DNA of 64,000 nucleotides from Acidobacteriota bacterium. Lineage in GTDB: Bacteria > Acidobacteriota > Blastocatellia > Pyrinomonadales > Pyrinomonadaceae. The translations under genes and the position numbers were made by a program. Positions 1 through 64,000 of this stretch are shown piece by piece. The DNA lies in assembly GCA_020199995.1 (NCBI GenBank), contig JAIVJM010000002.1:1-64000 (forward strand), written 5' to 3'. Below the pieces are notes generated by a model. It saw only the letters and a list, made by a program, of their open reading frames with translations. It was not told the DNA's origin and did not search any database. The first letter of the stretch is position 1. Every line of letters starts with the position of its first letter.

Positions 1-1304
1 TCGTAGAGGACTGCCTCCTTGCCCGGCAGCTTGCGGAGGATTCGCCCGAGACGTTGGATGTGCTCGCGCGTCGAGCCTGAGCCGGAGAGAATAACGGCGA
101 CCGAAGCGTCAGGAATGTTGACTCCCTCGTTGAGGACTTTTGATGTGGCGAGCGCGAGCACCTCGCCCTCTTTGAAGGCTTCGAGCCACGCGCGGCGCTC
201 CTTGATGCCGGTCTCGTGCGTGATGGCCGGAATCAGGAACTTCTCGGAGATGCGGTAGACCATCTCGTTCTCGGCGGTGAAGATCAGAACCTTGTCGCGG
301 CGGTGACGCTGCAACAGCTCCGCGAGCACGCGCAGCTTCGAGTGCGTGCCGAGCGCGATGCGCTTCGACTCGCGGTAGGCCATCATCGCGCGGCGGCCCT
401 CGCTCGTGCGCGCGCTGGCGGCGACGAACATCTGCCACCCGTGCATCCCGCCGAGCCCAATGCCCTTCTCGCGCAGAAAGGCGCGGAAGATTTCCCGCTC
501 GCGGTCGTAGGCCGTGCGCTCCTCCGCGCTCAGCTCGACGCGCAGCCGCACGACGCTGTAGTCCGAAAGGTATTCGCCCGCCAGCTCGTGCGTCTCGCGT
601 CGGTAGACGAAGGGGCCGATCAGTTGTTCGAGCATCGCCTCGGCGCCGTCGGCGCGCTCGGGCGTGGCCGTGAGGCCGAGGCGGAAGGGGGCGATTGAGA
701 GTTCGGCGGCGTAGCGGTAGACGCTTGAGGGAAGGTGATGGCACTCGTCGAAGATGACGAGGCCGAATTGGTTGCCGAGCCGTTCCATGAAGCGGAAGGC
801 CGAGGCGTAGGTCGTGACGGTGAGCGCGCCCGTCTCGAAGTAGCCGCCGCCGATCAAGCCCACCTCGGCCTGAAAGCACGAGAGCAGGAGGTCGTACCAC
901 TGATTCATCAGGTCAAGCGTGGGGACGACGACGAGCGTCGAGCGTTTGATTTGCTCGACGGCCATCTGCGCGACGAGGCTCTTGCCCGCTCCGGTGGGAA
1001 GCACGACCACGCCGCGCGAGCCCGCGCGCTTCCACTCGGCAATCGCCTCCTGCTGGTACGGACGCGGCTCGACGAGGAATTTGGTCGGGAAGTCGAACTC
1101 GTGGTAGGCGCGCGCGCGGTCTTCGTGCGGGACTCCAGCGCGGACGAGTTCCTTGAGCGCCTGCCGGTAACCCCACGCCGGCGCGCGCCAGCGCATGACG
1201 CGCTCGTCCCAGCGGAACACCGCGGGCACGCGCGCCTCGGCGTCCGCCCCGTCGAGCAGAAGCGTCCCCGAATCGAATCGCAGTACGAGCGGCGCGGCGT
1301 TCAT
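1..1304 (-). CDS. XPB/Rad25-like superfamily 2 DNA helicase (3' end outside window)
   Basis: Reading the minus strand from the ATG at 1304 gives an uninterrupted frame of 434 codons that leaves the window without a stop, so the C-terminus is missing. Visible motifs are Walker A (LPTGAGKS, about residue 100), motif II DECHH, motif III LTATPER, and late C-terminal helicase signatures (VLNEGVNIPDA, then QRLGRILRK near the window edge). DECH in place of DEAD, together with the compact arrangement, matches the XPB/Rad25-type ATP-dependent helicases found in bacteria. These are thought to act in DNA repair or transcription-coupled processes. It lies 52 bases downstream of ssb on the same strand, so co-transcription is plausible. 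Family assignment is firm; the exact biological role is inferred. Confidence 0.85.
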   Translation of the reverse strand, partial: MNAAPLVLRFDSGTLLLDGADAEARVPAVFRWDERVMRWRAPAWGYRQALKELVRAGVPHEDRARAYHEFDFPTKFLVEPRPYQQEAIAEWKRAGSRGVVVLPTGAGKSLVAQMAVEQIKRSTLVVVPTLDLMNQWYDLLLSCFQAEVGLIGGGYFETGALTVTTYASAFRFMERLGNQFGLVIFDECHHLPSSVYRYAAELSIAPFRLGLTATPERADGAEAMLEQLIGPFVYRRETHELAGEYLSDYSVVRLRVELSAEERTAYDREREIFRAFLREKGIGLGGMHGWQMFVAASARTSEGRRAMMAYRESKRIALGTHSKLRVLAELLQRHRRDKVLIFTAENEMVYRISEKFLIPAITHETGIKERRAWLEAFKEGEVLALATSKVLNEGVNIPDASVAVILSGSGSTREHIQRLGRILRKLPGKEAVLY

Positions 1305-1356
1305 TTCGACGGACAGATTACATCAGTTGAGGGGCCGTGCAGGAGCGAGCGCGCCG

Positions 1357-1803
1357 CTAAAACGGAATCTCGTCGTCCTCAATATCGGGCGCGCCGCCGC
1401 GACCGCCGTCCGAACTCGCCGCCGAAGTGTTCGCGGGCCGCGCCGACTGGTTGACGGGGATGCCCTCGACGCCCTGCGCGCTGTCGAGGAAATGGACGTC
1501 CGTCGCGTTCACTTCAAGCGTGTGGCGCTGCTTGCCCTCGCGGTCAGTCCACTCCTCGACGTGGAGACGGCCCTCGACGTAGGCCCGCCGCCCCTTCGTC
1601 AGGTACTTCGAGACCGTCTCGGCCTGCTTGCCCCAGACCGTAACCTTGAACCACGTGGTCACGTCCTGCTGCTCGCCCGACTTGTCTTTGCGGCGCTCGT
1701 TCGTCGCCATCGTGAATGAACAGACGGCGGTGCCCTGCGGCGTGTAGCGCATCTCCGGGTCGCGCCCCAGATTTCCGACGATAATCATCTTGTTGAAGGA
1801 CAT
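1357..1803 (-). CDS. ssb: Single-stranded DNA-binding protein
   Basis: This 148-residue protein starts MSFNKMIIVGNLGRDPEMRYTPQG, the classic SSB opening, and continues through an OB fold containing TWFKVTVWGKQAE and AYVEGRLHVEEW. A Gly/Ser/Ala-rich linker follows, ending in the acidic tip DIEDDEIPF that recruits partner proteins in bacterial SSBs. Length is normal for the family. A purine-rich stretch with GAGGAG just upstream of the ATG is a good ribosome binding site. SSB coats single-stranded DNA during replication, recombination and repair. The helicase gene follows on the same strand. Confidence 0.97.
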   Translation of the reverse strand: MSFNKMIIVGNLGRDPEMRYTPQGTAVCSFTMATNERRKDKSGEQQDVTTWFKVTVWGKQAETVSKYLTKGRRAYVEGRLHVEEWTDREGKQRHTLEVNATDVHFLDSAQGVEGIPVNQSARPANTSAASSDGGRGGAPDIEDDEIPF

Positions 1804-1895
1804 CTCTCTATCTCCTCATCTCTTTTTCTCGCCCGCCGGCGGGAATCGGGCGGCGTTACGTTGCAAGCGCGGCACATCGTACCACACACAACAGA

Positions 1896-1953
1896 GAGAG
1901 GCTAGAGGCTTGCGGCCACGGACTTATTCGGGAACCAGCCTCTAGCCTCTAGT
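1896..1953. repeat. Short inverted repeat over the 3' end of rnz
   Basis: The arms GAGGCTAGAGGCT (from 1898) and AGCCTCTAGCCTC (from 1937) are exact reverse complements around a loop of about 26 bases. The right arm contains the rnz stop codon (CTA at 1942-1944 on the plus strand), so the last residues of RNase Z (ETRG) are written by the repeat. It may act as a transcription terminator for rnz or be a small mobile palindrome. No T-run follows. Confidence 0.7.
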
Positions 1954-2883
1954 CTCCAGTTTCGGCACTTCGACGGTCATGAAGTCGTGGGCCAGCTCCG
2001 TGTTGGGGAAGACGGCGCGGGCCTCGCGGAGCAGGTCGGCGGGTTCGACCATGTTGCCGGGGAAGTAGCGCGGGCTGAAGTGCGTCAGGACAAGCAGGCG
2101 CGCGCGCGCCTCTTGTGCCACGCGCGCGGCCATCGTGGCCGTCGAGTGCATGCTGCGCCGCGCGAGGTCTTCTTCCGATTCCGAGAAGGTCGCCTCGTGG
2201 ATGAGGAGATCGGCGTCGCGCGCCAGCTCGACCGCGCCGCGGCAGTACATCGTGTCGGTGCAGTAGACGACGCTGCGGCCCACCTGCGCGGGGCCGCAAA
2301 AGTCCGCGCCGTCAAAGGCGCGACCATCGGGGAGCGTGACGCGCTCGCCGCGCTTGAGCCTGCCATAGAGCGGCCCCGAAGGGATGCCTTCGGCGCGCGC
2401 CCTCTCGATGTCGAAGTGGCCGGGTTTGTCCTTCTCGGTCACGCGGTATCCTTGTGCCGGGACGCGGTGCTTGAGCGGCGCGCAGTTAACGACGTACTCC
2501 TCGTCCTCGAAGACCCGTCCCGCCTCGATTGTGTGGAGGCCGAGCGGGTACGAGAAGTTGACCTCGGTGATGCGGCTCACCTCGCGCACGTACTCCTCGA
2601 CGCCGCGCGGGCCATAGACGTCTATGCCGCGCGCGTGGCCAGACATCCCGCAGGTCGCCAGCAAGCCCAACAGCCCGTAGATGTGGTCGCCGTGCAGGTG
2701 CGTGATGAAGATGCGCGTGAGCTGGCTGATGTTGAGGTCGCTCCGCAGGAGCTGGTGCTGCGTCGCCTCGCCGCAGTCGAAGAGCCAGAACTCCCCGCGC
2801 TGCGGCAGGCGCAGCGCGACCGCCGAGACGTTGCGCGAGCGCGTCGGCACGCCCGAGCTGGTTCCGAGAAAAGTTATCTGCAA
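1942..2883 (-). CDS. rnz: Ribonuclease Z (tRNA 3' processing endonuclease)
   Basis: The 313-residue protein begins MQITFLGTSSGVPTRSRNVSA. It carries the metallo-beta-lactamase zinc motif HLHGDH at residues 62-67, followed by further ligand motifs TDTMYC, IHEATFSE and LTHFSPRY. The N-terminal TSSGVPT and SRN signatures and the length of about 310 are characteristic of bacterial RNase Z. This enzyme cuts tRNA precursors at the 3' end before CCA maturation. The terminal codons lie inside an inverted repeat. On the minus strand it follows mpg, separated by about 130 bases of another repeat. Confidence 0.95.
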   Translation of the reverse strand: MQITFLGTSSGVPTRSRNVSAVALRLPQRGEFWLFDCGEATQHQLLRSDLNISQLTRIFITHLHGDHIYGLLGLLATCGMSGHARGIDVYGPRGVEEYVREVSRITEVNFSYPLGLHTIEAGRVFEDEEYVVNCAPLKHRVPAQGYRVTEKDKPGHFDIERARAEGIPSGPLYGRLKRGERVTLPDGRAFDGADFCGPAQVGRSVVYCTDTMYCRGAVELARDADLLIHEATFSESEEDLARRSMHSTATMAARVAQEARARLLVLTHFSPRYFPGNMVEPADLLREARAVFPNTELAHDFMTVEVPKLETRG

Positions 2884-2892
2884 AATCCCCCC

Positions 2893-3026
2893 AAGCAGTG
2901 AGCAGTAAGCGGTGCGCAGCCAGCAGTGAGAACCTGAAATCTCAAATCTTGATGCCGGGTGCCGAAAACTGCTTACCGCTTACCGCTTACTGCTTACTTT
3001 TTTCTGCTTACTGCTCACTTCTTACT
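2893..3026. repeat. AGCAGT-type inverted repeat (copy 1)
   Basis: Left side: AAGCAGTGAGCAGTAAGC and nearby GTGAGAA-type units. Right side: runs of CTGCTTACT, CCGCTTACCGCTTACTGC and CTGCTTACTGCTCACTTC. The two sides are reverse complements built of the degenerate unit AGCAGTRAGC. The stop codon of the glycosylase gene (TCA at 3015-3017 on the plus strand) lies inside the right side, so its final residues SKK are repeat-encoded. Related copies occur near 20.7 and 53.05 kb. Confidence 0.75.
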
Positions 3027-3659
3027 GACGTAAATGTTACCCTTGAGCCAGAAGCGCCAGGGCTTCTGCGCGTACTCCTCCGCGTAGGCGATGCCGATGC
3101 GCGGCCCCGCCGCGATCTGTTCGGGAGAGATGAGCGCGCCTATGTCCTCAATCCAAACTCTTTTGCCCAGCAGGTCTTCACCGTCGAAACTGCGGTCAAT
3201 GCCGAGCGCGCGGCACAGCTTGCCCGGCCCGCTCGTCAGCTCGCGGTCGCCCCTCGACGGGCGGCGCAGGCGCATCCATTCAATCCCCTCTTCGGGCTCC
3301 AGCGCGCGGACGAGGACGGCGTGCGGCTGGCCCTCGACGCCCGCGACGACGTTGAACTGGTGGTGCATGCCGTAGACGAAGAAGACGTAAACCGTGCCGC
3401 CGACGGCGTACATCGAACTGTTGCGCGCCGTCCGGCGATTCCCGTACGAGTGCGCCGCCTTATCGTCCGCGCCGAGGTACGCCTCGGTCTCGACGATGCG
3501 GCCCGAGACGCGCGCGCCATCCGCCGCAGGCACGACGAGCCGCTTGCCGAGCAGCGAGCGCGCGACTTCGAGCGCGTCCGTGCGCGTGTAGAAATCGCGC
3601 CGAAGCTTGAGCCTGCGGCGCGCGCCACTCGCCTTACTCGAACTGCTTTTTGAAGTCAT
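3015..3659 (-). CDS. mpg: 3-methyladenine DNA glycosylase (AAG/MPG family)
   Basis: From the ATG at 3659 the protein is 214 residues (MTSKSSSSKASG...). An in-frame start at 3728 exists but would add 23 unlikely residues over the YceH-like gene. The alkyladenine glycosylase signature is clear: RIVETEAYLG with the catalytic Glu, AHSYGNRRTARNSSMY, VYFFVYGMHHQFNVV, and GPGKLCRALGI. It excises alkylated purines in base excision repair. Its start overlaps the end of the upstream YceH-like gene by 26 bases, suggesting translational coupling. Its stop codon lies in an AGCAGT repeat. Confidence 0.93.
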   Translation of the reverse strand: MTSKSSSSKASGARRRLKLRRDFYTRTDALEVARSLLGKRLVVPAADGARVSGRIVETEAYLGADDKAAHSYGNRRTARNSSMYAVGGTVYVFFVYGMHHQFNVVAGVEGQPHAVLVRALEPEEGIEWMRLRRPSRGDRELTSGPGKLCRALGIDRSFDGEDLLGKRVWIEDIGALISPEQIAAGPRIGIAYAEEYAQKPWRFWLKGNIYVSKK

Positions 3660-4344
3660 CAAATTGCCCGCGGAGCGCGGCCACCTCGGCGCGCAGCGCT
3701 TCGACCTCGGATTCGAGCCGCGCGACATGCTCGTTCTCGGCGCGGACTTCGAGCGTGGCCGCCTCGGGCCGCGGCTCGGCGCGCGGCGGCTCTTCGATTG
3801 GCGGCGTGCCCATCAGCAGATGCGCGTAGCGCGAATCCTTCCTTCCGGGCTGCCGCGGGAGTTTCAAGACGAGCGGCAGCTCTTCTCTCCCCGCCAGACC
3901 TTCGAGCGTGGCCTCGACCTCGGCGAGGTCGTCGAAGCCGTAGAGGCGGTTCGTGCGCCCGCGCAGCTCGCCGACGGTCTGCGGCCCCCGGAGCATCAGC
4001 GCGCACATCAAGGCCAGCTCAGGCGGCGTGAGGTGTAAATTCTCGACGCAGACGTGCTTGTACTTGGGCACGCGGCTGTCGCTGCCGTAGAAGACGTAGG
4101 CCAGATTCTTCTCGCGCAAAGTTTCGAGCGCGCGGGCCACCGTCCGCTCGTCGAACGAGACGACGGGGTCGCGGTTCGAGATTTGGTTGCACGCGTGCAG
4201 GAGCGCGTTGAGAGTCAGGGGATAATACTCCGGCGTCGTCACCTGCTTCTCAACGAGCGCGCCGAGCACCCGAACTTCCGCCTCGTTCAAAAGAGCGTCC
4301 ACAGTTTTAGAGTCCCCCGGATTCTGGATAAGGGCGCGGCGCAA
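3634..4344 (-). CDS. YceH-like DUF480/UPF0502 family protein
   Basis: The 236-residue protein contains LLNEAEVRVLGALVEKQVTTPEYYPLTLNALLHACNQ(I/S)SNRDPV, the hallmark N-terminal winged-helix segment of UPF0502. A second helix-turn-helix-like segment (LTPPELALMCALMLRGPQTVGELRGRT) follows. The final 35 residues (ARLESEVEALRAEVAALRGQFDDFKKQ) form a predicted coiled coil. Molecular function is not established for the family. The gene is divergent from the patatin-like gene and overlaps mpg. Confidence 0.9.
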   Translation of the reverse strand: MRRALIQNPGDSKTVDALLNEAEVRVLGALVEKQVTTPEYYPLTLNALLHACNQISNRDPVVSFDERTVARALETLREKNLAYVFYGSDSRVPKYKHVCVENLHLTPPELALMCALMLRGPQTVGELRGRTNRLYGFDDLAEVEATLEGLAGREELPLVLKLPRQPGRKDSRYAHLLMGTPPIEEPPRAEPRPEAATLEVRAENEHVARLESEVEALRAEVAALRGQFDDFKKQFE

Positions 4345-4374
4345 GCGCGCGCGGCCCGCGCCCTCAGAATTTCA

Positions 4375-4404
4375 TTGACACGGTCTCACGGTCAAGTGTA
4401 TAAG
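4375..4404 (+). promoter_or_regulatory. Sigma-70-type promoter for the patatin-like gene
   Basis: A perfect TTGACA (4375-4380) is followed after 18 bases by TATAAG (4399-4404), in an otherwise GC-rich divergent gap. Transcription would begin near 4411, leaving a 5' leader of about 220 bases before the ATG at 4631. Spacing and sequence fit a housekeeping promoter well; use is inferred. Confidence 0.6.
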
Positions 4405-4630
4405 CCACGACGTTTCGAGGCTTCCGTCAACGCCGTCCGTCATTTAACTTCACGCCGGAAACTTCCCGCGCCCTATCTTACTCCAAACCTCTGCACGAAA
4501 AGGCGGCGGCGGCGGCAGGTGGGCGAGCAGCCCGGCCCCCCCGGCCCTCTTCCTGCCCGGGGCGCGCGCGGCGCTGACTCACATGCTTTCCACCCGACTC
4601 ACAAGACTTGCGACCCAAGAGGCATAAACC

Positions 4631-7294
4631 ATGAGCCAGAGCGAATCCGTAGAGAAAGCGCAGCGCATCCTGCGCGGCCAGAGCGCCAATGACCCCGCCG
4701 AGATGCTGCAACTCGCCAAAGCGCTGATGAAGGAGAAGTCTTTCACCTACGCGCGCCGTATTCTGGGCCGCGCGCTGAGCGAGACGAGCATCAACGAAAG
4801 CCATAAGCTCAAGCGCCAAATTCACCAGAAGGCCGCGGTCTGCACTTACAAGGACATGGACCTCCCCGCCGACACGCGGCTCGACCGCGCGCTCGACCTC
4901 CTGCGCGCGACCGACGACCTCGCCACCACCACGGATCAGGAGACGCTCGGCATCGCCGGGGCCGTCTACAAACGCAAGTGGGAAGTAGACAGCCAGAAGC
5001 AGCAGCTCGAACGCTCGCTCTTCTATTACCTGCGCGGCTACGAGCAGGGCGCGCAGAAAGATCAGGGCTATACGGGAATCAACGCCGCCTTCGTCCTCGA
5101 CCTGCTCGCGCATCAGGAGGCCGAGGACGCGAAGAAGGCCGGCTTCGTCTCGCTCGTCTCCGACGAGCGGCGCGCGCGCGCGCGGCTCATCCGCGAAGAG
5201 ATCATCGAGAAGGTCGAGCCGCTGGCGCGACAGCCCGGCACCGAGTGGCTGGCCGGCGAGTGGTGGTTCTACAGTACCATCGCCGAGGCCTACTTCGGCC
5301 TCGGGCCGCACGACGAGGAGGAACACGAGCCCGGTCATGAGGGCTTCTACCGGAAGGCCGTCGAGTGGCTGCTGGAGGGGAAGAAGAAGACCTCGCCGCC
5401 GGAGTGGGAGTACGAGACGGCGGCGCGGCAGTTGGCCGCGCTGGCGCGCCTCCAGAGCCCGCCGGGCACGACTGAGGTCAATCTGGCCGACTCGCCTCCG
5501 TGGCGCGCGCTGAAGATATTCCTCGGCGACAGCACGGCTGCCGTCAACAGCGCCTTCGTCGGAAAGATCGGGCTCGGGCTCTCGGGCGGCGGCTTCCGCG
5601 CCTCGCTCTACCACATCGGCGTGCTGGCAAAACTCGCCGAGCTCGACGTGCTGCGCCGCGTCGAAGTCCTCTCGTGCGTCTCGGGCGGCTCGATCATCGG
5701 CGCGCACTACTACCTCGAAGTCCGCCGCCTCCTTCAGTCCAAAGAGGACAAGGACATCACGCGCGAGGACTACATCGAGATCGTCAAATGCCTTGAGGAG
5801 GACTTCCTCCGGGGCGTGCAGACCAACGTCCGCACGCGCGTCGCCGCCGAGTTCGTCACCAACGTGAAGATGATGTTCTCGCAAAAGTACTCGCGCACGA
5901 TGCGCGCGGGCGAGCTCTACGAGCGCGAGATTTTCTCGCGTGTTCAGGACGGCGAAGGCCACAAGGAGCGTTGGCTGAGCGACCTCATCATCAGGCCCGC
6001 AGGCGGGCCGGAGAATTTTTCGCCCCGGAACGGGAACTGGCAGCGCACGGCCAAGGTGCCCATCCTCATCCTCAACGCGGCGACGCTCAACACCGGGCAC
6101 TCGTGGCAGTTCACCGCCCAGTGGATGGGTGAGCCGCCCGCCGGCATCGACAGCAAGATAGACGGCAACGACCGCTACCGGCGCATGTACTACTGGGAGG
6201 CTCCAGAGGGCCACCGGAAGGTGCGCCTCGGCCACGCGGTCGCCGCCTCGGCCTGCGTGCCCGGACTCTTCGAGCCGATTGTCTTAGACGGCCTCTTCCC
6301 CGAGCGCACCGTCCGGCTCGTGGACGGCGGCGTGTGCGACAATCAGGGCGTCGGCGGCCTCGTCGAGCAGGACTGCAACGTCATCCTGATCAGCGACGGG
6401 AGCGGCCAGATGGGTTCGCAGAACGAGCCGAGCCGGGGACTGCTCGGCGTCCCCCTGCGCTCGATGGACATCGTGCAGGCGCGCGTGCGCGCCTCGCAGT
6501 ATCAGGACCTCAACGCGCGCAAGCGCTCGTCGCTCCTGCGCGGCTTCATGTTCGTCCACCTCAAGGGCGACCTCGACGTAGACCCGATTGACTGGGTTGA
6601 TTGCCAGGACCCCTTCGACGCTTCGGACGACGCGCGGCCCGTCTCGCGGCGCGGCCCGCTGACGGGCTACGGCATCGCCAAGAGCGTCCAGCAGCAACTG
6701 GCGGCGGTGCGCACTGACCTCGACTCCTTCTCCGATGTCGAAGCCTACACGCTGATGACGAGCGCTTATCGGATTACCGAGCAGGCGTTCCGGCTGAAGT
6801 GCGTCGAGGGATTCCCGGAGCCGAAGAGTCCGCTGGCATGGAAGTTCCTCGAAGTCGAGGACGCGATGAGGTATCCGGGCAAGCGTTACCGGCATGTGCA
6901 GAAGCTGCTCGGCGTGAGCGGCAGCAAGGCCTTCAAAATCTGGATGCTCTCGACGCCGCTCAAAATCCTCGCCGCCGTTTTGGCGCTCGCCGCCGCCGCC
7001 TTCATCGTCTACGCCTTCATTCGCTGGCGTCACGAGCCCATCGTCCAGACCATCACGCTCGGGGCCGTCGGCATCGCCGTCCTCACTTACCTCCTCACGC
7101 AGGTCATCACGATGGTCGTGGGGAAGAACGCGATGAAGGTCATCAAGCTGCGCCAGACGCTGATCCGCATCGCCGTCGGGATGGGGACGGCACTCCTCGG
7201 CTGGCTCGCCGCGCGCCTGCACCTGCACGTCTTCGACCGAATGTTTCTGAGCCGCGGGAGCCTCAAAAACTTCAAGAAGCAGGAAGAATCCTGA
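4631..7294 (+). CDS. Patatin-like phospholipase with helical N-terminal region and C-terminal membrane helices
   Basis: This 887-residue protein has three parts. Residues 1-300 are helical and resemble TPR-like repeats (for example LAKALMKEKSFTYARRILGRALSE). Residues 305-600 form a patatin fold: the oxyanion loop GLGLSGGGFRA (about 312), the nucleophile motif SGGSIIG with Ser about 354, and the catalytic Asp in VDGGVCDNQG (about 564). Residues about 775-870 contain three hydrophobic helices. The nucleophile elbow is G-G-S-I-I-G rather than strict GxSxG, as in some patatin subfamilies. It probably hydrolyses acyl chains of membrane lipids while membrane-anchored. The substrate is unknown. It stands alone behind its own promoter. 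Confidence 0.85.
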   Translation: MSQSESVEKAQRILRGQSANDPAEMLQLAKALMKEKSFTYARRILGRALSETSINESHKLKRQIHQKAAVCTYKDMDLPADTRLDRALDLLRATDDLATTTDQETLGIAGAVYKRKWEVDSQKQQLERSLFYYLRGYEQGAQKDQGYTGINAAFVLDLLAHQEAEDAKKAGFVSLVSDERRARARLIREEIIEKVEPLARQPGTEWLAGEWWFYSTIAEAYFGLGPHDEEEHEPGHEGFYRKAVEWLLEGKKKTSPPEWEYETAARQLAALARLQSPPGTTEVNLADSPPWRALKIFLGDSTAAVNSAFVGKIGLGLSGGGFRASLYHIGVLAKLAELDVLRRVEVLSCVSGGSIIGAHYYLEVRRLLQSKEDKDITREDYIEIVKCLEEDFLRGVQTNVRTRVAAEFVTNVKMMFSQKYSRTMRAGELYEREIFSRVQDGEGHKERWLSDLIIRPAGGPENFSPRNGNWQRTAKVPILILNAATLNTGHSWQFTAQWMGEPPAGIDSKIDGNDRYRRMYYWEAPEGHRKVRLGHAVAASACVPGLFEPIVLDGLFPERTVRLVDGGVCDNQGVGGLVEQDCNVILISDGSGQMGSQNEPSRGLLGVPLRSMDIVQARVRASQYQDLNARKRSSLLRGFMFVHLKGDLDVDPIDWVDCQDPFDASDDARPVSRRGPLTGYGIAKSVQQQLAAVRTDLDSFSDVEAYTLMTSAYRITEQAFRLKCVEGFPEPKSPLAWKFLEVEDAMRYPGKRYRHVQKLLGVSGSKAFKIWMLSTPLKILAAVLALAAAAFIVYAFIRWRHEPIVQTITLGAVGIAVLTYLLTQVITMVVGKNAMKVIKLRQTLIRIAVGMGTALLGWLAARLHLHVFDRMFLSRGSLKNFKKQEES

Positions 7295-7327
7295 GCACGA
7301 CGTGGGTGGGCGTCTTTTTCATCCGCC

Positions 7328-8130
7328 TTACTTGCCGCCCTCCCGCGCGCGCCTCGGCCTCTCGATTGCCGAGAGGTTTTCATCGAATGTCTTGACGGCG
7401 TCGAGGATGGTCTCGGTCGCGCGGACGAAGAACTCCTGCGTGATGGTCCCGAAGTCGTCCGAAGGCTTGTGGTAGTCCTGATGGTCTTCGACGCCGAAGT
7501 AGACGAAGGGGATTTTTTCGCGGTGAAAAGCCTGATGGTCTGACTGCATCGTCCAGTCTTCGCTCTTCGGCTCGGGGCGGTCGTGCCCGAGCAGGAGCTT
7601 GACGGCGGCGCGCGCCGCGACCCGCTCGACGAGCGGCTTGAGCGATAGGTAGTGGTACGTCCCCGAGGCGTAAAGCTCGCCGCGGTCGCTGTGGCTGATC
7701 ATGTCGAGGTTGATGTCGAGCGCGACATCGCGCTTCGCTGCGAGCAGCGACTTGACGAGCGTGCGCGCGCCCGCGCCGCCGCCCTCCTCGTTGTCGAGCG
7801 CCGCGAAGACCAGAGAGTTGTCCGGCTGCCGGCGGCTGAAGTGCGCGGCCATCGCGAGCAGCGCCGCCACGCCCGAGGCGTTGTCGTCCGCCCCATTGTA
7901 AACCTGCCCGCCCCGGCGCGCGCCCGCGCCCCCCCCGGCGTGCCCGCCCTGCGCCCCTCCATCGCATCGTCTGAAAGCACGCGCACATCCTCGAAGAGCT
8001 TTCCGGCGTCAATGATGCGCGACGAGGGAACGGCAGCGATCTTCAAGCCCTGTGGGGGCTGCGCCGTCTGGGCGCGGCACGGCGCGGCGAGCGCGAGCGC
8101 CAGAGTGATGATGGCAATGGTTTGATTCAT
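7328..8130 (-). pseudogene. M28-family zinc aminopeptidase, broken by an out-of-frame internal loss
   Basis: The N-terminal part, from the ATG at 8130, has a signal peptide (MNQTIAIITLALALAAPCRAQ) and the typical VLSDDAMEGRRAGTPGGARAR. The C-terminal part, in another frame ending at 7328, has VYNGADDNASGVAALLAMA, FAALDNEEGG, LDMISHSD and MQSDHQAFHREKIPFVYFGVEDHQDYHKPSDD. These are M28 zinc and catalytic regions. Between them, near 7905-7945, the frame shifts. The segment that normally carries the first zinc ligand (AHYDH type, roughly 70-90 residues) is absent. The junction is a GC-only stretch including a run of eight C. As written, no active enzyme can be made. It could be an assembly loss. 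Confidence 0.8.
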
Positions 8131-8289
8131 GAATTTGATGGTCTCACCTCCCGAACCCGGCGCGCAAACATTGATGCCCCGCGGGCCGCGCCGGATGTCT
8201 CGCAAGCAGTCGGGGCGCGGGCGAGCCGATACGGAACGCTTTCACGTCAGACCGGAACGGTGTCAGATGCGAAGCATCTCTCTCATGCT

Positions 8290-9185
8290 TTACGCTGTCG
8301 CCGCCGTGACGCCGTCGGCGAGCCATTCGGCGTGCAGTTTTTCGATGGCGAGTTCTTTGTGTTTGGCCTCGACCTCGATCCACGGCACGCGGCGATAGGC
8401 CTCGGGCATCGCTTCGATGAGGTCGCTGTGTTGACGGTCGCCGAAGCGCGCGCGCCCATTCGAGATGTGTGCGAGCTGCCACTCGGGGTCGGCCCACGTC
8501 GTGCGCGCCGCCTCGACCATCTCGGCCACGCTCGGATGGTCGTAACTGTCGAGCTTCTCGTGGACGACGTGGTGGTGCGCGTCGAAGACCATCGGCACGA
8601 GAGCGCGCCGGCAGATGTCGAGAATCTCCGCGGCGCTGTAGATGTATTCATCATTCTCGAACGCGATGCGAGTGCGCACGCCCTCAGGCAGCCTTGCGAT
8701 GTTCTCGACGAGCCGTCCGGCGCGCCCGCCCTTGCCGCCGTGAATTTCAATCAGCGCCCACGGGCTGCGCGGCTGCCCGAGCAAATCCAGCACGTGCGCG
8801 TGCGTCTCGAGAATCTTGAAGCTGTTGGCGACGGTCTGCGGCGAGTCCGAGTTGAGCACGACGAACTGGTCGGGGTGCAGCACGAGCCGGATGCCGCCGC
8901 ATCGTCAGCGAACGGGAAGAGTCCCGAGGTCATGCGGTAGAGCCGCCATCCGCGCGCGAGGCAGAAGTCGAGCGCGAGGTTGAGGCGCGCGAGGTTGGCC
9001 GCGTACAGCTCGCGCAGCATGCGCTTCCGCTCAGGCTCCTCGAATTGCAGCAGCCGCTTGCGCGTCAGCGCGCGATACCTCACCTCGTCCGAGTGCGTGA
9101 TGCAGACCAGCCCCAGACGCGGCTGCGCGTCTCCCCCTGCTCCCGCGTCGCCCGAATCTTTCGCCCGCCGAGAATCGTTTCGCAT
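8290..9185 (-). pseudogene. uvsE: UV damage endonuclease UvsE, single frameshift
   Basis: The N-terminal frame from 9185 gives RLGLVCITHSDEVRYRALTRKRLLQF and LYRMTSGLFPFADD. The next frame, ending at 8290, continues GIRLVLHPDQFVVLNSDSPQTV, ALIEIHGGKGGRAGRL, FENDEYIYSAAEIL, FDAHHHVVH and IEVEAKHKELAI. This is a full-length UVDE TIM barrel of about 298 codons. The join is in a GCGGCGGC run near 8890-8905, where one missing base restores ADD-A-GIRLVLHPDQ. UVDE nicks 5' to UV photoproducts. Sequencing error in a homopolymer-like triplet run is as likely as real inactivation. Confidence 0.87.
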
Positions 9186-9317
9186 GCGCCTATGATAAGG
9201 GCCTTCTCTGTCTCATTGATAACGAAAGCGTCACGGAGTGATTGATTCAATTGACTCAACGATTCATCGGCTCATCGAGTCGTTTCTGCCCGGTTCAAAT
9301 GAATGAATAAGTCAATC

Positions 9318-10081
9318 TTAAACCTCGACCGCCGGTCTCAGTCTCACGCCTTTTAAGTCCTCCGGCGCTTCCTGCTCGCGCTCGAGCGACGCGGCGGTGA
9401 GGAGGACGAGCGCGAGCCAGAGCAGGTCGGCGAGCAGCAGATGGACAAGCTGAAGCCAGACGGGGGCGGCGAGCGCCGCGTTCAGGAGGCCCACGCCGAG
9501 TTGCGCCAGCACCAGCGCCGTGACCGCTGCGGCGAGGCGTCCGGCCCACACGCCGGGGCGACTCTTGCGCGCGATGGCGGCAATCGCGATGAGGTACGCG
9601 CCGACCACGGCGGCGAGCAGCGGATGCAGTTGGTACTGGCGCAGGCTGAACATCAGTCGCGCCGTCGCCGACAAGTCCTCGCGCATCGCCTCTGCGGCGG
9701 CGCTTCCGGGAAAGAGCGTCGCGCCGAGCGCCGCCACCGCCCCACTCACGCCCAGCGCGAGCATCGCGAGGAGCGCGACATAGAGCTGCGCGCCGCGTGC
9801 CCCTTCGGGAACGCGCGGAAGACGCGGATGACGAGTGCCACCACCAGCAGGAACGCCAGACCGCTCGTGGCGCGGTGCGCGAACTCGATGAGGGTCTTCC
9901 CCCCCACGGCGGCGGCCTGCGGGACGACCTCGCCGTTGCACAGCGGCCAGTGGCTCCCGCAACCCGCGCCCGAGCCCGTCGCGCGCACGTAAGCGCCCCA
10001 CAAAATCACCGCCAGATTGAAGCCCACGACCGCCCACGCAAAGGCCGCCAGCCGGCCAGTTTTTTTCGTCGAAGATTCCAC
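9318..10081 (-). pseudogene. ctaA: Heme A synthase (CtaA/COX15 family), frameshifted
   Basis: The N-terminal frame from the ATG at 10081 reads [44 protein letters not shown] and [16 protein letters not shown]. These contain the conserved CtaA Gly-Cys-Gly-x-HWP-x-C loop and a heme-ligand His segment. The other frame, ending at 9318, continues with hydrophobic helices, RQYQLHPLLAAVVGAYL and QLVHLLLADLLWLALVLL, giving the second His pair. The frame changes around 9790-9815 in a GCGGCGCGCAG stretch. Combined length is about 254 residues and several membrane helices. The enzyme converts heme O to heme A for aa3-type oxidases. No oxidase genes are next to it here. Confidence 0.85.
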
Positions 10082-10155
10082 GTTCCGGATCAGCTTTCGT
10101 TAAAGAGATGAAGGCGCGTTCGATTATAGCGAATCGCGGAGCGGAGTGAGGAGCG

Positions 10156-10266
10156 GAGAGCGGGGGCAAGCCCCCTTCCCGACCTTTGAGACAGCGAAAG
10201 CAGATTGCCTTCGCGGCAACCTTCAAGCTTCTACGTCTTGCAGGTCAGGAAAGGGGCTTGCCCCCT
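10156..10266. repeat. Dispersed inverted repeat, GGGGGCAAGCCCCC type (copy 1)
   Basis: The element opens GAGAGCGGGGGCAAGCCCCC followed by TTCCCGACCTTTGAGAC. It closes with CAGGTCAGGAAAGGGGCTTG then CCCCC, so the two ends are imperfect reverse complements. The interior carries CGAAAGC and a second small palindrome. The same element, with the same order of sub-motifs, occurs at 29525-29639. It lies 29 bases beyond the stop codon of the minus-strand gene ending at 10295. Confidence 0.8.
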
Positions 10267-10294
10267 CTACGCTGTATTGTCACCAAGTTGGGGC

Positions 10295-10852
10295 TCATCC
10301 GCCGCGCATGGCCCGACGCCAGACGGCGGCCTCGCCTTCGCGCCGGATAAGCGCGACGACCTCGGAGAGGGCCGCGGCGTAGAGAGCGCGCGTCTCGTGC
10401 GACGTGGCCGCGAGCGCGAGCCCGCGCTCGATCTCTTCGACGGAGAGCCTGTGCTTCCCCGCCGAGCGCGCGAGCATGGCCCCTTCACCGGCGACGTGCG
10501 CGGCCAGACCTTCGAGGAGCCAGAGCGGCGCGCGCCCCCGGCCCAGTGTCTCAAGCGCGACGTGGACGAACTCGTGGCGCAGCGTCGAGGAGAGCACCCC
10601 GCGACGGCGCAGAACTCCGGTCGGCTGCGACTCGATGCGCCGCCCAACGGTCGAGGCGGCGACCCACGCGGGCTGCCCCGTCGAGGCCGTAAAATCGCCC
10701 GTCGTCTCGTGGACGTATAACTCGGTCGTTCCCAGCCCCGCAGTGTTGACGCCCGCGCCCTCCAGTCGCCCCAGCACGTCGCGGCGCGCGCCCTCCAGCG
10801 CGCTCAGCATCGCCTCGACCTCGCGGCGCGCGACGCGCGACGGATAGCTCAC
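10295..10852 (-). CDS. Peptidase MA-like (HExxH) domain protein, possibly the displaced C-terminus of the upstream gene
   Basis: From the GTG at 10852 there are 185 residues with STLRHEFVHVALETLGRGRAPLWLLEGLAAHVAG. This is an HExxH zinc motif followed by the W-L-x-EG-x-A segment of peptidase MA-like gluzincins. The open frame extends upstream of the GTG through LTLAGEHFRVSYPSRVARREVEAML, without an obvious start and into the end of the SpoIID-fusion gene. I therefore suspect one base is missing near 10876-10890 and that this domain is really the C-terminal part of that protein. If independent, it would be a cytosolic zinc protease, since no signal peptide is seen. Confidence 0.65.
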   Translation of the reverse strand: MSYPSRVARREVEAMLSALEGARRDVLGRLEGAGVNTAGLGTTELYVHETTGDFTASTGQPAWVAASTVGRRIESQPTGVLRRRGVLSSTLRHEFVHVALETLGRGRAPLWLLEGLAAHVAGEGAMLARSAGKHRLSVEEIERGLALAATSHETRALYAAALSEVVALIRREGEAAVWRRAMRGG

Positions 10853-10875
10853 GCGGAAGTGCTCGCCCGCAAGCG

Positions 10876-13056
10876 TCAGGCGCGGCGCGCGTCCGCGTGC
10901 TCAAGTCGGTCAATTCTCTGCTCCTGTCCTCCCACCACCACTCCGGGGAAGAACTGGCCGACGATCTGCTGGTACGAAGCGCCGCGCCGCGCGAGGACGT
11001 GCGCGCCCGACTGGCAGAGGCCGAGGCCGTGGCCGAAGCCGCTGCCGCGGAAGACGAAATTACCGCCGACGCGCGCGACCTCGAAGCGCGAGCTTTTGAG
11101 GACGTTCCAGCCGAGCGTGCGCCCGACGATGATCTTGAAGTCCCAGCCCCGGACGATGCGTCGGCGCTCGCCTTCGAGCGCGACCTGCTCGGCGCGGCCC
11201 GTCGCGTCGCGCCGCACGACGCGCACGTCACCGAGTTGCGCGCCCACGTCGCTGCGCCGGTCGGCGCGCACGGCCCTCAACAGCTCCGACGCCCGAATCA
11301 CATCCCGCCATGCGCTGTAGGCAGTCCCCGCGCAGAAGTCGTCGCGCACGCCGCGCAGGTGCGCGGGAACCGAGGCCGCGCCCCAGAGCGTCCTCATGTT
11401 CGCCGTCGCGCCGCCGCACGACGCGCTGAAGTAACTCTCCGCCAGCCGCCCCTCGCGGTCGCGCAGGACTTCGCCCGACGTCTCGCTGACGGCGCGTCGG
11501 AGTAGCTCATAGAAATCGGGGCGCGCGCTCCCGTCGCCGACGCTCAGGTATCTCTGGCAGTGCGTGCTGGCGCAGAAGTCGAAACCTTCGCGCGTGTGGC
11601 GGCGCAGATTTTTGAGCGCGTAGGTGCGGCTCACGACCGCCTGCGCTTTCAAAGCTTCCGGCTCCGTCTCGGTGCTCGCTTCAGCCGCCAGCACGCCGAA
11701 GACGTACTCGTCGAGCGGCAGCGCGAGCGTACGGTCGGCGCGAGAGAGGTGGACGCGTACGACGCGCGCCGCGCCCGCCGCGACGCCCGCCTGAGCGTCC
11801 CGCTCCGCTTCCGACGCGCTCGCACCCGCGCCGCTTGTCGCGCCCGCGTCGTCCGTCGCACCCGCGCCGCCCGTCTGCTTCAAAGACTCGACGGCGGCGC
11901 GCCGCGACTCCTCGATGCGCGCGTGCGTTTGAAAGATTAGGCGCGCGAGTTCGGCGGCCTCCACGCCGTGCCCTCGCTTGAGGAGGACGAGGACGGCGAG
12001 TCCGACCGACTCCGGCGTCACGCCGCGCTCCGCGTCCCCCCCGGCGTCGAGGCCGACGAACCACCCCTGCGTGCGGAAGTCGCCGGGCGGCGTCGAAGTG
12101 CCGGTCTTGCCGAAGACATAGGCGGGCAGCGTGTTGAGGTCGGCGCGCGCCGCCGTCCCGTAGGCGACCGCGCCGCGCATCCCTTCGACGAGCAGCGCGC
12201 GTTGCTCCGGCTCGATTTCGACGCGGGCGCGCTCGCGAGGGCTGAAGCCTGCGGACGGCGCGCGGCGCGGCGCGTAGAGATGACCGCCGTTAAAGAGCGC
12301 CGCGTAGGCCGCGACGAGCTGCGCGGGGGTGACGAGCAGTTGCTCGCTCTCGCCGAGCGCGTCCGCCACACGCCAGCGGTCGCGCGCGGGCAGACGCCCC
12401 GCGGCCTCCCGCTCGGCGACGCCTCCCGTGCGCACGCCGAAGCCGAACGAGGCGAGCGTGCGCGTGAAAGACTCGGCGTCCAGACGCTCGCCCGCGTGCC
12501 CGAAAAAGTAGTTGCACGAGTAGGCCAAAGCCTGCGTGGGGCCGAAGGCGGTCTTGGAAGGCGCGTGCGCGCAGGTAATCTTGAAGTCTTCGTGTTTGAA
12601 GGATTGATGACAGAACGTGCGCGACTCCGCGCCGAGGACTCCCGCGCGCAGGGCGGCGAGCATCGTGAAGGGCTTGATGGTCGAGCCCGGCGCGAAGCTC
12701 TCTTCGTAAGCGAGCCGCGGGTTGACGACCGCGCGCACGCGCCCCGTCCGCGCGTCCAGCACGAGGATCGTCCCCTCGCGCGCGCCGAGCGCCGAGAGGG
12801 CCGCGCGCCTCAACGTCTCGTCGGCCTCGTCTTCGCCCGGCGCGGCGACGGCGGCGGCCATGCCCTTCGACGACGGTGCTTCTTCACGCGCGCCCGGCAG
12901 CGCCCACGCAAACAGCAGCGTCGCGCACAGGCAGGCGTGCGCGAGCCCGTGCGGCGCGCGCGCGGGTCGAAGGCCCGACGCCGACGCCATCAGGCGCGCG
13001 AGCGAGCGCCGCGCGGCCAGCGCCGACCATTCAATTTTCCGGCGCTGGTTCATCAA
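10876..13056 (-). CDS. Fusion of a penicillin-binding transpeptidase domain to a SpoIID/LytB domain
   Basis: The single 726-residue frame has an N-terminal hydrophobic segment (about 38-55). A transpeptidase domain follows, with SxxK (S125-T-I-K128), SxN (S180-C-N182) and KTG (317-319). After an Ala/Gly/Thr-rich linker (about 390-430) comes a SpoIID domain: LPLDEYVFGVLAAEA with Glu 459 at the usual catalytic position, ALKAQAVVSRTYAL, and GFGHGLGLCQSGAHVLA near the end. SpoIID proteins are lytic transglycosylases acting on denuded glycan. The N-terminal dimerisation module of class B PBPs is missing. The protein would join peptide crosslinking and glycan cleavage in the periplasm. Its start overlaps the upstream gene by 26 bases. 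Confidence 0.85.
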   Translation of the reverse strand: MMNQRRKIEWSALAARRSLARLMASASGLRPARAPHGLAHACLCATLLFAWALPGAREEAPSSKGMAAAVAAPGEDEADETLRRAALSALGAREGTILVLDARTGRVRAVVNPRLAYEESFAPGSTIKPFTMLAALRAGVLGAESRTFCHQSFKHEDFKITCAHAPSKTAFGPTQALAYSCNYFFGHAGERLDAESFTRTLASFGFGVRTGGVAEREAAGRLPARDRWRVADALGESEQLLVTPAQLVAAYAALFNGGHLYAPRRAPSAGFSPRERARVEIEPEQRALLVEGMRGAVAYGTAARADLNTLPAYVFGKTGTSTPPGDFRTQGWFVGLDAGGDAERGVTPESVGLAVLVLLKRGHGVEAAELARLIFQTHARIEESRRAAVESLKQTGGAGATDDAGATSGAGASASEAERDAQAGVAAGAARVVRVHLSRADRTLALPLDEYVFGVLAAEASTETEPEALKAQAVVSRTYALKNLRRHTREGFDFCASTHCQRYLSVGDGSARPDFYELLRRAVSETSGEVLRDREGRLAESYFSASCGGATANMRTLWGAASVPAHLRGVRDDFCAGTAYSAWRDVIRASELLRAVRADRRSDVGAQLGDVRVVRRDATGRAEQVALEGERRRIVRGWDFKIIVGRTLGWNVLKSSRFEVARVGGNFVFRGSGFGHGLGLCQSGAHVLARRGASYQQIVGQFFPGVVVGGQEQRIDRLEHADARRA

Positions 13057-13865
13057 TGATCTTCACGTCCGAGACGAAGCGCCGGTAGTCCGCGAAGGTG
13101 CGCTTGAAGCGGACGCGCGGCTCTCGCGCGCCCCGGATGACCCTCAGAGATTCGTAGTATTCCGGCAGGAGCAACTCCTGTTCCGGGTCTTTGAACGGCA
13201 CGCGCCGGAAGCTCATCGTGTGCTCGGCGCGGTCGAGCCTGAGCTTGCGCTTCGGGCCGAAGCGCGCGAAACCGGCGCTGAACAGGCGCGGCGACTCGAA
13301 TGCGTAAGGCTCGACGAGCCGCGAGGCGGTCTGGAGCACGTCGAAGTTTTCGGCGTCCACCCAGAGCGTCCCCTTGTAGACGCCCCACGCCTTCGTAGGC
13401 GAAGACGAGGCGCGCTCGATACTTCGGCAGGAGGAAGGTGAGCGGGTCGGCGTAGCTCGATCCGGGCGCGCCGCACTTGTCCAGCTCTTCCTTCTGCTTC
13501 GAGGGCTTGACGACCTTCCCGTTAATCGACCTGAGCCGCCTGATTGCCTTGCCGTAGAAATCCTGCTCGTCCTTCGAGCGCTGCTCGCGCAGCACAACGT
13601 TATGGAAAACGTACTCCTTCGACTTGTCCTTCGCCGTCAGGTCGTCATTCACCTCTTCGGCCCGGAGCACCTCTGTGAAGGCGATGCTGAACATCCCGCC
13701 GAGGTATCGCTCCACGCTCTCGCCGACGCGCGCGAGGATGAAGTCGAGCCGCGCGCCATCCCCCTCCGGCTGCCGCTCCGGGCCCGCCGTCTGCGCAGAC
13801 GCTTCGACGCAAAGCAGCCCCGCGAGCAGAAACGTCGCGAGCAATTCCCGGTTAATACTTCTCAT
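13031..13865 (-). pseudogene. Secreted protein of unknown function, frame-broken
   Basis: From the ATG at 13865 the first frame gives a signal peptide (MRSINRELLATFLLAGLLCVEASAQ) and a mature start up to LPKYRARLVFAYEG. The second frame, ending at 13031, continues KAWGVYKGTLWVDAENFDVLQTASRLVEPYAF, FRRVPFKDPEQELLLPEYYESLRV and RFVSDVKIIDEP. The switch is near 13385-13395, and the text there looks too short, so sequence may be missing as well as shifted. The pattern of a wide beta sheet with GTLWVDAENFDVL recalls LolA-like periplasmic proteins. I do not assign a function. It sits inside the alpha-2-macroglobulin cluster. Confidence 0.65.
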
Positions 13866-13907
13866 CGCGCCTCTTTCTTTTTTCGCGCGCCAACGGCCCG
13901 CATCCAT

Positions 13908-14513
13908 TTACGCTTGCTGCGGCACCTCCTCGACGGCGGCGCTCTCATTCACGGCGACCGGCTCCGTCGTGACGCGCGCCAGCGCGCCGAGCGTGACGGC
14001 CCAGCCCCAGAGCGTGAAGACGAAGGCGAGCGCGAGTCGGAGGCCGAACAGCAGCACCTCGGCCCACGCGCCCTTGACCGGCGTGCGCGTGAAGAGGACG
14101 AAGTACGGCATGAGGCCGAAGACGAAGAAGCCCACGGCGTAGACGAGCACGGAGGCCGGCGCGAAGGCGCGGGCCGCGACGCGGTGCGCGCCCCTGAGCG
14201 TCGCCTTGAGGCCGTCGCGCGCCACCGCGAGCCACAGCCCCACCGCGACGAGCGGAAGCACGAAGCCGAGCAGCGTCAGCCACAGGGACGAGAGCGCGAG
14301 CGCGGCCTGCAGGAAAAAGAACAGGAGCGGCGCGAGGAGGACGGCCAGCGCCGAGAGCGCGAGCTGCCACACGCTTGCCACCCCCGTCTTGAAGAAGACG
14401 TAGAGCGCCGCGAGCAGCGCCGCGTAGAGCACGTTGAGGACGAAGAGAGCGCGCCAGTTGCGCAGCAGCCCGCGCGCGGAGCCGCCGAGGGCGTTGAATG
14501 CGTTTTTAATCAT
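13908..14513 (-). CDS. Polytopic membrane protein of the alpha-2-macroglobulin cluster
   Basis: This 201-residue protein has about five strongly hydrophobic segments (for example ALFVLNVLYAALLAALYVFF, LALSALAVLLAPLLFFFLQAALA, LTLLGFVLPLVAVGLWLAVA and VLVYAVGFFVFGLMPYFVLF). It ends in a short acidic tail, NESAAVEEVPQQA. It starts 6 bases after the alpha-2-macroglobulin stop, so the two are almost certainly co-translated. I do not recognise a named family. Confidence 0.75.
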   Translation of the reverse strand: MIKNAFNALGGSARGLLRNWRALFVLNVLYAALLAALYVFFKTGVASVWQLALSALAVLLAPLLFFFLQAALALSSLWLTLLGFVLPLVAVGLWLAVARDGLKATLRGAHRVAARAFAPASVLVYAVGFFVFGLMPYFVLFTRTPVKGAWAEVLLFGLRLALAFVFTLWGWAVTLGALARVTTEPVAVNESAAVEEVPQQA

Positions 14514-14519
14514 GCTCGT

Positions 14520-19451
<4,932 letters not shown>

Positions 19452-19466
19452 AAAACCTCAAAAACG

Positions 19467-19579
19467 AGTCTGGAGTCTGAAGTCTGAAGTCTGGAGTCTG
19501 GAGCATGAAGTTAAGGAGTTCGGAGTCGAAGGGAATGTCTCTTTCCGGCTCCGGACTCCAGACTTCGAACTCCAGACTT

Positions 19580-19583
<4 letters not shown>
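19467..19583. repeat. Inverted repeat of AGTCTGGAGTCTGAAG units
   Basis: The left arm (19467-19503) is a run of GAGTCTGGAGTCTGAAGTC-like units. The right arm (about 19548-19583) is CCGGACTCCAGACTTCG followed by AACTCCAGACTTTCA, the imperfect reverse complement. The right arm includes the TGA stop (TCA at 19580-19582) of the DUF1175-like gene. It lies between that gene and the alpha-2-macroglobulin gene, so it may modulate read-through within the cluster. Confidence 0.7.
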
Positions 19584-20401
<818 letters not shown>

Positions 20402-21040
20402 CAGGGGGTTTGATCCGCGTTCAGATTCTTCTCAAGGCCGACGCGACGGTCAAATCGTCTCTCTTCCTTGTTCCCCTTGAACTTCTCTTAACAGGCCGAG
20501 TCGTCGGGAAAGCGGCGCGGTGCGATCGGACGAATCGTGTGCCCGCTAAAGCTATCATGCCTGTCAACTTTTTTTCCACGCGGATGAATTCCGGCGGATT
20601 GTCGCCCGCCGTACCGGCGCGTGCGAGGCGGGACAGAACAGCGGCGTCGCGTGCTGCCCCCCCGCGCCTGACTGTGGATAACCACAAAGCAGTGAGCAGT
20701 AAACAGTGAGCAGTGAGCAGTGAGCAGTACCGCGAGCGGTAGCGAGCGGGTTGATGCAGGCGACACCCGAACCCGCTCGCTACCGCTCGCGGTACTGAGC
20801 TTAGTCATCAATGAGCCGACTCGGACGATGAGTCAATAGACCTCTCTGCGTATTCAAGCGAGCTTCGACGCCGTGAGCGCGGGCGGCTGTCCCCCTTCGA
20901 CCACGCCGACGCCGACGCCGCCCCCGATGAACCTGAGCCCGCCTCTTGCTTTCGTCGTGACCTTCCCGCTATCTTGCTCGGTAAAGCACCAGACACAGAC
21001 GGCAGAGAGACTCACGTCAAGAGGGAGGACAGGGAAGAAA
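20402..21040. other. Intergenic region with composite repeats between divergent genes
   Basis: About 640 bases separate the DUF1175-like gene (minus) from the small membrane protein gene (plus). It holds an AGCAGT array (20688-20729) joined to a perfect 26-base inverted repeat (arms 20727-20752 and 20770-20795). Elsewhere I see no convincing gene. Short frames on the minus strand here lack recognisable motifs or normal starts. The promoters of both flanking genes must lie here, but none is clear enough to mark. Confidence 0.6.
20688..20795. repeat. AGCAGT array plus perfect 26-base inverted repeat
   Basis: Tandem AGCAGTGAGCAGTAAACAGTG-like units (20688-20729) run directly into a hairpin. Its left arm begins GTACCGCGAGCGGTAGCGAG at 20727 and its right arm ends CTCGCTACCGCTCGCGGTAC at 20795. 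The arms are identical over 26 bases after reverse complementing, with a 17-base loop. The array belongs to the same family as the repeats at 2.9 and 53.05 kb. The hairpin part is unique in this window. Confidence 0.8.
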
Positions 21041-21478
21041 ATGCTGAAATCACTCGGGAGCGGACTGGTGGGCGCGTGCGCGCTCACGCTGATACACGAG
21101 ACGGCGCGGCGCTACATCCCGGACGCGCCGCGGATGGATGTCGTCGGCATGCGCGCCATCGCCAAGACGATGCGGGCCGTGGACGTCGAGCCGCCGACGC
21201 CGCTCCACGAGGCGGCGCTCGTCGGAGACCTCGTCTCCAACTCGCTCTTCTACAGTCTGGTCGGCGCGGGCGGCAGGGAGGACGCGCTGCGCAACGGCGC
21301 ACTGCTCGGCCTCGCCGCGGGCCTCGGAGCGGTCTTCCTGCCCGAGCCGCTCGGCCTCGGTCGGCAACCCACCGGGCGGGCGAGCGCCACGCAGGCCATG
21401 ACCGTCGCCTGGTATCTCGCGGGCGGAATCGCCGCCGCCGCCGCGTATCGTGCGTTCTCGTCAGAGGATGAAGATTAG
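21041..21478 (+). CDS. Small membrane-associated hypothetical protein
   Basis: I place the start at the ATG at 21041, 7 bases after the purine-rich AGGGAAG, giving 145 residues (MLKSLGSGLVGACALTLIHETARR). A longer in-frame extension upstream has no hydrophobic or conserved character. It has three to four Gly/Ala-rich hydrophobic stretches (SGLVGACALTLIHE, ALLGLAAGLGAVFL, TVAWYLAGGIAAAAAYRAF) and a conserved-looking middle (RMDVVGMRAIAKTM). I do not recognise a family. The gene is isolated and followed by a large palindromic element. Confidence 0.7.
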   Translation: MLKSLGSGLVGACALTLIHETARRYIPDAPRMDVVGMRAIAKTMRAVDVEPPTPLHEAALVGDLVSNSLFYSLVGAGGREDALRNGALLGLAAGLGAVFLPEPLGLGRQPTGRASATQAMTVAWYLAGGIAAAAAYRAFSSEDED

Positions 21479-21481
21479 AAA

Positions 21482-21684
21482 AGCCCCCGAAGGGGGCGGA
21501 AGAACTTAGCCCACGGATCGAGCCGTGGGAAAGCTGTGGGGTAGATTTTGAAGCCCCTCAAAGGGGCGAAAGATATTCAACGCCCGCCCTCTTTCGCCCC
21601 TTTGAGGGGCTCACTGCTTCATCGCCGCGTCCTTCCCCACGGCTCACGCCGTGGGCTAAATTTTATCGCCCCTTAACAGGGGCT
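21482..21684. repeat. Composite palindromic element, AGCCCC / TTAGCCCACGG type (copy 1)
   Basis: The element is a nested palindrome of six small hairpins in mirror order. These are AGCCCCCGAAGGGGGC (21482), TTAGCCCACGG..CCGTGGG (about 21506), AGCCCCTCAAAGGGGCGAAAG (about 21552), then CTTTCGCCCCTTTGAGGGGC (21591), CCCACGGC..GCCGTGGGCTAA (about 21636) and GCCCCTTAACAGGGGCTT (21667). The whole is also an inverted repeat about a centre near 21580. A second copy with the same order lies at 32197-32414. It carries no reading frame. It lies between convergent genes. Confidence 0.85.
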
Positions 21685-21726
21685 TGCATGCCACAAATCG
21701 TCGCAACACGCGTGCGACATGCTCCT

Positions 21727-22812
21727 TCACTCCGCGAGCATCAAACGGACGTTCTCTCTGAAGAGTTGCGGGTCAACGACGAGGTTCGCGGTGTGTGGGC
21801 CTTCGTCGGGGTTTTCGGCGTCGCAGAGCTGGTAAAAGTATTCGAGCCCGGAGGCCGAGGCGAGGTTGAAGAACCAGTTCCGCTCGCGCTCGTCTCGGCG
21901 GCGCAGCTCCAGCACGCGGCCCCCGGGTTTCATGAACAGCATGTTCGTGAGGCCCGCCCCGTGGCTCGAGACGAGGACGCGCGCGCGCGCCGCGATCCAC
22001 ACCTGCTCCTCGAAGGGGTGATCCTCGAAATGCACGACGCGGAAGTCGAACTCCCTGAGCGTGTCGAGCAGCTCCGCCTCGTTCGAGACCTTCCGCTTCG
22101 GCGCGCGTCCGCGGCTCAGGTACACGCGCTCGCTCCCGCCGGAGCCCGCGCCCTCCCCGTAGAACCCGAAGAGAAACTCCCGCAGGCCGCGGACGACCTC
22201 CTCGTTATAATTCCCCGAAGGCACGATATTCATCGAAGGCATGAAGAGCTTGCGGCAGAAGTAGACCTCGCCCGGCCCGATGTATTCGACGCCCCCGACG
22301 GCGAAGGCTTTGAGGGACGACTGAACGAACTCCAAACGACGGTAGCGGTGCGGCATGAGCAGGACCAAGTCTTTCGCCGCTTTGCGCGCGGCGTAGAGCC
22401 TCGGCAACGCGTCCGCCAGCCAGTGGAAGTAGCCTGCGCTCCAGTCGTCAACTATCCAGAGACAGTCGCGCTCGAACCTCCGCCGGGCGCGCAGCAGGTG
22501 GCTGTTGAAGAGGAACTTGAGGACGCTCCGACGCCTGCCGAGGAAATAATTCATGGTGACGGGGGAGGAAAAAGACTCCGGCAGAATCCTCGCGCCCTTG
22601 AAGAGCATCCCTTCGGGGCTCACCCCCACGTCCGCGAGTTCGAGCAGGAGGGTCGGAGGAATCACCATCTCCAGCGCGTCCTCGAAGAGCGGCAAATCTT
22701 CCGCCCTGAAATTGAGCGGAAGCCGCCGCCGCGAGACGCCGCCCGCGGCGAGCACGGGCGCGCCGTCGCGCGGTGTGTCGTAAGGTCTGAAGATTCTCAA
22801 TGCCGACCTCAA
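21727..22812 (-). CDS. Glycosyltransferase family 61 protein
   Basis: The 361-residue protein has DDWSAGYFHWLADALPRLYAAR, LFMPSMNIVPSGNYNEEVVRGLREF, RVYLSRGRAPKRKVSNEAELLDTL, and the diagnostic ARVLVSSHGAGLTNMLFMKPGGRVLELRR. These are the conserved blocks of GT61 (DUF563) transferases, which add sugars in cell-surface glycan assembly. It follows an FkbM-type methyltransferase by 51 bases on the same strand, and both are probably part of a small surface-polysaccharide unit. The acceptor is unknown. Confidence 0.88.
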   Translation of the reverse strand: MRSALRIFRPYDTPRDGAPVLAAGGVSRRRLPLNFRAEDLPLFEDALEMVIPPTLLLELADVGVSPEGMLFKGARILPESFSSPVTMNYFLGRRRSVLKFLFNSHLLRARRRFERDCLWIVDDWSAGYFHWLADALPRLYAARKAAKDLVLLMPHRYRRLEFVQSSLKAFAVGGVEYIGPGEVYFCRKLFMPSMNIVPSGNYNEEVVRGLREFLFGFYGEGAGSGGSERVYLSRGRAPKRKVSNEAELLDTLREFDFRVVHFEDHPFEEQVWIAARARVLVSSHGAGLTNMLFMKPGGRVLELRRRDERERNWFFNLASASGLEYFYQLCDAENPDEGPHTANLVVDPQLFRENVRLMLAE

Positions 22813-22863
22813 AAGGACTCGGGTGGCGAGTCCGGCGCGCGCCTCGCGGGGGCGGGCGCGGGC

Positions 22864-23591
22864 TCAGAGCGTCGTTCTGTCAACGAAGAAGTATTCGTTG
22901 AGCTTGCCGAGGATGATCACGTTCTGCGCGCACACGTCGTAGCCGTGGCCCCTCATCGCCCGCACGACCTCGGAGCGCTCGGGGTCTATCTGCGCGTCTT
23001 CCACCACGACGAAGTGCGGCCTGAAGCGCCGCCAGTCGTTCGATTCGAGCACCTCAAGGTCGTGCCCCTCGACGTCCACGTTCATGAAGTCTATGGCCTG
23101 CCCCTCGGGCGCGTGCCGTTCGAGGACTTCCGCCAGCGGGAGGACGGGGACGGCGATCTCGCGCCGCACCTCCCCGAGCATCCCGATGTGCTCGAGGAAT
23201 TCGCGCGAGAAGCTGTCATCGTCGAGTCCTCGCCGATGAAATAGTAGGTCAACTCGCCGCGCCCGGACGAGATGCCGAGCTCAAGGTTGATGTCTCTGGG
23301 CCGCACCTTGTCGAATAGCTTGCGGCTCCCGGGCCGCGCCTCGACGTTGATGCCGCGCCAGCCGTAGAGGTAGAAAAAATAGGTGTTGGAGAAGAGCGTC
23401 GGGTGGTATGCGCCGACGTCCACGTAGAACCCGTCCTGCTTGTCCGAGCCGATGATGTGCCGCAGGATCATGTCTTCGCCCGCCGACGAAAAAGAAGGTG
23501 CGTAGTTGTCATAGCCCAGCAGCATCCGCTGCACCGACTTCTTCAAGCCCCGCGGCATCCACGACCTGGTGAGAGACCTGAGATTGACCAT
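22864..23591 (-). pseudogene. FkbM family methyltransferase, single frameshift
   Basis: The first frame from 23591 gives SAGEDMILRHII, GFYVDVGAYHPTLFSNTYFFYLYGWRGINVEARPGS and LELGISSGRGELTYYFIGEDSTM. The frame then moves near 23215-23225 to SFSREFLEHIGMLGEVRREIAVPVLPLAEVLERHAPEGQAIDFMNVDVEGHDLEVL and ends at 22864. Both halves fit the FkbM fold: the SAM-binding VDVGA and the DVEGHD motif. One inserted base in the ATGACAGC stretch would explain it. FkbM enzymes O-methylate sugars or polyketides; with GT61 next door a glycan role is likely. Confidence 0.87.
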
Positions 23592-23626
23592 AGTAATTTT
23601 TTAGAGGCCGGCCCCCGGCTTGACTC

Positions 23627-24598
23627 CTATTTCACTCCCGGGGGCCGCGGGACGAAGTCGAGCACGATGGGGTCGTGATCGGAGAGCGCGACCGACGCGT
23701 CGCCGAGGCGGCTGACAACGCGGGGCGGCTCGCGCGGGTCGGGCTCGATGTCGCGGCCCGCGAACCAGTCGAGCTTGAGCGCGCAGCGCCCGCCGTGCTC
23801 GCGCAGAGACCACTGAAGGAACCAGAAGCACCACTGCGGAACCCACTCGGCGAGGTTCTTGTAGGCGGCCAGATCGGCCACGTCGTAGTGGAGCGTGCCG
23901 GCGCCCATCTCGTTGAGGTCACGGACGCGGTAGCCGCGCCGCTCAAGCTCGCGGAAAAGGTGTCGCTCGAACCAGCGCTCGGGGTAGAGATAGTGGTTGC
24001 GGATGAAGTAGCTCGGCCCCATCGCCACGCGGCGGAAGAACCCGAAGACGGCGTAGAGCGCGCGGCTCGAATTGTAGGTCGTGGTGTTCCAGTCGCCGCC
24101 GATGAGGACGGGCAGCCGGGGCTCGAGGGTGTCGAGGAGGTCGAGGACGACTGACATCTGGCGCTGGCGGTGGCGCTGGCTCGAATGTGCGTCGAGGTGC
24201 ACGCTCACGGTGCGGAACGCGCCCGCCGTGGGGGGCTCGATTTCGGCGACCACGGCGCGCTGGCTCCCCAGACGCTTCTCGTTGCCGCTCATCTTGTCCT
24301 TGCCGTTCGGCAGCGCCACCGACCACGCGCGCCGCAGTGGGTGTCGCGACAGCACCGCGTTGCCGTGCAGCGCCTCCGCGTTCTCGCCCGCGGCGCGGCT
24401 CTCGAGGCCCGCCCCCTTGCTCAGGTTGATGTAGCTCGGCGCGAAGGCATAGCTTGCTTCCGTCGAGTTGAACTGCGCGAGCTCTTGGAAGTGCGAGCCG
24501 AGTTGGTGTTCGAGCAGCGTCGGCGGCTCTGTTTTCTGGCGAACGACTGTATTCATCTGGGCATGCGAAATGGTACAGGCTCGCCCGCCTCTTTTCAA
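23627..24598 (-). CDS. Endonuclease/exonuclease/phosphatase family protein lacking its N-terminal metal-binding part
   Basis: The frame begins at a TTG at 24598, with an ATG 14 codons later. It contains HGNAVLSRHPLRRAW, VAEIEPP, VSVHLDAHSSQRHRQRQM, LIGGDWNTTTYNSSRALY and, at the end, VALSDHDPIVLDF. These are the middle and late blocks of the EEP phosphodiesterase fold (His, Asp-x-Asn, and the terminal Ser-Asp-His). The usual opening strand with Asn (YNIH type) and the following LQE Glu are absent, and there is no room before the def gene ends at 24654. The protein is therefore probably 5'-truncated by deletion or assembly loss. Confidence 0.75.
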   Translation of the reverse strand: MKRGGRACTISHAQMNTVVRQKTEPPTLLEHQLGSHFQELAQFNSTEASYAFAPSYINLSKGAGLESRAAGENAEALHGNAVLSRHPLRRAWSVALPNGKDKMSGNEKRLGSQRAVVAEIEPPTAGAFRTVSVHLDAHSSQRHRQRQMSVVLDLLDTLEPRLPVLIGGDWNTTTYNSSRALYAVFGFFRRVAMGPSYFIRNHYLYPERWFERHLFRELERRGYRVRDLNEMGAGTLHYDVADLAAYKNLAEWVPQWCFWFLQWSLREHGGRCALKLDWFAGRDIEPDPREPPRVVSRLGDASVALSDHDPIVLDFVPRPPGVK

Positions 24599-24653
24599 CC
24601 TCGACGACCTTGAGGTAAAAATAATTAACGCCGGTGGACGGGAGGAAAAGTCT

Positions 24654-25145
24654 TCAGCGCCACTTCCTGAGCTTCTGGAACCGGCGCTTGACCATTTCGC
24701 GGCGGAGCGGCGTGAGCCGGTCGATGAAGAGGACGCCGTCGCAGTGGTCGGTTTCGTGGAGGAAGCAGCGCGCGGCGAGGCCCTCGGCTTCCTGCTCGAA
24801 CACTTCGCCGCGCACGTCCTGCGCGCGGAGGCGGACGCGTTCGGCGCGCCGGAGCGGGGCGTGAACTTTGCCCACCGAGAGGCAACCCTCCTCGCCCTCC
24901 TGCGCGCCCTCCGCCGAGACTATTTCCGGGTTGGCCGCGACCAGCCTGAGGCCCTCGCAATCCATCACGAAGAGCCGCAGGGGCAGTCCCACCTGCGCCG
25001 CCGCCAGCCCCACGCCTTCTTCGGCGTACATCGTCTCGAACATCTCAGAGACCAGCCGCTCCAGCTCAGCGCCGAACTCCTCGACGGGCTCGCCCGCCTG
25101 TTTGAGAACCCTCTCGGGGAACTCAGTGATCTTCAAGACGGCCAT
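24654..25145 (-). CDS. def: Peptide deformylase
   Basis: From the ATG at 25145 the product is 163 residues (MAVLKITEFPERVLKQAGEPVEE). An upstream extension to 25241 is in frame but unlike the family. The three deformylase motifs are present: GVGLAAAQVG, EEGCLSV with the Cys metal ligand, and HETDHCDG (HExxH). It removes the formyl group from nascent proteins. The gene follows two terminator-like hairpins and precedes the EEP-family gene by about 55 bases. Confidence 0.95.
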   Translation of the reverse strand: MAVLKITEFPERVLKQAGEPVEEFGAELERLVSEMFETMYAEEGVGLAAAQVGLPLRLFVMDCEGLRLVAANPEIVSAEGAQEGEEGCLSVGKVHAPLRRAERVRLRAQDVRGEVFEQEAEGLAARCFLHETDHCDGVLFIDRLTPLRREMVKRRFQKLRKWR

Positions 25146-25245
25146 CCCTCTCCTCGCCCCCTCACGTTTTTGACTCTCAGGATTGAAATTCGCTTGTGAG
25201 TCGAGTTTAGCAGGAAAGCTGTAGTTGCGATGAAGAGCCATGCGA

Positions 25246-25314
25246 CAAAATCCCCGCCGGGGATGAAGACAAAAGCCGGGAGCAAGCGAACGCGTGTGAG
25301 CGCCGCCCCCGGCT
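25246..25314 (-). terminator. Tandem intrinsic terminators between the second HEAT gene and def
   Basis: Read on the minus strand, AGCCGGG (25314-25308) pairs with CCCGGCT (25280-25274), followed by TTTTG. A second compact hairpin, ATCCCC-GGC-GGGGAT (25265-25251), is followed by another TTTTG. Two stem-plus-T-run structures placed after the HEAT gene stop (25348) fit Rho-independent termination before def. Confidence 0.6.
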
Positions 25315-25347
25315 CTTATCTTTCGCCCTTGCAGAACTCGACGAAAG

Positions 25348-26352
25348 TTATTTCGTCAGGAAGCTTCTGAGATAGCTGATGGCTGCGGGGTCGCCGGTGC
25401 GCCCGAGCAGGACGAGCGCCTGTTTGCGCACCTCCGGCTTGGCGTGCGTCTGCGCGAGCTTGATGAGGAGCGGCACGGCCTCGGCTGCGGGGCGACGGCT
25501 GATAGCGACGACGGCCTGCTTCTGCAACTCGGTGTCGGCGTCTACGCGGCCCGCCGTCTCGGTCAGAGTGCCGAGGGCGCGCTCGCCCGCCATCTCGCCG
25601 AGGTGCGCGAGCGCCTTCTTCCGCAGCTCGATGTCGGAGTCCTGCTCCGCGACTTTGACGAGAAAGCTGACGACGGCACTCCGGTTATCGTTCCCCGCCA
25701 CCGCCGACAGCACGCTCCGCTTCAGCTCGCGGCTCGTGACCGCGTCGTAGAGGCGTTGGAGAAAGTCGAGCGACTGCGCGTCGCGGCCCCGACCATAGGC
25801 CGCGATGGCCGAGCGGCGGATGTCAGTGCCTTCGCGCTCGTCGCGCGCGACCCCGGCGAGGAAGTCGCGCGTGGCGGGGGCAACGGGCGGGTAGCCGAGC
25901 GCACGGACGGCGCGCGCGCGCACGCCCTGTGACAGCGAGCCGCGCGCCAGCGAGAGGAGCACCTCGGCGACGCGCCGGTCGTCGTGCAGAGCGATGGCGC
26001 GGGTCGCGTCTTCGTCCACGTCGCCCGTCCGGTTCGACTCGGCGATGCCGCGCAAAAGGCTCAGGCTCTCTTCGTTCGCCGCGCGCCCGAGCCAGTAGAC
26101 GGGGAAGCCCGCGTACTCGCGCCGCCGCGCGAGGTTGTAAATCTCGACGCGCACGACCCGACCGCCCGCCGCCGCGTCGCGCAAAAGGAAGACCCCGAGG
26201 TCGCGCGTCTCGACGGAAGAGCCCGAGGCTGTGCCGCCGAAGTCGTTATTGAAGACGACGCCGTCGAAGTTGAAGACGGTGCCTTCGCCGATATAAAAAT
26301 GGCTGCCGTCGTCGCCCACGAACTCGAAGTCCACGGCGACGCCGGGCCGCAC
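25348..26352 (-). CDS. HEAT-repeat protein 2 (5' end lost or fused)
   Basis: The open frame continues upstream of the nominal GTG start at 26352 as APAYAFDVRPGVAVDFEFVGDDGSHFYIGEG, so the protein's true beginning is upstream but is interrupted by the end of HEAT gene 1. A beta-rich N-terminal domain (VFNFDGVVFNNDFGGTAS, LGVFLLRDAAAGGRVVRVEIYNL) is followed by at least six HEAT-like helices of about 30-37 residues, each ending in patterns like ELRKKALAHLGEMAGERAL and EVRKQALVLLGRTGDPAAI. No catalytic residues are visible. Proteins of this kind are probably periplasmic scaffolds; the function is not known. It is followed by two terminator-like hairpins. Confidence 0.75.
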   Translation of the reverse strand: MRPGVAVDFEFVGDDGSHFYIGEGTVFNFDGVVFNNDFGGTASGSSVETRDLGVFLLRDAAAGGRVVRVEIYNLARRREYAGFPVYWLGRAANEESLSLLRGIAESNRTGDVDEDATRAIALHDDRRVAEVLLSLARGSLSQGVRARAVRALGYPPVAPATRDFLAGVARDEREGTDIRRSAIAAYGRGRDAQSLDFLQRLYDAVTSRELKRSVLSAVAGNDNRSAVVSFLVKVAEQDSDIELRKKALAHLGEMAGERALGTLTETAGRVDADTELQKQAVVAISRRPAAEAVPLLIKLAQTHAKPEVRKQALVLLGRTGDPAAISYLRSFLTK

Positions 26353-27646
26353 GTCGAAGGCGTAGGCGGGCGCGCTTCCTGCGCTCCAGCGGCTCGCTCG
26401 CGTTGCGCGCGATCTGCATCAGCTTCCGGTAGGCGCGCGGGTCCTGATAGCGGCTGATGGCTTCGAGCAGGTAATTCTGAAGCTCGGGATTGCGCTCGCC
26501 GTCGTAGAGCGACAGGATCACGTCAATGCTCTGTTCATCGCCGCGGTTGGGGATCGCGTGGATGGCCTGCTTGCGCAGCTCGAGGTCGGTCGAGGTGCGC
26601 GCGATCTCGGCGAGCTTGGCCCCGGCGCGCGGCGACTTGCGGTTGCCGAAGGCGGCCACCACGTACTTCCTGATCTGCACGTCCGAGACGGCGTCGTAGA
26701 GCCGCAGGAGTTCGTCCACCACGGGCTCGCCCGCGCGGCGGCTGAGGAGCGAGACGGCGTGCTGGCGCGCCGTGAGGTTTTTGCCGTTGGCGATGACGTC
26801 GCCGACGATGCCCACGGCGCGCGCGTTCTCGTGGTCGGCCAGCGCATGGATCGCCGAATCGGTCGGGCTCTCGTCCTCGTAAGCCGCGCTCATCGCCACC
26901 TCGCGGAGCACTTCGAGGCCGCGCTCGTCGCCGGTGCGCCCCAGCGCGGTGATGGCCCTCATGCGCAGCTTCTCGTTCGACTCGCTGCGCGCCATCTGGA
27001 TGAGCACGGGCACGGCTTCGTTCCCGCCGTATCTGCCGAGCAGAGTGATGGCGGCTTCCCTCACGCGCGGGGAGTTGTTCGCGTTCGAGCGGAGCACGTC
27101 GCCGACGAGCGTCGCGCAGCGTGCGCGGTCGGCCTGGCAGAGGCTTTGGAGTGCGATAATCTTGAGTTCGGCGTCGGCATCCTGCGGAACGTTGACGCTC
27201 TGCGGGTCGGTCTTCGACTTCAACTTGACGAGCGACTTCGCGCCGTCCTTGGCCCAGTTAGACGTTGGGTACTGCTGGATGAGACGCACCAGCGACCGCT
27301 CGGCTTCCGGCAGCTTGTTCTGCTTCTCGTAGGCATAGGCGAGCCAGTAAAGCGCCGCGTCCGTGTTCTTGTCCGCGGGGAACTCGGAGACGAACTTGTT
27401 GAAGGTCGCCGCCGCCCTGTCCCATTTCTCTTCGTTAATGAGGTCGCGGCCCTGAATGAAAGCCTTCGTCGCGGGGTCGTTCCCGCTCGCGCCCTGCACG
27501 AGCCGGTTGAGCATGTCGCGCTCGGGCGTGAACAACTGCGCGGAGGCGGGAGCCGCGCTCGCCAGCACGAGGGCGAAGGCTGCGAGCAGTCCCGCCGCAA
27601 GGGCCGTGCGTCGAATTTGATTGCCGATAGTGATTAAGTGAAACAT
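26246..27646 (-). CDS. Secreted TPR/HEAT-repeat protein 1 (C-terminus frame-disrupted)
   Basis: The ATG at 27646 begins a signal peptide (RTALAAGLLAAFALVLASAAPASAQ). Residues about 45-150 form a TPR-like tol-pal type region (ALYWLAYAYEKQNKLPEAERSLVRLIQQYPTSNWAKD). Nine or so HEAT-like repeats then run to about residue 425 (for example REAAITLLGRYGGNEAVPVLIQMARSES). After ASEPLERRKRA the frame turns into an Arg-rich nonsense tail (from about 26375), because the coding frame switches to that of HEAT protein 2. The natural end of protein 1 and the start of protein 2 therefore seem to have been lost. It lies 54 bases downstream of the anti-sigma gene. Confidence 0.8.
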   Translation of the reverse strand: MFHLITIGNQIRRTALAAGLLAAFALVLASAAPASAQLFTPERDMLNRLVQGASGNDPATKAFIQGRDLINEEKWDRAAATFNKFVSEFPADKNTDAALYWLAYAYEKQNKLPEAERSLVRLIQQYPTSNWAKDGAKSLVKLKSKTDPQSVNVPQDADAELKIIALQSLCQADRARCATLVGDVLRSNANNSPRVREAAITLLGRYGGNEAVPVLIQMARSESNEKLRMRAITALGRTGDERGLEVLREVAMSAAYEDESPTDSAIHALADHENARAVGIVGDVIANGKNLTARQHAVSLLSRRAGEPVVDELLRLYDAVSDVQIRKYVVAAFGNRKSPRAGAKLAEIARTSTDLELRKQAIHAIPNRGDEQSIDVILSLYDGERNPELQNYLLEAISRYQDPRAYRKLMQIARNASEPLERRKRARLRLRRAARRRRGLRVRGRRRQPFLYRRRHRLQLRRRRLQ

Positions 27647-27700
27647 GATTTTTTCGTCCTTACTTCCGAAGGGTTGTCGAGACTTTCTCCTCGCGCACGC

Positions 27701-28765
27701 CTAGTAGACCTGCAACGACGCGATGATCTCCTTTTTCTGCATCCGGTCCTTGATTGAACGCACTTCGTCGCGCGAGGGCTCGTCGCGCAGGTTCGAGATG
27801 TCGAGCAGGAAGGGCTCAAGTGAATTCAAAATCCGCGCGGTCGTCTTGTTGCCCGCCGCCTCGGCTTCGAGCTGGAGCGAGATGTTCTGGTCCAGCAGCT
27901 TTCTCGACTGGCTCTTCTCGTAAGCGATGTTGATCACGCCCTCTCCCTCCGTGTCGCGGGCGTTTCTGAAAGAGCGCAGGAGCAGCTGCGCGTGCTCGAC
28001 GTGCCGCGCCACCTCTTTCTCTTCCGGGTCGAGCAAACGCGTGTTGATCGCCAGCACGTCGTCGTCGAGCAGGGAGGGCTGCACCGAGAGCAGCACGTCG
28101 TCTTGAGCTACGGGGTGATTTTCGCTCGGCAAGACATCGCCCGCGACGCCGGGATTAAACGGCCTCCGCGTCGGCGTGGCCGAAGCCTTCATCAACTTCA
28201 CGGATTGACTGGCGGAAGCGAGCTGCGCGTCGTTCTTGTGCGGCGTGGCTGTCCGGGGAACATCGCCTTCAACACTCTCAACACGGTCGGGCAGCGGGCC
28301 GGGATTGGGCACGCCGCCAGAGGGCGGCTTCGTGTCTGGAACCGGAGTTGATCGCGCAATCGTCTCTCGCCGCACGGGGCGCGGCGCTTGCATGAACCAG
28401 AGCACGCCAGCGGCGACGCCAACTAAGAGCAGCGCCATCGAAGAGGCGAGCGCGGGCCGGAGGGCGAGCGCGCCGAGGACTATGGCGAGTTGCCCGCGCA
28501 GCCTCGTTAGTAAAGGCACCGGCTTCGCCACGCGCTCCGCCGGAGCTTCGGCGATTCGCTCGCTGACGGCGTGCCACATCGCGGGCGATACTTCCAGCTC
28601 GCGGTCGTAGCGCAGGTACATCTCCTGCTCGGCGCTGAGCGCGTCGAAGGCTTCGGCGCACTCCGCGCAGGCCGCCATGTGCGCGCCCATCAACTCACTC
28701 GTTCGTCTGTCAACCTCGCCGTCCGCGAACTCTTCGAGCAACGGTAGGCACTCTTCGCATTTCAT
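27701..28765 (-). CDS. Zinc-binding anti-sigma factor with one membrane helix
   Basis: The 354-residue protein begins MKCEECLPLLEEFADGEVDRR. It has the zinc-binding anti-sigma signature H29-x3-C33-x2-C36 (GAHMAACAEC), a single membrane helix at about 107-127 (ALASSMALLLVGVAAGVLWFM), then a Pro/Ser-rich periplasmic linker and a helical C-terminal domain. Its ATG overlaps the stop of the ECF sigma gene by one base (TAATG), so the two are translationally coupled. It should hold the sigma factor inactive at the membrane until an envelope signal arrives. Confidence 0.9.
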   Translation of the reverse strand: MKCEECLPLLEEFADGEVDRRTSELMGAHMAACAECAEAFDALSAEQEMYLRYDRELEVSPAMWHAVSERIAEAPAERVAKPVPLLTRLRGQLAIVLGALALRPALASSMALLLVGVAAGVLWFMQAPRPVRRETIARSTPVPDTKPPSGGVPNPGPLPDRVESVEGDVPRTATPHKNDAQLASASQSVKLMKASATPTRRPFNPGVAGDVLPSENHPVAQDDVLLSVQPSLLDDDVLAINTRLLDPEEKEVARHVEHAQLLLRSFRNARDTEGEGVINIAYEKSQSRKLLDQNISLQLEAEAAGNKTTARILNSLEPFLLDISNLRDEPSRDEVRSIKDRMQKKEIIASLQVY

Positions 28766-29403
28766 TACTGCTCACCCCCAAGATATGGGCCGAGGCGGCG
28801 GCGCATCTCGGCGCGCGCCCGGTGCAAATCTGTCTTCAACTTGCCGATTGAGAAACCCGTAATCTCCGCAATCTCTTCGTAGCTGCGCTGCTGGAAAACC
28901 TTGAGCGTGAAGACGAGCCGCTTGTCCTCGTCGAGCCTGAGCAGCGCGCTCTGGATGACGCCGTTCAGCTCCTTGTCGAGCAACTGCCCGGCCGGGCCGC
29001 GCTGGCCGTCGCACAGCTCGAAGACTTCCGCCTCGTCGTCCACGTGGACGTTCCGGCTTTCGCGTGCGCGCGTGCGCAGCGACTCACGCGCGACGTTCTT
29101 GGCGATGCCGAAGAGCCACGTCGAGAGCTTCGTCTCGTCGCGCAAGGCCCCGAGGCTCTTGTAGGCCCGCACGAAGGTCTCCTGCGTCAAATCTTCGGCC
29201 AGCTCGCGCGAGCCGACCATGTCGTAGACGAAGCTGATGAGCGGGCGGGCATAGCGGTCGAAGATGAGGCGGAAAGCCTCCTCGTCGCCGTGCCTGACGC
29301 GCGCCACCAGTTCCTCCGTGCTGTTCATCAAGGTCCCAGTGTACGCGCCTGACTGACCCACTGCTTCGATATTCACCATTGTCTTGATCGCCAGCCGCTT
29401 CAT
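28765..29403 (-). CDS. ECF-type RNA polymerase sigma factor
   Basis: Region 2 is clear in EEAFRLIFDRYARPLISFVYDMVGSRELAEDLTQETFVRAYKSLGALRDETKLSTWLFGIAKN, and region 4 in LLRLDEDKRLVFTLKVFQQRSYEEIAEITGFSIGKLKTDLHRARAEMRRRL. I list the longest ATG start (212 residues). Starts at 29379 or 29328 (MNSTEELVARV) are also possible, because promoter-like sequence reaches almost to 29403. It directs transcription of envelope-related genes. The anti-sigma and HEAT-protein genes follow directly. Confidence 0.92.
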   Translation of the reverse strand: MKRLAIKTMVNIEAVGQSGAYTGTLMNSTEELVARVRHGDEEAFRLIFDRYARPLISFVYDMVGSRELAEDLTQETFVRAYKSLGALRDETKLSTWLFGIAKNVARESLRTRARESRNVHVDDEAEVFELCDGQRGPAGQLLDKELNGVIQSALLRLDEDKRLVFTLKVFQQRSYEEIAEITGFSIGKLKTDLHRARAEMRRRLGPYLGGEQ

Positions 29404-29406
29404 CGT

Positions 29407-29448
29407 CTTATACCGCCAGTAAGTGTCCCCGACCCCCGGAAGGTTTCA
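29407..29448 (-). promoter_or_regulatory. Possible promoter for the sigma/anti-sigma operon
   Basis: On the minus strand TGAAACC (29448-29442) resembles the AAC-type -35 element used by ECF sigma factors. TATAAG lies 29 bases further (29412-29407). A downstream -10 of the CGTC type at normal spacing is not evident, so autoregulation is only suggested. If this promoter is used, the sigma start codon is probably at 29379 or 29328. Confidence 0.35.
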
Positions 29449-29524
29449 GAAAAATTCGAGGCGTCGCGCGCCGGGGGAAAGCAGCCTGAAAGAATACATT
29501 TTCGCCCGCTTTTCGTGAGAAGCG

Positions 29525-29639
29525 GCGAGAGCGGGGGCAAATCCCTTTCCCGACCTTTGAGATTACGAAAGCCGAGAGGCTACGGCGAGCCCTCAAGGCT
29601 TTGCTGCCTCACAGGTCGGGAAGGGGGCTGGCCCCCGCT
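29525..29639. repeat. Dispersed inverted repeat, GGGGGCAAGCCCCC type (copy 2)
   Basis: It shares with the copy at 10156-10266 the ordered blocks GAGAGCGGGGGCAA, TTTCCCGACCTTTGAGA, CGAAAGC, CCTCAAGGCTT, CACAGGTCGGGAAGGGGGCT and GCCCCCGCTC. Its ends are reverse complements of one another. It starts 13 bases beyond the stop of the MATE gene (29653), on that gene's downstream side. Confidence 0.8.
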
Positions 29640-29652
29640 CCCGCATGCCGCT

Positions 29653-31101
29653 TCAAATCATTCGAGTCTTCCAGCGCCCTTTGCGGAAGACGACGGCGCT
29701 GACGACGGCCAGCGTCGAGAAGGCCACGGTGACGGCGATGAAGACTCCGTGAGGGCCGAGGTTGAAGACGAGGGCCAGCGTGTAGGCGAGCGGGATTTCC
29801 CAGAGCCAGAAGACGAAGAGGTTGATGATGGTCGGCGTCCGCGTGTCGCCCGCGCCGTTGAAAGACTGCGTGATGACCATCCCGTAGGCGTAGAAGAGAA
29901 AGCCGCAGGCGATGATGCGCAGGCAATCAATGCCGTAGTTCTGCACGCTCGGCTCGGAGGTGAAGAGCCGGACGATGGGGCCCGCGAAGAGGACAAAGAT
30001 GAGCCCGATCACGCCGAGGAAGCACATGTTGTAGAAGCCCGCCATCCAGACGGCGCGCTCGGCGCGTTCCGGCTTGCGCGCGCCCAACGCCTGCCCGACC
30101 ATCGTCGCCGCGGCGTTGCTCATCCCCCATGAAGGCAGCAGCGCGAAGAGGATGATGCGGATGCCGATGGTGTAGCCGGCCAGCGCGTCGCTCCCGAAGC
30201 CTGAGAGGATACGGATGAGCCCGATCCAGCTCGCCATCCCGATGAAGACCTGAAAGGCCGCCGAGGAAGAGAGTCTGACGATCCGCCGCATGACTTCCGG
30301 CTCGAGGCGCAGATGCCTGCGTGCGACGTGGATACGCCCGCCGGGCCGGAGCAGGCGCGAGAGCGCGTAGAGCGCGCCCGTGCTGCGCCCGATGGTGGTG
30401 GCGACCGCCGCGCCCGTCACGCCGAGTTCGGGGAACGGCCCGAGGCCGAAGATGAGACAGGGACCCAACAGGATGTTGATGGCGTTGGCGAGCCAGAGGA
30501 CGCGCATGGCAATCGTCGCGTCGCCCGCGCCGCGGAAGATGGCGTTGACGAGAAACAGCATGACGACCGAGGCGTTGCCGCCGAGCATCACGCGCGTGTA
30601 GTTGGTTCCCTTCTCGACGACGCCGGGCGAGGCCCCCATCAGCGCGAGCAGCCGCGGGGCGAGCGTGATGCCGAGGACGGCCAGGACTAACGACACGCAA
30701 ATGCCGATGATGAGCGTCTGTGCGGCGGCGCGCGAAGCGCCCTCCGCGTCGTGCTCGCCCGTGCGGCGCGCGACCATCGCCGTCGCGCCGATGCCGAGCC
30801 CGATGGCGAGCGTGTAGATGAGCGTCAGCATGGACTCGGTGAGCCCGACGGTGGCGACGGCGTCCGAGCCGAGCCGCGCGACGAAAAAGACGTCGGCCAC
30901 GGCGAAGACGCTCTCCATCACCATCTCGAGCACCATCGGGATCGCGAGCAGCATGATGGCGCGCCCGATTGAGCCCTCGGTATAGTCGTAGCGGACGTGT
31001 GTGCCGCGCAAAGCCTGCCAGACCGACGAGATGAAACCGGGGGCTTCGCCTGCGGGCTCTTGCCCCGGAGCGGCGGCCAGATGTTCGGTCGAGTCAGACA
31101 T
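29653..31101 (-). CDS. MATE family efflux transporter
   Basis: I take the ATG at 31101 (MSDSTEHLAAAPGQ), giving 482 residues. An upstream in-frame ATG at 31176 adds a Ser/Arg-rich stretch of no known value. The protein has about twelve membrane helices in two similar halves, with MATE features such as AIMLLAIPMVLEMVMESVFAVADVFFVARLGSDAVATVGLTESMLTLIYTLAIGLG and GAGDATIAMRVLWLANAINILLGPCLIFG. MATE proteins export drugs and cationic compounds using Na+ or H+ gradients. It stands alone. Confidence 0.93.
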   Translation of the reverse strand: MSDSTEHLAAAPGQEPAGEAPGFISSVWQALRGTHVRYDYTEGSIGRAIMLLAIPMVLEMVMESVFAVADVFFVARLGSDAVATVGLTESMLTLIYTLAIGLGIGATAMVARRTGEHDAEGASRAAAQTLIIGICVSLVLAVLGITLAPRLLALMGASPGVVEKGTNYTRVMLGGNASVVMLFLVNAIFRGAGDATIAMRVLWLANAINILLGPCLIFGLGPFPELGVTGAAVATTIGRSTGALYALSRLLRPGGRIHVARRHLRLEPEVMRRIVRLSSSAAFQVFIGMASWIGLIRILSGFGSDALAGYTIGIRIILFALLPSWGMSNAAATMVGQALGARKPERAERAVWMAGFYNMCFLGVIGLIFVLFAGPIVRLFTSEPSVQNYGIDCLRIIACGFLFYAYGMVITQSFNGAGDTRTPTIINLFVFWLWEIPLAYTLALVFNLGPHGVFIAVTVAFSTLAVVSAVVFRKGRWKTRMI

Positions 31102-31213
31102 CCGTTTCTTCTGCTTCAGAGTTTGAGTCCGTGAGGATGAAAGAGCATTTAAAGCGCGGCGATTCGACTGCTGCACGGCGCGCGTCTTTCCGAACGCCCC
31201 CGCCAGCCCCGGC

Positions 31214-32143
31214 TCACTTTATCATGCCTTCGTAGATTGCCTTTGAGATGTCGGCGATGAGCCGGTGCGCGCGCTTCTCTTCGGCCAGCCCGCGTGTCAG
31301 CACGACGAGCACGTAGGGCTTTCTGCGCCCCGGCACGTAGATGATCCCGGCGTCGTGGTTGATCTTCGTAATCGAGCCGGTCTTGTGCGCCACGCGCGCG
31401 GCGGCGGGGAGGCCCGCCGGGAGCCCCTCGTTGAACTTCTGCGCGAGCAGCACTCTGACCATCTCGTCGGACGCCTTCTTCGAGACGGCGCGGCGCGCAG
31501 CGATGGCTTTGAGGATAAGGTGGAGGTCGCGCGCGGTGGTCGTATTGTTCAGGCCGCGCGCGAAAGCCTTGCCGTCCTCGACGCCGCGCAGCACGCGGAT
31601 GTCTTTCGCGCCGAGCCCGCGCATCGTCTCCATGACGCGCTGCGGCGTGACGAGCTCGATGAGGATGTTGGTGGCGAGGTTGCTGCTCTCGGTAATCATG
31701 AGGTGCAGGAGGCGGCGCACCGTCTCCGACCCGCCGATCTGTTTATAGAGCGACGGCTCCGCGTCGTCTGCCGAGGCGACGGAGAAGCTGCTGCCGTCGG
31801 CGATGCTCTTGAAGTCGTTTCTGACGGACACGCGCGCGTCGAGCGAGAGCCGCCCGGCGCGGGCCTGTCTGAACAACTCCAGCATGACCGGCACCTTCAT
31901 CGTGCTCGCGGCGTGGAAGCTCGCGCCCTCGTCGAGCATGACCTCCCACCCGGTTTCGAGGTCGTGGAAAGCGACGGCGACCGTCTCAGCGCCGCTCGCG
32001 GCGATCAACTCCCGAAGCTTCCTCTTCACTTCGGCCTCACGCACGCCCGTCTGTCCCGCGACATGCCCCGGCGGGAACACGCAGAGCACACACCACAGCA
32101 CGAACAGGCAGCAGGCAATGCGGCGAAATGGTTGGGACGGCAT
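31214..32143 (-). CDS. Class A beta-lactamase-like serine hydrolase
   Basis: A signal peptide (residues 1-30) is followed by the active-site S80-T-M-K83 in FHAASTMKVPVMLEL. Next come S153-S-N155 in place of the usual SDN, the omega-loop-like RGVEDGKAFARGLNNTTTARDL, and the HKTGS triad motif near residue 252. Length (309) and motif order match class A beta-lactamases. The SSN substitution and long omega loop place it in the divergent environmental subgroup, so activity on beta-lactams is not certain. It would be exported to the periplasm. A palindromic element lies upstream of its start. Confidence 0.87.
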   Translation of the reverse strand: MPSQPFRRIACCLFVLWCVLCVFPPGHVAGQTGVREAEVKRKLRELIAASGAETVAVAFHDLETGWEVMLDEGASFHAASTMKVPVMLELFRQARAGRLSLDARVSVRNDFKSIADGSSFSVASADDAEPSLYKQIGGSETVRRLLHLMITESSNLATNILIELVTPQRVMETMRGLGAKDIRVLRGVEDGKAFARGLNNTTTARDLHLILKAIAARRAVSKKASDEMVRVLLAQKFNEGLPAGLPAAARVAHKTGSITKINHDAGIIYVPGRRKPYVLVVLTRGLAEEKRAHRLIADISKAIYEGMIK

Positions 32144-32196
32144 GGTCTTCTCCAGAATGTTTCCGACGAAGGGTCGAACAACGGCAATTTTTTCTG

Positions 32197-32414
32197 AAGC
32201 CCCGGCAGGGGCGAAATAATTTAGCCCACGGCGCGAGCCGTGGGAACCGGGTCAGCAGGAAAACCCTGAGCCCCAGCAGGGGCGAAAGATAATTCGAGTC
32301 GGCTTCCAGCTCAAGCTCGAACTTCTTACGCCCCTCCGGGGGGTTTTGTTTTCTTTTTCGCTTCTCTCACGGCTCATGCCGTGGGCTAAACTCTTCCGCC
32401 CCTTTCAGGGGCTC
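32197..32414. repeat. Composite palindromic element, AGCCCC / TTAGCCCACGG type (copy 2)
   Basis: It has the same mirror order as the copy at 21.5 kb: AAGCCCCGGCAGGGGCGAAA (32197), TTAGCCCACGGCGCGAGCCG (32221), AGCCCCAGCAGGGGCGAAAG (about 32269), then CGCCCCTCCGGGGGG (32330), CACGGCTCATGCCGTGGGCT (32368) and CGCCCCTTTCAGGGGCTC (32397). The inter-hairpin spacers differ between copies while the hairpins are kept. It abuts, within 4 bases, the stop codon of the methyltransferase remnant. Confidence 0.85.
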
Positions 32415-32417
32415 GAC

Positions 32418-32756
32418 TCATCTCTTTCCGGCCCGCGTATGAAGATGTTCCATGCCTCCGTTGGCGGCTATGAAATCCTGACGCCCTCGCGGAGTCAGAC
32501 GATAACGCCGCTCGCTCTCTTCGGCAAAGACGCTGACGCTCGCGAGCACGCGCATCAGCCGGAAGAGCGGCGCGGGTTGCGTCCCCGTCGCGCGCGCCAG
32601 CTCTTCGACGCCCGCGGGGCCGTCCTTCAACAAGTCCGCGAGGCCGAGCCGGGCGGCGACGTAGAGGGCCTGCGAAACCCAGCAGCCAGTGCCCAACTGC
32701 AACAGCATGACCTCGGGCGGCGTATCGTTTGTCTTCTGCGGTGCTGCTTTCGACAT
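32418..32756 (-). CDS. Truncated O-methyltransferase (dimerisation domain only)
   Basis: The 112 residues contain VMLLQLGTGCWVSQALYVAARLGLADLLKDGPAGVEELARATGTQPAPLFRLMRVLASVSVFAEESERRYRLTPRGR. This is the winged-helix dimerisation domain that opens acetylserotonin/hydroxyneurosporene-type O-methyltransferases. The catalytic SAM-binding domain (normally 200 or more further residues) is absent. The frame ends within 4 bases of a palindromic element. It is probably a remnant, although a short stand-alone regulatory domain cannot be excluded. Confidence 0.75.
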   Translation of the reverse strand: MSKAAPQKTNDTPPEVMLLQLGTGCWVSQALYVAARLGLADLLKDGPAGVEELARATGTQPAPLFRLMRVLASVSVFAEESERRYRLTPRGRQDFIAANGGMEHLHTRAGKR

Positions 32757-33223
32757 ATTCTCTCCAGTCCATTCTAAATTTTCGCGCCAGACGTCGGCTG
32801 AACCTCAGCACGTTTTTCGTCCCCGCCAACTAACGCGTGAATTCAGAGAGAATCGAATCATCGTTTTCTTTTCGCCCGCTTCCCCGTTTCGTCTCCGGAC
32901 TCCGTTCTGCCCAACGAGCGAGGCGAGATAAGGGCGCGACGCGAGCCGCCGTTTTTGTGGCATGGGCTGTGCATTGATTCTTTATTGATGGGTACGAAAA
33001 GCAGATTTGAGTGCTTGAGTGGGTCAACCGTCACAGGCGTTTCACCCCTCCCGCCCTGTTCTGCCACATGCTTCGACTCGGTGGACGCGGCGTATTCAAT
33101 CTCGCGCCAAAGCTTCGCCGCACCCGCCAGTCAAGCCTTCTATTTCAGCCGCCGCGGAACCGACGCCGCGTGACGCCCGCACGTCCCGCGCGGGAGAGTT
33201 TCTCCGGCGGCGAAGAGGCCCCT
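32757..33223. other. Gene-free stretch between divergent genes
   Basis: About 470 bases of locally lower GC separate the methyltransferase remnant (minus) from the secreted protein gene (plus). I find no coding frame with recognisable content, no hairpin terminator and no repeat of the families seen elsewhere. It presumably holds the promoters of both neighbours. Confidence 0.5.
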
Positions 33224-34216
33224 ATGTTCTCACGACGATTCCGAAGGACGACCCTGCCGTTCCTCCTCCTCCTCCTTCTTTGCTCGCACGCGCGCGCGGA
33301 TTCCGGCCCCGAGCTGCGCGGCGGAGAAATAAAAAAAGCGGAAGATGTCATGGCCCGGCTCTGGCGTCTGGAAGAGGCCGCCGGAGCGCCCGACGGCTCA
33401 CGCGCGTTTGGCGCGCTGGTCAGGGACTTCTACCCGGAGCTTCAGCGGAAGATCGAAGGTCTGCCCGAAGGCGATCTCCGGACAGACCTCTTGACGGCGG
33501 CCCTCCTCTACGAGACCGCTGCGAAAGCGACTCGGCGCGCGGGCGCTTCCATGCCTGTCTGCGGACGCGAATTGCGAGACTCATACCGAAAGCTCTGCCT
33601 CGAAAATTCCTCGGGCGACCGCGCACAGTTTCTCCGCGCGAAGGCACGGCTGCACGCACGTTGGGCCGAGGCCGCGCTCCGGCACCTGCGGGGCGCGCGT
33701 GATACGGCAACGCTCGATGCGCTCAACGAGATGCGGGCCTCGCGCGACGTTGACGGCGTGCTCGGCGTGCGCGCCATCGCCGCCCTCAAGACTCTCGCCG
33801 CGCGAGCCCGCGCCCTCACGTCGGACGAGGATTCGGAGCGACGCACGGCGCGCGTGCGCTTCTCCTTCGACCAAATCTCGGACGGCTTCAACGAAGAATT
33901 GGCGACCGTTGACGGCGTGCTGGCATCGCTCCCGCGCGGGCGCGTCTACGACCTCCTGCGCAACGCGAGGAACTCATACCGCGACGGCCTGTACTGGTCT
34001 GGAAAGACGTTTCAGAGACGCGCGCCGGTCCTCTCGGCCAACTCCTTCGACGCGACGGACGAACTGACGAAGATGAGGCTGGACGCCTCGACCGTTGATC
34101 ACACGGTGCTCGGTAACTGGCTCAGCGCCGACAGGTTCACGAAGAGGGCCGAGAAGGTTCTGGAAGAGGGCGCGCGCCGTTCGGCGCTGCGTCCTTCGGA
34201 CACGCTCGGGCGTTGA
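33224..34216 (+). CDS. Secreted helical protein of unknown function
   Basis: Starting at the ATG at 33224, the 330-residue protein has a clear signal peptide (MFSRRFRRTTLPFLLLLLLCSHARA). In-frame sequence upstream of this ATG reads as Arg/Pro-rich noise and is not used. The mature protein is alpha-helical (AEDVMARLWRLEEAAGA, LRTDLLTAALLYETAAKATRR, HARWAEAALRHLRGARDTATLDAL) with one pair of cysteines (VCGRELRDSYRKLC) that could form a disulphide. I do not recognise a family. It converges on the DHA2 transporter with a 55-base gap. Confidence 0.7.
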   Translation: MFSRRFRRTTLPFLLLLLLCSHARADSGPELRGGEIKKAEDVMARLWRLEEAAGAPDGSRAFGALVRDFYPELQRKIEGLPEGDLRTDLLTAALLYETAAKATRRAGASMPVCGRELRDSYRKLCLENSSGDRAQFLRAKARLHARWAEAALRHLRGARDTATLDALNEMRASRDVDGVLGVRAIAALKTLAARARALTSDEDSERRTARVRFSFDQISDGFNEELATVDGVLASLPRGRVYDLLRNARNSYRDGLYWSGKTFQRRAPVLSANSFDATDELTKMRLDASTVDHTVLGNWLSADRFTKRAEKVLEEGARRSALRPSDTLGR

Positions 34217-34271
34217 TCTTCGAGCGCGAGCAGACGGCGAGAGTGTGGCGCGCTCTCGGTGCGATGCGCTC

Positions 34272-35954
34272 TCAATCGCCGCGGGCCGTGACGGGCTCCG
34301 GCTCGTGTTCCGAATCGAGCGGGGCCAGTTCGGCGATCATCAGCCGCTCGCAGGCCTCCACGCTGCACGAATCCTCGGTCAGATGTTTGTCGTCGCCCGC
34401 GCCGTCGCCCTCGTCGCGCGGGAGGCGGAAGGTGACGAGCAGGGCCAGCGCGGCGAGCACCGTCCCCACCCAGAAAACGTTTTGGATGGACGCGGCCAGC
34501 GCGTCCTGAAGCGCGTCGAGCGTGTCGGGCGGCATCGCGGCGCGCGCCTGTGGCTCGATCAGCGCGTTCGGGTTCGCGGCCAGCTCCGCGGCCCTCTTGG
34601 GAGTCAGCGAAGCGCGACCGGCGCGCGCCATCTCGCCCAGCTGAGAGGCGAGGCCCGCCGAGAGCACCGTGCCCATCACGGCCACGCCCACCGCGCCGCC
34701 GATTGAGCGCGAGAACTGGTTGAGCGAGGTCACGACGCCGAGCTGCGTGCGCGGCACGGCCTGCTGCACCGCGATGAGCAGCGTGAGCATCGTGAGCCCC
34801 AGCCCCGCGCCGATCAACACCAAATCCACGTAGAGCCAGACCCGCGCCGTCCCGCGCCCGAAGCTCGAGAGCAGCACGAAGCCGATTGTGAGCAGCGCGA
34901 ACCCGACGATGCACGTCCTGCGGTAACCGACCCTCAGCAGCAGCCGCCCGCCGACGACCGAGAGCCCCACCCAACTAAGCATCAGCGGCATCAGCAGCGA
35001 ACCGGCCTCGGTGGCGCTCGCGCCGAGCGCGCCCTGCGCCAGAAGCGGGACGAAGGTGAGCGCCCCGAACATCGCCACGCCCGCCAGAAAGCCCGCGCCG
35101 ATGGCGACGGCGACGACGCGATTCCGGAACAGCCTGAACGGCACGACGGGGTCGCTCGCGCGCGTCTCGATCCACACGAAAAGAGCCGCGAGCGCCGCCG
35201 CGCCCGCGAAGAGCGCGAGGTTGCGTGGCGCGGTCAGAGTCGCGAGGCTCCCGCCGCCCTCCACCAGCGCGAGCATGAGCAAAGTAATCGCGGCCATGAG
35301 CGTCGCCGCTCCCGCGTAGTCAATCGCCGGGCGCTCTTGCCGCCGGGGCTCTTTGAGCGCGAGCCCCATCACGAGCGCCGCCGCCAGCCCGAAGGGCACG
35401 TTGAGATAAAAGACCCAGCGCCACGACAGTTGGTCGGTGATGAAGCCGCCGACGACCGGCCCGATGACGCTCGCCAAACCCCACACGCCGCTGAAGTAAG
35501 CCTGCATCCGCGTCCGCTCTTCGATGGTGTAGACGTCGCCGATGATCGTCATGCCGAGCGGGATGAGCGCCCCCGCGCCGAGCCCCTGCACGGCGCGGAA
35601 GGCGATCAACTGCGTCATCGAAGTCGAGAGGCCCGAGAGCACTGAGCCGAGCAGGAAGACGGCGATGCCGAGCTGGTAAAAGAGCCTGCGCCCGTAGAGG
35701 TCGGAGAGCTTGCCCCAGACGGGGACGGTCACGGTTGAGGTGATGAGATAGGCCGAGAAGACCCAACTATAATGATTGAGCCCGCCGAGCGAGGCGATCA
35801 CGGTCGGCATCGCCGTGCTCACGACCGTGGCTTCGAGCGCCGCCAGAAACATCCCCATCATCACGCCGACGGTGACGGCGAGGCGTCTCTTCGACGACAT
35901 CAGGAGCGTCGGCCCGGGGCCGCGACGCGCGGCCTCAACAGAAGTTTCTTCCAT
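34272..35954 (-). CDS. Major facilitator exporter of the DHA2 (EmrB/QacA) family
   Basis: This 560-residue protein has about fourteen hydrophobic helices. The DHA2 signatures are DATVV-like ALEATVVSTAMPTVIASLGG in helix 1, WGKLSDLYGRRLFYQLG (motif A), RAVQGLGAGALIPLGMTIIGDVY (motif B), and SGVWGLASVIGPVVGGFITDQLSWRWVFYLNVPFG (motif C). These proteins pump lipophilic drugs out using the proton gradient. The C-terminus is a long soluble acidic tail. The gene is divergent from the TrxR-like gene; no regulator is adjacent. Confidence 0.93.
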   Translation of the reverse strand: MEETSVEAARRGPGPTLLMSSKRRLAVTVGVMMGMFLAALEATVVSTAMPTVIASLGGLNHYSWVFSAYLITSTVTVPVWGKLSDLYGRRLFYQLGIAVFLLGSVLSGLSTSMTQLIAFRAVQGLGAGALIPLGMTIIGDVYTIEERTRMQAYFSGVWGLASVIGPVVGGFITDQLSWRWVFYLNVPFGLAAALVMGLALKEPRRQERPAIDYAGAATLMAAITLLMLALVEGGGSLATLTAPRNLALFAGAAALAALFVWIETRASDPVVPFRLFRNRVVAVAIGAGFLAGVAMFGALTFVPLLAQGALGASATEAGSLLMPLMLSWVGLSVVGGRLLLRVGYRRTCIVGFALLTIGFVLLSSFGRGTARVWLYVDLVLIGAGLGLTMLTLLIAVQQAVPRTQLGVVTSLNQFSRSIGGAVGVAVMGTVLSAGLASQLGEMARAGRASLTPKRAAELAANPNALIEPQARAAMPPDTLDALQDALAASIQNVFWVGTVLAALALLVTFRLPRDEGDGAGDDKHLTEDSCSVEACERLMIAELAPLDSEHEPEPVTARGD

Positions 35955-36139
35955 CCACCCCTCTCAGCAGAAATATTTGACGAGTCCTCTTTAGAGTAAC
36001 CTCCGGCGACGCCGCGAGTCATCCTGCGGGCTTCACGAATTCACTCCGAAAGCGTGACGGCCCGGCTTGTGAAGTCGGCGAGGCGCGCGCGGCGGCGTTT
36101 CTTTTGTGCGTCGTTCGGGTGGATAATGAGGGCTCGCAC

Positions 36140-37090
36140 ATGAAGGAACAACTTTACGACTGCATCGTGGTCGGGGCGGGGCCGGCGGGGCTCTCGGCCT
36201 CGCTCTTTCTGGCGCGCTACCGCCGGCGCGTGCTCACCTTCCACCACAACAGCCCGCGCAACCTCTACTCGCACGGCGTCCACGGCTTCCTCGGCCACGA
36301 CGGGATTCCGCCGAGCAAGCTTCTGGCCCGGGGCCGCGAGGAGGTCGAGTCTTACGGCGGCCTCGTCGAAGAGGGCTGCGTGACGCGCGTCGAGCGCATC
36401 GGGGATGAGCGTTTCCGCGTCACAGCTAGCGAACGGGGGGGCGAAGCTGGCGTGGACGGTGTGCAAAGCTTCGACGCGCGGCGGCTGGTGCTGGCGACGG
36501 GACTGCGCGACCTGACGCCTGACTGCCCCGGCTTCCGCGAATTCTATGGCCTCTCAGTCCACCACTGCCCCGACTGCGACGGCTTCGAGGCGACGGGCAA
36601 GCGCCTCGTCGTCCTCGGCAACGGGAAGAAGACCGTCGGCTTCGCCCTCGGCCTCCTCACGTGGACTGACAAGCTCACGCTCGTCACCGGCGGCGACCCC
36701 GGCGATATGACCGCGGAGCATCGCGCGCGCCTCGAAGCGTTCGGCATCCCCGTCCTCGACCGCGGCGTGATCGCGCTCGAAGGCGACGCGGAGGCTGGCC
36801 GGCTCGAACGCGCGCGGCTCGACGACGGAGGGGCGCTCGAATGCGACGCGCTCTTCTTCAACCTCGGAACCGTCCCGGCCTCGGACCTCCACGAGACGCT
36901 CGGTTGCCGCCTCGACCCCGAGTGCGGGCTGGTCTGGGTTGACGAAGAGCAGCAGACGAGCGTGCCGGGCGTCTACGCCGCGGGCGACCTCACGCCCCGC
37001 TCGCAGCTCGCCGTCGTCGCCGCCGCCGAAGGCGCGATGGCCGCCATCCATGTCCACAAATCTCTGATTCCAGAATCGCAGCGCATCTAG
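36140..37090 (+). CDS. Thioredoxin reductase-like NAD(P)/FAD oxidoreductase
   Basis: From the ATG at 36140 there are 316 residues. The protein has the FAD dinucleotide fold CIVVGAGPAGLSASLFLAR, the redox pair C143-P-D-C146 in HHCPDCDGFE, a second nucleotide site KRLVVLGNGKKTVGFALGL (lacking the perfect GxGxxA), and the terminal FAD motif VPGVYAAGDLTPRSQLAVVAAAEG. The CPDC pair and length match the low-molecular-weight thioredoxin reductase group, although no thioredoxin is adjacent. It ends directly before an inverted repeat, facing the S41 protease gene. Confidence 0.9.
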   Translation: MKEQLYDCIVVGAGPAGLSASLFLARYRRRVLTFHHNSPRNLYSHGVHGFLGHDGIPPSKLLARGREEVESYGGLVEEGCVTRVERIGDERFRVTASERGGEAGVDGVQSFDARRLVLATGLRDLTPDCPGFREFYGLSVHHCPDCDGFEATGKRLVVLGNGKKTVGFALGLLTWTDKLTLVTGGDPGDMTAEHRARLEAFGIPVLDRGVIALEGDAEAGRLERARLDDGGALECDALFFNLGTVPASDLHETLGCRLDPECGLVWVDEEQQTSVPGVYAAGDLTPRSQLAVVAAAEGAMAAIHVHKSLIPESQRI

Positions 37091-37094
37091 AAGA

Positions 37095-37184
37095 AACGCA
37101 GAAGTCCGCAACGCTCAACGATGAACTAAAAAGCAGATGCTTTGCTTTCAGTTCATCGTTCAGCGTTGCGGACTTCTGCGTTTA
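37095..37184. repeat. Inverted repeat, CAGAAGTCCGCAACG type (copy 1)
   Basis: The arms AACGCAGAAGTCCGCAACGC (37096) and GCGTTGCGGACTTCTGCGTT (37162-37181) continue inward as CAACGATGAACT and AGTTCATCGTT, forming a nearly perfect stem of about 33 base pairs. It sits between two convergent genes, 5 bases after the TrxR-like stop and 3 bases before the S41 stop, so it could end transcription from both sides. Copy 2 is at 43880-43963. Confidence 0.85.
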
Positions 37185-37186
37185 AT

Positions 37187-39433
37187 TCAGCGCCGCGTGA
37201 AGCAGTTCCCCGTCTCGGCGAAGGCGGCGGGGTTGATGGGGGCGTCGTGTGTGACGTGTTCGAGGCGGATCGCCATTTCGAGGCCGGAGAAGGAGAGGCG
37301 CACAGAGAAAGGGACCTTCACGGCCCCGACCTGCCTGTAATCGTCGAATGACATCCCGCTGTGGTGGACGAGCAGGCCGCTCGTCACGTCGAAGAGCATC
37401 TCCTCGATTGAGCCTTCGGGGGTCGTCAGATAGAGGACGTTCGTCTTGCCGCGCACGCCCATGTAATCCATGCGGACATACTGCTCGCTGTAATTGACGA
37501 CCTTGTGGAAGTCCGCTTCGCGGCGCGCGAGCGGGAGGGCCTCGTCCGTATACTCGACGAAGCCCATGAGGGGGTGCTGCATCCACCCGCGCGCGCCGTC
37601 GAACGCGAACTGCATGACACCCATGTTGGGGACGTTGATCTCCATGCTCCGCTTGTTCGGGGCCTCTTCGTAGATCAGGACCTTGCCCGTCACGTTCTGC
37701 ATCGGGAGGGTACACGTCCCTTCGGAGACGCGGGTCTTCAAAGCTTTGAGCGCCTCCCTGCCCCCGATGGCCTCGATGTGCCGCTGCATGACCCGCTCGG
37801 CCTCGGGCGTCGAGACGAAGGAGCGTCGGCCCGCGCCCTCGACCGCGCCTGCGCCTTGCGGAACTCTCTCACTCAGCACCGATACTCCGCTGACCACACC
37901 GACGGGACCCGCGAGCGCGGGAGCCTTGACAATCACAGGGGCCGGAGGAGGTGGAGGCGGAGGAGCGCCGCCGCCGGCTTCGCCTGACTTGCGAAGCTGA
38001 ACCTGCCTGACGGCCTCTTCGAGCTGTTCGTCGCGGCCCCTCAAGAGCGACTCGCGGTCGAGCTTCTTCTCCACGTCCGGGATGACCCCCCGGCCCTCAA
38101 GCGCGACTCCTTCCATGGTCATGAAGCTCGCGCGCGCGTAGAGCAGTATCGCCCCGGTCGGGAGCTTCCGCGTGTCGGCCCCGAGCACCATCCCGGCGCT
38201 GCGCTCGCCGACCACCTCGGCGCGGCCCGACTCCTGCAACGCCGCGGCGAGGACTTCCGCGGTCGAACCCGAGAGCCCGTCAATCAGGACGACCAACGGC
38301 CCCGTGTAAGGAGACTTCTGCGGGAACGAAGGGAGCGGCATGACCCCCGTCCGCGTCCGCATCACGCCGAGGAGCCCGGGCCGCGTCGTGATCAGCCCCG
38401 AGAGCCCGGAGGCGATGCCCATCACGCCTCCGGGATTGCCGCGCAAGTCTATGACGAGGCCGCGCGCGTCGCCCAGAGACCTCAGCGCCGAGCAGATTCT
38501 CTCCATCAGTTGCGGCGTGAACGCGCTGAAGCGGACGTAACCCACGTCTCCCGGCAGGCGCTTCGATTCGAGCTCCGTGTACATCGGCGGCAGGTTGCCG
38601 AGCGGCGGCGACATCTCGCCCGAGAGTCGCTCGCGCTTGACGACGGCCTGCCGCTCGCGCCCCGCCTCGTCAACGTAGCCGACGCGGACTTCGGTCCCCG
38701 GAGTCCCGCCGAGGTAGTTGATCAAAATCTCGCCGCGGATACGCACAAACGTGAGGGGCGGGACGTTGGGGCCGGAGGTCGCGACTTTGACGAACTCCCC
38801 GACCGGCGCGTCGTCCACGCTCTTAATGATGAAGCCGGGCCGCAAGCCCGCGCGCGCCGCCGGGCCGTCCGGCGCGACGCGCGTTATCACCACCTGCCCG
38901 CCCAGCACGCGCACGTCAACGCCGATGCCGTTCATCATCCGCACCGACATCTCCTCGCTGCCGCTTTCTTCTTCCAACGCTTCGTCCGGCGCGTCTTCTT
39001 CCGCCCCCTTGCCCTCCGCGCGCGCACTCCCCCAGCGGCGCGCGTTGAAGCGCGGAATGCTCTCGGGCGGGACGATGGCGAAGTGCGACTGGTGAAGCTC
39101 GTTGAGCATCGCCTGAAGCAGCAAGTGGAGTTCGCGGTCACTCCGCGCTCGCGCCGCGCGCGGGGCATAGCGGACGCGCACCGCATCCCAGTCGAGGCCG
39201 CCGAACGTCGGGTCGAAGTGCTCGTCCTTGACCGTCTGCCACACGACGCGGAAGGCCGCCTCGCGCCGCCGCGCGGGGTCTTGCCTCGCGGCGACTCGAC
39301 CGGCGCGGCCACGGCGCTGCGCGGCACGGACACCGGCGACCGGGCCTGTGCCCCCGAAAGGCAGCCCCGTGGACGGGGCGCTGAGCGCGGCGCACAGCGC
39401 GGCGGAGATGACGAGCTTGAAGATTTGCGACAT
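37187..39433 (-). CDS. Secreted S41 (C-terminal processing) peptidase with PDZ and LolA-like C-terminal domain
   Basis: The 748-residue protein has a signal peptide (MSQIFKLVISAALCAALS). A tail-specific-protease N-terminal helical region follows (FRVVWQTVKDEHFDPTFGGLDWDAVRVRY), then a PDZ domain (IGVDVRVLGGQVVITRVAPDGPAARAGLRPGFIIKSVD). The S41 core has DLRGNPGGVMGIASGLSGLI and the serine loop LIDGLSGSTAEVLAAAL. The usual catalytic Lys segment reads VVGERSAGMVLGAD, which lacks the common GKG, so the dyad is less certain. After a poly-Pro linker (about 500), residues 560-748 resemble a LolA-type fold. Confidence 0.88.
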   Translation of the reverse strand: MSQIFKLVISAALCAALSAPSTGLPFGGTGPVAGVRAAQRRGRAGRVAARQDPARRREAAFRVVWQTVKDEHFDPTFGGLDWDAVRVRYAPRAARARSDRELHLLLQAMLNELHQSHFAIVPPESIPRFNARRWGSARAEGKGAEEDAPDEALEEESGSEEMSVRMMNGIGVDVRVLGGQVVITRVAPDGPAARAGLRPGFIIKSVDDAPVGEFVKVATSGPNVPPLTFVRIRGEILINYLGGTPGTEVRVGYVDEAGRERQAVVKRERLSGEMSPPLGNLPPMYTELESKRLPGDVGYVRFSAFTPQLMERICSALRSLGDARGLVIDLRGNPGGVMGIASGLSGLITTRPGLLGVMRTRTGVMPLPSFPQKSPYTGPLVVLIDGLSGSTAEVLAAALQESGRAEVVGERSAGMVLGADTRKLPTGAILLYARASFMTMEGVALEGRGVIPDVEKKLDRESLLRGRDEQLEEAVRQVQLRKSGEAGGGAPPPPPPPAPVIVKAPALAGPVGVVSGVSVLSERVPQGAGAVEGAGRRSFVSTPEAERVMQRHIEAIGGREALKALKTRVSEGTCTLPMQNVTGKVLIYEEAPNKRSMEINVPNMGVMQFAFDGARGWMQHPLMGFVEYTDEALPLARREADFHKVVNYSEQYVRMDYMGVRGKTNVLYLTTPEGSIEEMLFDVTSGLLVHHSGMSFDDYRQVGAVKVPFSVRLSFSGLEMAIRLEHVTHDAPINPAAFAETGNCFTRR

Positions 39434-39568
39434 TATTTCTTCCCGAATGTTTTGCGGAGAACCTCTGTGACGGCTGGCAGCTCGATCTCTTCGACTCGCG
39501 GAGCGTCAGGCATGTCTCTCTCTACGAACGCGCCGACGGAGCGTCATCAGGCCCGAAGGAATCAACGC

Positions 39569-40645
39569 TCACTTCAGACGCTTAACTTCAATCAAGGGCG
39601 AGGGCCGCTTTTCGCTCGTGGCGTAGACGGCAGAGCCGTCCGTGCCGTAGCAGATACTCTCGCCCTGCGCGCGCTCGCCGAGTTCGATCAAGAGCGGCGG
39701 CTGCTTCCAGACCGTGTCGAAGACGGCGGCGGCAGGGGCCGGAGCAGTGGGCAGGCTCAGCTCGTAGGCGTTGCGGTAGTCGCACAGCACGACGTGCGCG
39801 CCGTCGGGCGAGATGTCGCCGCCCGTGATGAGGCCGCCGAAGAGTCCCGGCAGCCCCACCTTGCCGACGCGCTGGAGAGTGTTGACCGGCGCGGTCGTGT
39901 ACGGCGCGGAGAGCTTGTAGATGCCCGCCGCGCCCAGCGCCTCTTTGGTGACGACGTAGAGGTCGCCCGTCCGCGGGTGAACCATGAGCGCTTCGGCGTC
40001 GTGTCTGCCGTCGGGATATTTGAGGCGGATGGCTTCCGCCGCTTCGGTCTGGCGCGGGCTCTTCTTGCTCGACCCGGCGTCGGCGGGAGCGACTTCGGGC
40101 TCGGCCACGCGGTAGACCACCAACTGCTCGCGCGCGCGGTCGTTGTCGCCGATGTCGCCGATGTAGAGGTACGTGCGCCCCTCTGCGGGCCCCGGCCCCG
40201 CCGCGATGTCTTCCCAGTCGCGCGCCCGCGCGCCCGCGACGAGCCAGACGCCGCGCTTGCTCCCTCGGCGGTCGAAGGCGTAGAGATACGGGCCGTCGCC
40301 CGAATCGTTGTGCGTCCACAATAGGCCGGCGTTGCGGCGCGAGGCGACGATGCCGCTGCTCTCCCTGATGGCGTCGTCTTCGAGCTTCGCGATGCGCTCC
40401 GGGCTGCCGAAGGACGCGCGCGGCCTTTCGACGGGCGGCTCTGACTTACTCAGCCGCTTGACTTCGGACGCCCCCGGCGGATACTGGCTCCCCGGCGACT
40501 TCGCGGCGTAGCCGCACGCGCCGAGAGGGGCGGACGAGACGGCGAGGGTGAGGGCGAGGGCGCTCTTGAGCACGACGCGCAAGAGCGCCGCGCGGATGTC
40601 TTTTGGTGTCGGCTTCACAATGGGGATGATAGTACGAGCACGCAC
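39569..40645 (-). CDS. Secreted lipoprotein-like beta-propeller protein of unknown role
   Basis: This 358-residue protein carries an N-terminal hydrophobic segment ending SSAPLGAC, a plausible lipobox. The mature part contains RESSGIVASRRNAGLLWTHNDSGDGPYLYAFD, TYLYIGDIGDNDRAREQLVVYRV, DAEALMVHPRTGDLYVVTKE and GGDISPDGAHVVLCDYRNAYEL, blade-like beta repeats with Asp/Gly turns. It resembles outer-surface propellers of unknown substrate. I do not assign an enzymatic role. Confidence 0.75.
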   Translation of the reverse strand: MRARTIIPIVKPTPKDIRAALLRVVLKSALALTLAVSSAPLGACGYAAKSPGSQYPPGASEVKRLSKSEPPVERPRASFGSPERIAKLEDDAIRESSGIVASRRNAGLLWTHNDSGDGPYLYAFDRRGSKRGVWLVAGARARDWEDIAAGPGPAEGRTYLYIGDIGDNDRAREQLVVYRVAEPEVAPADAGSSKKSPRQTEAAEAIRLKYPDGRHDAEALMVHPRTGDLYVVTKEALGAAGIYKLSAPYTTAPVNTLQRVGKVGLPGLFGGLITGGDISPDGAHVVLCDYRNAYELSLPTAPAPAAAVFDTVWKQPPLLIELGERAQGESICYGTDGSAVYATSEKRPSPLIEVKRLK

Positions 40646-40674
40646 GCGGGCCTAAGCCCCGGCAGGCCGCCGCG

Positions 40675-41115
40675 TCAGACCCTCAACGTGTCGGCGCGCC
40701 AGTTTTTGATCGCGCGCTTGATCTCGGCGGGCTTCGTGAGTCGGCCCGCGAGCACCTCACGGACGAGCCCTTCGAGCTCTTCGTCGGGCGCGAAGCGGAG
40801 CGCGACGAACTGCCCTCTGATCAGTGAAGTTGCGGCCTGCCCCGCGAGTTCCGCCGGGAGGACTTCGCGCAGGCGTAAACGCTCTTCGAGACGGATGAGT
40901 CGATCCTGCGCCGTCAGAGGGTTGAGGCGGACGAGGGCGGCGAGCACCACCAGCGCCAGCGCGACGACGACCCACCAGCCCCTCTCCCAGCCCGGATACC
41001 GGTAGAGCTGCACGACCGTCAGGATGAAGTTAATGAGCAACACCGGCACGACGAAAAAGTGAAAAGGGGGATGCCAGCGCGTGTGCGTGGCGTAAGTCTG
41101 TGGAGTGGCTGCCAT
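40675..41115 (-). CDS. DUF6526-like small membrane protein
   Basis: This 146-residue protein opens MAATPQTYATHTRWHPPFHFFVVPVLLINFILTVVQLYR. A second helix (GWWVVVALALVVLAALV) and a soluble tail (LTAQDRLIRLEERLRLREVLP ... EIKRAIKNWRADTLRV) follow. The HxRWHPPFHFFVVP opening and the tail match what I recall of DUF6526 proteins. Function is unknown. It follows the ABC exporter gene by about 50 bases. Confidence 0.8.
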   Translation of the reverse strand: MAATPQTYATHTRWHPPFHFFVVPVLLINFILTVVQLYRYPGWERGWWVVVALALVVLAALVRLNPLTAQDRLIRLEERLRLREVLPAELAGQAATSLIRGQFVALRFAPDEELEGLVREVLAGRLTKPAEIKRAIKNWRADTLRV

Positions 41116-41168
41116 CGTTCGGGCTCCTTCTCGGTGTGTGCAGTTGTGGGAGAGCCTCGGCCCCGCCT

Positions 41169-43030
<1,862 letters not shown>

Positions 43031-43034
<4 letters not shown>

Positions 43035-43837
43035 GGACATGAGCTCAGGTAGAACCAGAGCATGAGGATGATGACTGCGCCGAGCGACCCGTAAGTCACG
43101 CTGTAGGAATCGAAGTAGCGCAGGTAGAGGCGAAACACGAAGGAGACGAGCAGCCACAGCGCAACGCCGGCGAGCGAGCCGGGCGTAATCCAGTACCACT
43201 TCTGCTCGCGCACGTCGGGCGCGAAGTAGTAGATGAGCGCGAACGCCATGAGCACGAAGGCCAGCACGACGGGCCACTGCGCGACCGCCCACACGGCCTT
43301 AAAGACTTCGCCCATCCCGAGCCGCGCCGAGAGACTGTCGCCAATCGTGCCGCCATAAAGGACGAGCGCGAGTGCCGTGATGATGAGCACGGCGAGCGCC
43401 ACCGTGAGGCCGATGGAGAGGAGCCGCACCCTCCACCACGGACGCGTCTCGCGCACGCCGTAGGCCGAGTTGAGCGTCTCGGTGATCGCGCCCATGCCGT
43501 AGGAAGCGACCCACAATCCCATGAGCAACCCGAAGGTGAGCTTGCCGCCGTCGGCGTTGCGGTTGATCTCGTCAACGGTCGCGTAGATCAGCGCGGAGGC
43601 CGAGCGCGGCATGAGCGTGCCGAGATAGCGGAGCATGTTCCGGCGCAACTCAGTCCCCGCATCGACGAAATAGCCGAGCATGGCCAGCAGAAAAAGGAGC
43701 AGCGGGAAGAGCGCGAGCAGGAAAAAATAGGAGAGCGCCGCCGCGCGCGTCAGCATGTCGCCCGCGTAAATCTCCGCCCACACGCGCCGCGCCAGTTCCC
43801 TCCACTTCAGCCCGCCGATTTCCCAGACCGACGCCAT
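43031..43837 (-). CDS. YihY/BrkB family membrane protein with short C-terminus
   Basis: The 268-residue protein has MLTRAAALSYFFLLALFPLLLFLLAMLGYF, LLMGLWVASYGMGAITETLNSAYGV and YSVTYGSLGAVIILMLWFYLS, which are the conserved blocks of YihY (formerly called RNase BN). About six membrane helices are present. The family normally continues after WFYL with ...GGE.N and a cytoplasmic tail of 30 or more residues. Here it ends WFYLSSCP, with the stop overlapping the ABC gene start. It may be naturally short or affected by lost sequence. Function is not settled for the family. Confidence 0.85.
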
Positions 43838-43879
43838 CTCAACCCCTCCACGCCCCTCGATACGAACTAATAAGGAAGT

Positions 43880-43963
43880 CAGAAGTCCGCAACGCAGAAC
43901 GATGAACGAATAGCATCCGCCTCGTCTTTCAGTTCATCGTTCATCGTTGCGGACTTCTGCGTT
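43880..43963. repeat. Inverted repeat, CAGAAGTCCGCAACG type (copy 2)
   Basis: The arms CAGAAGTCCGCAACG (43880) and CGTTGCGGACTTCTG (43945-43959) extend inward through CGATGAAC and GTTCATCG. The loop differs from copy 1 at 37.1 kb, but the stem is the same sequence. The stop codon of the cyclic glucan synthase gene falls inside the right arm, so that protein's last residues (NAEVRNDER) are repeat-encoded. Confidence 0.85.
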
Positions 43964-46900
43964 GGTCATTGCGCCGCTTCGGCGCGCCGCCTCGCCCTCC
44001 GGCGTCGCCTTTGGCTCGCCGAGCACGACGCGCACCTCATGACGCGCGCCGTCGTCCGCGAGCGCGACCTCGCCCGAGGGCTGCGCGACGCCGTCCACTT
44101 CGACGCTTCTCACGCCGCGGCTCAGTCCGTGCGGGTTCTCGACCCTGATCGAGTAGCGCGCGGTCTTGTAGCGGTATTCTATCTCGTACTCGCGCCAGCC
44201 GCGCGGGATACAGGGGTCGAGCCGCAGCGTCTCACCGCGCAGCCGGAAGCCGAGGATGAATTCAAGGCCCGCGCGGTACATCCAACTGGCCGAGCCCGTG
44301 TACCACGTCCAGCCGCCGCGCCCCGTGTGCGGCCAGACGGCGTAGATGTCGGCGGCGGCGACGTAAGGCTCGACCTTGTACTTGTGCATCCCGGCGCGCG
44401 TCGAGCCGTGGTTGACCGGATTGAGGAGCGCGAAGAGCTCGCCCGCGCGGTCGCCGTCGCCCAAAAGCGCGTAGGCGATCAGAACCCACAGCGCGGCGTG
44501 CGTGTACTGCCCGCCGTTCTCGCGCACGCCCGGGACGTAGCCCTTGATGTAGCCGGGGTCGAGCGCGCCGCGGTCGAAGGGCGGCGTGAAGAGGATGACG
44601 AGACCGTCGCCGCGGCGGATGAGGAACTCTTCGACCGCCGCCATCGCGCGCTGCGTGCGGTGCGCGTCAGCCGCGCCCGAGATGACGCCCCACGTCTGCG
44701 CGATGGAATCAATGCGGCACTCCTCGTTCTGCGCCGAGCCGAGCGGCGTGCCGTCGTCGAAGTAGGCGCGCCTGTACCAGTCGCCGTCCCACGCCTCGCC
44801 TTCGAGCGCCTGTTTGAGATTCAAAGTGTGTGCGAGGTAAGTCTTGGCACGGGCATCGTCGCCGCGCGTCTCGCTGAACGGCGCGAACTGCGTGAGCGTC
44901 GTGTGGAGAAACCAGCCGACCCAGACGCTCTCGCCCTGCCCGAGGTTTCCGACGCGGTTCATGCCGTCGTTCCAGTCGCCCGAACCCATCAGGGGCAGCC
45001 CGTGCGCGCCGACCTTCAAGCTCCGGTCGAGGGCGCGCGCGCAGTGCTCGTAGATGGTTGCCGACTCGGCGGAGACCGTGGGCTGCGTGTAGGATTCGTC
45101 CTCGCCTTCCGCCAGCGGCGGCGCTTCGACGAACGGGACGACTTCGTCGAGCACGCCTCGGTCGCCCGTCACGCCCACATAAAAGCTCACGACGTAGGGG
45201 AGCCACAAAAGGTCGTCCGAGAAGCGCGTGCGGACGCCGCGGCCCGTCGGGGGGTGCCACCAGTGCTGCACGTCGCCCTCTGGAAATTGGTGCGCGGCGG
45301 CGCGCAGAATCTGCGCGCGCGCGAGGTCGGGCCTCGAGTAGACGATTGCCATCACGTCCTGCAACTGGTCGCGGAAGCCGTAGGCTCCGCCCGACTGGTA
45401 GAAGGCCGAGCGCGCCCAGACGCGGCAGGCTAAGGTCTGGCAGAGCAGCCAGCGGTTGAGAATCGTGTCCATCGCCGCGTCGGGCGTGCGCACCTGAACG
45501 GTCGTGAGCGTCTCGTCCCACTGCGCCACGACGCGCTCGAAGGCTTCGCCGACCGCGCCGGGCCGGCGAAATCGTGTGACCAGAGCGCGCGCCGCCTCGC
45601 GGCTCTCGCTTTCGCCGAGGAGGAAGAAGACCTCGCGCACTTCGCCCGGCGCGAGCTCGACTTCCGCCTGAAGGGCCACGCAGGGGTCGAGCCCCGCGCC
45701 CGCGCGCCCCGAGAGCCGCGCGCGCCTCAGGGCGGCGGGGCGCGCGAGACTGCCGTTGCGCCCGACGAACTCTTTGCGGTCGCAGGTCAGCGTCCGTTTC
45801 TCAACGCTCACGTCGGCGAAGGCGACCCTCCCGGCAAACTCGTTGTTGTAAGGGTTGCGCGCGAAGATGGCGCCGCTCTCTTCGTCCACTTCGGTGACAA
45901 CGTAAGGCGCGGACGCGCCGCGACTCAAGCCGAGCACCAGCTCGTTGTAGCCCGTCACGGAGAGGAGGCGGCGGCGGTCCGTTTGGTTGCGCAGGCGGAG
46001 GACGGAGATTTTGACGGTCGCGTCCGAGGGGACGAAGAGCAGCAGCTCCTGCGAGATGCCGTGGCTCGTGTGCTCGAAGACCGTGTACCCTTGGCCGTGG
46101 CGCACGACGTAGGGCTCGGCCTCGCGGATGGGGAGAGGCGTCGGCGTCCACGTCGCGCCCGTCTCTTCATCGCGCAGGTAGATGACCTCGCCGGGCGGGT
46201 CGCTCACGGCGTCGTTCGACCATGGCGTAAGGCGGTTCTCGCGGCTGTTCACGGACCACGTATAGCCCGCGCCCGTCTCCGTCACCTGAAAGCCGAAGTC
46301 GTGCTCGTTGGCGATGACGTTCGTCCACGGCGCGGGCGTCCACTGCCCTTCGCCGAGCACGGTCACGTACTCACGCCCGCCCGGGCTGAAGCCGCCGAGC
46401 CCGTTGAAGAATGAGAGGTCGGGAGTCTGCGCGGGCGGCGCGGGGTAGGTCCGCGAGGGCGCGCGCGGCACGAAAGCGGCGGGCAGCTCCTCTTCGATCT
46501 CGCGGCGCACGAGCTGCTCTTCGAGCGTCCCGCGCTCGGGCACGATGACGACGCGCGCGACCGCGTGGAGCAGAATCCGGTCGGCCTCGGGCATCACGTC
46601 GGCGCGACGCAGGAAGACGCCGCCCGGCTTGTCCTGCAAGGCCTGCGCGCCGCTCGCGCGGACCAGCGCCTGCAACTCTTCCTGAAGGGCCTGAATGTAG
46701 CTCGGCGGGTGGTCGTTGAGGATGACGAGGTCAATCGCCAGCCCCTTGAGGCGCAGGTAGCCGTGGTTGCGCAGCAGCTCCCGCACCACGTTCATGTCCT
46801 CAGTCTTATCAACGCGCACCAGCACGACGGGCAGGTCGCCGCTGATGCCGTAGGGCCAGAGGCCCGACTGCGCACGCGTGTTCAAGGCGAGCACATGCGA

Positions 46901-49900
46901 GCGCGGCCTCAGCGATGGGTCGGAATAGAGCACGCGCCCGGCGAGGCGCTGGAAGAGGTGCGCCTCTTCAGCGTCGATGTTGTGGTGGCGCATCTCGACC
47001 TGCGCCTGCGTCCATGCGAGCTGCGCCGCGCGCTCGAAGATCGAAACGTCGTGATACTTGTCGGCGAGAGCATGTGCCTCTTCGCGCGAGCGCGCTAAGG
47101 CCGTGGTGAAGGTCAGGCGCGCCGTCTCGCCGGGTTGGAGGCGGACTCTGCGGCGGAGCGAGAAGACGGGGTCGAGCACCGCGCCCGTGGTGTTCGAGAG
47201 CGGGCGGTCTTCGAGCACGGCGACGGGGTCTGCCGCGCTGTGGCCGCGCCCGACGAAGCGGCTGCGATCGGTCTCGTACTGAATCGCGCCGATTGCCTGC
47301 CCCTCGGTGACGACGACGTGGACGCCGTAGACAGGCTCGTCTTTGGCCGAGCGCGGGCGGCGGCGCGCGATGAGCGCGTCCTCGGCGCCGACGAACTCGG
47401 TCTCGACGAAGAGGTTGCTGAAGGCCGGGTGCGCCGCGTCCGCCGCGAGCGGCGCGAGCACCCACTCGCCGTAGCTCGTGACCTCGATCTCGCGCACGCG
47501 CGACGACTGGTTGGTGAGAGAGAGGCGGCGCACCTCGGCCTCGTCCTCGGGCGTGACGATGATCTCGGTGTGCGTCAGAATTCCCGCATCGGCCTGCCGG
47601 AAATCAACCTTGTCTTCGGCGAAAATCACCTCGTAGGACTTCGGCCTCCGGCCCACGGGCTGGTAGCCGGCGGACCAGACCGCGCCGCTCCGCACATCGC
47701 GCAGGTAGAAGAACGAGCCGTAATTGTCGCGCGTCACGTCCTCGCGCCAGCGCGTTACGGCGAGGCCGCGGCACGCCGAGTAGCCCGCGCCGGCGGTCGT
47801 GACCATCACTGAATAAGTGCCGTTCGAGAGCAGTTGCGTGCGCGGCGTCGGCAGGTCGGGCGAGTCGTAGCCGCGCGTCACGAACCCGGTCAGCCCGCGC
47901 ACGACGCGGCCCGACATGACCTCCTCGGCGCGCGGGTGCGACGCCGGGATGCCGCGCGGGACGCGCTCCTGCAACAAAAGCTCGGTCGCCTGCACCAACG
48001 GCTCGGCGTGGAAGCGCCGCCGCATCGCGTCCGCGTTCAAGAGGTTGTCGAGCGCGACGAGGCTCATGCCCTGATGGTGCGCCATGAAGGCGCGGATGAG
48101 CGCGCGCTTCTGGTTCTGCGGCAGGCGCTCGGGCGTGTAGTCAATCGCCTCGTAATAGCCGAAGCGCGCGAGCGCGCCTTCGCGTTCGAGGCGGCGCAGG
48201 TTCACGGCGGCGCGACGCGGCGCGACTAAGGCCGCGAGCATCGTCGCGTAGGGGGCGACGACGAGGTCTTCGGCGAGCCCGCGCTTGAGGCCGAGCCCCG
48301 GCACGCCGAAGGGCGCGTACTGGTAGTTCAACTGGAGGTCGCGCCCGTTGTAGGCCGACTCCGAGATGCCCCACGGGACGCCGCGCTCTTCGCCGTACTC
48401 GATCTGCCGCCCGACGATTGCGCCGTATGTCTCGTGCAGCAGAGTCCGCTCGTAGTCGCGCATCACCAAGAGCGGCATGAGGTACTCGAACATCGTCCCC
48501 GTCCAGGAGATGAGCGCGCGCCCGCCGTCCACGGGCGTGAGCTTGCGGCCCAGACGGAACCAGTGCTCCTGCGGGACGTCGCCCTTCGCGATGGCGGCGA
48601 AGCTGGCGAGGCGCGACTCGGAGGCGAAGAGGTCGTAGAAGGAGTTGTCGGCGCGCGCGTCCGTGACGTTATAGCCGATGCGGAAGACCTTGCGCTCGGA
48701 ATCGAGCAGGAACTTGAAGTCGGTCTCGTCGAAGACGCGCTGGCACGCGCCCGCCAGCACCGCGGCGCGCGCGACGAGCGCGGCGACCGCGGCGGCGGCG
48801 TCTTCGACGCTGCGGCGGACTAAGGCGAGCGCCCCGCGCGCCGCCGCGCGCGACTGCTCGTCAGCCGGTGTGCTCCGCTCGACCTCGACGCCGAGGTCTG
48901 AGAGCTGCGCCAGCGCCTCCTCGTAGAGCGCGGCCAACCGCGCGGGCGCGTATGTTTCGTCCAGCGAGCGCGCCGTCTCTTCCCAGCGGGCAAGCTGTTC
49001 GGCGGGGCAGAAACTGACGAGCGGCGCGAGCTGCGCGGCGAGCGTGAAGCTCTCGCGCGTGAGGTCGTCGAGGTCGCGCGCGAGGTTCTGCGTCTGCCGC
49101 CGGAGCGCGCCGAGCCAGAAGCGCAGCTCCGCAAAAGCCTCCTCGCCCTGCTCGTGCGAGAGCGCGCCGACGATGTCTTCGATGACGGAGGCGTCGCGCG
49201 CGAGCGCGTCGAAGACGGCAGACCACCCGCTCAGAGTATGGGGCGGCGCGCCCGCGATGAGCTGGGCGAGGCGCTCAAGCTCTTCGCGCAACTGTTTGAC
49301 GCCGACGCCCCCCGTGCGCGCGAGCACCGCGCCGAGCCGCGACGCCTCCTCGCGCGCGAGCGCGACGGCGTCCGCCAGCCCTTCGAGCGTGCGCGCGCCA
49401 AAGAGCTCGCAGTCCGGCAGCTCGACGCACGCCTGCTTGACGGCGAGGAGGTGTCCGACGAGGTTGCCGCTGTCCACGGTCGAGACATACTGCGGCGCGA
49501 GCGGCTCCAGCGTGCGCGTGTCGTACCAGTTGAAGAAGTGGCCGCGGAAACGCGGCAGGCGTTCGAGCGTCTTGAAGGTCAAAGAGAGGCGCTCGACGAG
49601 TTCGAGCGTCCCCATGTAGCCGAAGTCGTGCGCGGCGACGGTCGAAAGCAGCAGCAGCCCCACGTTGGTCGGCGAGGTGCGGTGCGCGATGGCGGGCCGC
49701 GGGTCTTCCTGAAAATTGTCGGGGGGCAGCCAGTGGTCTTCCTCGCCGACGAAGCTCTCGAAGAAGCGCCACGTGCGCCGCGCGATGAGGCGCAAGGCGT
49801 GCGTCTCCGCCGCCGAGAGCCGCTCGCGCGCCGGAGAGAGACGGCGGCTCATGCGGTAGGCGACGAGCGGCGAGAGCGCCCACGCCAGCACGAGCGGTGC

Positions 49901-52867
49901 GGCGACCGCGAGCGAGGCGGGGCGCAGCAGCAGCACAGTCGCGCCCGCGGCGAGCGCCACCGCGACGGCGGGCCACATGAAGCGGAAGTAGCTGGCGGCG
50001 GTCATCGCCGTCCCCTGCTCGGCCTGCGCGGCGGTCGTCCATTCGAGCAGCCGGCGGCGCGAGACGAGCTTGCGCCAGAGCGTGCGCGCGACGGCGTCGG
50101 CCATCAGGCCGGCCTGATGCGCGAGGAAGATGACGGAGAGCGCGACCTGCGCCGTGTTCGTCAGCAGGTCGCCCCAGACGCTCCAGAAGTGGCTCGTCCA
50201 AGGGATGCCGCGCGGGTGGAGCAGAAGACTCGTCGTGACGTGCGCGTAGACCGGGAAGGCGAGCGTGAGGACGACAAAAAGCATCCACAGCCCGACTGAT
50301 CCGGGCCACAGAGTCCACGCGGCGACGAGCCACACGAGCGTCGCGGGCGCGAAGAGGCTGCGCCGCAGGTTGTCGAAAATCTTCCAGCGCGCCGCGAGCG
50401 GAAGGCGGTTGCGGACGCTGCGGCCTTGCGCGCCCGGGACGCGCGGCAGAAGCCAGCGCGCGATCTGCCAGTCGCCTCGCGTCCAGCGGTGCTGGCGCTT
50501 GGCGTAGGTGTCGTAGTGCGCCGGGTAGTCGTCCAGCAGCTCGATGTCGGTGACGAGCGCGGCGCGCGTGTAGAGCGACTCGAAGAGGTCGTGGCTGAGG
50601 AGCGCGTTCTCGGGCACGCGCCCTTCGAGCGCGCGCGCGAAGGCGTCCACGTCGTAGAGCCCCTTGCCCGTGAAGCTGCCTTCGCCGAAGAGGTCTTGAT
50701 AAACGTCGGAGGCGGCGGTCGTGTAAGGGTCAATGCCGGTGTTGCCCGAGAAGACGCGCGCGAACGAAGAGCGCGCGGCGCTCTCCAGAGAGACGCTGAC
50801 GCGCGGCTGGAGGATGCCGTAGCCGCGCACGACCCGGCCCGCGCCCGGGTCGTAGTGCGGGCGGTTTAAGGGGTGGTGCGCGACCGCGACCAGACGCCGC
50901 GCCGCATCGCGCGGGAGCTGCGTGTCGGAGTCGAGCGTGATGACGTAGCGGACTTTCGAGAGCAGCGAAGCGGGGGCGGTCGAGACCGCAAACGTCGTGT
51001 CGCGCGCGCCGCGCAGCAGGCGGTTGAACTCTTCGAGCTTGCCGCGCTTGCGCTCCCAGCCCATCCACTTCGCTTCGCCCTCGTTCCAGAGGCGGCGGCG
51101 CGTGAAGAGGTGGAAGCGCTTCGGCGCTTCGCCTTCGCCGCCGCGGTGCCGCGCGTTCAGCTCTTCGACGCCGCCGAAGGCCAGCCCCAGCAGCGCCTCG
51201 TCTTCTTCGATCACTTCCGCCCCGGCGTCGCCGAAATCCCCGAGCAGCGCGAAGTAGAGATTTTCGTCCTGATTGGCGAGGTAGTGGACTTCCAATTTCT
51301 CGACCAGCTCGCGGACGCCCTCCGGGCTCGTCAAAAGAGTCGGCACGACGACCATCGTGAGCGCGTCGGCGGGCACTCCATCCTCGCTCTCCATCGAGGG
51401 CAGCAGGCGTGGCGCGAGGAGGTGCGTCACATCCCAGTTGAGCACGCTCAGGGCGAGGTCACTGGCCGGGACGAGCGAGAGCAGGACGAGGGCGGCGAGC
51501 ATCACGACGCCCGCGCCCGAGGCATAAGCGGCGAAGGCCAGCAGGACGACGACGAGCGCGGTCATCAGGGCGAGCGTGCCGAGGTAGAAAGGCGTCGGGT
51601 GCCTGAGGACGAAGCGGAGCACGCGCTCGCGCGGGCGCGGGCGGTAGGCGAAACTCCGCTCCAGCTCCTTCGAGCCTTCGTCTATGAGGTAGAACCCGAC
51701 ATGGTCGCGCCCGGCCTCGGTGTCGCGCCCGGCCCCGGAATCGCGCCCGGCCTCGGTGTCGCGCCCGCCCGCGGCCAGCTCGACGGCCCCGCGCGCCACT
51801 TCGATTTCGGTCGCCTTCGTGCGCTTGCTGACGCGCTCGACGACGTGCCGGTAGCGGTCGCGCGTCTGGAAGCTCATCAGCGCATAGACGCCCGCGGGGT
51901 CTTCCGCGAGCACGGGGTCAACGAGGCTCACGCTCTCGAAGAAGTCGCGCCAGTCGAGCGTCGAGAGCAGGCGCATCGAGGTGATGATGTTGCCGACCGT
52001 GACCTGCGCGGCGGCCTGCCGCTGATGTTCGAGGTGGACGATCTGCTCGGTCGTCTGGCCGCGCTTGCCGAGGTGACGTTCGAGCCAGTCGAAGACGGGC
52101 GCGAGCGAGGGGTCCTGCTCGCGCAGACGCTGCGTGAGCTGGACGACGAAGGCGCGGTCTAAATCCTCGCGGCGGCCCACGCGCCCGGCGAGCTGCGGCA
52201 CAAGCGCCTCGGGCTGGCGGCTCGCAATCTCGAGCAGCCGGTCGGCGAGCGCGTCAGCCTCCTCGCGCTCCTCGCGCGCCGCCACGATGCGCGTGGCGAG
52301 CCGCGCAAGATTTTCGACGAGCGCGAGCCTGAGCGTGATCGCGACGGCCCACAGCTCGCCCATCGTGAGCGGCGCTTTCGCCTGATAGGCCGTGATGAAG
52401 CGCCGCAGCGTCTCGGTTTCCAGCCGGCTGTCGGTGTGCGCGATGAGCGCCAGCGAGACGGCGTAGATGCGCGGGTAGCCCTCCAGCTCGCCGCGCACGA
52501 GCTTGGGCAGCTCCCTGTAATAGCCTGCGGGGAGGTCTTCGCGGATTTCGCGCAGCTGCTCTTCGACGATGTGGAAATTATCCACCAGCCATTCGGCGGC
52601 GGGCGAGATGGAATGCTCTTTGCGGATGGCCTCGGCGAGTGCGCGGTAGGCCGCGACCAACTGCCGACCGTTCTCTTCGAGGCGCGGCAGGAGGCGGCGA
52701 CCACGGCGCGGCCCGGCCGAGACTTCGTGCTCCGAGGCGAGCGCGGCGGCGTACTGTTCGAGGCGCTCGACACTGAACAGCTCTTCGCGAATCGGCGGCT
52801 CGTCGCGCGCCTCCGCAGCGCCGCCCGAGCGCCCGAACAGGAATGCCAGAAGTGGTGTGGTGCTCAT
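43934..52867 (-). CDS. ndvB: Cyclic beta-1,2-glucan synthase (NdvB/ChvB type)
   Basis: The protein is 2977 residues, the usual size of this giant enzyme. After a helical N-terminal region come two membrane helices (about 420-475). A GT84 transferase follows with LDSDTQLPRDAARRL and KRQHRWTRGDWQIARWLLPR, and then more helices. A glycoamylase-like block (GYMGTLELVERLSLTFKTLERLPRFRGHFFNWYDT) and two C-terminal GH94 phosphorylase-like halves come next, with GSGDWNDGMNRVG holding the catalytic Asp. It elongates and cyclises periplasmic beta-1,2-glucan from UDP-glucose. An Asp/Arg/Gly tandem repeat lies at about residues 363-386. The gene stands alone. Confidence 0.96.
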   Translation of the reverse strand: MSTTPLLAFLFGRSGGAAEARDEPPIREELFSVERLEQYAAALASEHEVSAGPRRGRRLLPRLEENGRQLVAAYRALAEAIRKEHSISPAAEWLVDNFHIVEEQLREIREDLPAGYYRELPKLVRGELEGYPRIYAVSLALIAHTDSRLETETLRRFITAYQAKAPLTMGELWAVAITLRLALVENLARLATRIVAAREEREEADALADRLLEIASRQPEALVPQLAGRVGRREDLDRAFVVQLTQRLREQDPSLAPVFDWLERHLGKRGQTTEQIVHLEHQRQAAAQVTVGNIITSMRLLSTLDWRDFFESVSLVDPVLAEDPAGVYALMSFQTRDRYRHVVERVSKRTKATEIEVARGAVELAAGGRDTEAGRDSGAGRDTEAGRDHVGFYLIDEGSKELERSFAYRPRPRERVLRFVLRHPTPFYLGTLALMTALVVVLLAFAAYASGAGVVMLAALVLLSLVPASDLALSVLNWDVTHLLAPRLLPSMESEDGVPADALTMVVVPTLLTSPEGVRELVEKLEVHYLANQDENLYFALLGDFGDAGAEVIEEDEALLGLAFGGVEELNARHRGGEGEAPKRFHLFTRRRLWNEGEAKWMGWERKRGKLEEFNRLLRGARDTTFAVSTAPASLLSKVRYVITLDSDTQLPRDAARRLVAVAHHPLNRPHYDPGAGRVVRGYGILQPRVSVSLESAARSSFARVFSGNTGIDPYTTAASDVYQDLFGEGSFTGKGLYDVDAFARALEGRVPENALLSHDLFESLYTRAALVTDIELLDDYPAHYDTYAKRQHRWTRGDWQIARWLLPRVPGAQGRSVRNRLPLAARWKIFDNLRRSLFAPATLVWLVAAWTLWPGSVGLWMLFVVLTLAFPVYAHVTTSLLLHPRGIPWTSHFWSVWGDLLTNTAQVALSVIFLAHQAGLMADAVARTLWRKLVSRRRLLEWTTAAQAEQGTAMTAASYFRFMWPAVAVALAAGATVLLLRPASLAVAAPLVLAWALSPLVAYRMSRRLSPARERLSAAETHALRLIARRTWRFFESFVGEEDHWLPPDNFQEDPRPAIAHRTSPTNVGLLLLSTVAAHDFGYMGTLELVERLSLTFKTLERLPRFRGHFFNWYDTRTLEPLAPQYVSTVDSGNLVGHLLAVKQACVELPDCELFGARTLEGLADAVALAREEASRLGAVLARTGGVGVKQLREELERLAQLIAGAPPHTLSGWSAVFDALARDASVIEDIVGALSHEQGEEAFAELRFWLGALRRQTQNLARDLDDLTRESFTLAAQLAPLVSFCPAEQLARWEETARSLDETYAPARLAALYEEALAQLSDLGVEVERSTPADEQSRAAARGALALVRRSVEDAAAAVAALVARAAVLAGACQRVFDETDFKFLLDSERKVFRIGYNVTDARADNSFYDLFASESRLASFAAIAKGDVPQEHWFRLGRKLTPVDGGRALISWTGTMFEYLMPLLVMRDYERTLLHETYGAIVGRQIEYGEERGVPWGISESAYNGRDLQLNYQYAPFGVPGLGLKRGLAEDLVVAPYATMLAALVAPRRAAVNLRRLEREGALARFGYYEAIDYTPERLPQNQKRALIRAFMAHHQGMSLVALDNLLNADAMRRRFHAEPLVQATELLLQERVPRGIPASHPRAEEVMSGRVVRGLTGFVTRGYDSPDLPTPRTQLLSNGTYSVMVTTAGAGYSACRGLAVTRWREDVTRDNYGSFFYLRDVRSGAVWSAGYQPVGRRPKSYEVIFAEDKVDFRQADAGILTHTEIIVTPEDEAEVRRLSLTNQSSRVREIEVTSYGEWVLAPLAADAAHPAFSNLFVETEFVGAEDALIARRRPRSAKDEPVYGVHVVVTEGQAIGAIQYETDRSRFVGRGHSAADPVAVLEDRPLSNTTGAVLDPVFSLRRRVRLQPGETARLTFTTALARSREEAHALADKYHDVSIFERAAQLAWTQAQVEMRHHNIDAEEAHLFQRLAGRVLYSDPSLRPRSHVLALNTRAQSGLWPYGISGDLPVVLVRVDKTEDMNVVRELLRNHGYLRLKGLAIDLVILNDHPPSYIQALQEELQALVRASGAQALQDKPGGVFLRRADVMPEADRILLHAVARVVIVPERGTLEEQLVRREIEEELPAAFVPRAPSRTYPAPPAQTPDLSFFNGLGGFSPGGREYVTVLGEGQWTPAPWTNVIANEHDFGFQVTETGAGYTWSVNSRENRLTPWSNDAVSDPPGEVIYLRDEETGATWTPTPLPIREAEPYVVRHGQGYTVFEHTSHGISQELLLFVPSDATVKISVLRLRNQTDRRRLLSVTGYNELVLGLSRGASAPYVVTEVDEESGAIFARNPYNNEFAGRVAFADVSVEKRTLTCDRKEFVGRNGSLARPAALRRARLSGRAGAGLDPCVALQAEVELAPGEVREVFFLLGESESREAARALVTRFRRPGAVGEAFERVVAQWDETLTTVQVRTPDAAMDTILNRWLLCQTLACRVWARSAFYQSGGAYGFRDQLQDVMAIVYSRPDLARAQILRAAAHQFPEGDVQHWWHPPTGRGVRTRFSDDLLWLPYVVSFYVGVTGDRGVLDEVVPFVEAPPLAEGEDESYTQPTVSAESATIYEHCARALDRSLKVGAHGLPLMGSGDWNDGMNRVGNLGQGESVWVGWFLHTTLTQFAPFSETRGDDARAKTYLAHTLNLKQALEGEAWDGDWYRRAYFDDGTPLGSAQNEECRIDSIAQTWGVISGAADAHRTQRAMAAVEEFLIRRGDGLVILFTPPFDRGALDPGYIKGYVPGVRENGGQYTHAALWVLIAYALLGDGDRAGELFALLNPVNHGSTRAGMHKYKVEPYVAAADIYAVWPHTGRGGWTWYTGSASWMYRAGLEFILGFRLRGETLRLDPCIPRGWREYEIEYRYKTARYSIRVENPHGLSRGVRSVEVDGVAQPSGEVALADDGARHEVRVVLGEPKATPEGEAARRSGAMTNAEVRNDER

Positions 52868-53009
52868 CCGTTTGAGCGGCGGGGGCTCGATAGACGCCCG
52901 GCGTGCCGGGCTCCTCCCCGTCTCGCGTTCTCTCTAATTGTTTCGGCGTTTGATCTCGCCCGAAGTATGCCACAGAAGGGCGCGCATTTCAGTCGCGGGC
53001 GGCGGGAGA

Positions 53010-53152
53010 AGGCCGCAAGACAGACCGTGAGGGAGGGCGCGGGGACAGTAAGCAGTGAGCAGTGAGCAGTAAGCAGTCAAGACTGACCGATCTTGACTGC
53101 TTACTGCTCACTGCTCACTCTTGGGACGCCTCCCTCACGGTCTGTCTTCCGC
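53010..53152. repeat. Nested inverted repeats at the 3' end of truA
   Basis: The outer arms CAAGACAGACCGTGAGGGAG (53016) and CTCCCTCACGGTCTGTCTTC (53130-53149) are reverse complements. Inside lies an AGCAGT-type inverted repeat (53045-53083 with 53090-53121), AGTAAGCAGTGAGCAG against CTGCTCACTGCTCACT. The truA stop (TCA at 53135-53137) sits in the outer right arm. The outer arms resemble the 30-base palindrome at 61.6 kb, so one element appears inserted into another. Confidence 0.8.
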
Positions 53153-53935
53153 CATGAAAAACGCGGGCGCGGGCTCGTCCTGCGGGCGCTCGCTTGTGTA
53201 GAAGACGCGCTCAAGGAAGAGGCCGGAGGGCGGGGCCGTCCACGCGGCGGGCTCGTTGGAATAACTTTCCAGCAGCGCGCGCAGCCCTCTGGCCGAGAGG
53301 TTGCCCCGCCCGACCTCGACCAGCGCGCCCGTCACGCGCCGCACCATCTTCCAGAGGAAGTGGCTCGCCCGGATGCGGAACAGAATCAGTCCGCCGCGGG
53401 CGATGACGCGTGCCTCTTCGACCTCGACGAGCGTGGAGGATTGCGACTCGGGGCTCTCGCAGAAAGAGCTGAAGTCGTGCCGGCCCGTGAGCAGCGCGCA
53501 GGCTTCGGCCATCGCGTGTGCGTCCAGACGATCCCTCATCCACCAGACGAAAGATTTGCCGAAGGCCGTCCGCCGCGTGGAAATCTGGTAGAGATAGGAG
53601 CGCGCTCGCGCGTCGTGGCGGGCGTGGAAATCGGGGCGCGCGCGCCCGCACGAGAGGAGGTTGATGTCGTGCGGGAGCAGTCCGTTGATGCCCCGCAGGA
53701 GCTGCGCCGTAGGGGGGACGGGGGCGGAAGAGTTTGTCTTCAGATGCGCGACCTGCCGGAGCGCGTGGACGCCCGCGTCGGTGCGGCCCGAGCCTCCGAT
53801 TTCGACCTTCCGGTCGAGAAAGGTCTCGGCGGCTCTCTGCAGCTCGCCCTGAATCGTCCGCTTGTCGGGCTGTCGCTGCCACCCGCCGTAACGCGTGCCT
53901 TCGTACTCGACCTCCAGCCTCCACGTTCTCATCAA
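53135..53935 (-). CDS. truA: tRNA pseudouridine(38-40) synthase
   Basis: The 266-residue protein contains LEVEYEGTRYGGWQRQP, the catalytic SGRTDAGVHALRQVAH with the active-site Asp, FHARHDARARSYLYQI and FLWKMVRRVTGALVEVGRG. All are hallmarks of TruA, which modifies the anticodon stem-loop of tRNAs. Either of the first two Met codons (53935 or 53932) may be used. The final residues (AEDRP) and stop lie in a repeat. The gene is divergent from the small secreted protein gene. Confidence 0.95.
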   Translation of the reverse strand: MMRTWRLEVEYEGTRYGGWQRQPDKRTIQGELQRAAETFLDRKVEIGGSGRTDAGVHALRQVAHLKTNSSAPVPPTAQLLRGINGLLPHDINLLSCGRARPDFHARHDARARSYLYQISTRRTAFGKSFVWWMRDRLDAHAMAEACALLTGRHDFSSFCESPESQSSTLVEVEEARVIARGGLILFRIRASHFLWKMVRRVTGALVEVGRGNLSARGLRALLESYSNEPAAWTAPPSGLFLERVFYTSERPQDEPAPAFFMAEDRP

Positions 53936-54095
53936 AGCTCGGCCCCTCCCCGCTCACAAACTCTATCGGACTCCCACGCATTGAACCTTCGGCGCGAGGT
54001 CTGAGTCAAACCGGAGCCGGGGCGGCGGCGGGGCTTTTTTAAGTTTGGCCGGGCCGCCCGATAGGGGTATCCTCCCGCTGAGGGAGGGCTCGCGG

Positions 54096-54506
54096 GTGAA
54101 AATATTCTGCTGCGTGGCTGCGCTGCTGATGTTCGGGATGTTCGATGCGGACGGGCGCGAAGGCGCGCGCGGGCGGGTCGAGACTTTCGAACTCAAGCCC
54201 GGCCGGGAGAAGCTCATCCGGAGCGCGGGCATCCGCATCAAGCTCGTCGAAGTGGCCGAGGACTCACGCTGCCCGCAGGGCGTCAACTGCATCTGGGCGG
54301 GGAACGTGCGGGTCGTGCTGCGCATCAAGGCCCACGGCAGGAGCACGAGACTGGAGAAGCTCAACTCCGCGACCGAGCCCATGGCGCTCGCGCTCAAGGG
54401 GCGGCGCCTCTCGATCTCGAAGGTCAGCCCGTCCAAGCTCAACGACCAAAAAATCAAGCCGGAAGACTACATCGTCACCCTCACGCTCTCGGCCCCTCCG
54501 AAATAA
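54096..54506 (+). CDS. Small secreted protein with conserved Cys pair, function unknown
   Basis: I place the start at the GTG at 54096, following GAGGGAGGGCTCGC, giving 136 residues (VKIFCCVAALLMFGMF...). An upstream TTG at 54045 is possible but adds a Pro-rich non-hydrophobic leader. The mature part contains FELKPGREKLIRSAGIRIKLVEVAEDSRCPQGVNCIWAGNVRVVLRI, a motif with a likely C-C disulphide seen in small bacterial secreted proteins, and a beta-rich tail ending EDYIVTLTLSAPPK. No function is assigned. Confidence 0.75.
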   Translation: MKIFCCVAALLMFGMFDADGREGARGRVETFELKPGREKLIRSAGIRIKLVEVAEDSRCPQGVNCIWAGNVRVVLRIKAHGRSTRLEKLNSATEPMALALKGRRLSISKVSPSKLNDQKIKPEDYIVTLTLSAPPK

Positions 54507-54533
54507 CCAAACAGTCTCTCGACGAGAGAAGAC

Positions 54534-54561
54534 GCCCGGTGGCCTGTGTGTGCCGCCGGGC
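54534..54561 (+). terminator. GC-rich hairpin after the small secreted protein gene
   Basis: GCCCGGTGGC pairs with GCCGCCGGGC (one mismatch) around an 8-base loop. It begins 27 bases after the stop at 54506. No T-run follows, so it may be a weak or Rho-assisted terminator. The rest of the gap to 54762 shows no gene. Confidence 0.4.
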
Positions 54562-54761
54562 ATCTCCGGTGTCGCGCCCGTCGCTGCTGCGCCTGCCTTC
54601 CCCCTCGTCCGCCCGGCGCGAACCTTATCCGCCGTGACGCCGAGCGGAACGACGCGGCAGCGCGCTCGATTAAGACGACACGCAAACGGCCCTCGCCCCT
54701 CATCTGTCCGCGATGCGCCCTTCAGCCCTCAATCTGAGCGATGTTGGAAAAGTTCGCGTCA

Positions 54762-55310
54762 TTAATCCCCGCGTGCCCTCCAGTAGCGCGCGGCGTACTT
54801 GCCGTAGATGAACTCTCTGCCGAGCGGCCCCCACGAGCGCGAGTCGCTTGAGTTGTCGCGGTTGTCGCCCAACGCGAAGTAGCTCTCCTCGGGCAGGCTG
54901 ACGGGCGCGAGGTCGAGGAGAGCTTGATTGCGTTCCGGGTCGAGGTACGGCTCCGCGAGGGGGCTGCCGTCTATCAGCACGCGCCCGCCGCGGACTTCGA
55001 CGACTTCACCGGGCAGGCCGACGATGCGCTTGATATAACTCTTCGAGGGCTCCGGCGGGTAGTGGAAGACGACGATGTCGCCGCGCTTGAGCCCGCCGAA
55101 TCTTCTGCTGACGAGAATCCGGTCGCCGTCGGCGAGCGCGGGGAGCATCGCCGTCCCTTCGACCTTCACCGGCAGCGCGAGGTAAAGCAGTGTCAACGCG
55201 ATGCCGACCGGCACGAGCAGTCCGACGAAGACGATGGCCAACACGACCACCTTCCCCGTCCCGCCCCGCCCGCGCTTTTCTCGCTCCTCCATTTTGACTT
55301 CGCTCGCCAT
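54762..55310 (-). CDS. lepB: Signal peptidase I homologue with Ala at the catalytic Ser position
   Basis: This 182-residue protein has one N-terminal membrane helix (VVVLAIVFVGLLVPVGIALTLLYLAL) followed by VKVEGTAMLPALADGDRI, where signal peptidases have xSMxPTL. Residue 54, aligned with the catalytic serine, is Ala (codon 55149-55151). The general base Lys 94 (SYIKRIVGLPGE), the GDI(V)VF strand and the GDNRDNSSDSRSWG box are intact. Thr 53 is adjacent. It may be inactive or non-canonical, or use another nucleophile. I cannot tell whether this is a lineage trait. A true lepB would have to exist elsewhere in the genome. Confidence 0.85.
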   Translation of the reverse strand: MASEVKMEEREKRGRGGTGKVVVLAIVFVGLLVPVGIALTLLYLALPVKVEGTAMLPALADGDRILVSRRFGGLKRGDIVVFHYPPEPSKSYIKRIVGLPGEVVEVRGGRVLIDGSPLAEPYLDPERNQALLDLAPVSLPEESYFALGDNRDNSSDSRSWGPLGREFIYGKYAARYWRARGD

Positions 55311-55404
55311 CCGGCCCCTATGCTAACAGCTCGCGGTAGAGCGCGATTGTTTTTCGACGTCCTCTTCCCACGTGAACCGCGACGCCCGGCTGCGCCGCCC
55401 GCGC

Positions 55405-56298
55405 CTAGTTCGTCGTGTGAATCGGCGTCGCGCGCCGGAGCGGGTTGTGGAGCATCAGCCAGCCCGAGGGCGCGGCGACGAGGATGATGCCGACGACCGT
55501 CAGCGCGTCGAAGGGGCGACGCCACAGGAGCAGGTCGAAGAGGAACGCGAAGACGATCTGCGTGAGGCCGACGACCGACACCTTCGAGGGACTCCCGAGC
55601 GCAAACGCCCTCGTCATCGCCAACTGCCCGAGCGTCCCCGCGAGCCCCACCCCGGCCAGCACGAAGACGACGCGCGCCTCCCCAAGCGGGGCGTAAGAGA
55701 CGCCGCCGCCGGAGAGCAGCAGGACGGCCAAGGTGAAGACGGTCGAGACGCCCGAGAAGTGCGTCACGACGGCGCGCGCGTCCACGCCGCCCAGACGGTT
55801 CAGGCCGAGCACCGCGACGGCGGTCGCCACGGCGTTGCCGAGGGCCAAAAGCCCCGCCAGCTTGTCGCCCGCCGCCTCCGGCTTCTGGATGAGCGCGATG
55901 CCGATGATTCCGACCGCGATGGCGAGCCACACCGAGGAGAGAGGGCGCTGGCTGAGGACGGGCCACGCGAGCAGCGTCACCCACACGGGCGTGGTGTTCG
56001 AGAGCGTGAGCGCGGTCGAGATGGGAAGGTGCGTGAGCGCGTAGAAGGCGCAGAGGACGCCGAAGCTCCCGGCGAGGCTCCGCATCCAGAGGATGGGGGG
56101 GCCGAGGACGACGAGCCGCACGCCGGTCGCGCGCGCAAACGTCGCCGAGAGGATGAAGGCCACGCTGGTGCGCGCCACCGCCACCAGCCGCCAGTCGCAA
56201 CGCTCGCCCGCGAGGTGGCTGAGCGCGCCCATCGTGGCGAAGGCCAGCGCGCCCGAGAGCATCAGGAGGTACGCGCGTGTCGGGTGCTCTTCCGCCAC
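55405..56298 (-). CDS. EamA/DMT family transporter
   Basis: I choose the GTG at 56298, one base beyond the end of the upstream gene's stop codon, giving 297 residues (VAEEHPTRAYLLMLSGALAFATMGALSH). A longer frame upstream only mirrors the neighbouring gene. Ten hydrophobic helices in two EamA halves are present, with TSVAFILSATFARATG, ALTHLPISTALTLSNTTPVWVTLLAWPVL and TRAFALGSPSKVSVVGLTQIVFAFLFDLLLW. Members move amino acids or small metabolites; the substrate is unknown. It is probably co-translated with the preceding small membrane protein. Confidence 0.88.
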   Translation of the reverse strand: MAEEHPTRAYLLMLSGALAFATMGALSHLAGERCDWRLVAVARTSVAFILSATFARATGVRLVVLGPPILWMRSLAGSFGVLCAFYALTHLPISTALTLSNTTPVWVTLLAWPVLSQRPLSSVWLAIAVGIIGIALIQKPEAAGDKLAGLLALGNAVATAVAVLGLNRLGGVDARAVVTHFSGVSTVFTLAVLLLSGGGVSYAPLGEARVVFVLAGVGLAGTLGQLAMTRAFALGSPSKVSVVGLTQIVFAFLFDLLLWRRPFDALTVVGIILVAAPSGWLMLHNPLRRATPIHTTN

Positions 56299-56299
56299 C

Positions 56300-56779
56300 T
56301 CAGCCGCTGAAGACCTTGCGGTAGGCCGCGTACAAGTCCGAGAGACGGTCGGCGGAGGCCGGGTCGCTTCTGGCGAGCAGCGTGATGATCTCGTCGCGCT
56401 GCGCAAAGAGCGGCTCGACGCCGTTTCTCTGCGCCGCCGTAAACGACGAAGACTCGCCCCGGTCGGCCTCGGCCCGCAGCTCAGTGAAGAACTGGCTCGC
56501 GGCCTGTCGCGACGGCTCGTAGTCGCCGCGCCGCGCGTCTATCACCGCCGACGAGATCGTGTTCTGGAGGCGCGCGAGTCCCAGTTGCTGCTCGGTCTTC
56601 GCGAGTTTGTCCGCGCTCTCGCGCGCCTTGAGCCACGTGGGCACGAAGCCCAGCAGGAGGCCCGCCAGCAGCACGACGGCGTAAATTCCGACGCGACGCG
56701 CGAGCGGCGTTGACTTAACGACCGGCTCGGGCCTCGGCTGCACGTCTCTGGCCCGCACACTTTCTTCTTCTTCGCTCAT
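56300..56779 (-). CDS. Small membrane-anchored protein, unknown function
   Basis: From the ATG at 56779 the protein is 159 residues. It has an acidic start (MSEEEESVRARD), a single helix (VGIYAVVLLAGLLLGFVPTWLKA) and a helical periplasmic part (ESADKLAKTEQQLGLARLQNTISSAVIDARRGDYEPSRQAASQFFTELRAEAD). The frame extends far upstream, but that part is only the shadow of the HNH gene. No family is recognised. The EamA gene follows with essentially no gap. Confidence 0.75.
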   Translation of the reverse strand: MSEEEESVRARDVQPRPEPVVKSTPLARRVGIYAVVLLAGLLLGFVPTWLKARESADKLAKTEQQLGLARLQNTISSAVIDARRGDYEPSRQAASQFFTELRAEADRGESSSFTAAQRNGVEPLFAQRDEIITLLARSDPASADRLSDLYAAYRKVFSG

Positions 56780-56892
56780 AAATACTCCTTCGGAGAGTGT
56801 TGACCTCCGCGACCGGCGATGGGCGGTATGCCCTCTAGCGGCGCGAGTCAACGGATGCGCCATTCTATCCCAATGCCCGTGTCGGAAGAATT

Positions 56893-57354
56893 TCAGACGG
56901 GCTCGACTTTGATGCCGTACTGCCCGAGCAGCGAGAGGTCGAGCGTCCATTCGTGGTTGCTGCGCCGGTGCCACAGCTCGAAGCAGGCTTCGAGGTAGAG
57001 CTCGGCGTCCGCCGCCGACCAGCCGTTGACGCGCGCCAGATGCCTGAGCGCCTCGGCGCGACGCCCGCGCACGCCCGCGAGCCCGATGTGCTTCACCTCG
57101 TGGCACGCCGGGCAGAGCGCGACGAGCCGTTCGAGTCGCTGGACGTGGTGCTCGTCGTCGTAAGAGAAGACCTCGTGGCACTCGACCGGCCAGCGCGGCC
57201 CCCGCCCGCCGCACATCTCGCAACGGCGGCCCGCGCGCTCCGAGACGATTCTTTTGAGGCGCTCCCACTCAGCCGCCGTGACGTGCGAGCGGACGTTGGT
57301 GTACCACGACGTGCGCGGAATCAACTCGACCGTCAGCAACTCTCGCGAAGGCAT
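56893..57354 (-). CDS. HNH-type zinc-ribbon nuclease domain protein
   Basis: From the ATG at 57354 there are 153 residues. A zinc ribbon C-E-M-C is followed by the HNH-like core VECHEVFSYDDEHHVQRLERLVALCPACHEVKH, then a helical C-terminal part (ARVNGWSAADAELYLEACFELWHRRSNHEWTLDLSLLGQYGI). The CxxC...CxxCH spacing fits HNH endonucleases of phage or bacterial origin. It starts 32 bases after the exonuclease gene, on the same strand. Role and target DNA or RNA are unknown. Confidence 0.8.
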   Translation of the reverse strand: MPSRELLTVELIPRTSWYTNVRSHVTAAEWERLKRIVSERAGRRCEMCGGRGPRWPVECHEVFSYDDEHHVQRLERLVALCPACHEVKHIGLAGVRGRRAEALRHLARVNGWSAADAELYLEACFELWHRRSNHEWTLDLSLLGQYGIKVEPV

Positions 57355-57386
57355 CCCTTTCTCCGGCGGCGGTATCGGTTCCCCTC

Positions 57387-57941
57387 TCACTTCCCCGCGG
57401 CTGACGACGACAACACGGCTTTGAGCAGGACATAGACGGCCAGCACGTCGCGCGCGGCGCGGTGGTTCCCGCCCTCGACGCCGTAGCGCGCGCAGGCGTC
57501 AGTGAGCGTCAGAGACTTTTTCATCCCCAGCGCCTGCTTGACGAGCTGGAGGGCGCAGCGCCAGCCGCGCTCTTCGGAGCGCTGGCGGAAGCGCGCGCAC
57601 GTCGCGGCCAGAGCGCGGCGGTCGAAGGCCGCGTTGTAGGCGATGAGGAGCTTGCCTTCGACGATGGGCGCGAGCCGCGCCCACACCTCGGGCCAGTGCG
57701 GCGCCGACGCGAACTCCGCGCGTGCGAAACGCTTGTGCTTTGAGGGGACGGGGAGCGGGTTGAAGGTCGGACGCACGAGCGTGTCGAAAATGATCTCGCC
57801 CCGCGAGTCGCACAAAGCGACCTCGATGATCTCGATGTGCGGCCCCGCACCGATTGTCTCGGTATCAATGATGAGCGCGCGCTCGTTGAACTCGTGCGAG
57901 TGGAGCTGCGGCGTGTAGAACTGTTTCGTCGTGTAAAGCAT
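57387..57941 (-). CDS. DnaQ-like 3'-5' exonuclease
   Basis: The 184-residue protein carries the DEDDh exonuclease motifs: ALIIDTETIG (Asp26 and Glu28), LIAYNAAFDRRALAATC, and NHRAARDVLAVYVL (His and Asp). It matches RNase T/DnaQ-type proofreading or RNA-trimming nucleases without additional domains. Together with the HNH protein it forms a small two-nuclease unit. A long repeat lies upstream of its start. Confidence 0.88.
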   Translation of the reverse strand: MLYTTKQFYTPQLHSHEFNERALIIDTETIGAGPHIEIIEVALCDSRGEIIFDTLVRPTFNPLPVPSKHKRFARAEFASAPHWPEVWARLAPIVEGKLLIAYNAAFDRRALAATCARFRQRSEERGWRCALQLVKQALGMKKSLTLTDACARYGVEGGNHRAARDVLAVYVLLKAVLSSSAAGK

Positions 57942-57981
57942 CAGTCCCCTCGGCGGTAGGCGACTCGTCGGCTTTCAAATT

Positions 57982-58167
57982 TGCCACACAGACACCGCAG
58001 GCACGGAGAAAAGAAAAGGAAGGAAGAAGATTGTTAGAGGGAGGGTTGTGTTGTTCCTCTAACCTTCTGCTTCCGTCAACTCTCGCATTCTTCCCTCAAC
58101 GCTCCCTTAACACAACCTCTCTTCTATTCCTTTTCAAAATCTCTGTGCCTGCGGTGTCTCCGTGGCT
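57982..58167. repeat. Long inverted repeat, CACCGCAGGCACGGAGA type
   Basis: The arms GCCACACAGACACCGCAGGC (57982) with ACGGAGAAAAGAAAAGGAA, and TTCCTTTTCAAAATCTCTG followed by TGCCTGCGGTGTCTCCGTGGC (ending 58166), are imperfect reverse complements of about 40 bases. Inner segments (AGGGAGGGTTGTGTTG, CTCCCTTAACACAACC) also pair. The whole unit of about 186 bases could form a long hairpin. It begins about 9 bases beyond the stop of the BNR protein (58176). Confidence 0.8.
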
Positions 58168-58175
58168 ATTTCTTT

Positions 58176-61100
58176 TCACGGCTTCGGCAGCTCGATGGGC
58201 TTGCCGGTCATCAGCGTCGGCGCGTCGAAGCGGCGGAGCGTCTCGTTGAATTGGGGCACTGACTCGCCGAGGAATTTGTTGACGGCGGCGATCTTCGTGT
58301 CGAACTCCTTTTGCAGCTCGACGTAGAGCTCGCGCTGCGGGAGTGTGGGCGCGGCGTTCGTCGAATCAATCGTGAAGAAGAGGCCGCCGATGCGGTCAAC
58401 GAGCTGCGCCTTCCCCTCGAAGCCGAGCCCGCCGTCGGGCTGCGCGAGGCGGTTCTGCAATTCCTCGACCTGCTTCTTCTGCGCCGCGAGTTTATCAGAC
58501 AAGTCCTTCGGCACTTCGGCCAGACGATCCTTGACGGTCTTTTCGACGAACTCGATCTGCGTCTTGAGACTGTCGAGCGTGCGCAGCGCCGTGTTCGTCG
58601 CCGTCTGCATGTCGCGCAAACGAAGCGACATCTCCAACTGCTGCTGAAGGTCGCTCGCCGCGACCGTGATGGTCGGGTCGAGCCGCACCTCGACGCGCGA
58701 CTCGAAGCTCTTGTCGCCGACCAAGAGTTTTACCATGTACATCCCGGGCAGAACCTGTGGCCCGCGCGGGCCGCCCGTGAACTGCGTCTCCTCGTCCGTG
58801 GGCGGACGCCGCACCTTCGGGCCGCCGTAGCGCAGATTCCAAGAGACGCGGTTGATCCCCTTCTCCTTCGCGACGTTCTCCAGCTCGGCCACGAGCTTCC
58901 CCTTGTCGTCGAGAATCTGCACCTTGAGCTTCGTCTTCTCGTCCGGCTTCTCCCTGAGGTAATAGCTGACGAGCGCGCCGTAGGGCGGGTTCGCGCCCGT
59001 GAAGACTTTGTCGCCGATGCCGTAGCGCGTGAAGCGCGACGTGTAGCGAAGCGCGGGCCGGGGGTCGAAGAGCACGATCTCGCGACCAGCAGCAGCCTCG
59101 GGCGTCAACTGCTGGACGGGCGCGGCGTCGTCGAGAATCCAGATGCTGCGCCCGTGCGTGGCGAGTATCAAGTCGTTCTCGCGCGGGTGGACGAGGATGT
59201 CGTGGACGGCGACGTGCGGGAGGTTCTTGAGGCCCAGACTCGTCCAGTTGCCCCCGCCCGTGTACGAGACGTAGAGCCCCAGTTCTGTCCCCGCGTAGAG
59301 CAGCTTCGGGTTCCGTGGGTCTTCGCGCACGACCCAGACGTAAGCCTTCGAGGGGAGGTTGCCCGCGATGTTCTGCCACGTCCGCCCGGCGTCCGTCGTC
59401 TTGTAGAGGTAGGGGCGGAAGTCGTCGAGCATGTGGCGGTCGAAGGAGGCGTAGACGAGCGAGGGCTCGACGCGCGAGGGCTCGACATGCGAGACGGGCG
59501 AGTTGGGCGCGAGCCCCGCGAAGTTCTTCGTGAGGTTCGTCCAGTTTTTGCCGCCGTCGGTGGTCAACTGCACCTGCCCGTCGTCAGTGCCCGCCCAGAT
59601 CGTGCCGGGCTTCAAGGGCGATTCGGCGAGGCTGATGACCGTCGTGTGATACTCCGCGCCCGTGTTCTCGAAGGCGACGGGGCCGCCCGCCTGCCCTTGC
59701 TTCTCGCGGTCGTTGGTCGTCAGGTCGGGGCTGATGGTCGCCCACGTCCTGCCGAAGTCAGTTGACCTGAAGACGACGTTGCCGCCGAGGTAGACCGTGT
59801 TCTTGTCGTGCGGCGAGAGGACGACGGGCGAGTTCCAGTTGAAGCGGTACTTCGCGCCCGAGGCGGGGCCGCCGTCGTCGCCCATGTAGGGAACGATGAG
59901 CTGCTGCTCGCGCGTCCGCATGTCGGTGCGGACAAGGTTTCCGCCCTGCGACTCCGAAAGGTAAAGCTCGGGGTCGTCGGGGTGATTTAACATGTAGAAG
60001 CCGTCGCCGAAAGAGACCATCCGCCAGTCGTCGTTGAGAATCCCGGCGGGCTCGCGCGTGCGCGACGGCCCCGTCCATGAGCCGTTGTCCTGCAACCCGC
60101 CCATCACGTAATAGAAGGGCTGCCGGTTGTCGGCGTGAATCTGGTAGAACTGTCCCAACGGCATGTTGTTGACGTACTCCCAACTCTCGCCCGCGTCATA
60201 CGAGACGGCGACGCCGCCGTCCTGCCCCTGCCACATCCTTCGCGGGTCCTGCGGGTCAATCCACAGCGCGTGATAATCAATGTGCGTGCGGCCCGTAATC
60301 GAGCGAAAGCTGCGGCCCCCGTCAATCGAGACGAAGAGCGTGGAGGCCACGGCGTAGACGCGGTTCTCGTTCGAGGGGTCAACCCTCAAGTCCGTGTAGT
60401 AGAAGCCGCGCGAGACGATGTTGGTCTGCTTCGAGACGTTGCGCCAAGTCTCGCCGCGGTCGTCCGAGCGGTAGAGCGTCCCGTCCTTGGCCTCCATGAT
60501 CGCGTAGACGACCGAAGAATTCGACGGCGCGACCTTGACGCCGATCCGGCCCGCGAGTTTCGGCAAGCCCTTCTCCAGCTTCTTCCACGTTCGCCCGCCG
60601 TCGGTCGAGCGGAAGACGCCCCCGCGCTCACTCCCCGAAGTGTGTGTCCACGGCGTGCGCCGGAACTTCCACACGGCGGCGTAGAGGATGTTCGGGTTCG
60701 AGGGGTCAATGTCCATGTCGGCGACGCCGTGCTCGGCGTCAACGTAGAGAGTCTTCGTCCACGTCCGCCCGCCGTCGGTCGTCATAAAGACGCCGCGCTC
60801 CTCGTTCGGGCCGAAGGCATGGCCGAGCGCGCCGACGTAGACGATGTCGGGGTTGCGCGGGTTGACGAGGATGCGCGAGACGCGCTCCGTGTCGCGCAGT
60901 CCCATGTGCTGCCACGACTTCCCGCCGTCGGTGGACTTGTAGACGCCGTCGCCGAACGAGACCGAATTACGCACGTTCGACTCGCCCGTGCCGACCCAGA
61001 TGACTTCGGGGTTGCCCGGCTCCAAAGCTACGTCGCCGATTGAGATCGTGCCCTGCCGCTCGAAGATCGGTGTCCAGCGCACGCCGCCGTTGGTCGTCTT

Positions 61101-61415
61101 CCAGAGTCCGCCCGAGGCTGTCGCGACATAGACGAGGTTCGGGTTGCCCGCGACGCCCTCGACATCAGCCGTCCGCCCGCCCATGTTGGCCGGGCCGATC
61201 TGCCGCCACTCCAGACGCTCGAATGATTTCATTTCGAGCGAAGCGTCCTCGATGCTCTCCGGCGTCGGCGTCGGCTGCTGCGCCGAGGGCGTCGGCGTCG
61301 GCTGCTGTGCGGTCGGTGTTGCCGGCTGCTGCGCCGTGGAGACGGACGAGAAACTCCACAGCGCGGCGAGAAAGGCCGCCGCCGCGCGCAAGAAGGGGGA
61401 CTTGCCTTTGGGCAT
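58176..61415 (-). CDS. Secreted BNR/sortilin-like beta-propeller protein
   Basis: This 1079-residue protein begins with a signal peptide (SPFLRAAAAFLAALWSFSSVSTA) and a tandem AQQPTPTP-type linker (about 30-55). Many SxDGGxxW (BNR/Asp-box) blades follow, such as YVATASGGLWKTTNGGVRWTPI and GVYKSTDGGKSWQHMG, forming two VPS10/sortilin-like propellers. The C-terminal 250 residues are helical (LQQQLEMSLRLRDMQTATNTALRTLDSLKTQIEFVEKTVKDRL). Such proteins are secreted and common in Acidobacteriota. Sialidase activity is not implied by BNR repeats alone. Confidence 0.88.
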   Translation of the reverse strand: MPKGKSPFLRAAAAFLAALWSFSSVSTAQQPATPTAQQPTPTPSAQQPTPTPESIEDASLEMKSFERLEWRQIGPANMGGRTADVEGVAGNPNLVYVATASGGLWKTTNGGVRWTPIFERQGTISIGDVALEPGNPEVIWVGTGESNVRNSVSFGDGVYKSTDGGKSWQHMGLRDTERVSRILVNPRNPDIVYVGALGHAFGPNEERGVFMTTDGGRTWTKTLYVDAEHGVADMDIDPSNPNILYAAVWKFRRTPWTHTSGSERGGVFRSTDGGRTWKKLEKGLPKLAGRIGVKVAPSNSSVVYAIMEAKDGTLYRSDDRGETWRNVSKQTNIVSRGFYYTDLRVDPSNENRVYAVASTLFVSIDGGRSFRSITGRTHIDYHALWIDPQDPRRMWQGQDGGVAVSYDAGESWEYVNNMPLGQFYQIHADNRQPFYYVMGGLQDNGSWTGPSRTREPAGILNDDWRMVSFGDGFYMLNHPDDPELYLSESQGGNLVRTDMRTREQQLIVPYMGDDGGPASGAKYRFNWNSPVVLSPHDKNTVYLGGNVVFRSTDFGRTWATISPDLTTNDREKQGQAGGPVAFENTGAEYHTTVISLAESPLKPGTIWAGTDDGQVQLTTDGGKNWTNLTKNFAGLAPNSPVSHVEPSRVEPSLVYASFDRHMLDDFRPYLYKTTDAGRTWQNIAGNLPSKAYVWVVREDPRNPKLLYAGTELGLYVSYTGGGNWTSLGLKNLPHVAVHDILVHPRENDLILATHGRSIWILDDAAPVQQLTPEAAAGREIVLFDPRPALRYTSRFTRYGIGDKVFTGANPPYGALVSYYLREKPDEKTKLKVQILDDKGKLVAELENVAKEKGINRVSWNLRYGGPKVRRPPTDEETQFTGGPRGPQVLPGMYMVKLLVGDKSFESRVEVRLDPTITVAASDLQQQLEMSLRLRDMQTATNTALRTLDSLKTQIEFVEKTVKDRLAEVPKDLSDKLAAQKKQVEELQNRLAQPDGGLGFEGKAQLVDRIGGLFFTIDSTNAAPTLPQRELYVELQKEFDTKIAAVNKFLGESVPQFNETLRRFDAPTLMTGKPIELPKP

Positions 61416-61581
61416 TCTTGTAGACTCCGTGAAGGAATTTTTCGGTCTCTAAGACGTGGTGCGAGCAGGATAAACCAACACTCCGCCGAACGTCCATCGG
61501 CGGGCGGAACCTTAAGCGAAGCGAGGCGCGGGGTTGACACACGCGCCGCCGTAAGGAAAAACTTCCGCCAGATGAAACACA

Positions 61582-61658
61582 GGCCGCAAGCCCGACCGTC
61601 AGCGAGGGCGTCTCCAGATGGGAGAAGAACGCCCTCGCTGACGGTCGGGCTTGCGGCC
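61582..61658. repeat. Perfect 30-base inverted repeat, CCGCAAGCCCGACCGTCAG type
   Basis: Both arms, starting GGCCGCAAGCCCGACCGTCA at 61582 and ending TGACGGTCGGGCTTGCGGCC at 61658, match over 30 bases around a 17-base loop. It resembles the outer arms of the repeat at 53.0-53.15 kb. It lies in the divergent gap between the BNR protein and the SGNH hydrolase, so here it could influence starts rather than ends. Confidence 0.85.
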
Positions 61659-61668
61659 CGAATTTGCG

Positions 61669-62823
61669 ATGTCACCGAGACGCTTCGTCACCAGACTGTC
61701 CGTGGCCCTCTTGGCCATGGTGCTGTCACTCGTCTTCTTCGAGGTCGCTTTACGAGGCTACGACGCGGCGCGCAAGTTTTTAGCGCCCGACACCGCAGCG
61801 CAGTCGCCGCCCGTGCCCCTCCACCTCGCCAACGACTCGCCGGTTCTTTACGCGCTCAACCCCGAGCACCCCGACATCAGTTCACAGGGCCTGCGCGACG
61901 ACGAGGCAATCATTCCGAAGTCCGCGGGGACATTCCGAATCCTCGTGCTCGGCGACTCGGTCGCCTACGGGAGTTCAGTGCCGAGGGGCGACACTTTTTC
62001 CAACCGCCTTGAGCGCCGCCTGCGCGAGCAGACGGGGGCGGTCGAAGTGATTAACGCGGGGGTGATGGGCTACACTCCCTACAACGAGCTTCAATACTAT
62101 CTGAGCGGGGGCAAAGAGTTCGGGGCCGATCTTGTCGTCATCGCCTTCTGCATGAACGACGTAGCCAACCCGAGGCTCCACTGGGGCGACGCGCCCGGGG
62201 TGAAGATTCCGCCCGAGGCGATACCGAATCAGGAATACGACCGCGAACACGTCCTCCCCAGAGTCCGCGAGCTGGAAGAAGAAAAGGCGCGTCCCCAAAG
62301 TCCCGGCGCGGGCGCAGCCCGCTTGCTCAGACACTCACGCCTGTACAGAGCTTTGGGGCCGTCCGTCGAACGCGTCCTCCGCGGGAAGCCCAAAAACTTT
62401 GCCGACACGGGTGCGCGCGTGCCCACCTACATCACGGGCGAGGACACGCTCGGCATCGAGGTCTTGCTCGACCGAAACACGCCCGAGTGGCGCTGGCTCG
62501 CGTCCATCTACGACCGCCTCAACGAAGCGGTGCGCGGGAACGGCGCGACGATGGTGATCGCCGTCTTCCCGCTCGTCTACCAGTTGGACGAAGGCTACCC
62601 CTTCTTCCCGCAGGAGCGGATCAGTGAATACTGCCGCGAGCGCTCCATCCCCTGCCTCGACCTGCTTCCCGTCTTCAAGAGTCAACGTAAGGAGGACATC
62701 TTCGTCCTCGACAAGGAAGGGCACGACGACATCTGGCATCTGACCGATGCCGGCCACGCGCTGAGCGCGGAAGAGATTCAAAAATTCCTGCGAGAGCAAG
62801 GACTGCTGCCGGTCGAGAAGTGA
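61669..62823 (+). CDS. SGNH/GDSL-type hydrolase, membrane anchored
   Basis: I use the ATG at 61669 rather than the upstream TTG at 61651, which lies in the edge of the inverted repeat. The protein is 384 residues with an N-terminal membrane helix (FVTRLSVALLAMVLSLVFFEVALRG). Block I is ILVLGDSVAYGSSVPRGDTFSNRL with the nucleophile Ser 97. NAGVMGYTPYNELQYYL and FCMNDVANP provide the Gly/Asn oxyanion residues. The terminal DIWHLTDAGHALS supplies the Asp-x-x-His pair. Such enzymes often deacylate extracellular lipids or glycans. The next gene overlaps by GTGA. Confidence 0.85.
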   Translation: MSPRRFVTRLSVALLAMVLSLVFFEVALRGYDAARKFLAPDTAAQSPPVPLHLANDSPVLYALNPEHPDISSQGLRDDEAIIPKSAGTFRILVLGDSVAYGSSVPRGDTFSNRLERRLREQTGAVEVINAGVMGYTPYNELQYYLSGGKEFGADLVVIAFCMNDVANPRLHWGDAPGVKIPPEAIPNQEYDREHVLPRVRELEEEKARPQSPGAGAARLLRHSRLYRALGPSVERVLRGKPKNFADTGARVPTYITGEDTLGIEVLLDRNTPEWRWLASIYDRLNEAVRGNGATMVIAVFPLVYQLDEGYPFFPQERISEYCRERSIPCLDLLPVFKSQRKEDIFVLDKEGHDDIWHLTDAGHALSAEEIQKFLREQGLLPVEK

Positions 62824-64000
62824 TTCCGGGACGAAAGACTTTGGGACAAACAAACACCCCCCATCGCACGCGCGGGCGCGTCTTCAAGCTCATCCTGCTC
62901 GCGGCGGTTCTCTTCTCCGCGGTCGGTCTGACGCTCTTCTTTGTCTACCGCAAGCTCACGGAGAAGCCGCCGCCGACCGTCGCGGGCTGGCGCGCGACCG
63001 TCAGGACGCTCGCGGGCGACGGCGCGCCCGGCGCGCATGACGACGCGTCGGCGGCGCGGGCGCGCTTCGGCGAGCCGTTCGGCATCGCGTTGGGCCGGGA
63101 CGGCACCATCTACGTCGCGGATGCGGGCGAGTCGAACCGGATTCGGAAGATCACGCCGGGGGGAGCGGTCGAGACGCTGGCGGGCGGCGCGGAAGGCTAC
63201 GCGGACGGCGCGGGGGCGGCAGCCCGCTTCGACACGCCCTCGGCGCTCGCCGCCGACGGCGAAGGCAACCTCTACGTCGCCGACACGGGCAACCACCGTG
63301 TCCGCAAGGTGACGCCCGAAGGCGTGGTGACGACCGTGGCGGGTGAAGGCACGGCGGGCTACAGAGACGGCCCCGCGCACGCCGCGCAGTTCAATGCCCC
63401 CGTCGGCGTCGCGGTGGACAAAGAGGGGCGCGTCTATGTCGCCGATACCTACAACGACCGCATCCGCCTCATCACGAAAGAGGGCGAAGTCAAAACGGTG
63501 GCCGGCGCGGGCTCGCCCGGCTATGCGGACGGCGACGCGCTCTCCGCCGCGCTCTTCGACACGCCCTGCGCCGTGGCCGCCGGCGACGCCGGAGAAATCC
63601 TCATCGCCGACACGGGCAACGACCGACTGCGCAAGCTCACGAAGGACGGACAGGTCGTCACGCTTCACATGAGCGTGCCGGAGAACGCGCCGGAGGGCGC
63701 GCCGGGAGGCGCGACGCCCGATGAAATCTCGCGCCCCGTCGGGCTCGCCGTGACGCATGACGGATTTCTCTACGTCACCGAACTCGACCGCGGGCGCGTG
63801 CGGCAGGTCGCGCCCGACGGGACGGCGCGCGTCATCGCCGGGCGCGGCTCAGGGTTTGCCGACGGCGACGGGGCTGAGGAGGCCCGCTTCAACCAGCCCG
63901 CCGGGATCGCCGTCGAGCCACGCAGCGGCGCGCTCCTCGTCGCCGACAGCGCCAACTATCTCGTGCGTCGTGTGTCGCCCGTCGAACAGGACAAAGGGGA
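62820..64000 (+). CDS. Membrane-anchored NHL-repeat protein (3' end outside window)
   Basis: The GTG at 62820 overlaps the SGNH stop in GTGA, so translation is coupled. The open frame is 393 codons and runs off the window. An N-terminal helix (VFKLILLAAVLFSAVGLTLFFVYRK) is followed by at least five NHL blades, each like GEPFGIALGRDGTIYVADAGESNRIRKITPGGAVETLAGG and TPSALAADGEGNLYVADTGNHRVRKVTPEGVVTTVAG. The fold is a beta-propeller facing the periplasm or outside. Binding partner unknown; it probably works with the SGNH hydrolase. Confidence 0.88.
   Translation, partial: MIPGRKTLGQTNTPHRTRGRVFKLILLAAVLFSAVGLTLFFVYRKLTEKPPPTVAGWRATVRTLAGDGAPGAHDDASAARARFGEPFGIALGRDGTIYVADAGESNRIRKITPGGAVETLAGGAEGYADGAGAAARFDTPSALAADGEGNLYVADTGNHRVRKVTPEGVVTTVAGEGTAGYRDGPAHAAQFNAPVGVAVDKEGRVYVADTYNDRIRLITKEGEVKTVAGAGSPGYADGDALSAALFDTPCAVAAGDAGEILIADTGNDRLRKLTKDGQVVTLHMSVPENAPEGAPGGATPDEISRPVGLAVTHDGFLYVTELDRGRVRQVAPDGTARVIAGRGSGFADGDGAEEARFNQPAGIAVEPRSGALLVADSANYLVRRVSPVEQDKG

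What the first reader, a model, noticed from the sequence alone, without database searches (positions are those of the whole stretch)
55140..55160. Signal peptidase homologue with Ala at the catalytic Ser position
The motif VEGTAMLPAL has Ala where signal peptidase I enzymes have the nucleophilic Ser (SM.PTL), yet Lys 94, the GDNRDNSSDSR box and the fold are kept. Either the enzyme is catalytically silent and acts as a binding or regulatory protein, or it uses a shifted Thr, or this is a sequence error.
Basis: partly seen in the sequence, partly recalled or inferred. Interest (0 to 1): 0.5.

Follow-up and report, generated by a model that had tools for sequence, protein, structure and literature searches.

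The report
Signal peptidase paralogue lacking catalytic serine
This bacterium carries, next to a normal signal peptidase, a second copy whose cutting residue is replaced by alanine; related bacteria carry similarly altered copies, so it is probably a conserved non-cutting protein that binds peptides or regulates, not a sequencing error.

Summary
ORF 54762-55310 (-), 182 aa, is a family S26 signal peptidase (PF10502, TIGR02227) with Ala54 (GCG, 55149-55151) where the nucleophilic Ser belongs; Lys94 and GDNRDNSSDSR are intact. The same genome has a sister with intact Ser (C127, VEGTSMLP, 58% identical). At least 11 of 162 genomes of the class (three family-level groups) carry paralogues with Ala (7) or Gly (4) here and the Lys kept. 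With the catalytic column masked they form one clade (99/88) with three Ser-bearing members. All 14 share two independent markers: a 13-residue loop (16-26 in housekeeping enzymes) and Tyr/Phe172 (Ala in housekeeping rows). A subgroup are lipoprotein-like, at a conserved tatD-yajQ-S26-polyprenyl synthase locus. This argues against sequencing error; the preceding Thr is not conserved, which argues against a shifted nucleophile. Best reading: a pseudo-signal peptidase that keeps the peptide groove and binds without cutting, comparable to S. pyogenes SipA and S. aureus SpsA but with a different lesion (Ser to Ala/Gly, Lys kept). Inactivity and ligand are inferred, not shown. New variant of a known kind; NCBI's model would name it an active signal peptidase I.

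The parts
54762..55310 (-). S26 signal-peptidase-like ORF, 182 aa (pseudo-signal peptidase)
   Evidence: the only S26 match on the window's contig.
55149..55151 (-). [quoted passage not shown] coli Ser90, SpsB Ser36)
   Evidence: Ala or Gly in 11 of 14 members of its clade.
55134..55163 (-). Box B motif VEGTAMLPAL (residues 50-59)
55029..55031 (-). Codon of Lys94, the general-base position, intact
   Evidence: Invariant in all 11 Ala/Gly rows.
54837..54869 (-). Box E GDNRDNSSDSR (residues 148-158), intact
   Evidence: G148, D149, R151, S154, D156, S157 and R158 are kept in all 11 Ala/Gly rows.
55179..55259 (-). N-terminal membrane helix, residues 18-44, running straight into the first strand
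   Evidence: AlphaFold2 secondary structure and hydrophobic sequence.
54795..54797 (-). Tyr172, clade marker: Tyr/Phe in all 14 clade members, Ala in the housekeeping rows
55083..55121 (-). Shortened loop, residues 64-76 region (13 positions from D63 to R76, against 16-26 in housekeeping enzymes)

Best explanation
A membrane-anchored pseudo-signal peptidase. An S26 signal peptidase duplicated in this class of Acidobacteriota. In the copy the nucleophilic Ser was replaced by Ala or Gly, so peptide-bond cleavage is lost, while the fold, the Lys and the Lys-holding box E were kept by selection. Mechanism proposed: the protein sits on the periplasmic side of the membrane (a transmembrane helix here, a lipid anchor in other members) and binds an extended peptide, such as a signal peptide or the N-terminus of an exported protein, in its groove without cutting it. 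It would thereby chaperone, delay or present a client, or modulate the active LepB encoded elsewhere. Shown from sequence: the substitution, the kept residues, the clade, the purifying selection, the coexisting intact LepB. Inferred: absence of activity, groove binding, the client, the regulatory role.
For: Recurrence: Ala (7) or Gly (4) with Lys kept in at least 11 of 162 class genomes, in three family-level groups. Clade: 14 rows at 99/88 with the catalytic column masked, with two independent markers, loop length 13 and Tyr/Phe172. Selection: open frames; Ala-type trio pN 0.12-0.18 against pS 0.51-0.77, dN/dS 0.21 in the one unsaturated pair. Selective retention: 18 of the 39 columns that are at least 94% conserved in housekeeping enzymes are kept in all 11, among them K94, G148, S154, D156 and R158, whereas the Ser and Ala172 are never kept. 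Redundancy: an intact Ser LepB in the same genome. Synteny of the lipoprotein-like subgroup in six genomes. Signal-peptidase fold predicted with high confidence. Precedents: SipA keeps the groove, lacks the dyad and is essential for pilus polymerisation (PMC4049620); SpsA is inactive (PMC12445088).
Against: Three clade members still have Ser (G025, G092, G093), two of them at the syntenic locus, so the clade's function may not require inactivity. Distribution is patchy and branches are long, which also fits a dispensable, drifting copy. The gene neighbourhood of the window copy is not shared with relatives, so no partner is indicated. No activity or binding data exist.
Confidence: 0.72

Rival explanations
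1. Decaying paralogue: a surplus signal peptidase gene that lost its nucleophile and is drifting towards loss, with no selected function in its dead form.
For: Patchy occurrence, 11 of 162 genomes; long branches; about three changes of the Ser state in the clade; dN/dS about twice that of the neighbouring synthase.
Against: Eleven intact frames; seven of them aligned to the window protein at 41-50% identity with synonymous sites near saturation where measured, and K94 and box E invariant. The lipoprotein-like branch keeps its locus across genera.
Confidence: 0.15
2. Active enzyme with an unusual mechanism: Lys94 activates water directly, or another Ser/Thr acts as nucleophile.
For: Lys94 and the box E residues around it are kept, which is unexpected if the dyad is useless.
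Against: The preceding Thr is not conserved (T, V, A, K, Q, G). The invariant Ser residues (S91, S154, S157) include none that is new to the clade: S154 and S157 are conserved in ordinary enzymes, and KSYIKR, which holds S91, is their usual sequence here.
Confidence: 0.08
3. Sequencing or assembly error in the window: the true codon is a Ser codon (one base away).
For: The genome is a draft (88% complete, 352 contigs) and reads are not available.
Against: The protein belongs by sequence and by two other markers to the Ala/Gly clade, whose members in other genomes use several different Ala and Gly codons.
Confidence: 0.02

Closest known systems
SipA of Streptococcus pyogenes (PDB 4N31; PMC4049620)
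   Same: S26 fold, lost catalytic residue, proposed to bind rather than cut; a structural match of the window model.
   Different: SipA lost both residues (Asp48, Gly85), its Gly272 equivalent is Asn and its Ser278 equivalent is Arg. The window protein loses only Ser and keeps Lys, Gly148 and Ser154. No pilus or sortase gene was seen beside it.
SpsA of Staphylococcus aureus (PMC12445088)
   Same: Inactive type I signal peptidase paralogue beside an essential active one, SpsB.
   Different: SpsA is reported to lack two conserved catalytic residues; here one is lost. Different phylum.
Housekeeping signal peptidase I (LepB) of the same genome (L002, G000:C127)
   Same: 58% identical, same boxes B, D and E; both exceed the TIGR02227 cut-off.
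   Different: Has Ser (VEGTSMLP), a longer loop, and Ala at the position of Tyr172.

Membership tests
Bacterial signal peptidase I (S26A, LepB) as an active enzyme | Overall S26 sequence family and fold | tested here: met
   PF10502 1e-42, TIGR02227 140 bits (cut-off 47), AlphaFold2 model matching SpsB and LepB.
Bacterial signal peptidase I (S26A, LepB) as an active enzyme | Catalytic Ser in box B | tested here: not met
   Ala54, codon GCG at 55149-55151.
Bacterial signal peptidase I (S26A, LepB) as an active enzyme | General-base Lys in box D | tested here: met
   K94 in KSYIKRIVGLPG.
Bacterial signal peptidase I (S26A, LepB) as an active enzyme | Box E GDNR..S.DSR | tested here: met
   GDNRDNSSDSR 148-158.
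Bacterial signal peptidase I (S26A, LepB) as an active enzyme | Cleaves signal peptides | not testable with these tools
   Needs a complementation or cleavage assay.
Pseudo-signal peptidases of the SipA/SpsA kind | S26 fold with a disrupted Ser-Lys dyad | tested here: met
   Ser lost, Lys kept; fold match to 4n31.
Pseudo-signal peptidases of the SipA/SpsA kind | Both Ser and Lys lost (SipA Asp48/Gly85; SpsA lacks two residues) | tested here: not met
   Lys94 is kept in all 11 Ala/Gly rows.
Pseudo-signal peptidases of the SipA/SpsA kind | SipA: works in sortase-dependent pilus assembly (pilus genes nearby) | tested here: not met
   Neighbours are truA, a 153-aa ORF without Pfam match, and an EamA transporter.
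Acidobacteriota Ala/Gly S26 paralogue clade described here | 13-position loop from D63 to R76, Tyr/Phe172, one clade in a tree with the catalytic column masked | tested here: met

The most novel reading that the evidence does not exclude
A lineage-specific non-cleaving receptor for signal peptides or exported N-termini in a diderm phylum. The dyad is disarmed by a minimal Ser-to-Ala/Gly change with the Lys site kept intact, so that the groove holds clients in a cleavage-like pose and regulates or chaperones secretion; a lipid-anchored branch of it is fixed at a yajQ-polyprenyl synthase locus.
Probability: 0.3. Interest if true: 0.6.

Novelty: new variant of a known kind. Interest (0 to 1): 0.42.

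Why it matters
The inactive bacterial signal peptidase homologues found in the literature here are from Gram-positive bacteria. Here a clade in another phylum has lost only the nucleophile and kept the general base and its environment, which makes it a natural counterpart of a Ser-to-Ala trapping mutant and gives a direct way to ask what a signal peptidase groove does without cutting. It is also a practical warning: NCBI's equivalog model scores the Ala/Gly forms tested at 138-157 bits against a cut-off of 47, so they would be named as active signal peptidase I.

Tried and rejected
Shifted Thr nucleophile: rejected, position 53 is T, V, A, K, Q or G in the clade. Sequencing error: rejected as likely, because of the recurrence with different codons. 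Conserved neighbourhood of the window gene: none found; the tatD-yajQ-polyprenyl synthase locus is shared only by the lipoprotein-like branch. G040:C128 (L204) has the identical peptide GTAMLPALADGD but belongs to a different S24-like group with His instead of Lys, so it was not counted as an orthologue. A relation to pilus assembly as in SipA was considered; nothing in the neighbourhood suggests it. Whether the clade began dead and regained Ser, or lost Ser several times, could not be decided: three changes at least, long branches, 134 columns. Literature searches for inactive bacterial signal peptidases, and for signal peptidase I with Acidobacteria, found nothing on this clade in the open library held. 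A search for S90A binding mutants found nothing. Plasmid records hold only remote relatives, at most 41% identical in the best-ranked rows.

Full report
Observation. The minus-strand ORF 54762-55310 encodes 182 residues and is an S26 signal peptidase by every profile used: Pfam PF10502 (E 1e-42), NCBIfam TIGR02227 (140 bits, cut-off 47), and phmmer to S. aureus SpsB (E about 1e-19). Lys94 and GDNRDNSSDSR are present. The AlphaFold2 model (45-row alignment of window and fetched sequences) has mean pLDDT 92.8 and shows a helix (18-44) running into the first strand. Foldseek places it with SpsB, E. coli LepB and SipA.

Own genome. A search of the whole draft genome (88% complete, 352 contigs) gave S26 matches at four loci: the window gene; a 58% identical LepB on C127 with VEGTSMLP, Lys and box E intact; and two Ser-bearing matches (VPTGSM) on C4 and C187, the last on a 3.3-kb contig. 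So cleavage capacity does not depend on the window gene.

Recurrence. Homologues were collected from 60 relatives, from one scan of named genome contigs, from the class (162 genomes) and from 396 genomes of the phylum. Outside this group the nucleophile was Ser in the LepB-like rows. Eleven genomes have a short paralogue with Ala (7) or Gly (4) and the Lys kept: the window; G004, G018, G148 (Ala) and G088 (Gly) in its family; G045, G057 (Ala) and G155 (Gly) in a second family-level group; G056 (Ala), G037 and G048 (Gly) in a third. All but G155, a 73% complete genome, show a second, stronger-than-1e-25 S26 match; those read here have Ser. The match list was cut, so 11 is a lower bound. No relative outside the class passed the strict threshold (1e-58), but weaker ones could have been missed. 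That the class is Blastocatellia is an inference from genome features, not a tool result.

Clade. With the catalytic column masked and the membrane anchor left out, a careful tree puts all 11 Ala/Gly rows and three Ser rows (L127 from G025, L177 from G093, L185 from G092) in one clade with support 99/88. An earlier quick tree gave a similar grouping (SH-aLRT 83; L185 was not yet in it). Two features outside the masked column agree exactly with the clade. The stretch from D63 to R76 has 13 positions in all 14 members and 16-26 in housekeeping rows. Position 172 is Tyr or Phe in all 14 and Ala in all 51 housekeeping rows compared. The state of the nucleophile needs at least three changes on the tree. 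Whether Ser was lost several times, or lost once and regained, is open, since branches are long and only 134 columns were available.

Error and shifted nucleophile. The relatives' codons at this position include GCA, GCG, GCT and GGA, so a shared reading error is not credible, and the window protein shows the clade's other markers. The residue before Ala/Gly is T, V, A, K, Q or G, and the Thr is already part of the ordinary VEGTSM motif, so it gives no sign of being a new nucleophile. No Ser, Thr or Cys was found that is invariant in the Ala/Gly rows and new to them.

Constraint. Of 39 columns at least 94% conserved in housekeeping enzymes, 18 are kept in all 11 Ala/Gly rows: M55, P57, R76, P85, K94, R95, G109, E120, Y122, G148, D149, R151, S154, D156, S157, R158, G161, Y176. 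These include the Lys and the box E residues next to it. Other formerly conserved columns have loosened, such as positions 68, 81, 88 and 177. Among G004, G018 and G148, pN is 0.12-0.18 with pS 0.51-0.77. The one pair not saturated has dN/dS 0.21, against 0.09-0.13 for the next gene. So the protein is less constrained than its neighbours but is clearly selected. These figures are for the lipoprotein-like branch; no second member close to the window gene was found.

Two anchors. The window gene and the members of the other two family-level groups have a transmembrane helix. The branch in G004, G018, G148, G088, G092 and G093 instead begins with a short signal sequence and a lipobox-like Cys just before the first strand (read by eye from the sequences; no predictor was run). 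That branch sits at a conserved locus, tatD - yajQ (DUF520) - S26 - polyprenyl synthase, with Ala in three genomes, Gly in one and Ser in two. The window gene lies elsewhere, between truA and an EamA transporter gene, and shares no neighbours with the relatives.

Interpretation. The best-supported reading is a pseudo-signal peptidase: unable to cut, but kept for what its peptide groove binds. The keeping of the Lys site argues that the pocket's architecture still matters. Precedents exist. SipA of S. pyogenes has the groove without the dyad, shows no peptidase activity and is essential for pilus polymerisation (PMC4049620). SpsA of S. aureus is listed as inactive beside the essential SpsB (PMC12445088). 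A 2026 structural survey treats SipA as a family member with a changed ligand mode (PMC12984324). The present clade differs in losing Ser only, in its phylum, and in lacking a pilus context. What it binds, and that it does not cut, are inferences. Drift of a surplus copy is the main rival.

Verdict. Real and recurrent, a new variant of a known kind, and likely to be misnamed as signal peptidase I by current equivalog models.

Noticed in passing
L121-L125, L186-L193 (e.g. L122:1985+, L186:3065+): A second, remoter group of short S26 lipoprotein-like proteins in the same family of bacteria has mostly Ala, Gly or Asn at the Ser position and Phe, Gln, Met or Ser at the Lys position, i.e. both catalytic residues lost in most.
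   Followed up: partly
L204 (G040:C128:19645-19679), L199 (G046), L200 (G039): S24-like proteins with His in place of Lys and Ala at the Ser position; L204 has the identical peptide GTAMLPALADGD as the window although it belongs to another subfamily.
   Followed up: partly
L194 (G151:C35) and L198 (G151:C133): In one genome an S26 protein has VPTGAM with Lys changed to Ser, and the other LepB-like frame lacks the Ser stretch altogether; may be a bin error or a further case of loss.
   Followed up: no
L115:447-8309 and the same order in L118, L177, L185, L195, L196: Conserved locus tatD - yajQ - S26 lipoprotein-like gene - polyprenyl synthase - ORF without Pfam match, followed in most by an FG-GAP repeat protein and in several by another conserved ORF.
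   Followed up: partly
window 54045-54503 (+): 153-aa ORF beside the S26 gene without any Pfam match.
   Followed up: no
window 43934-52867 (-): A single 2977-aa ORF in the neighbourhood, not examined beyond the ORF listing.
   Followed up: no
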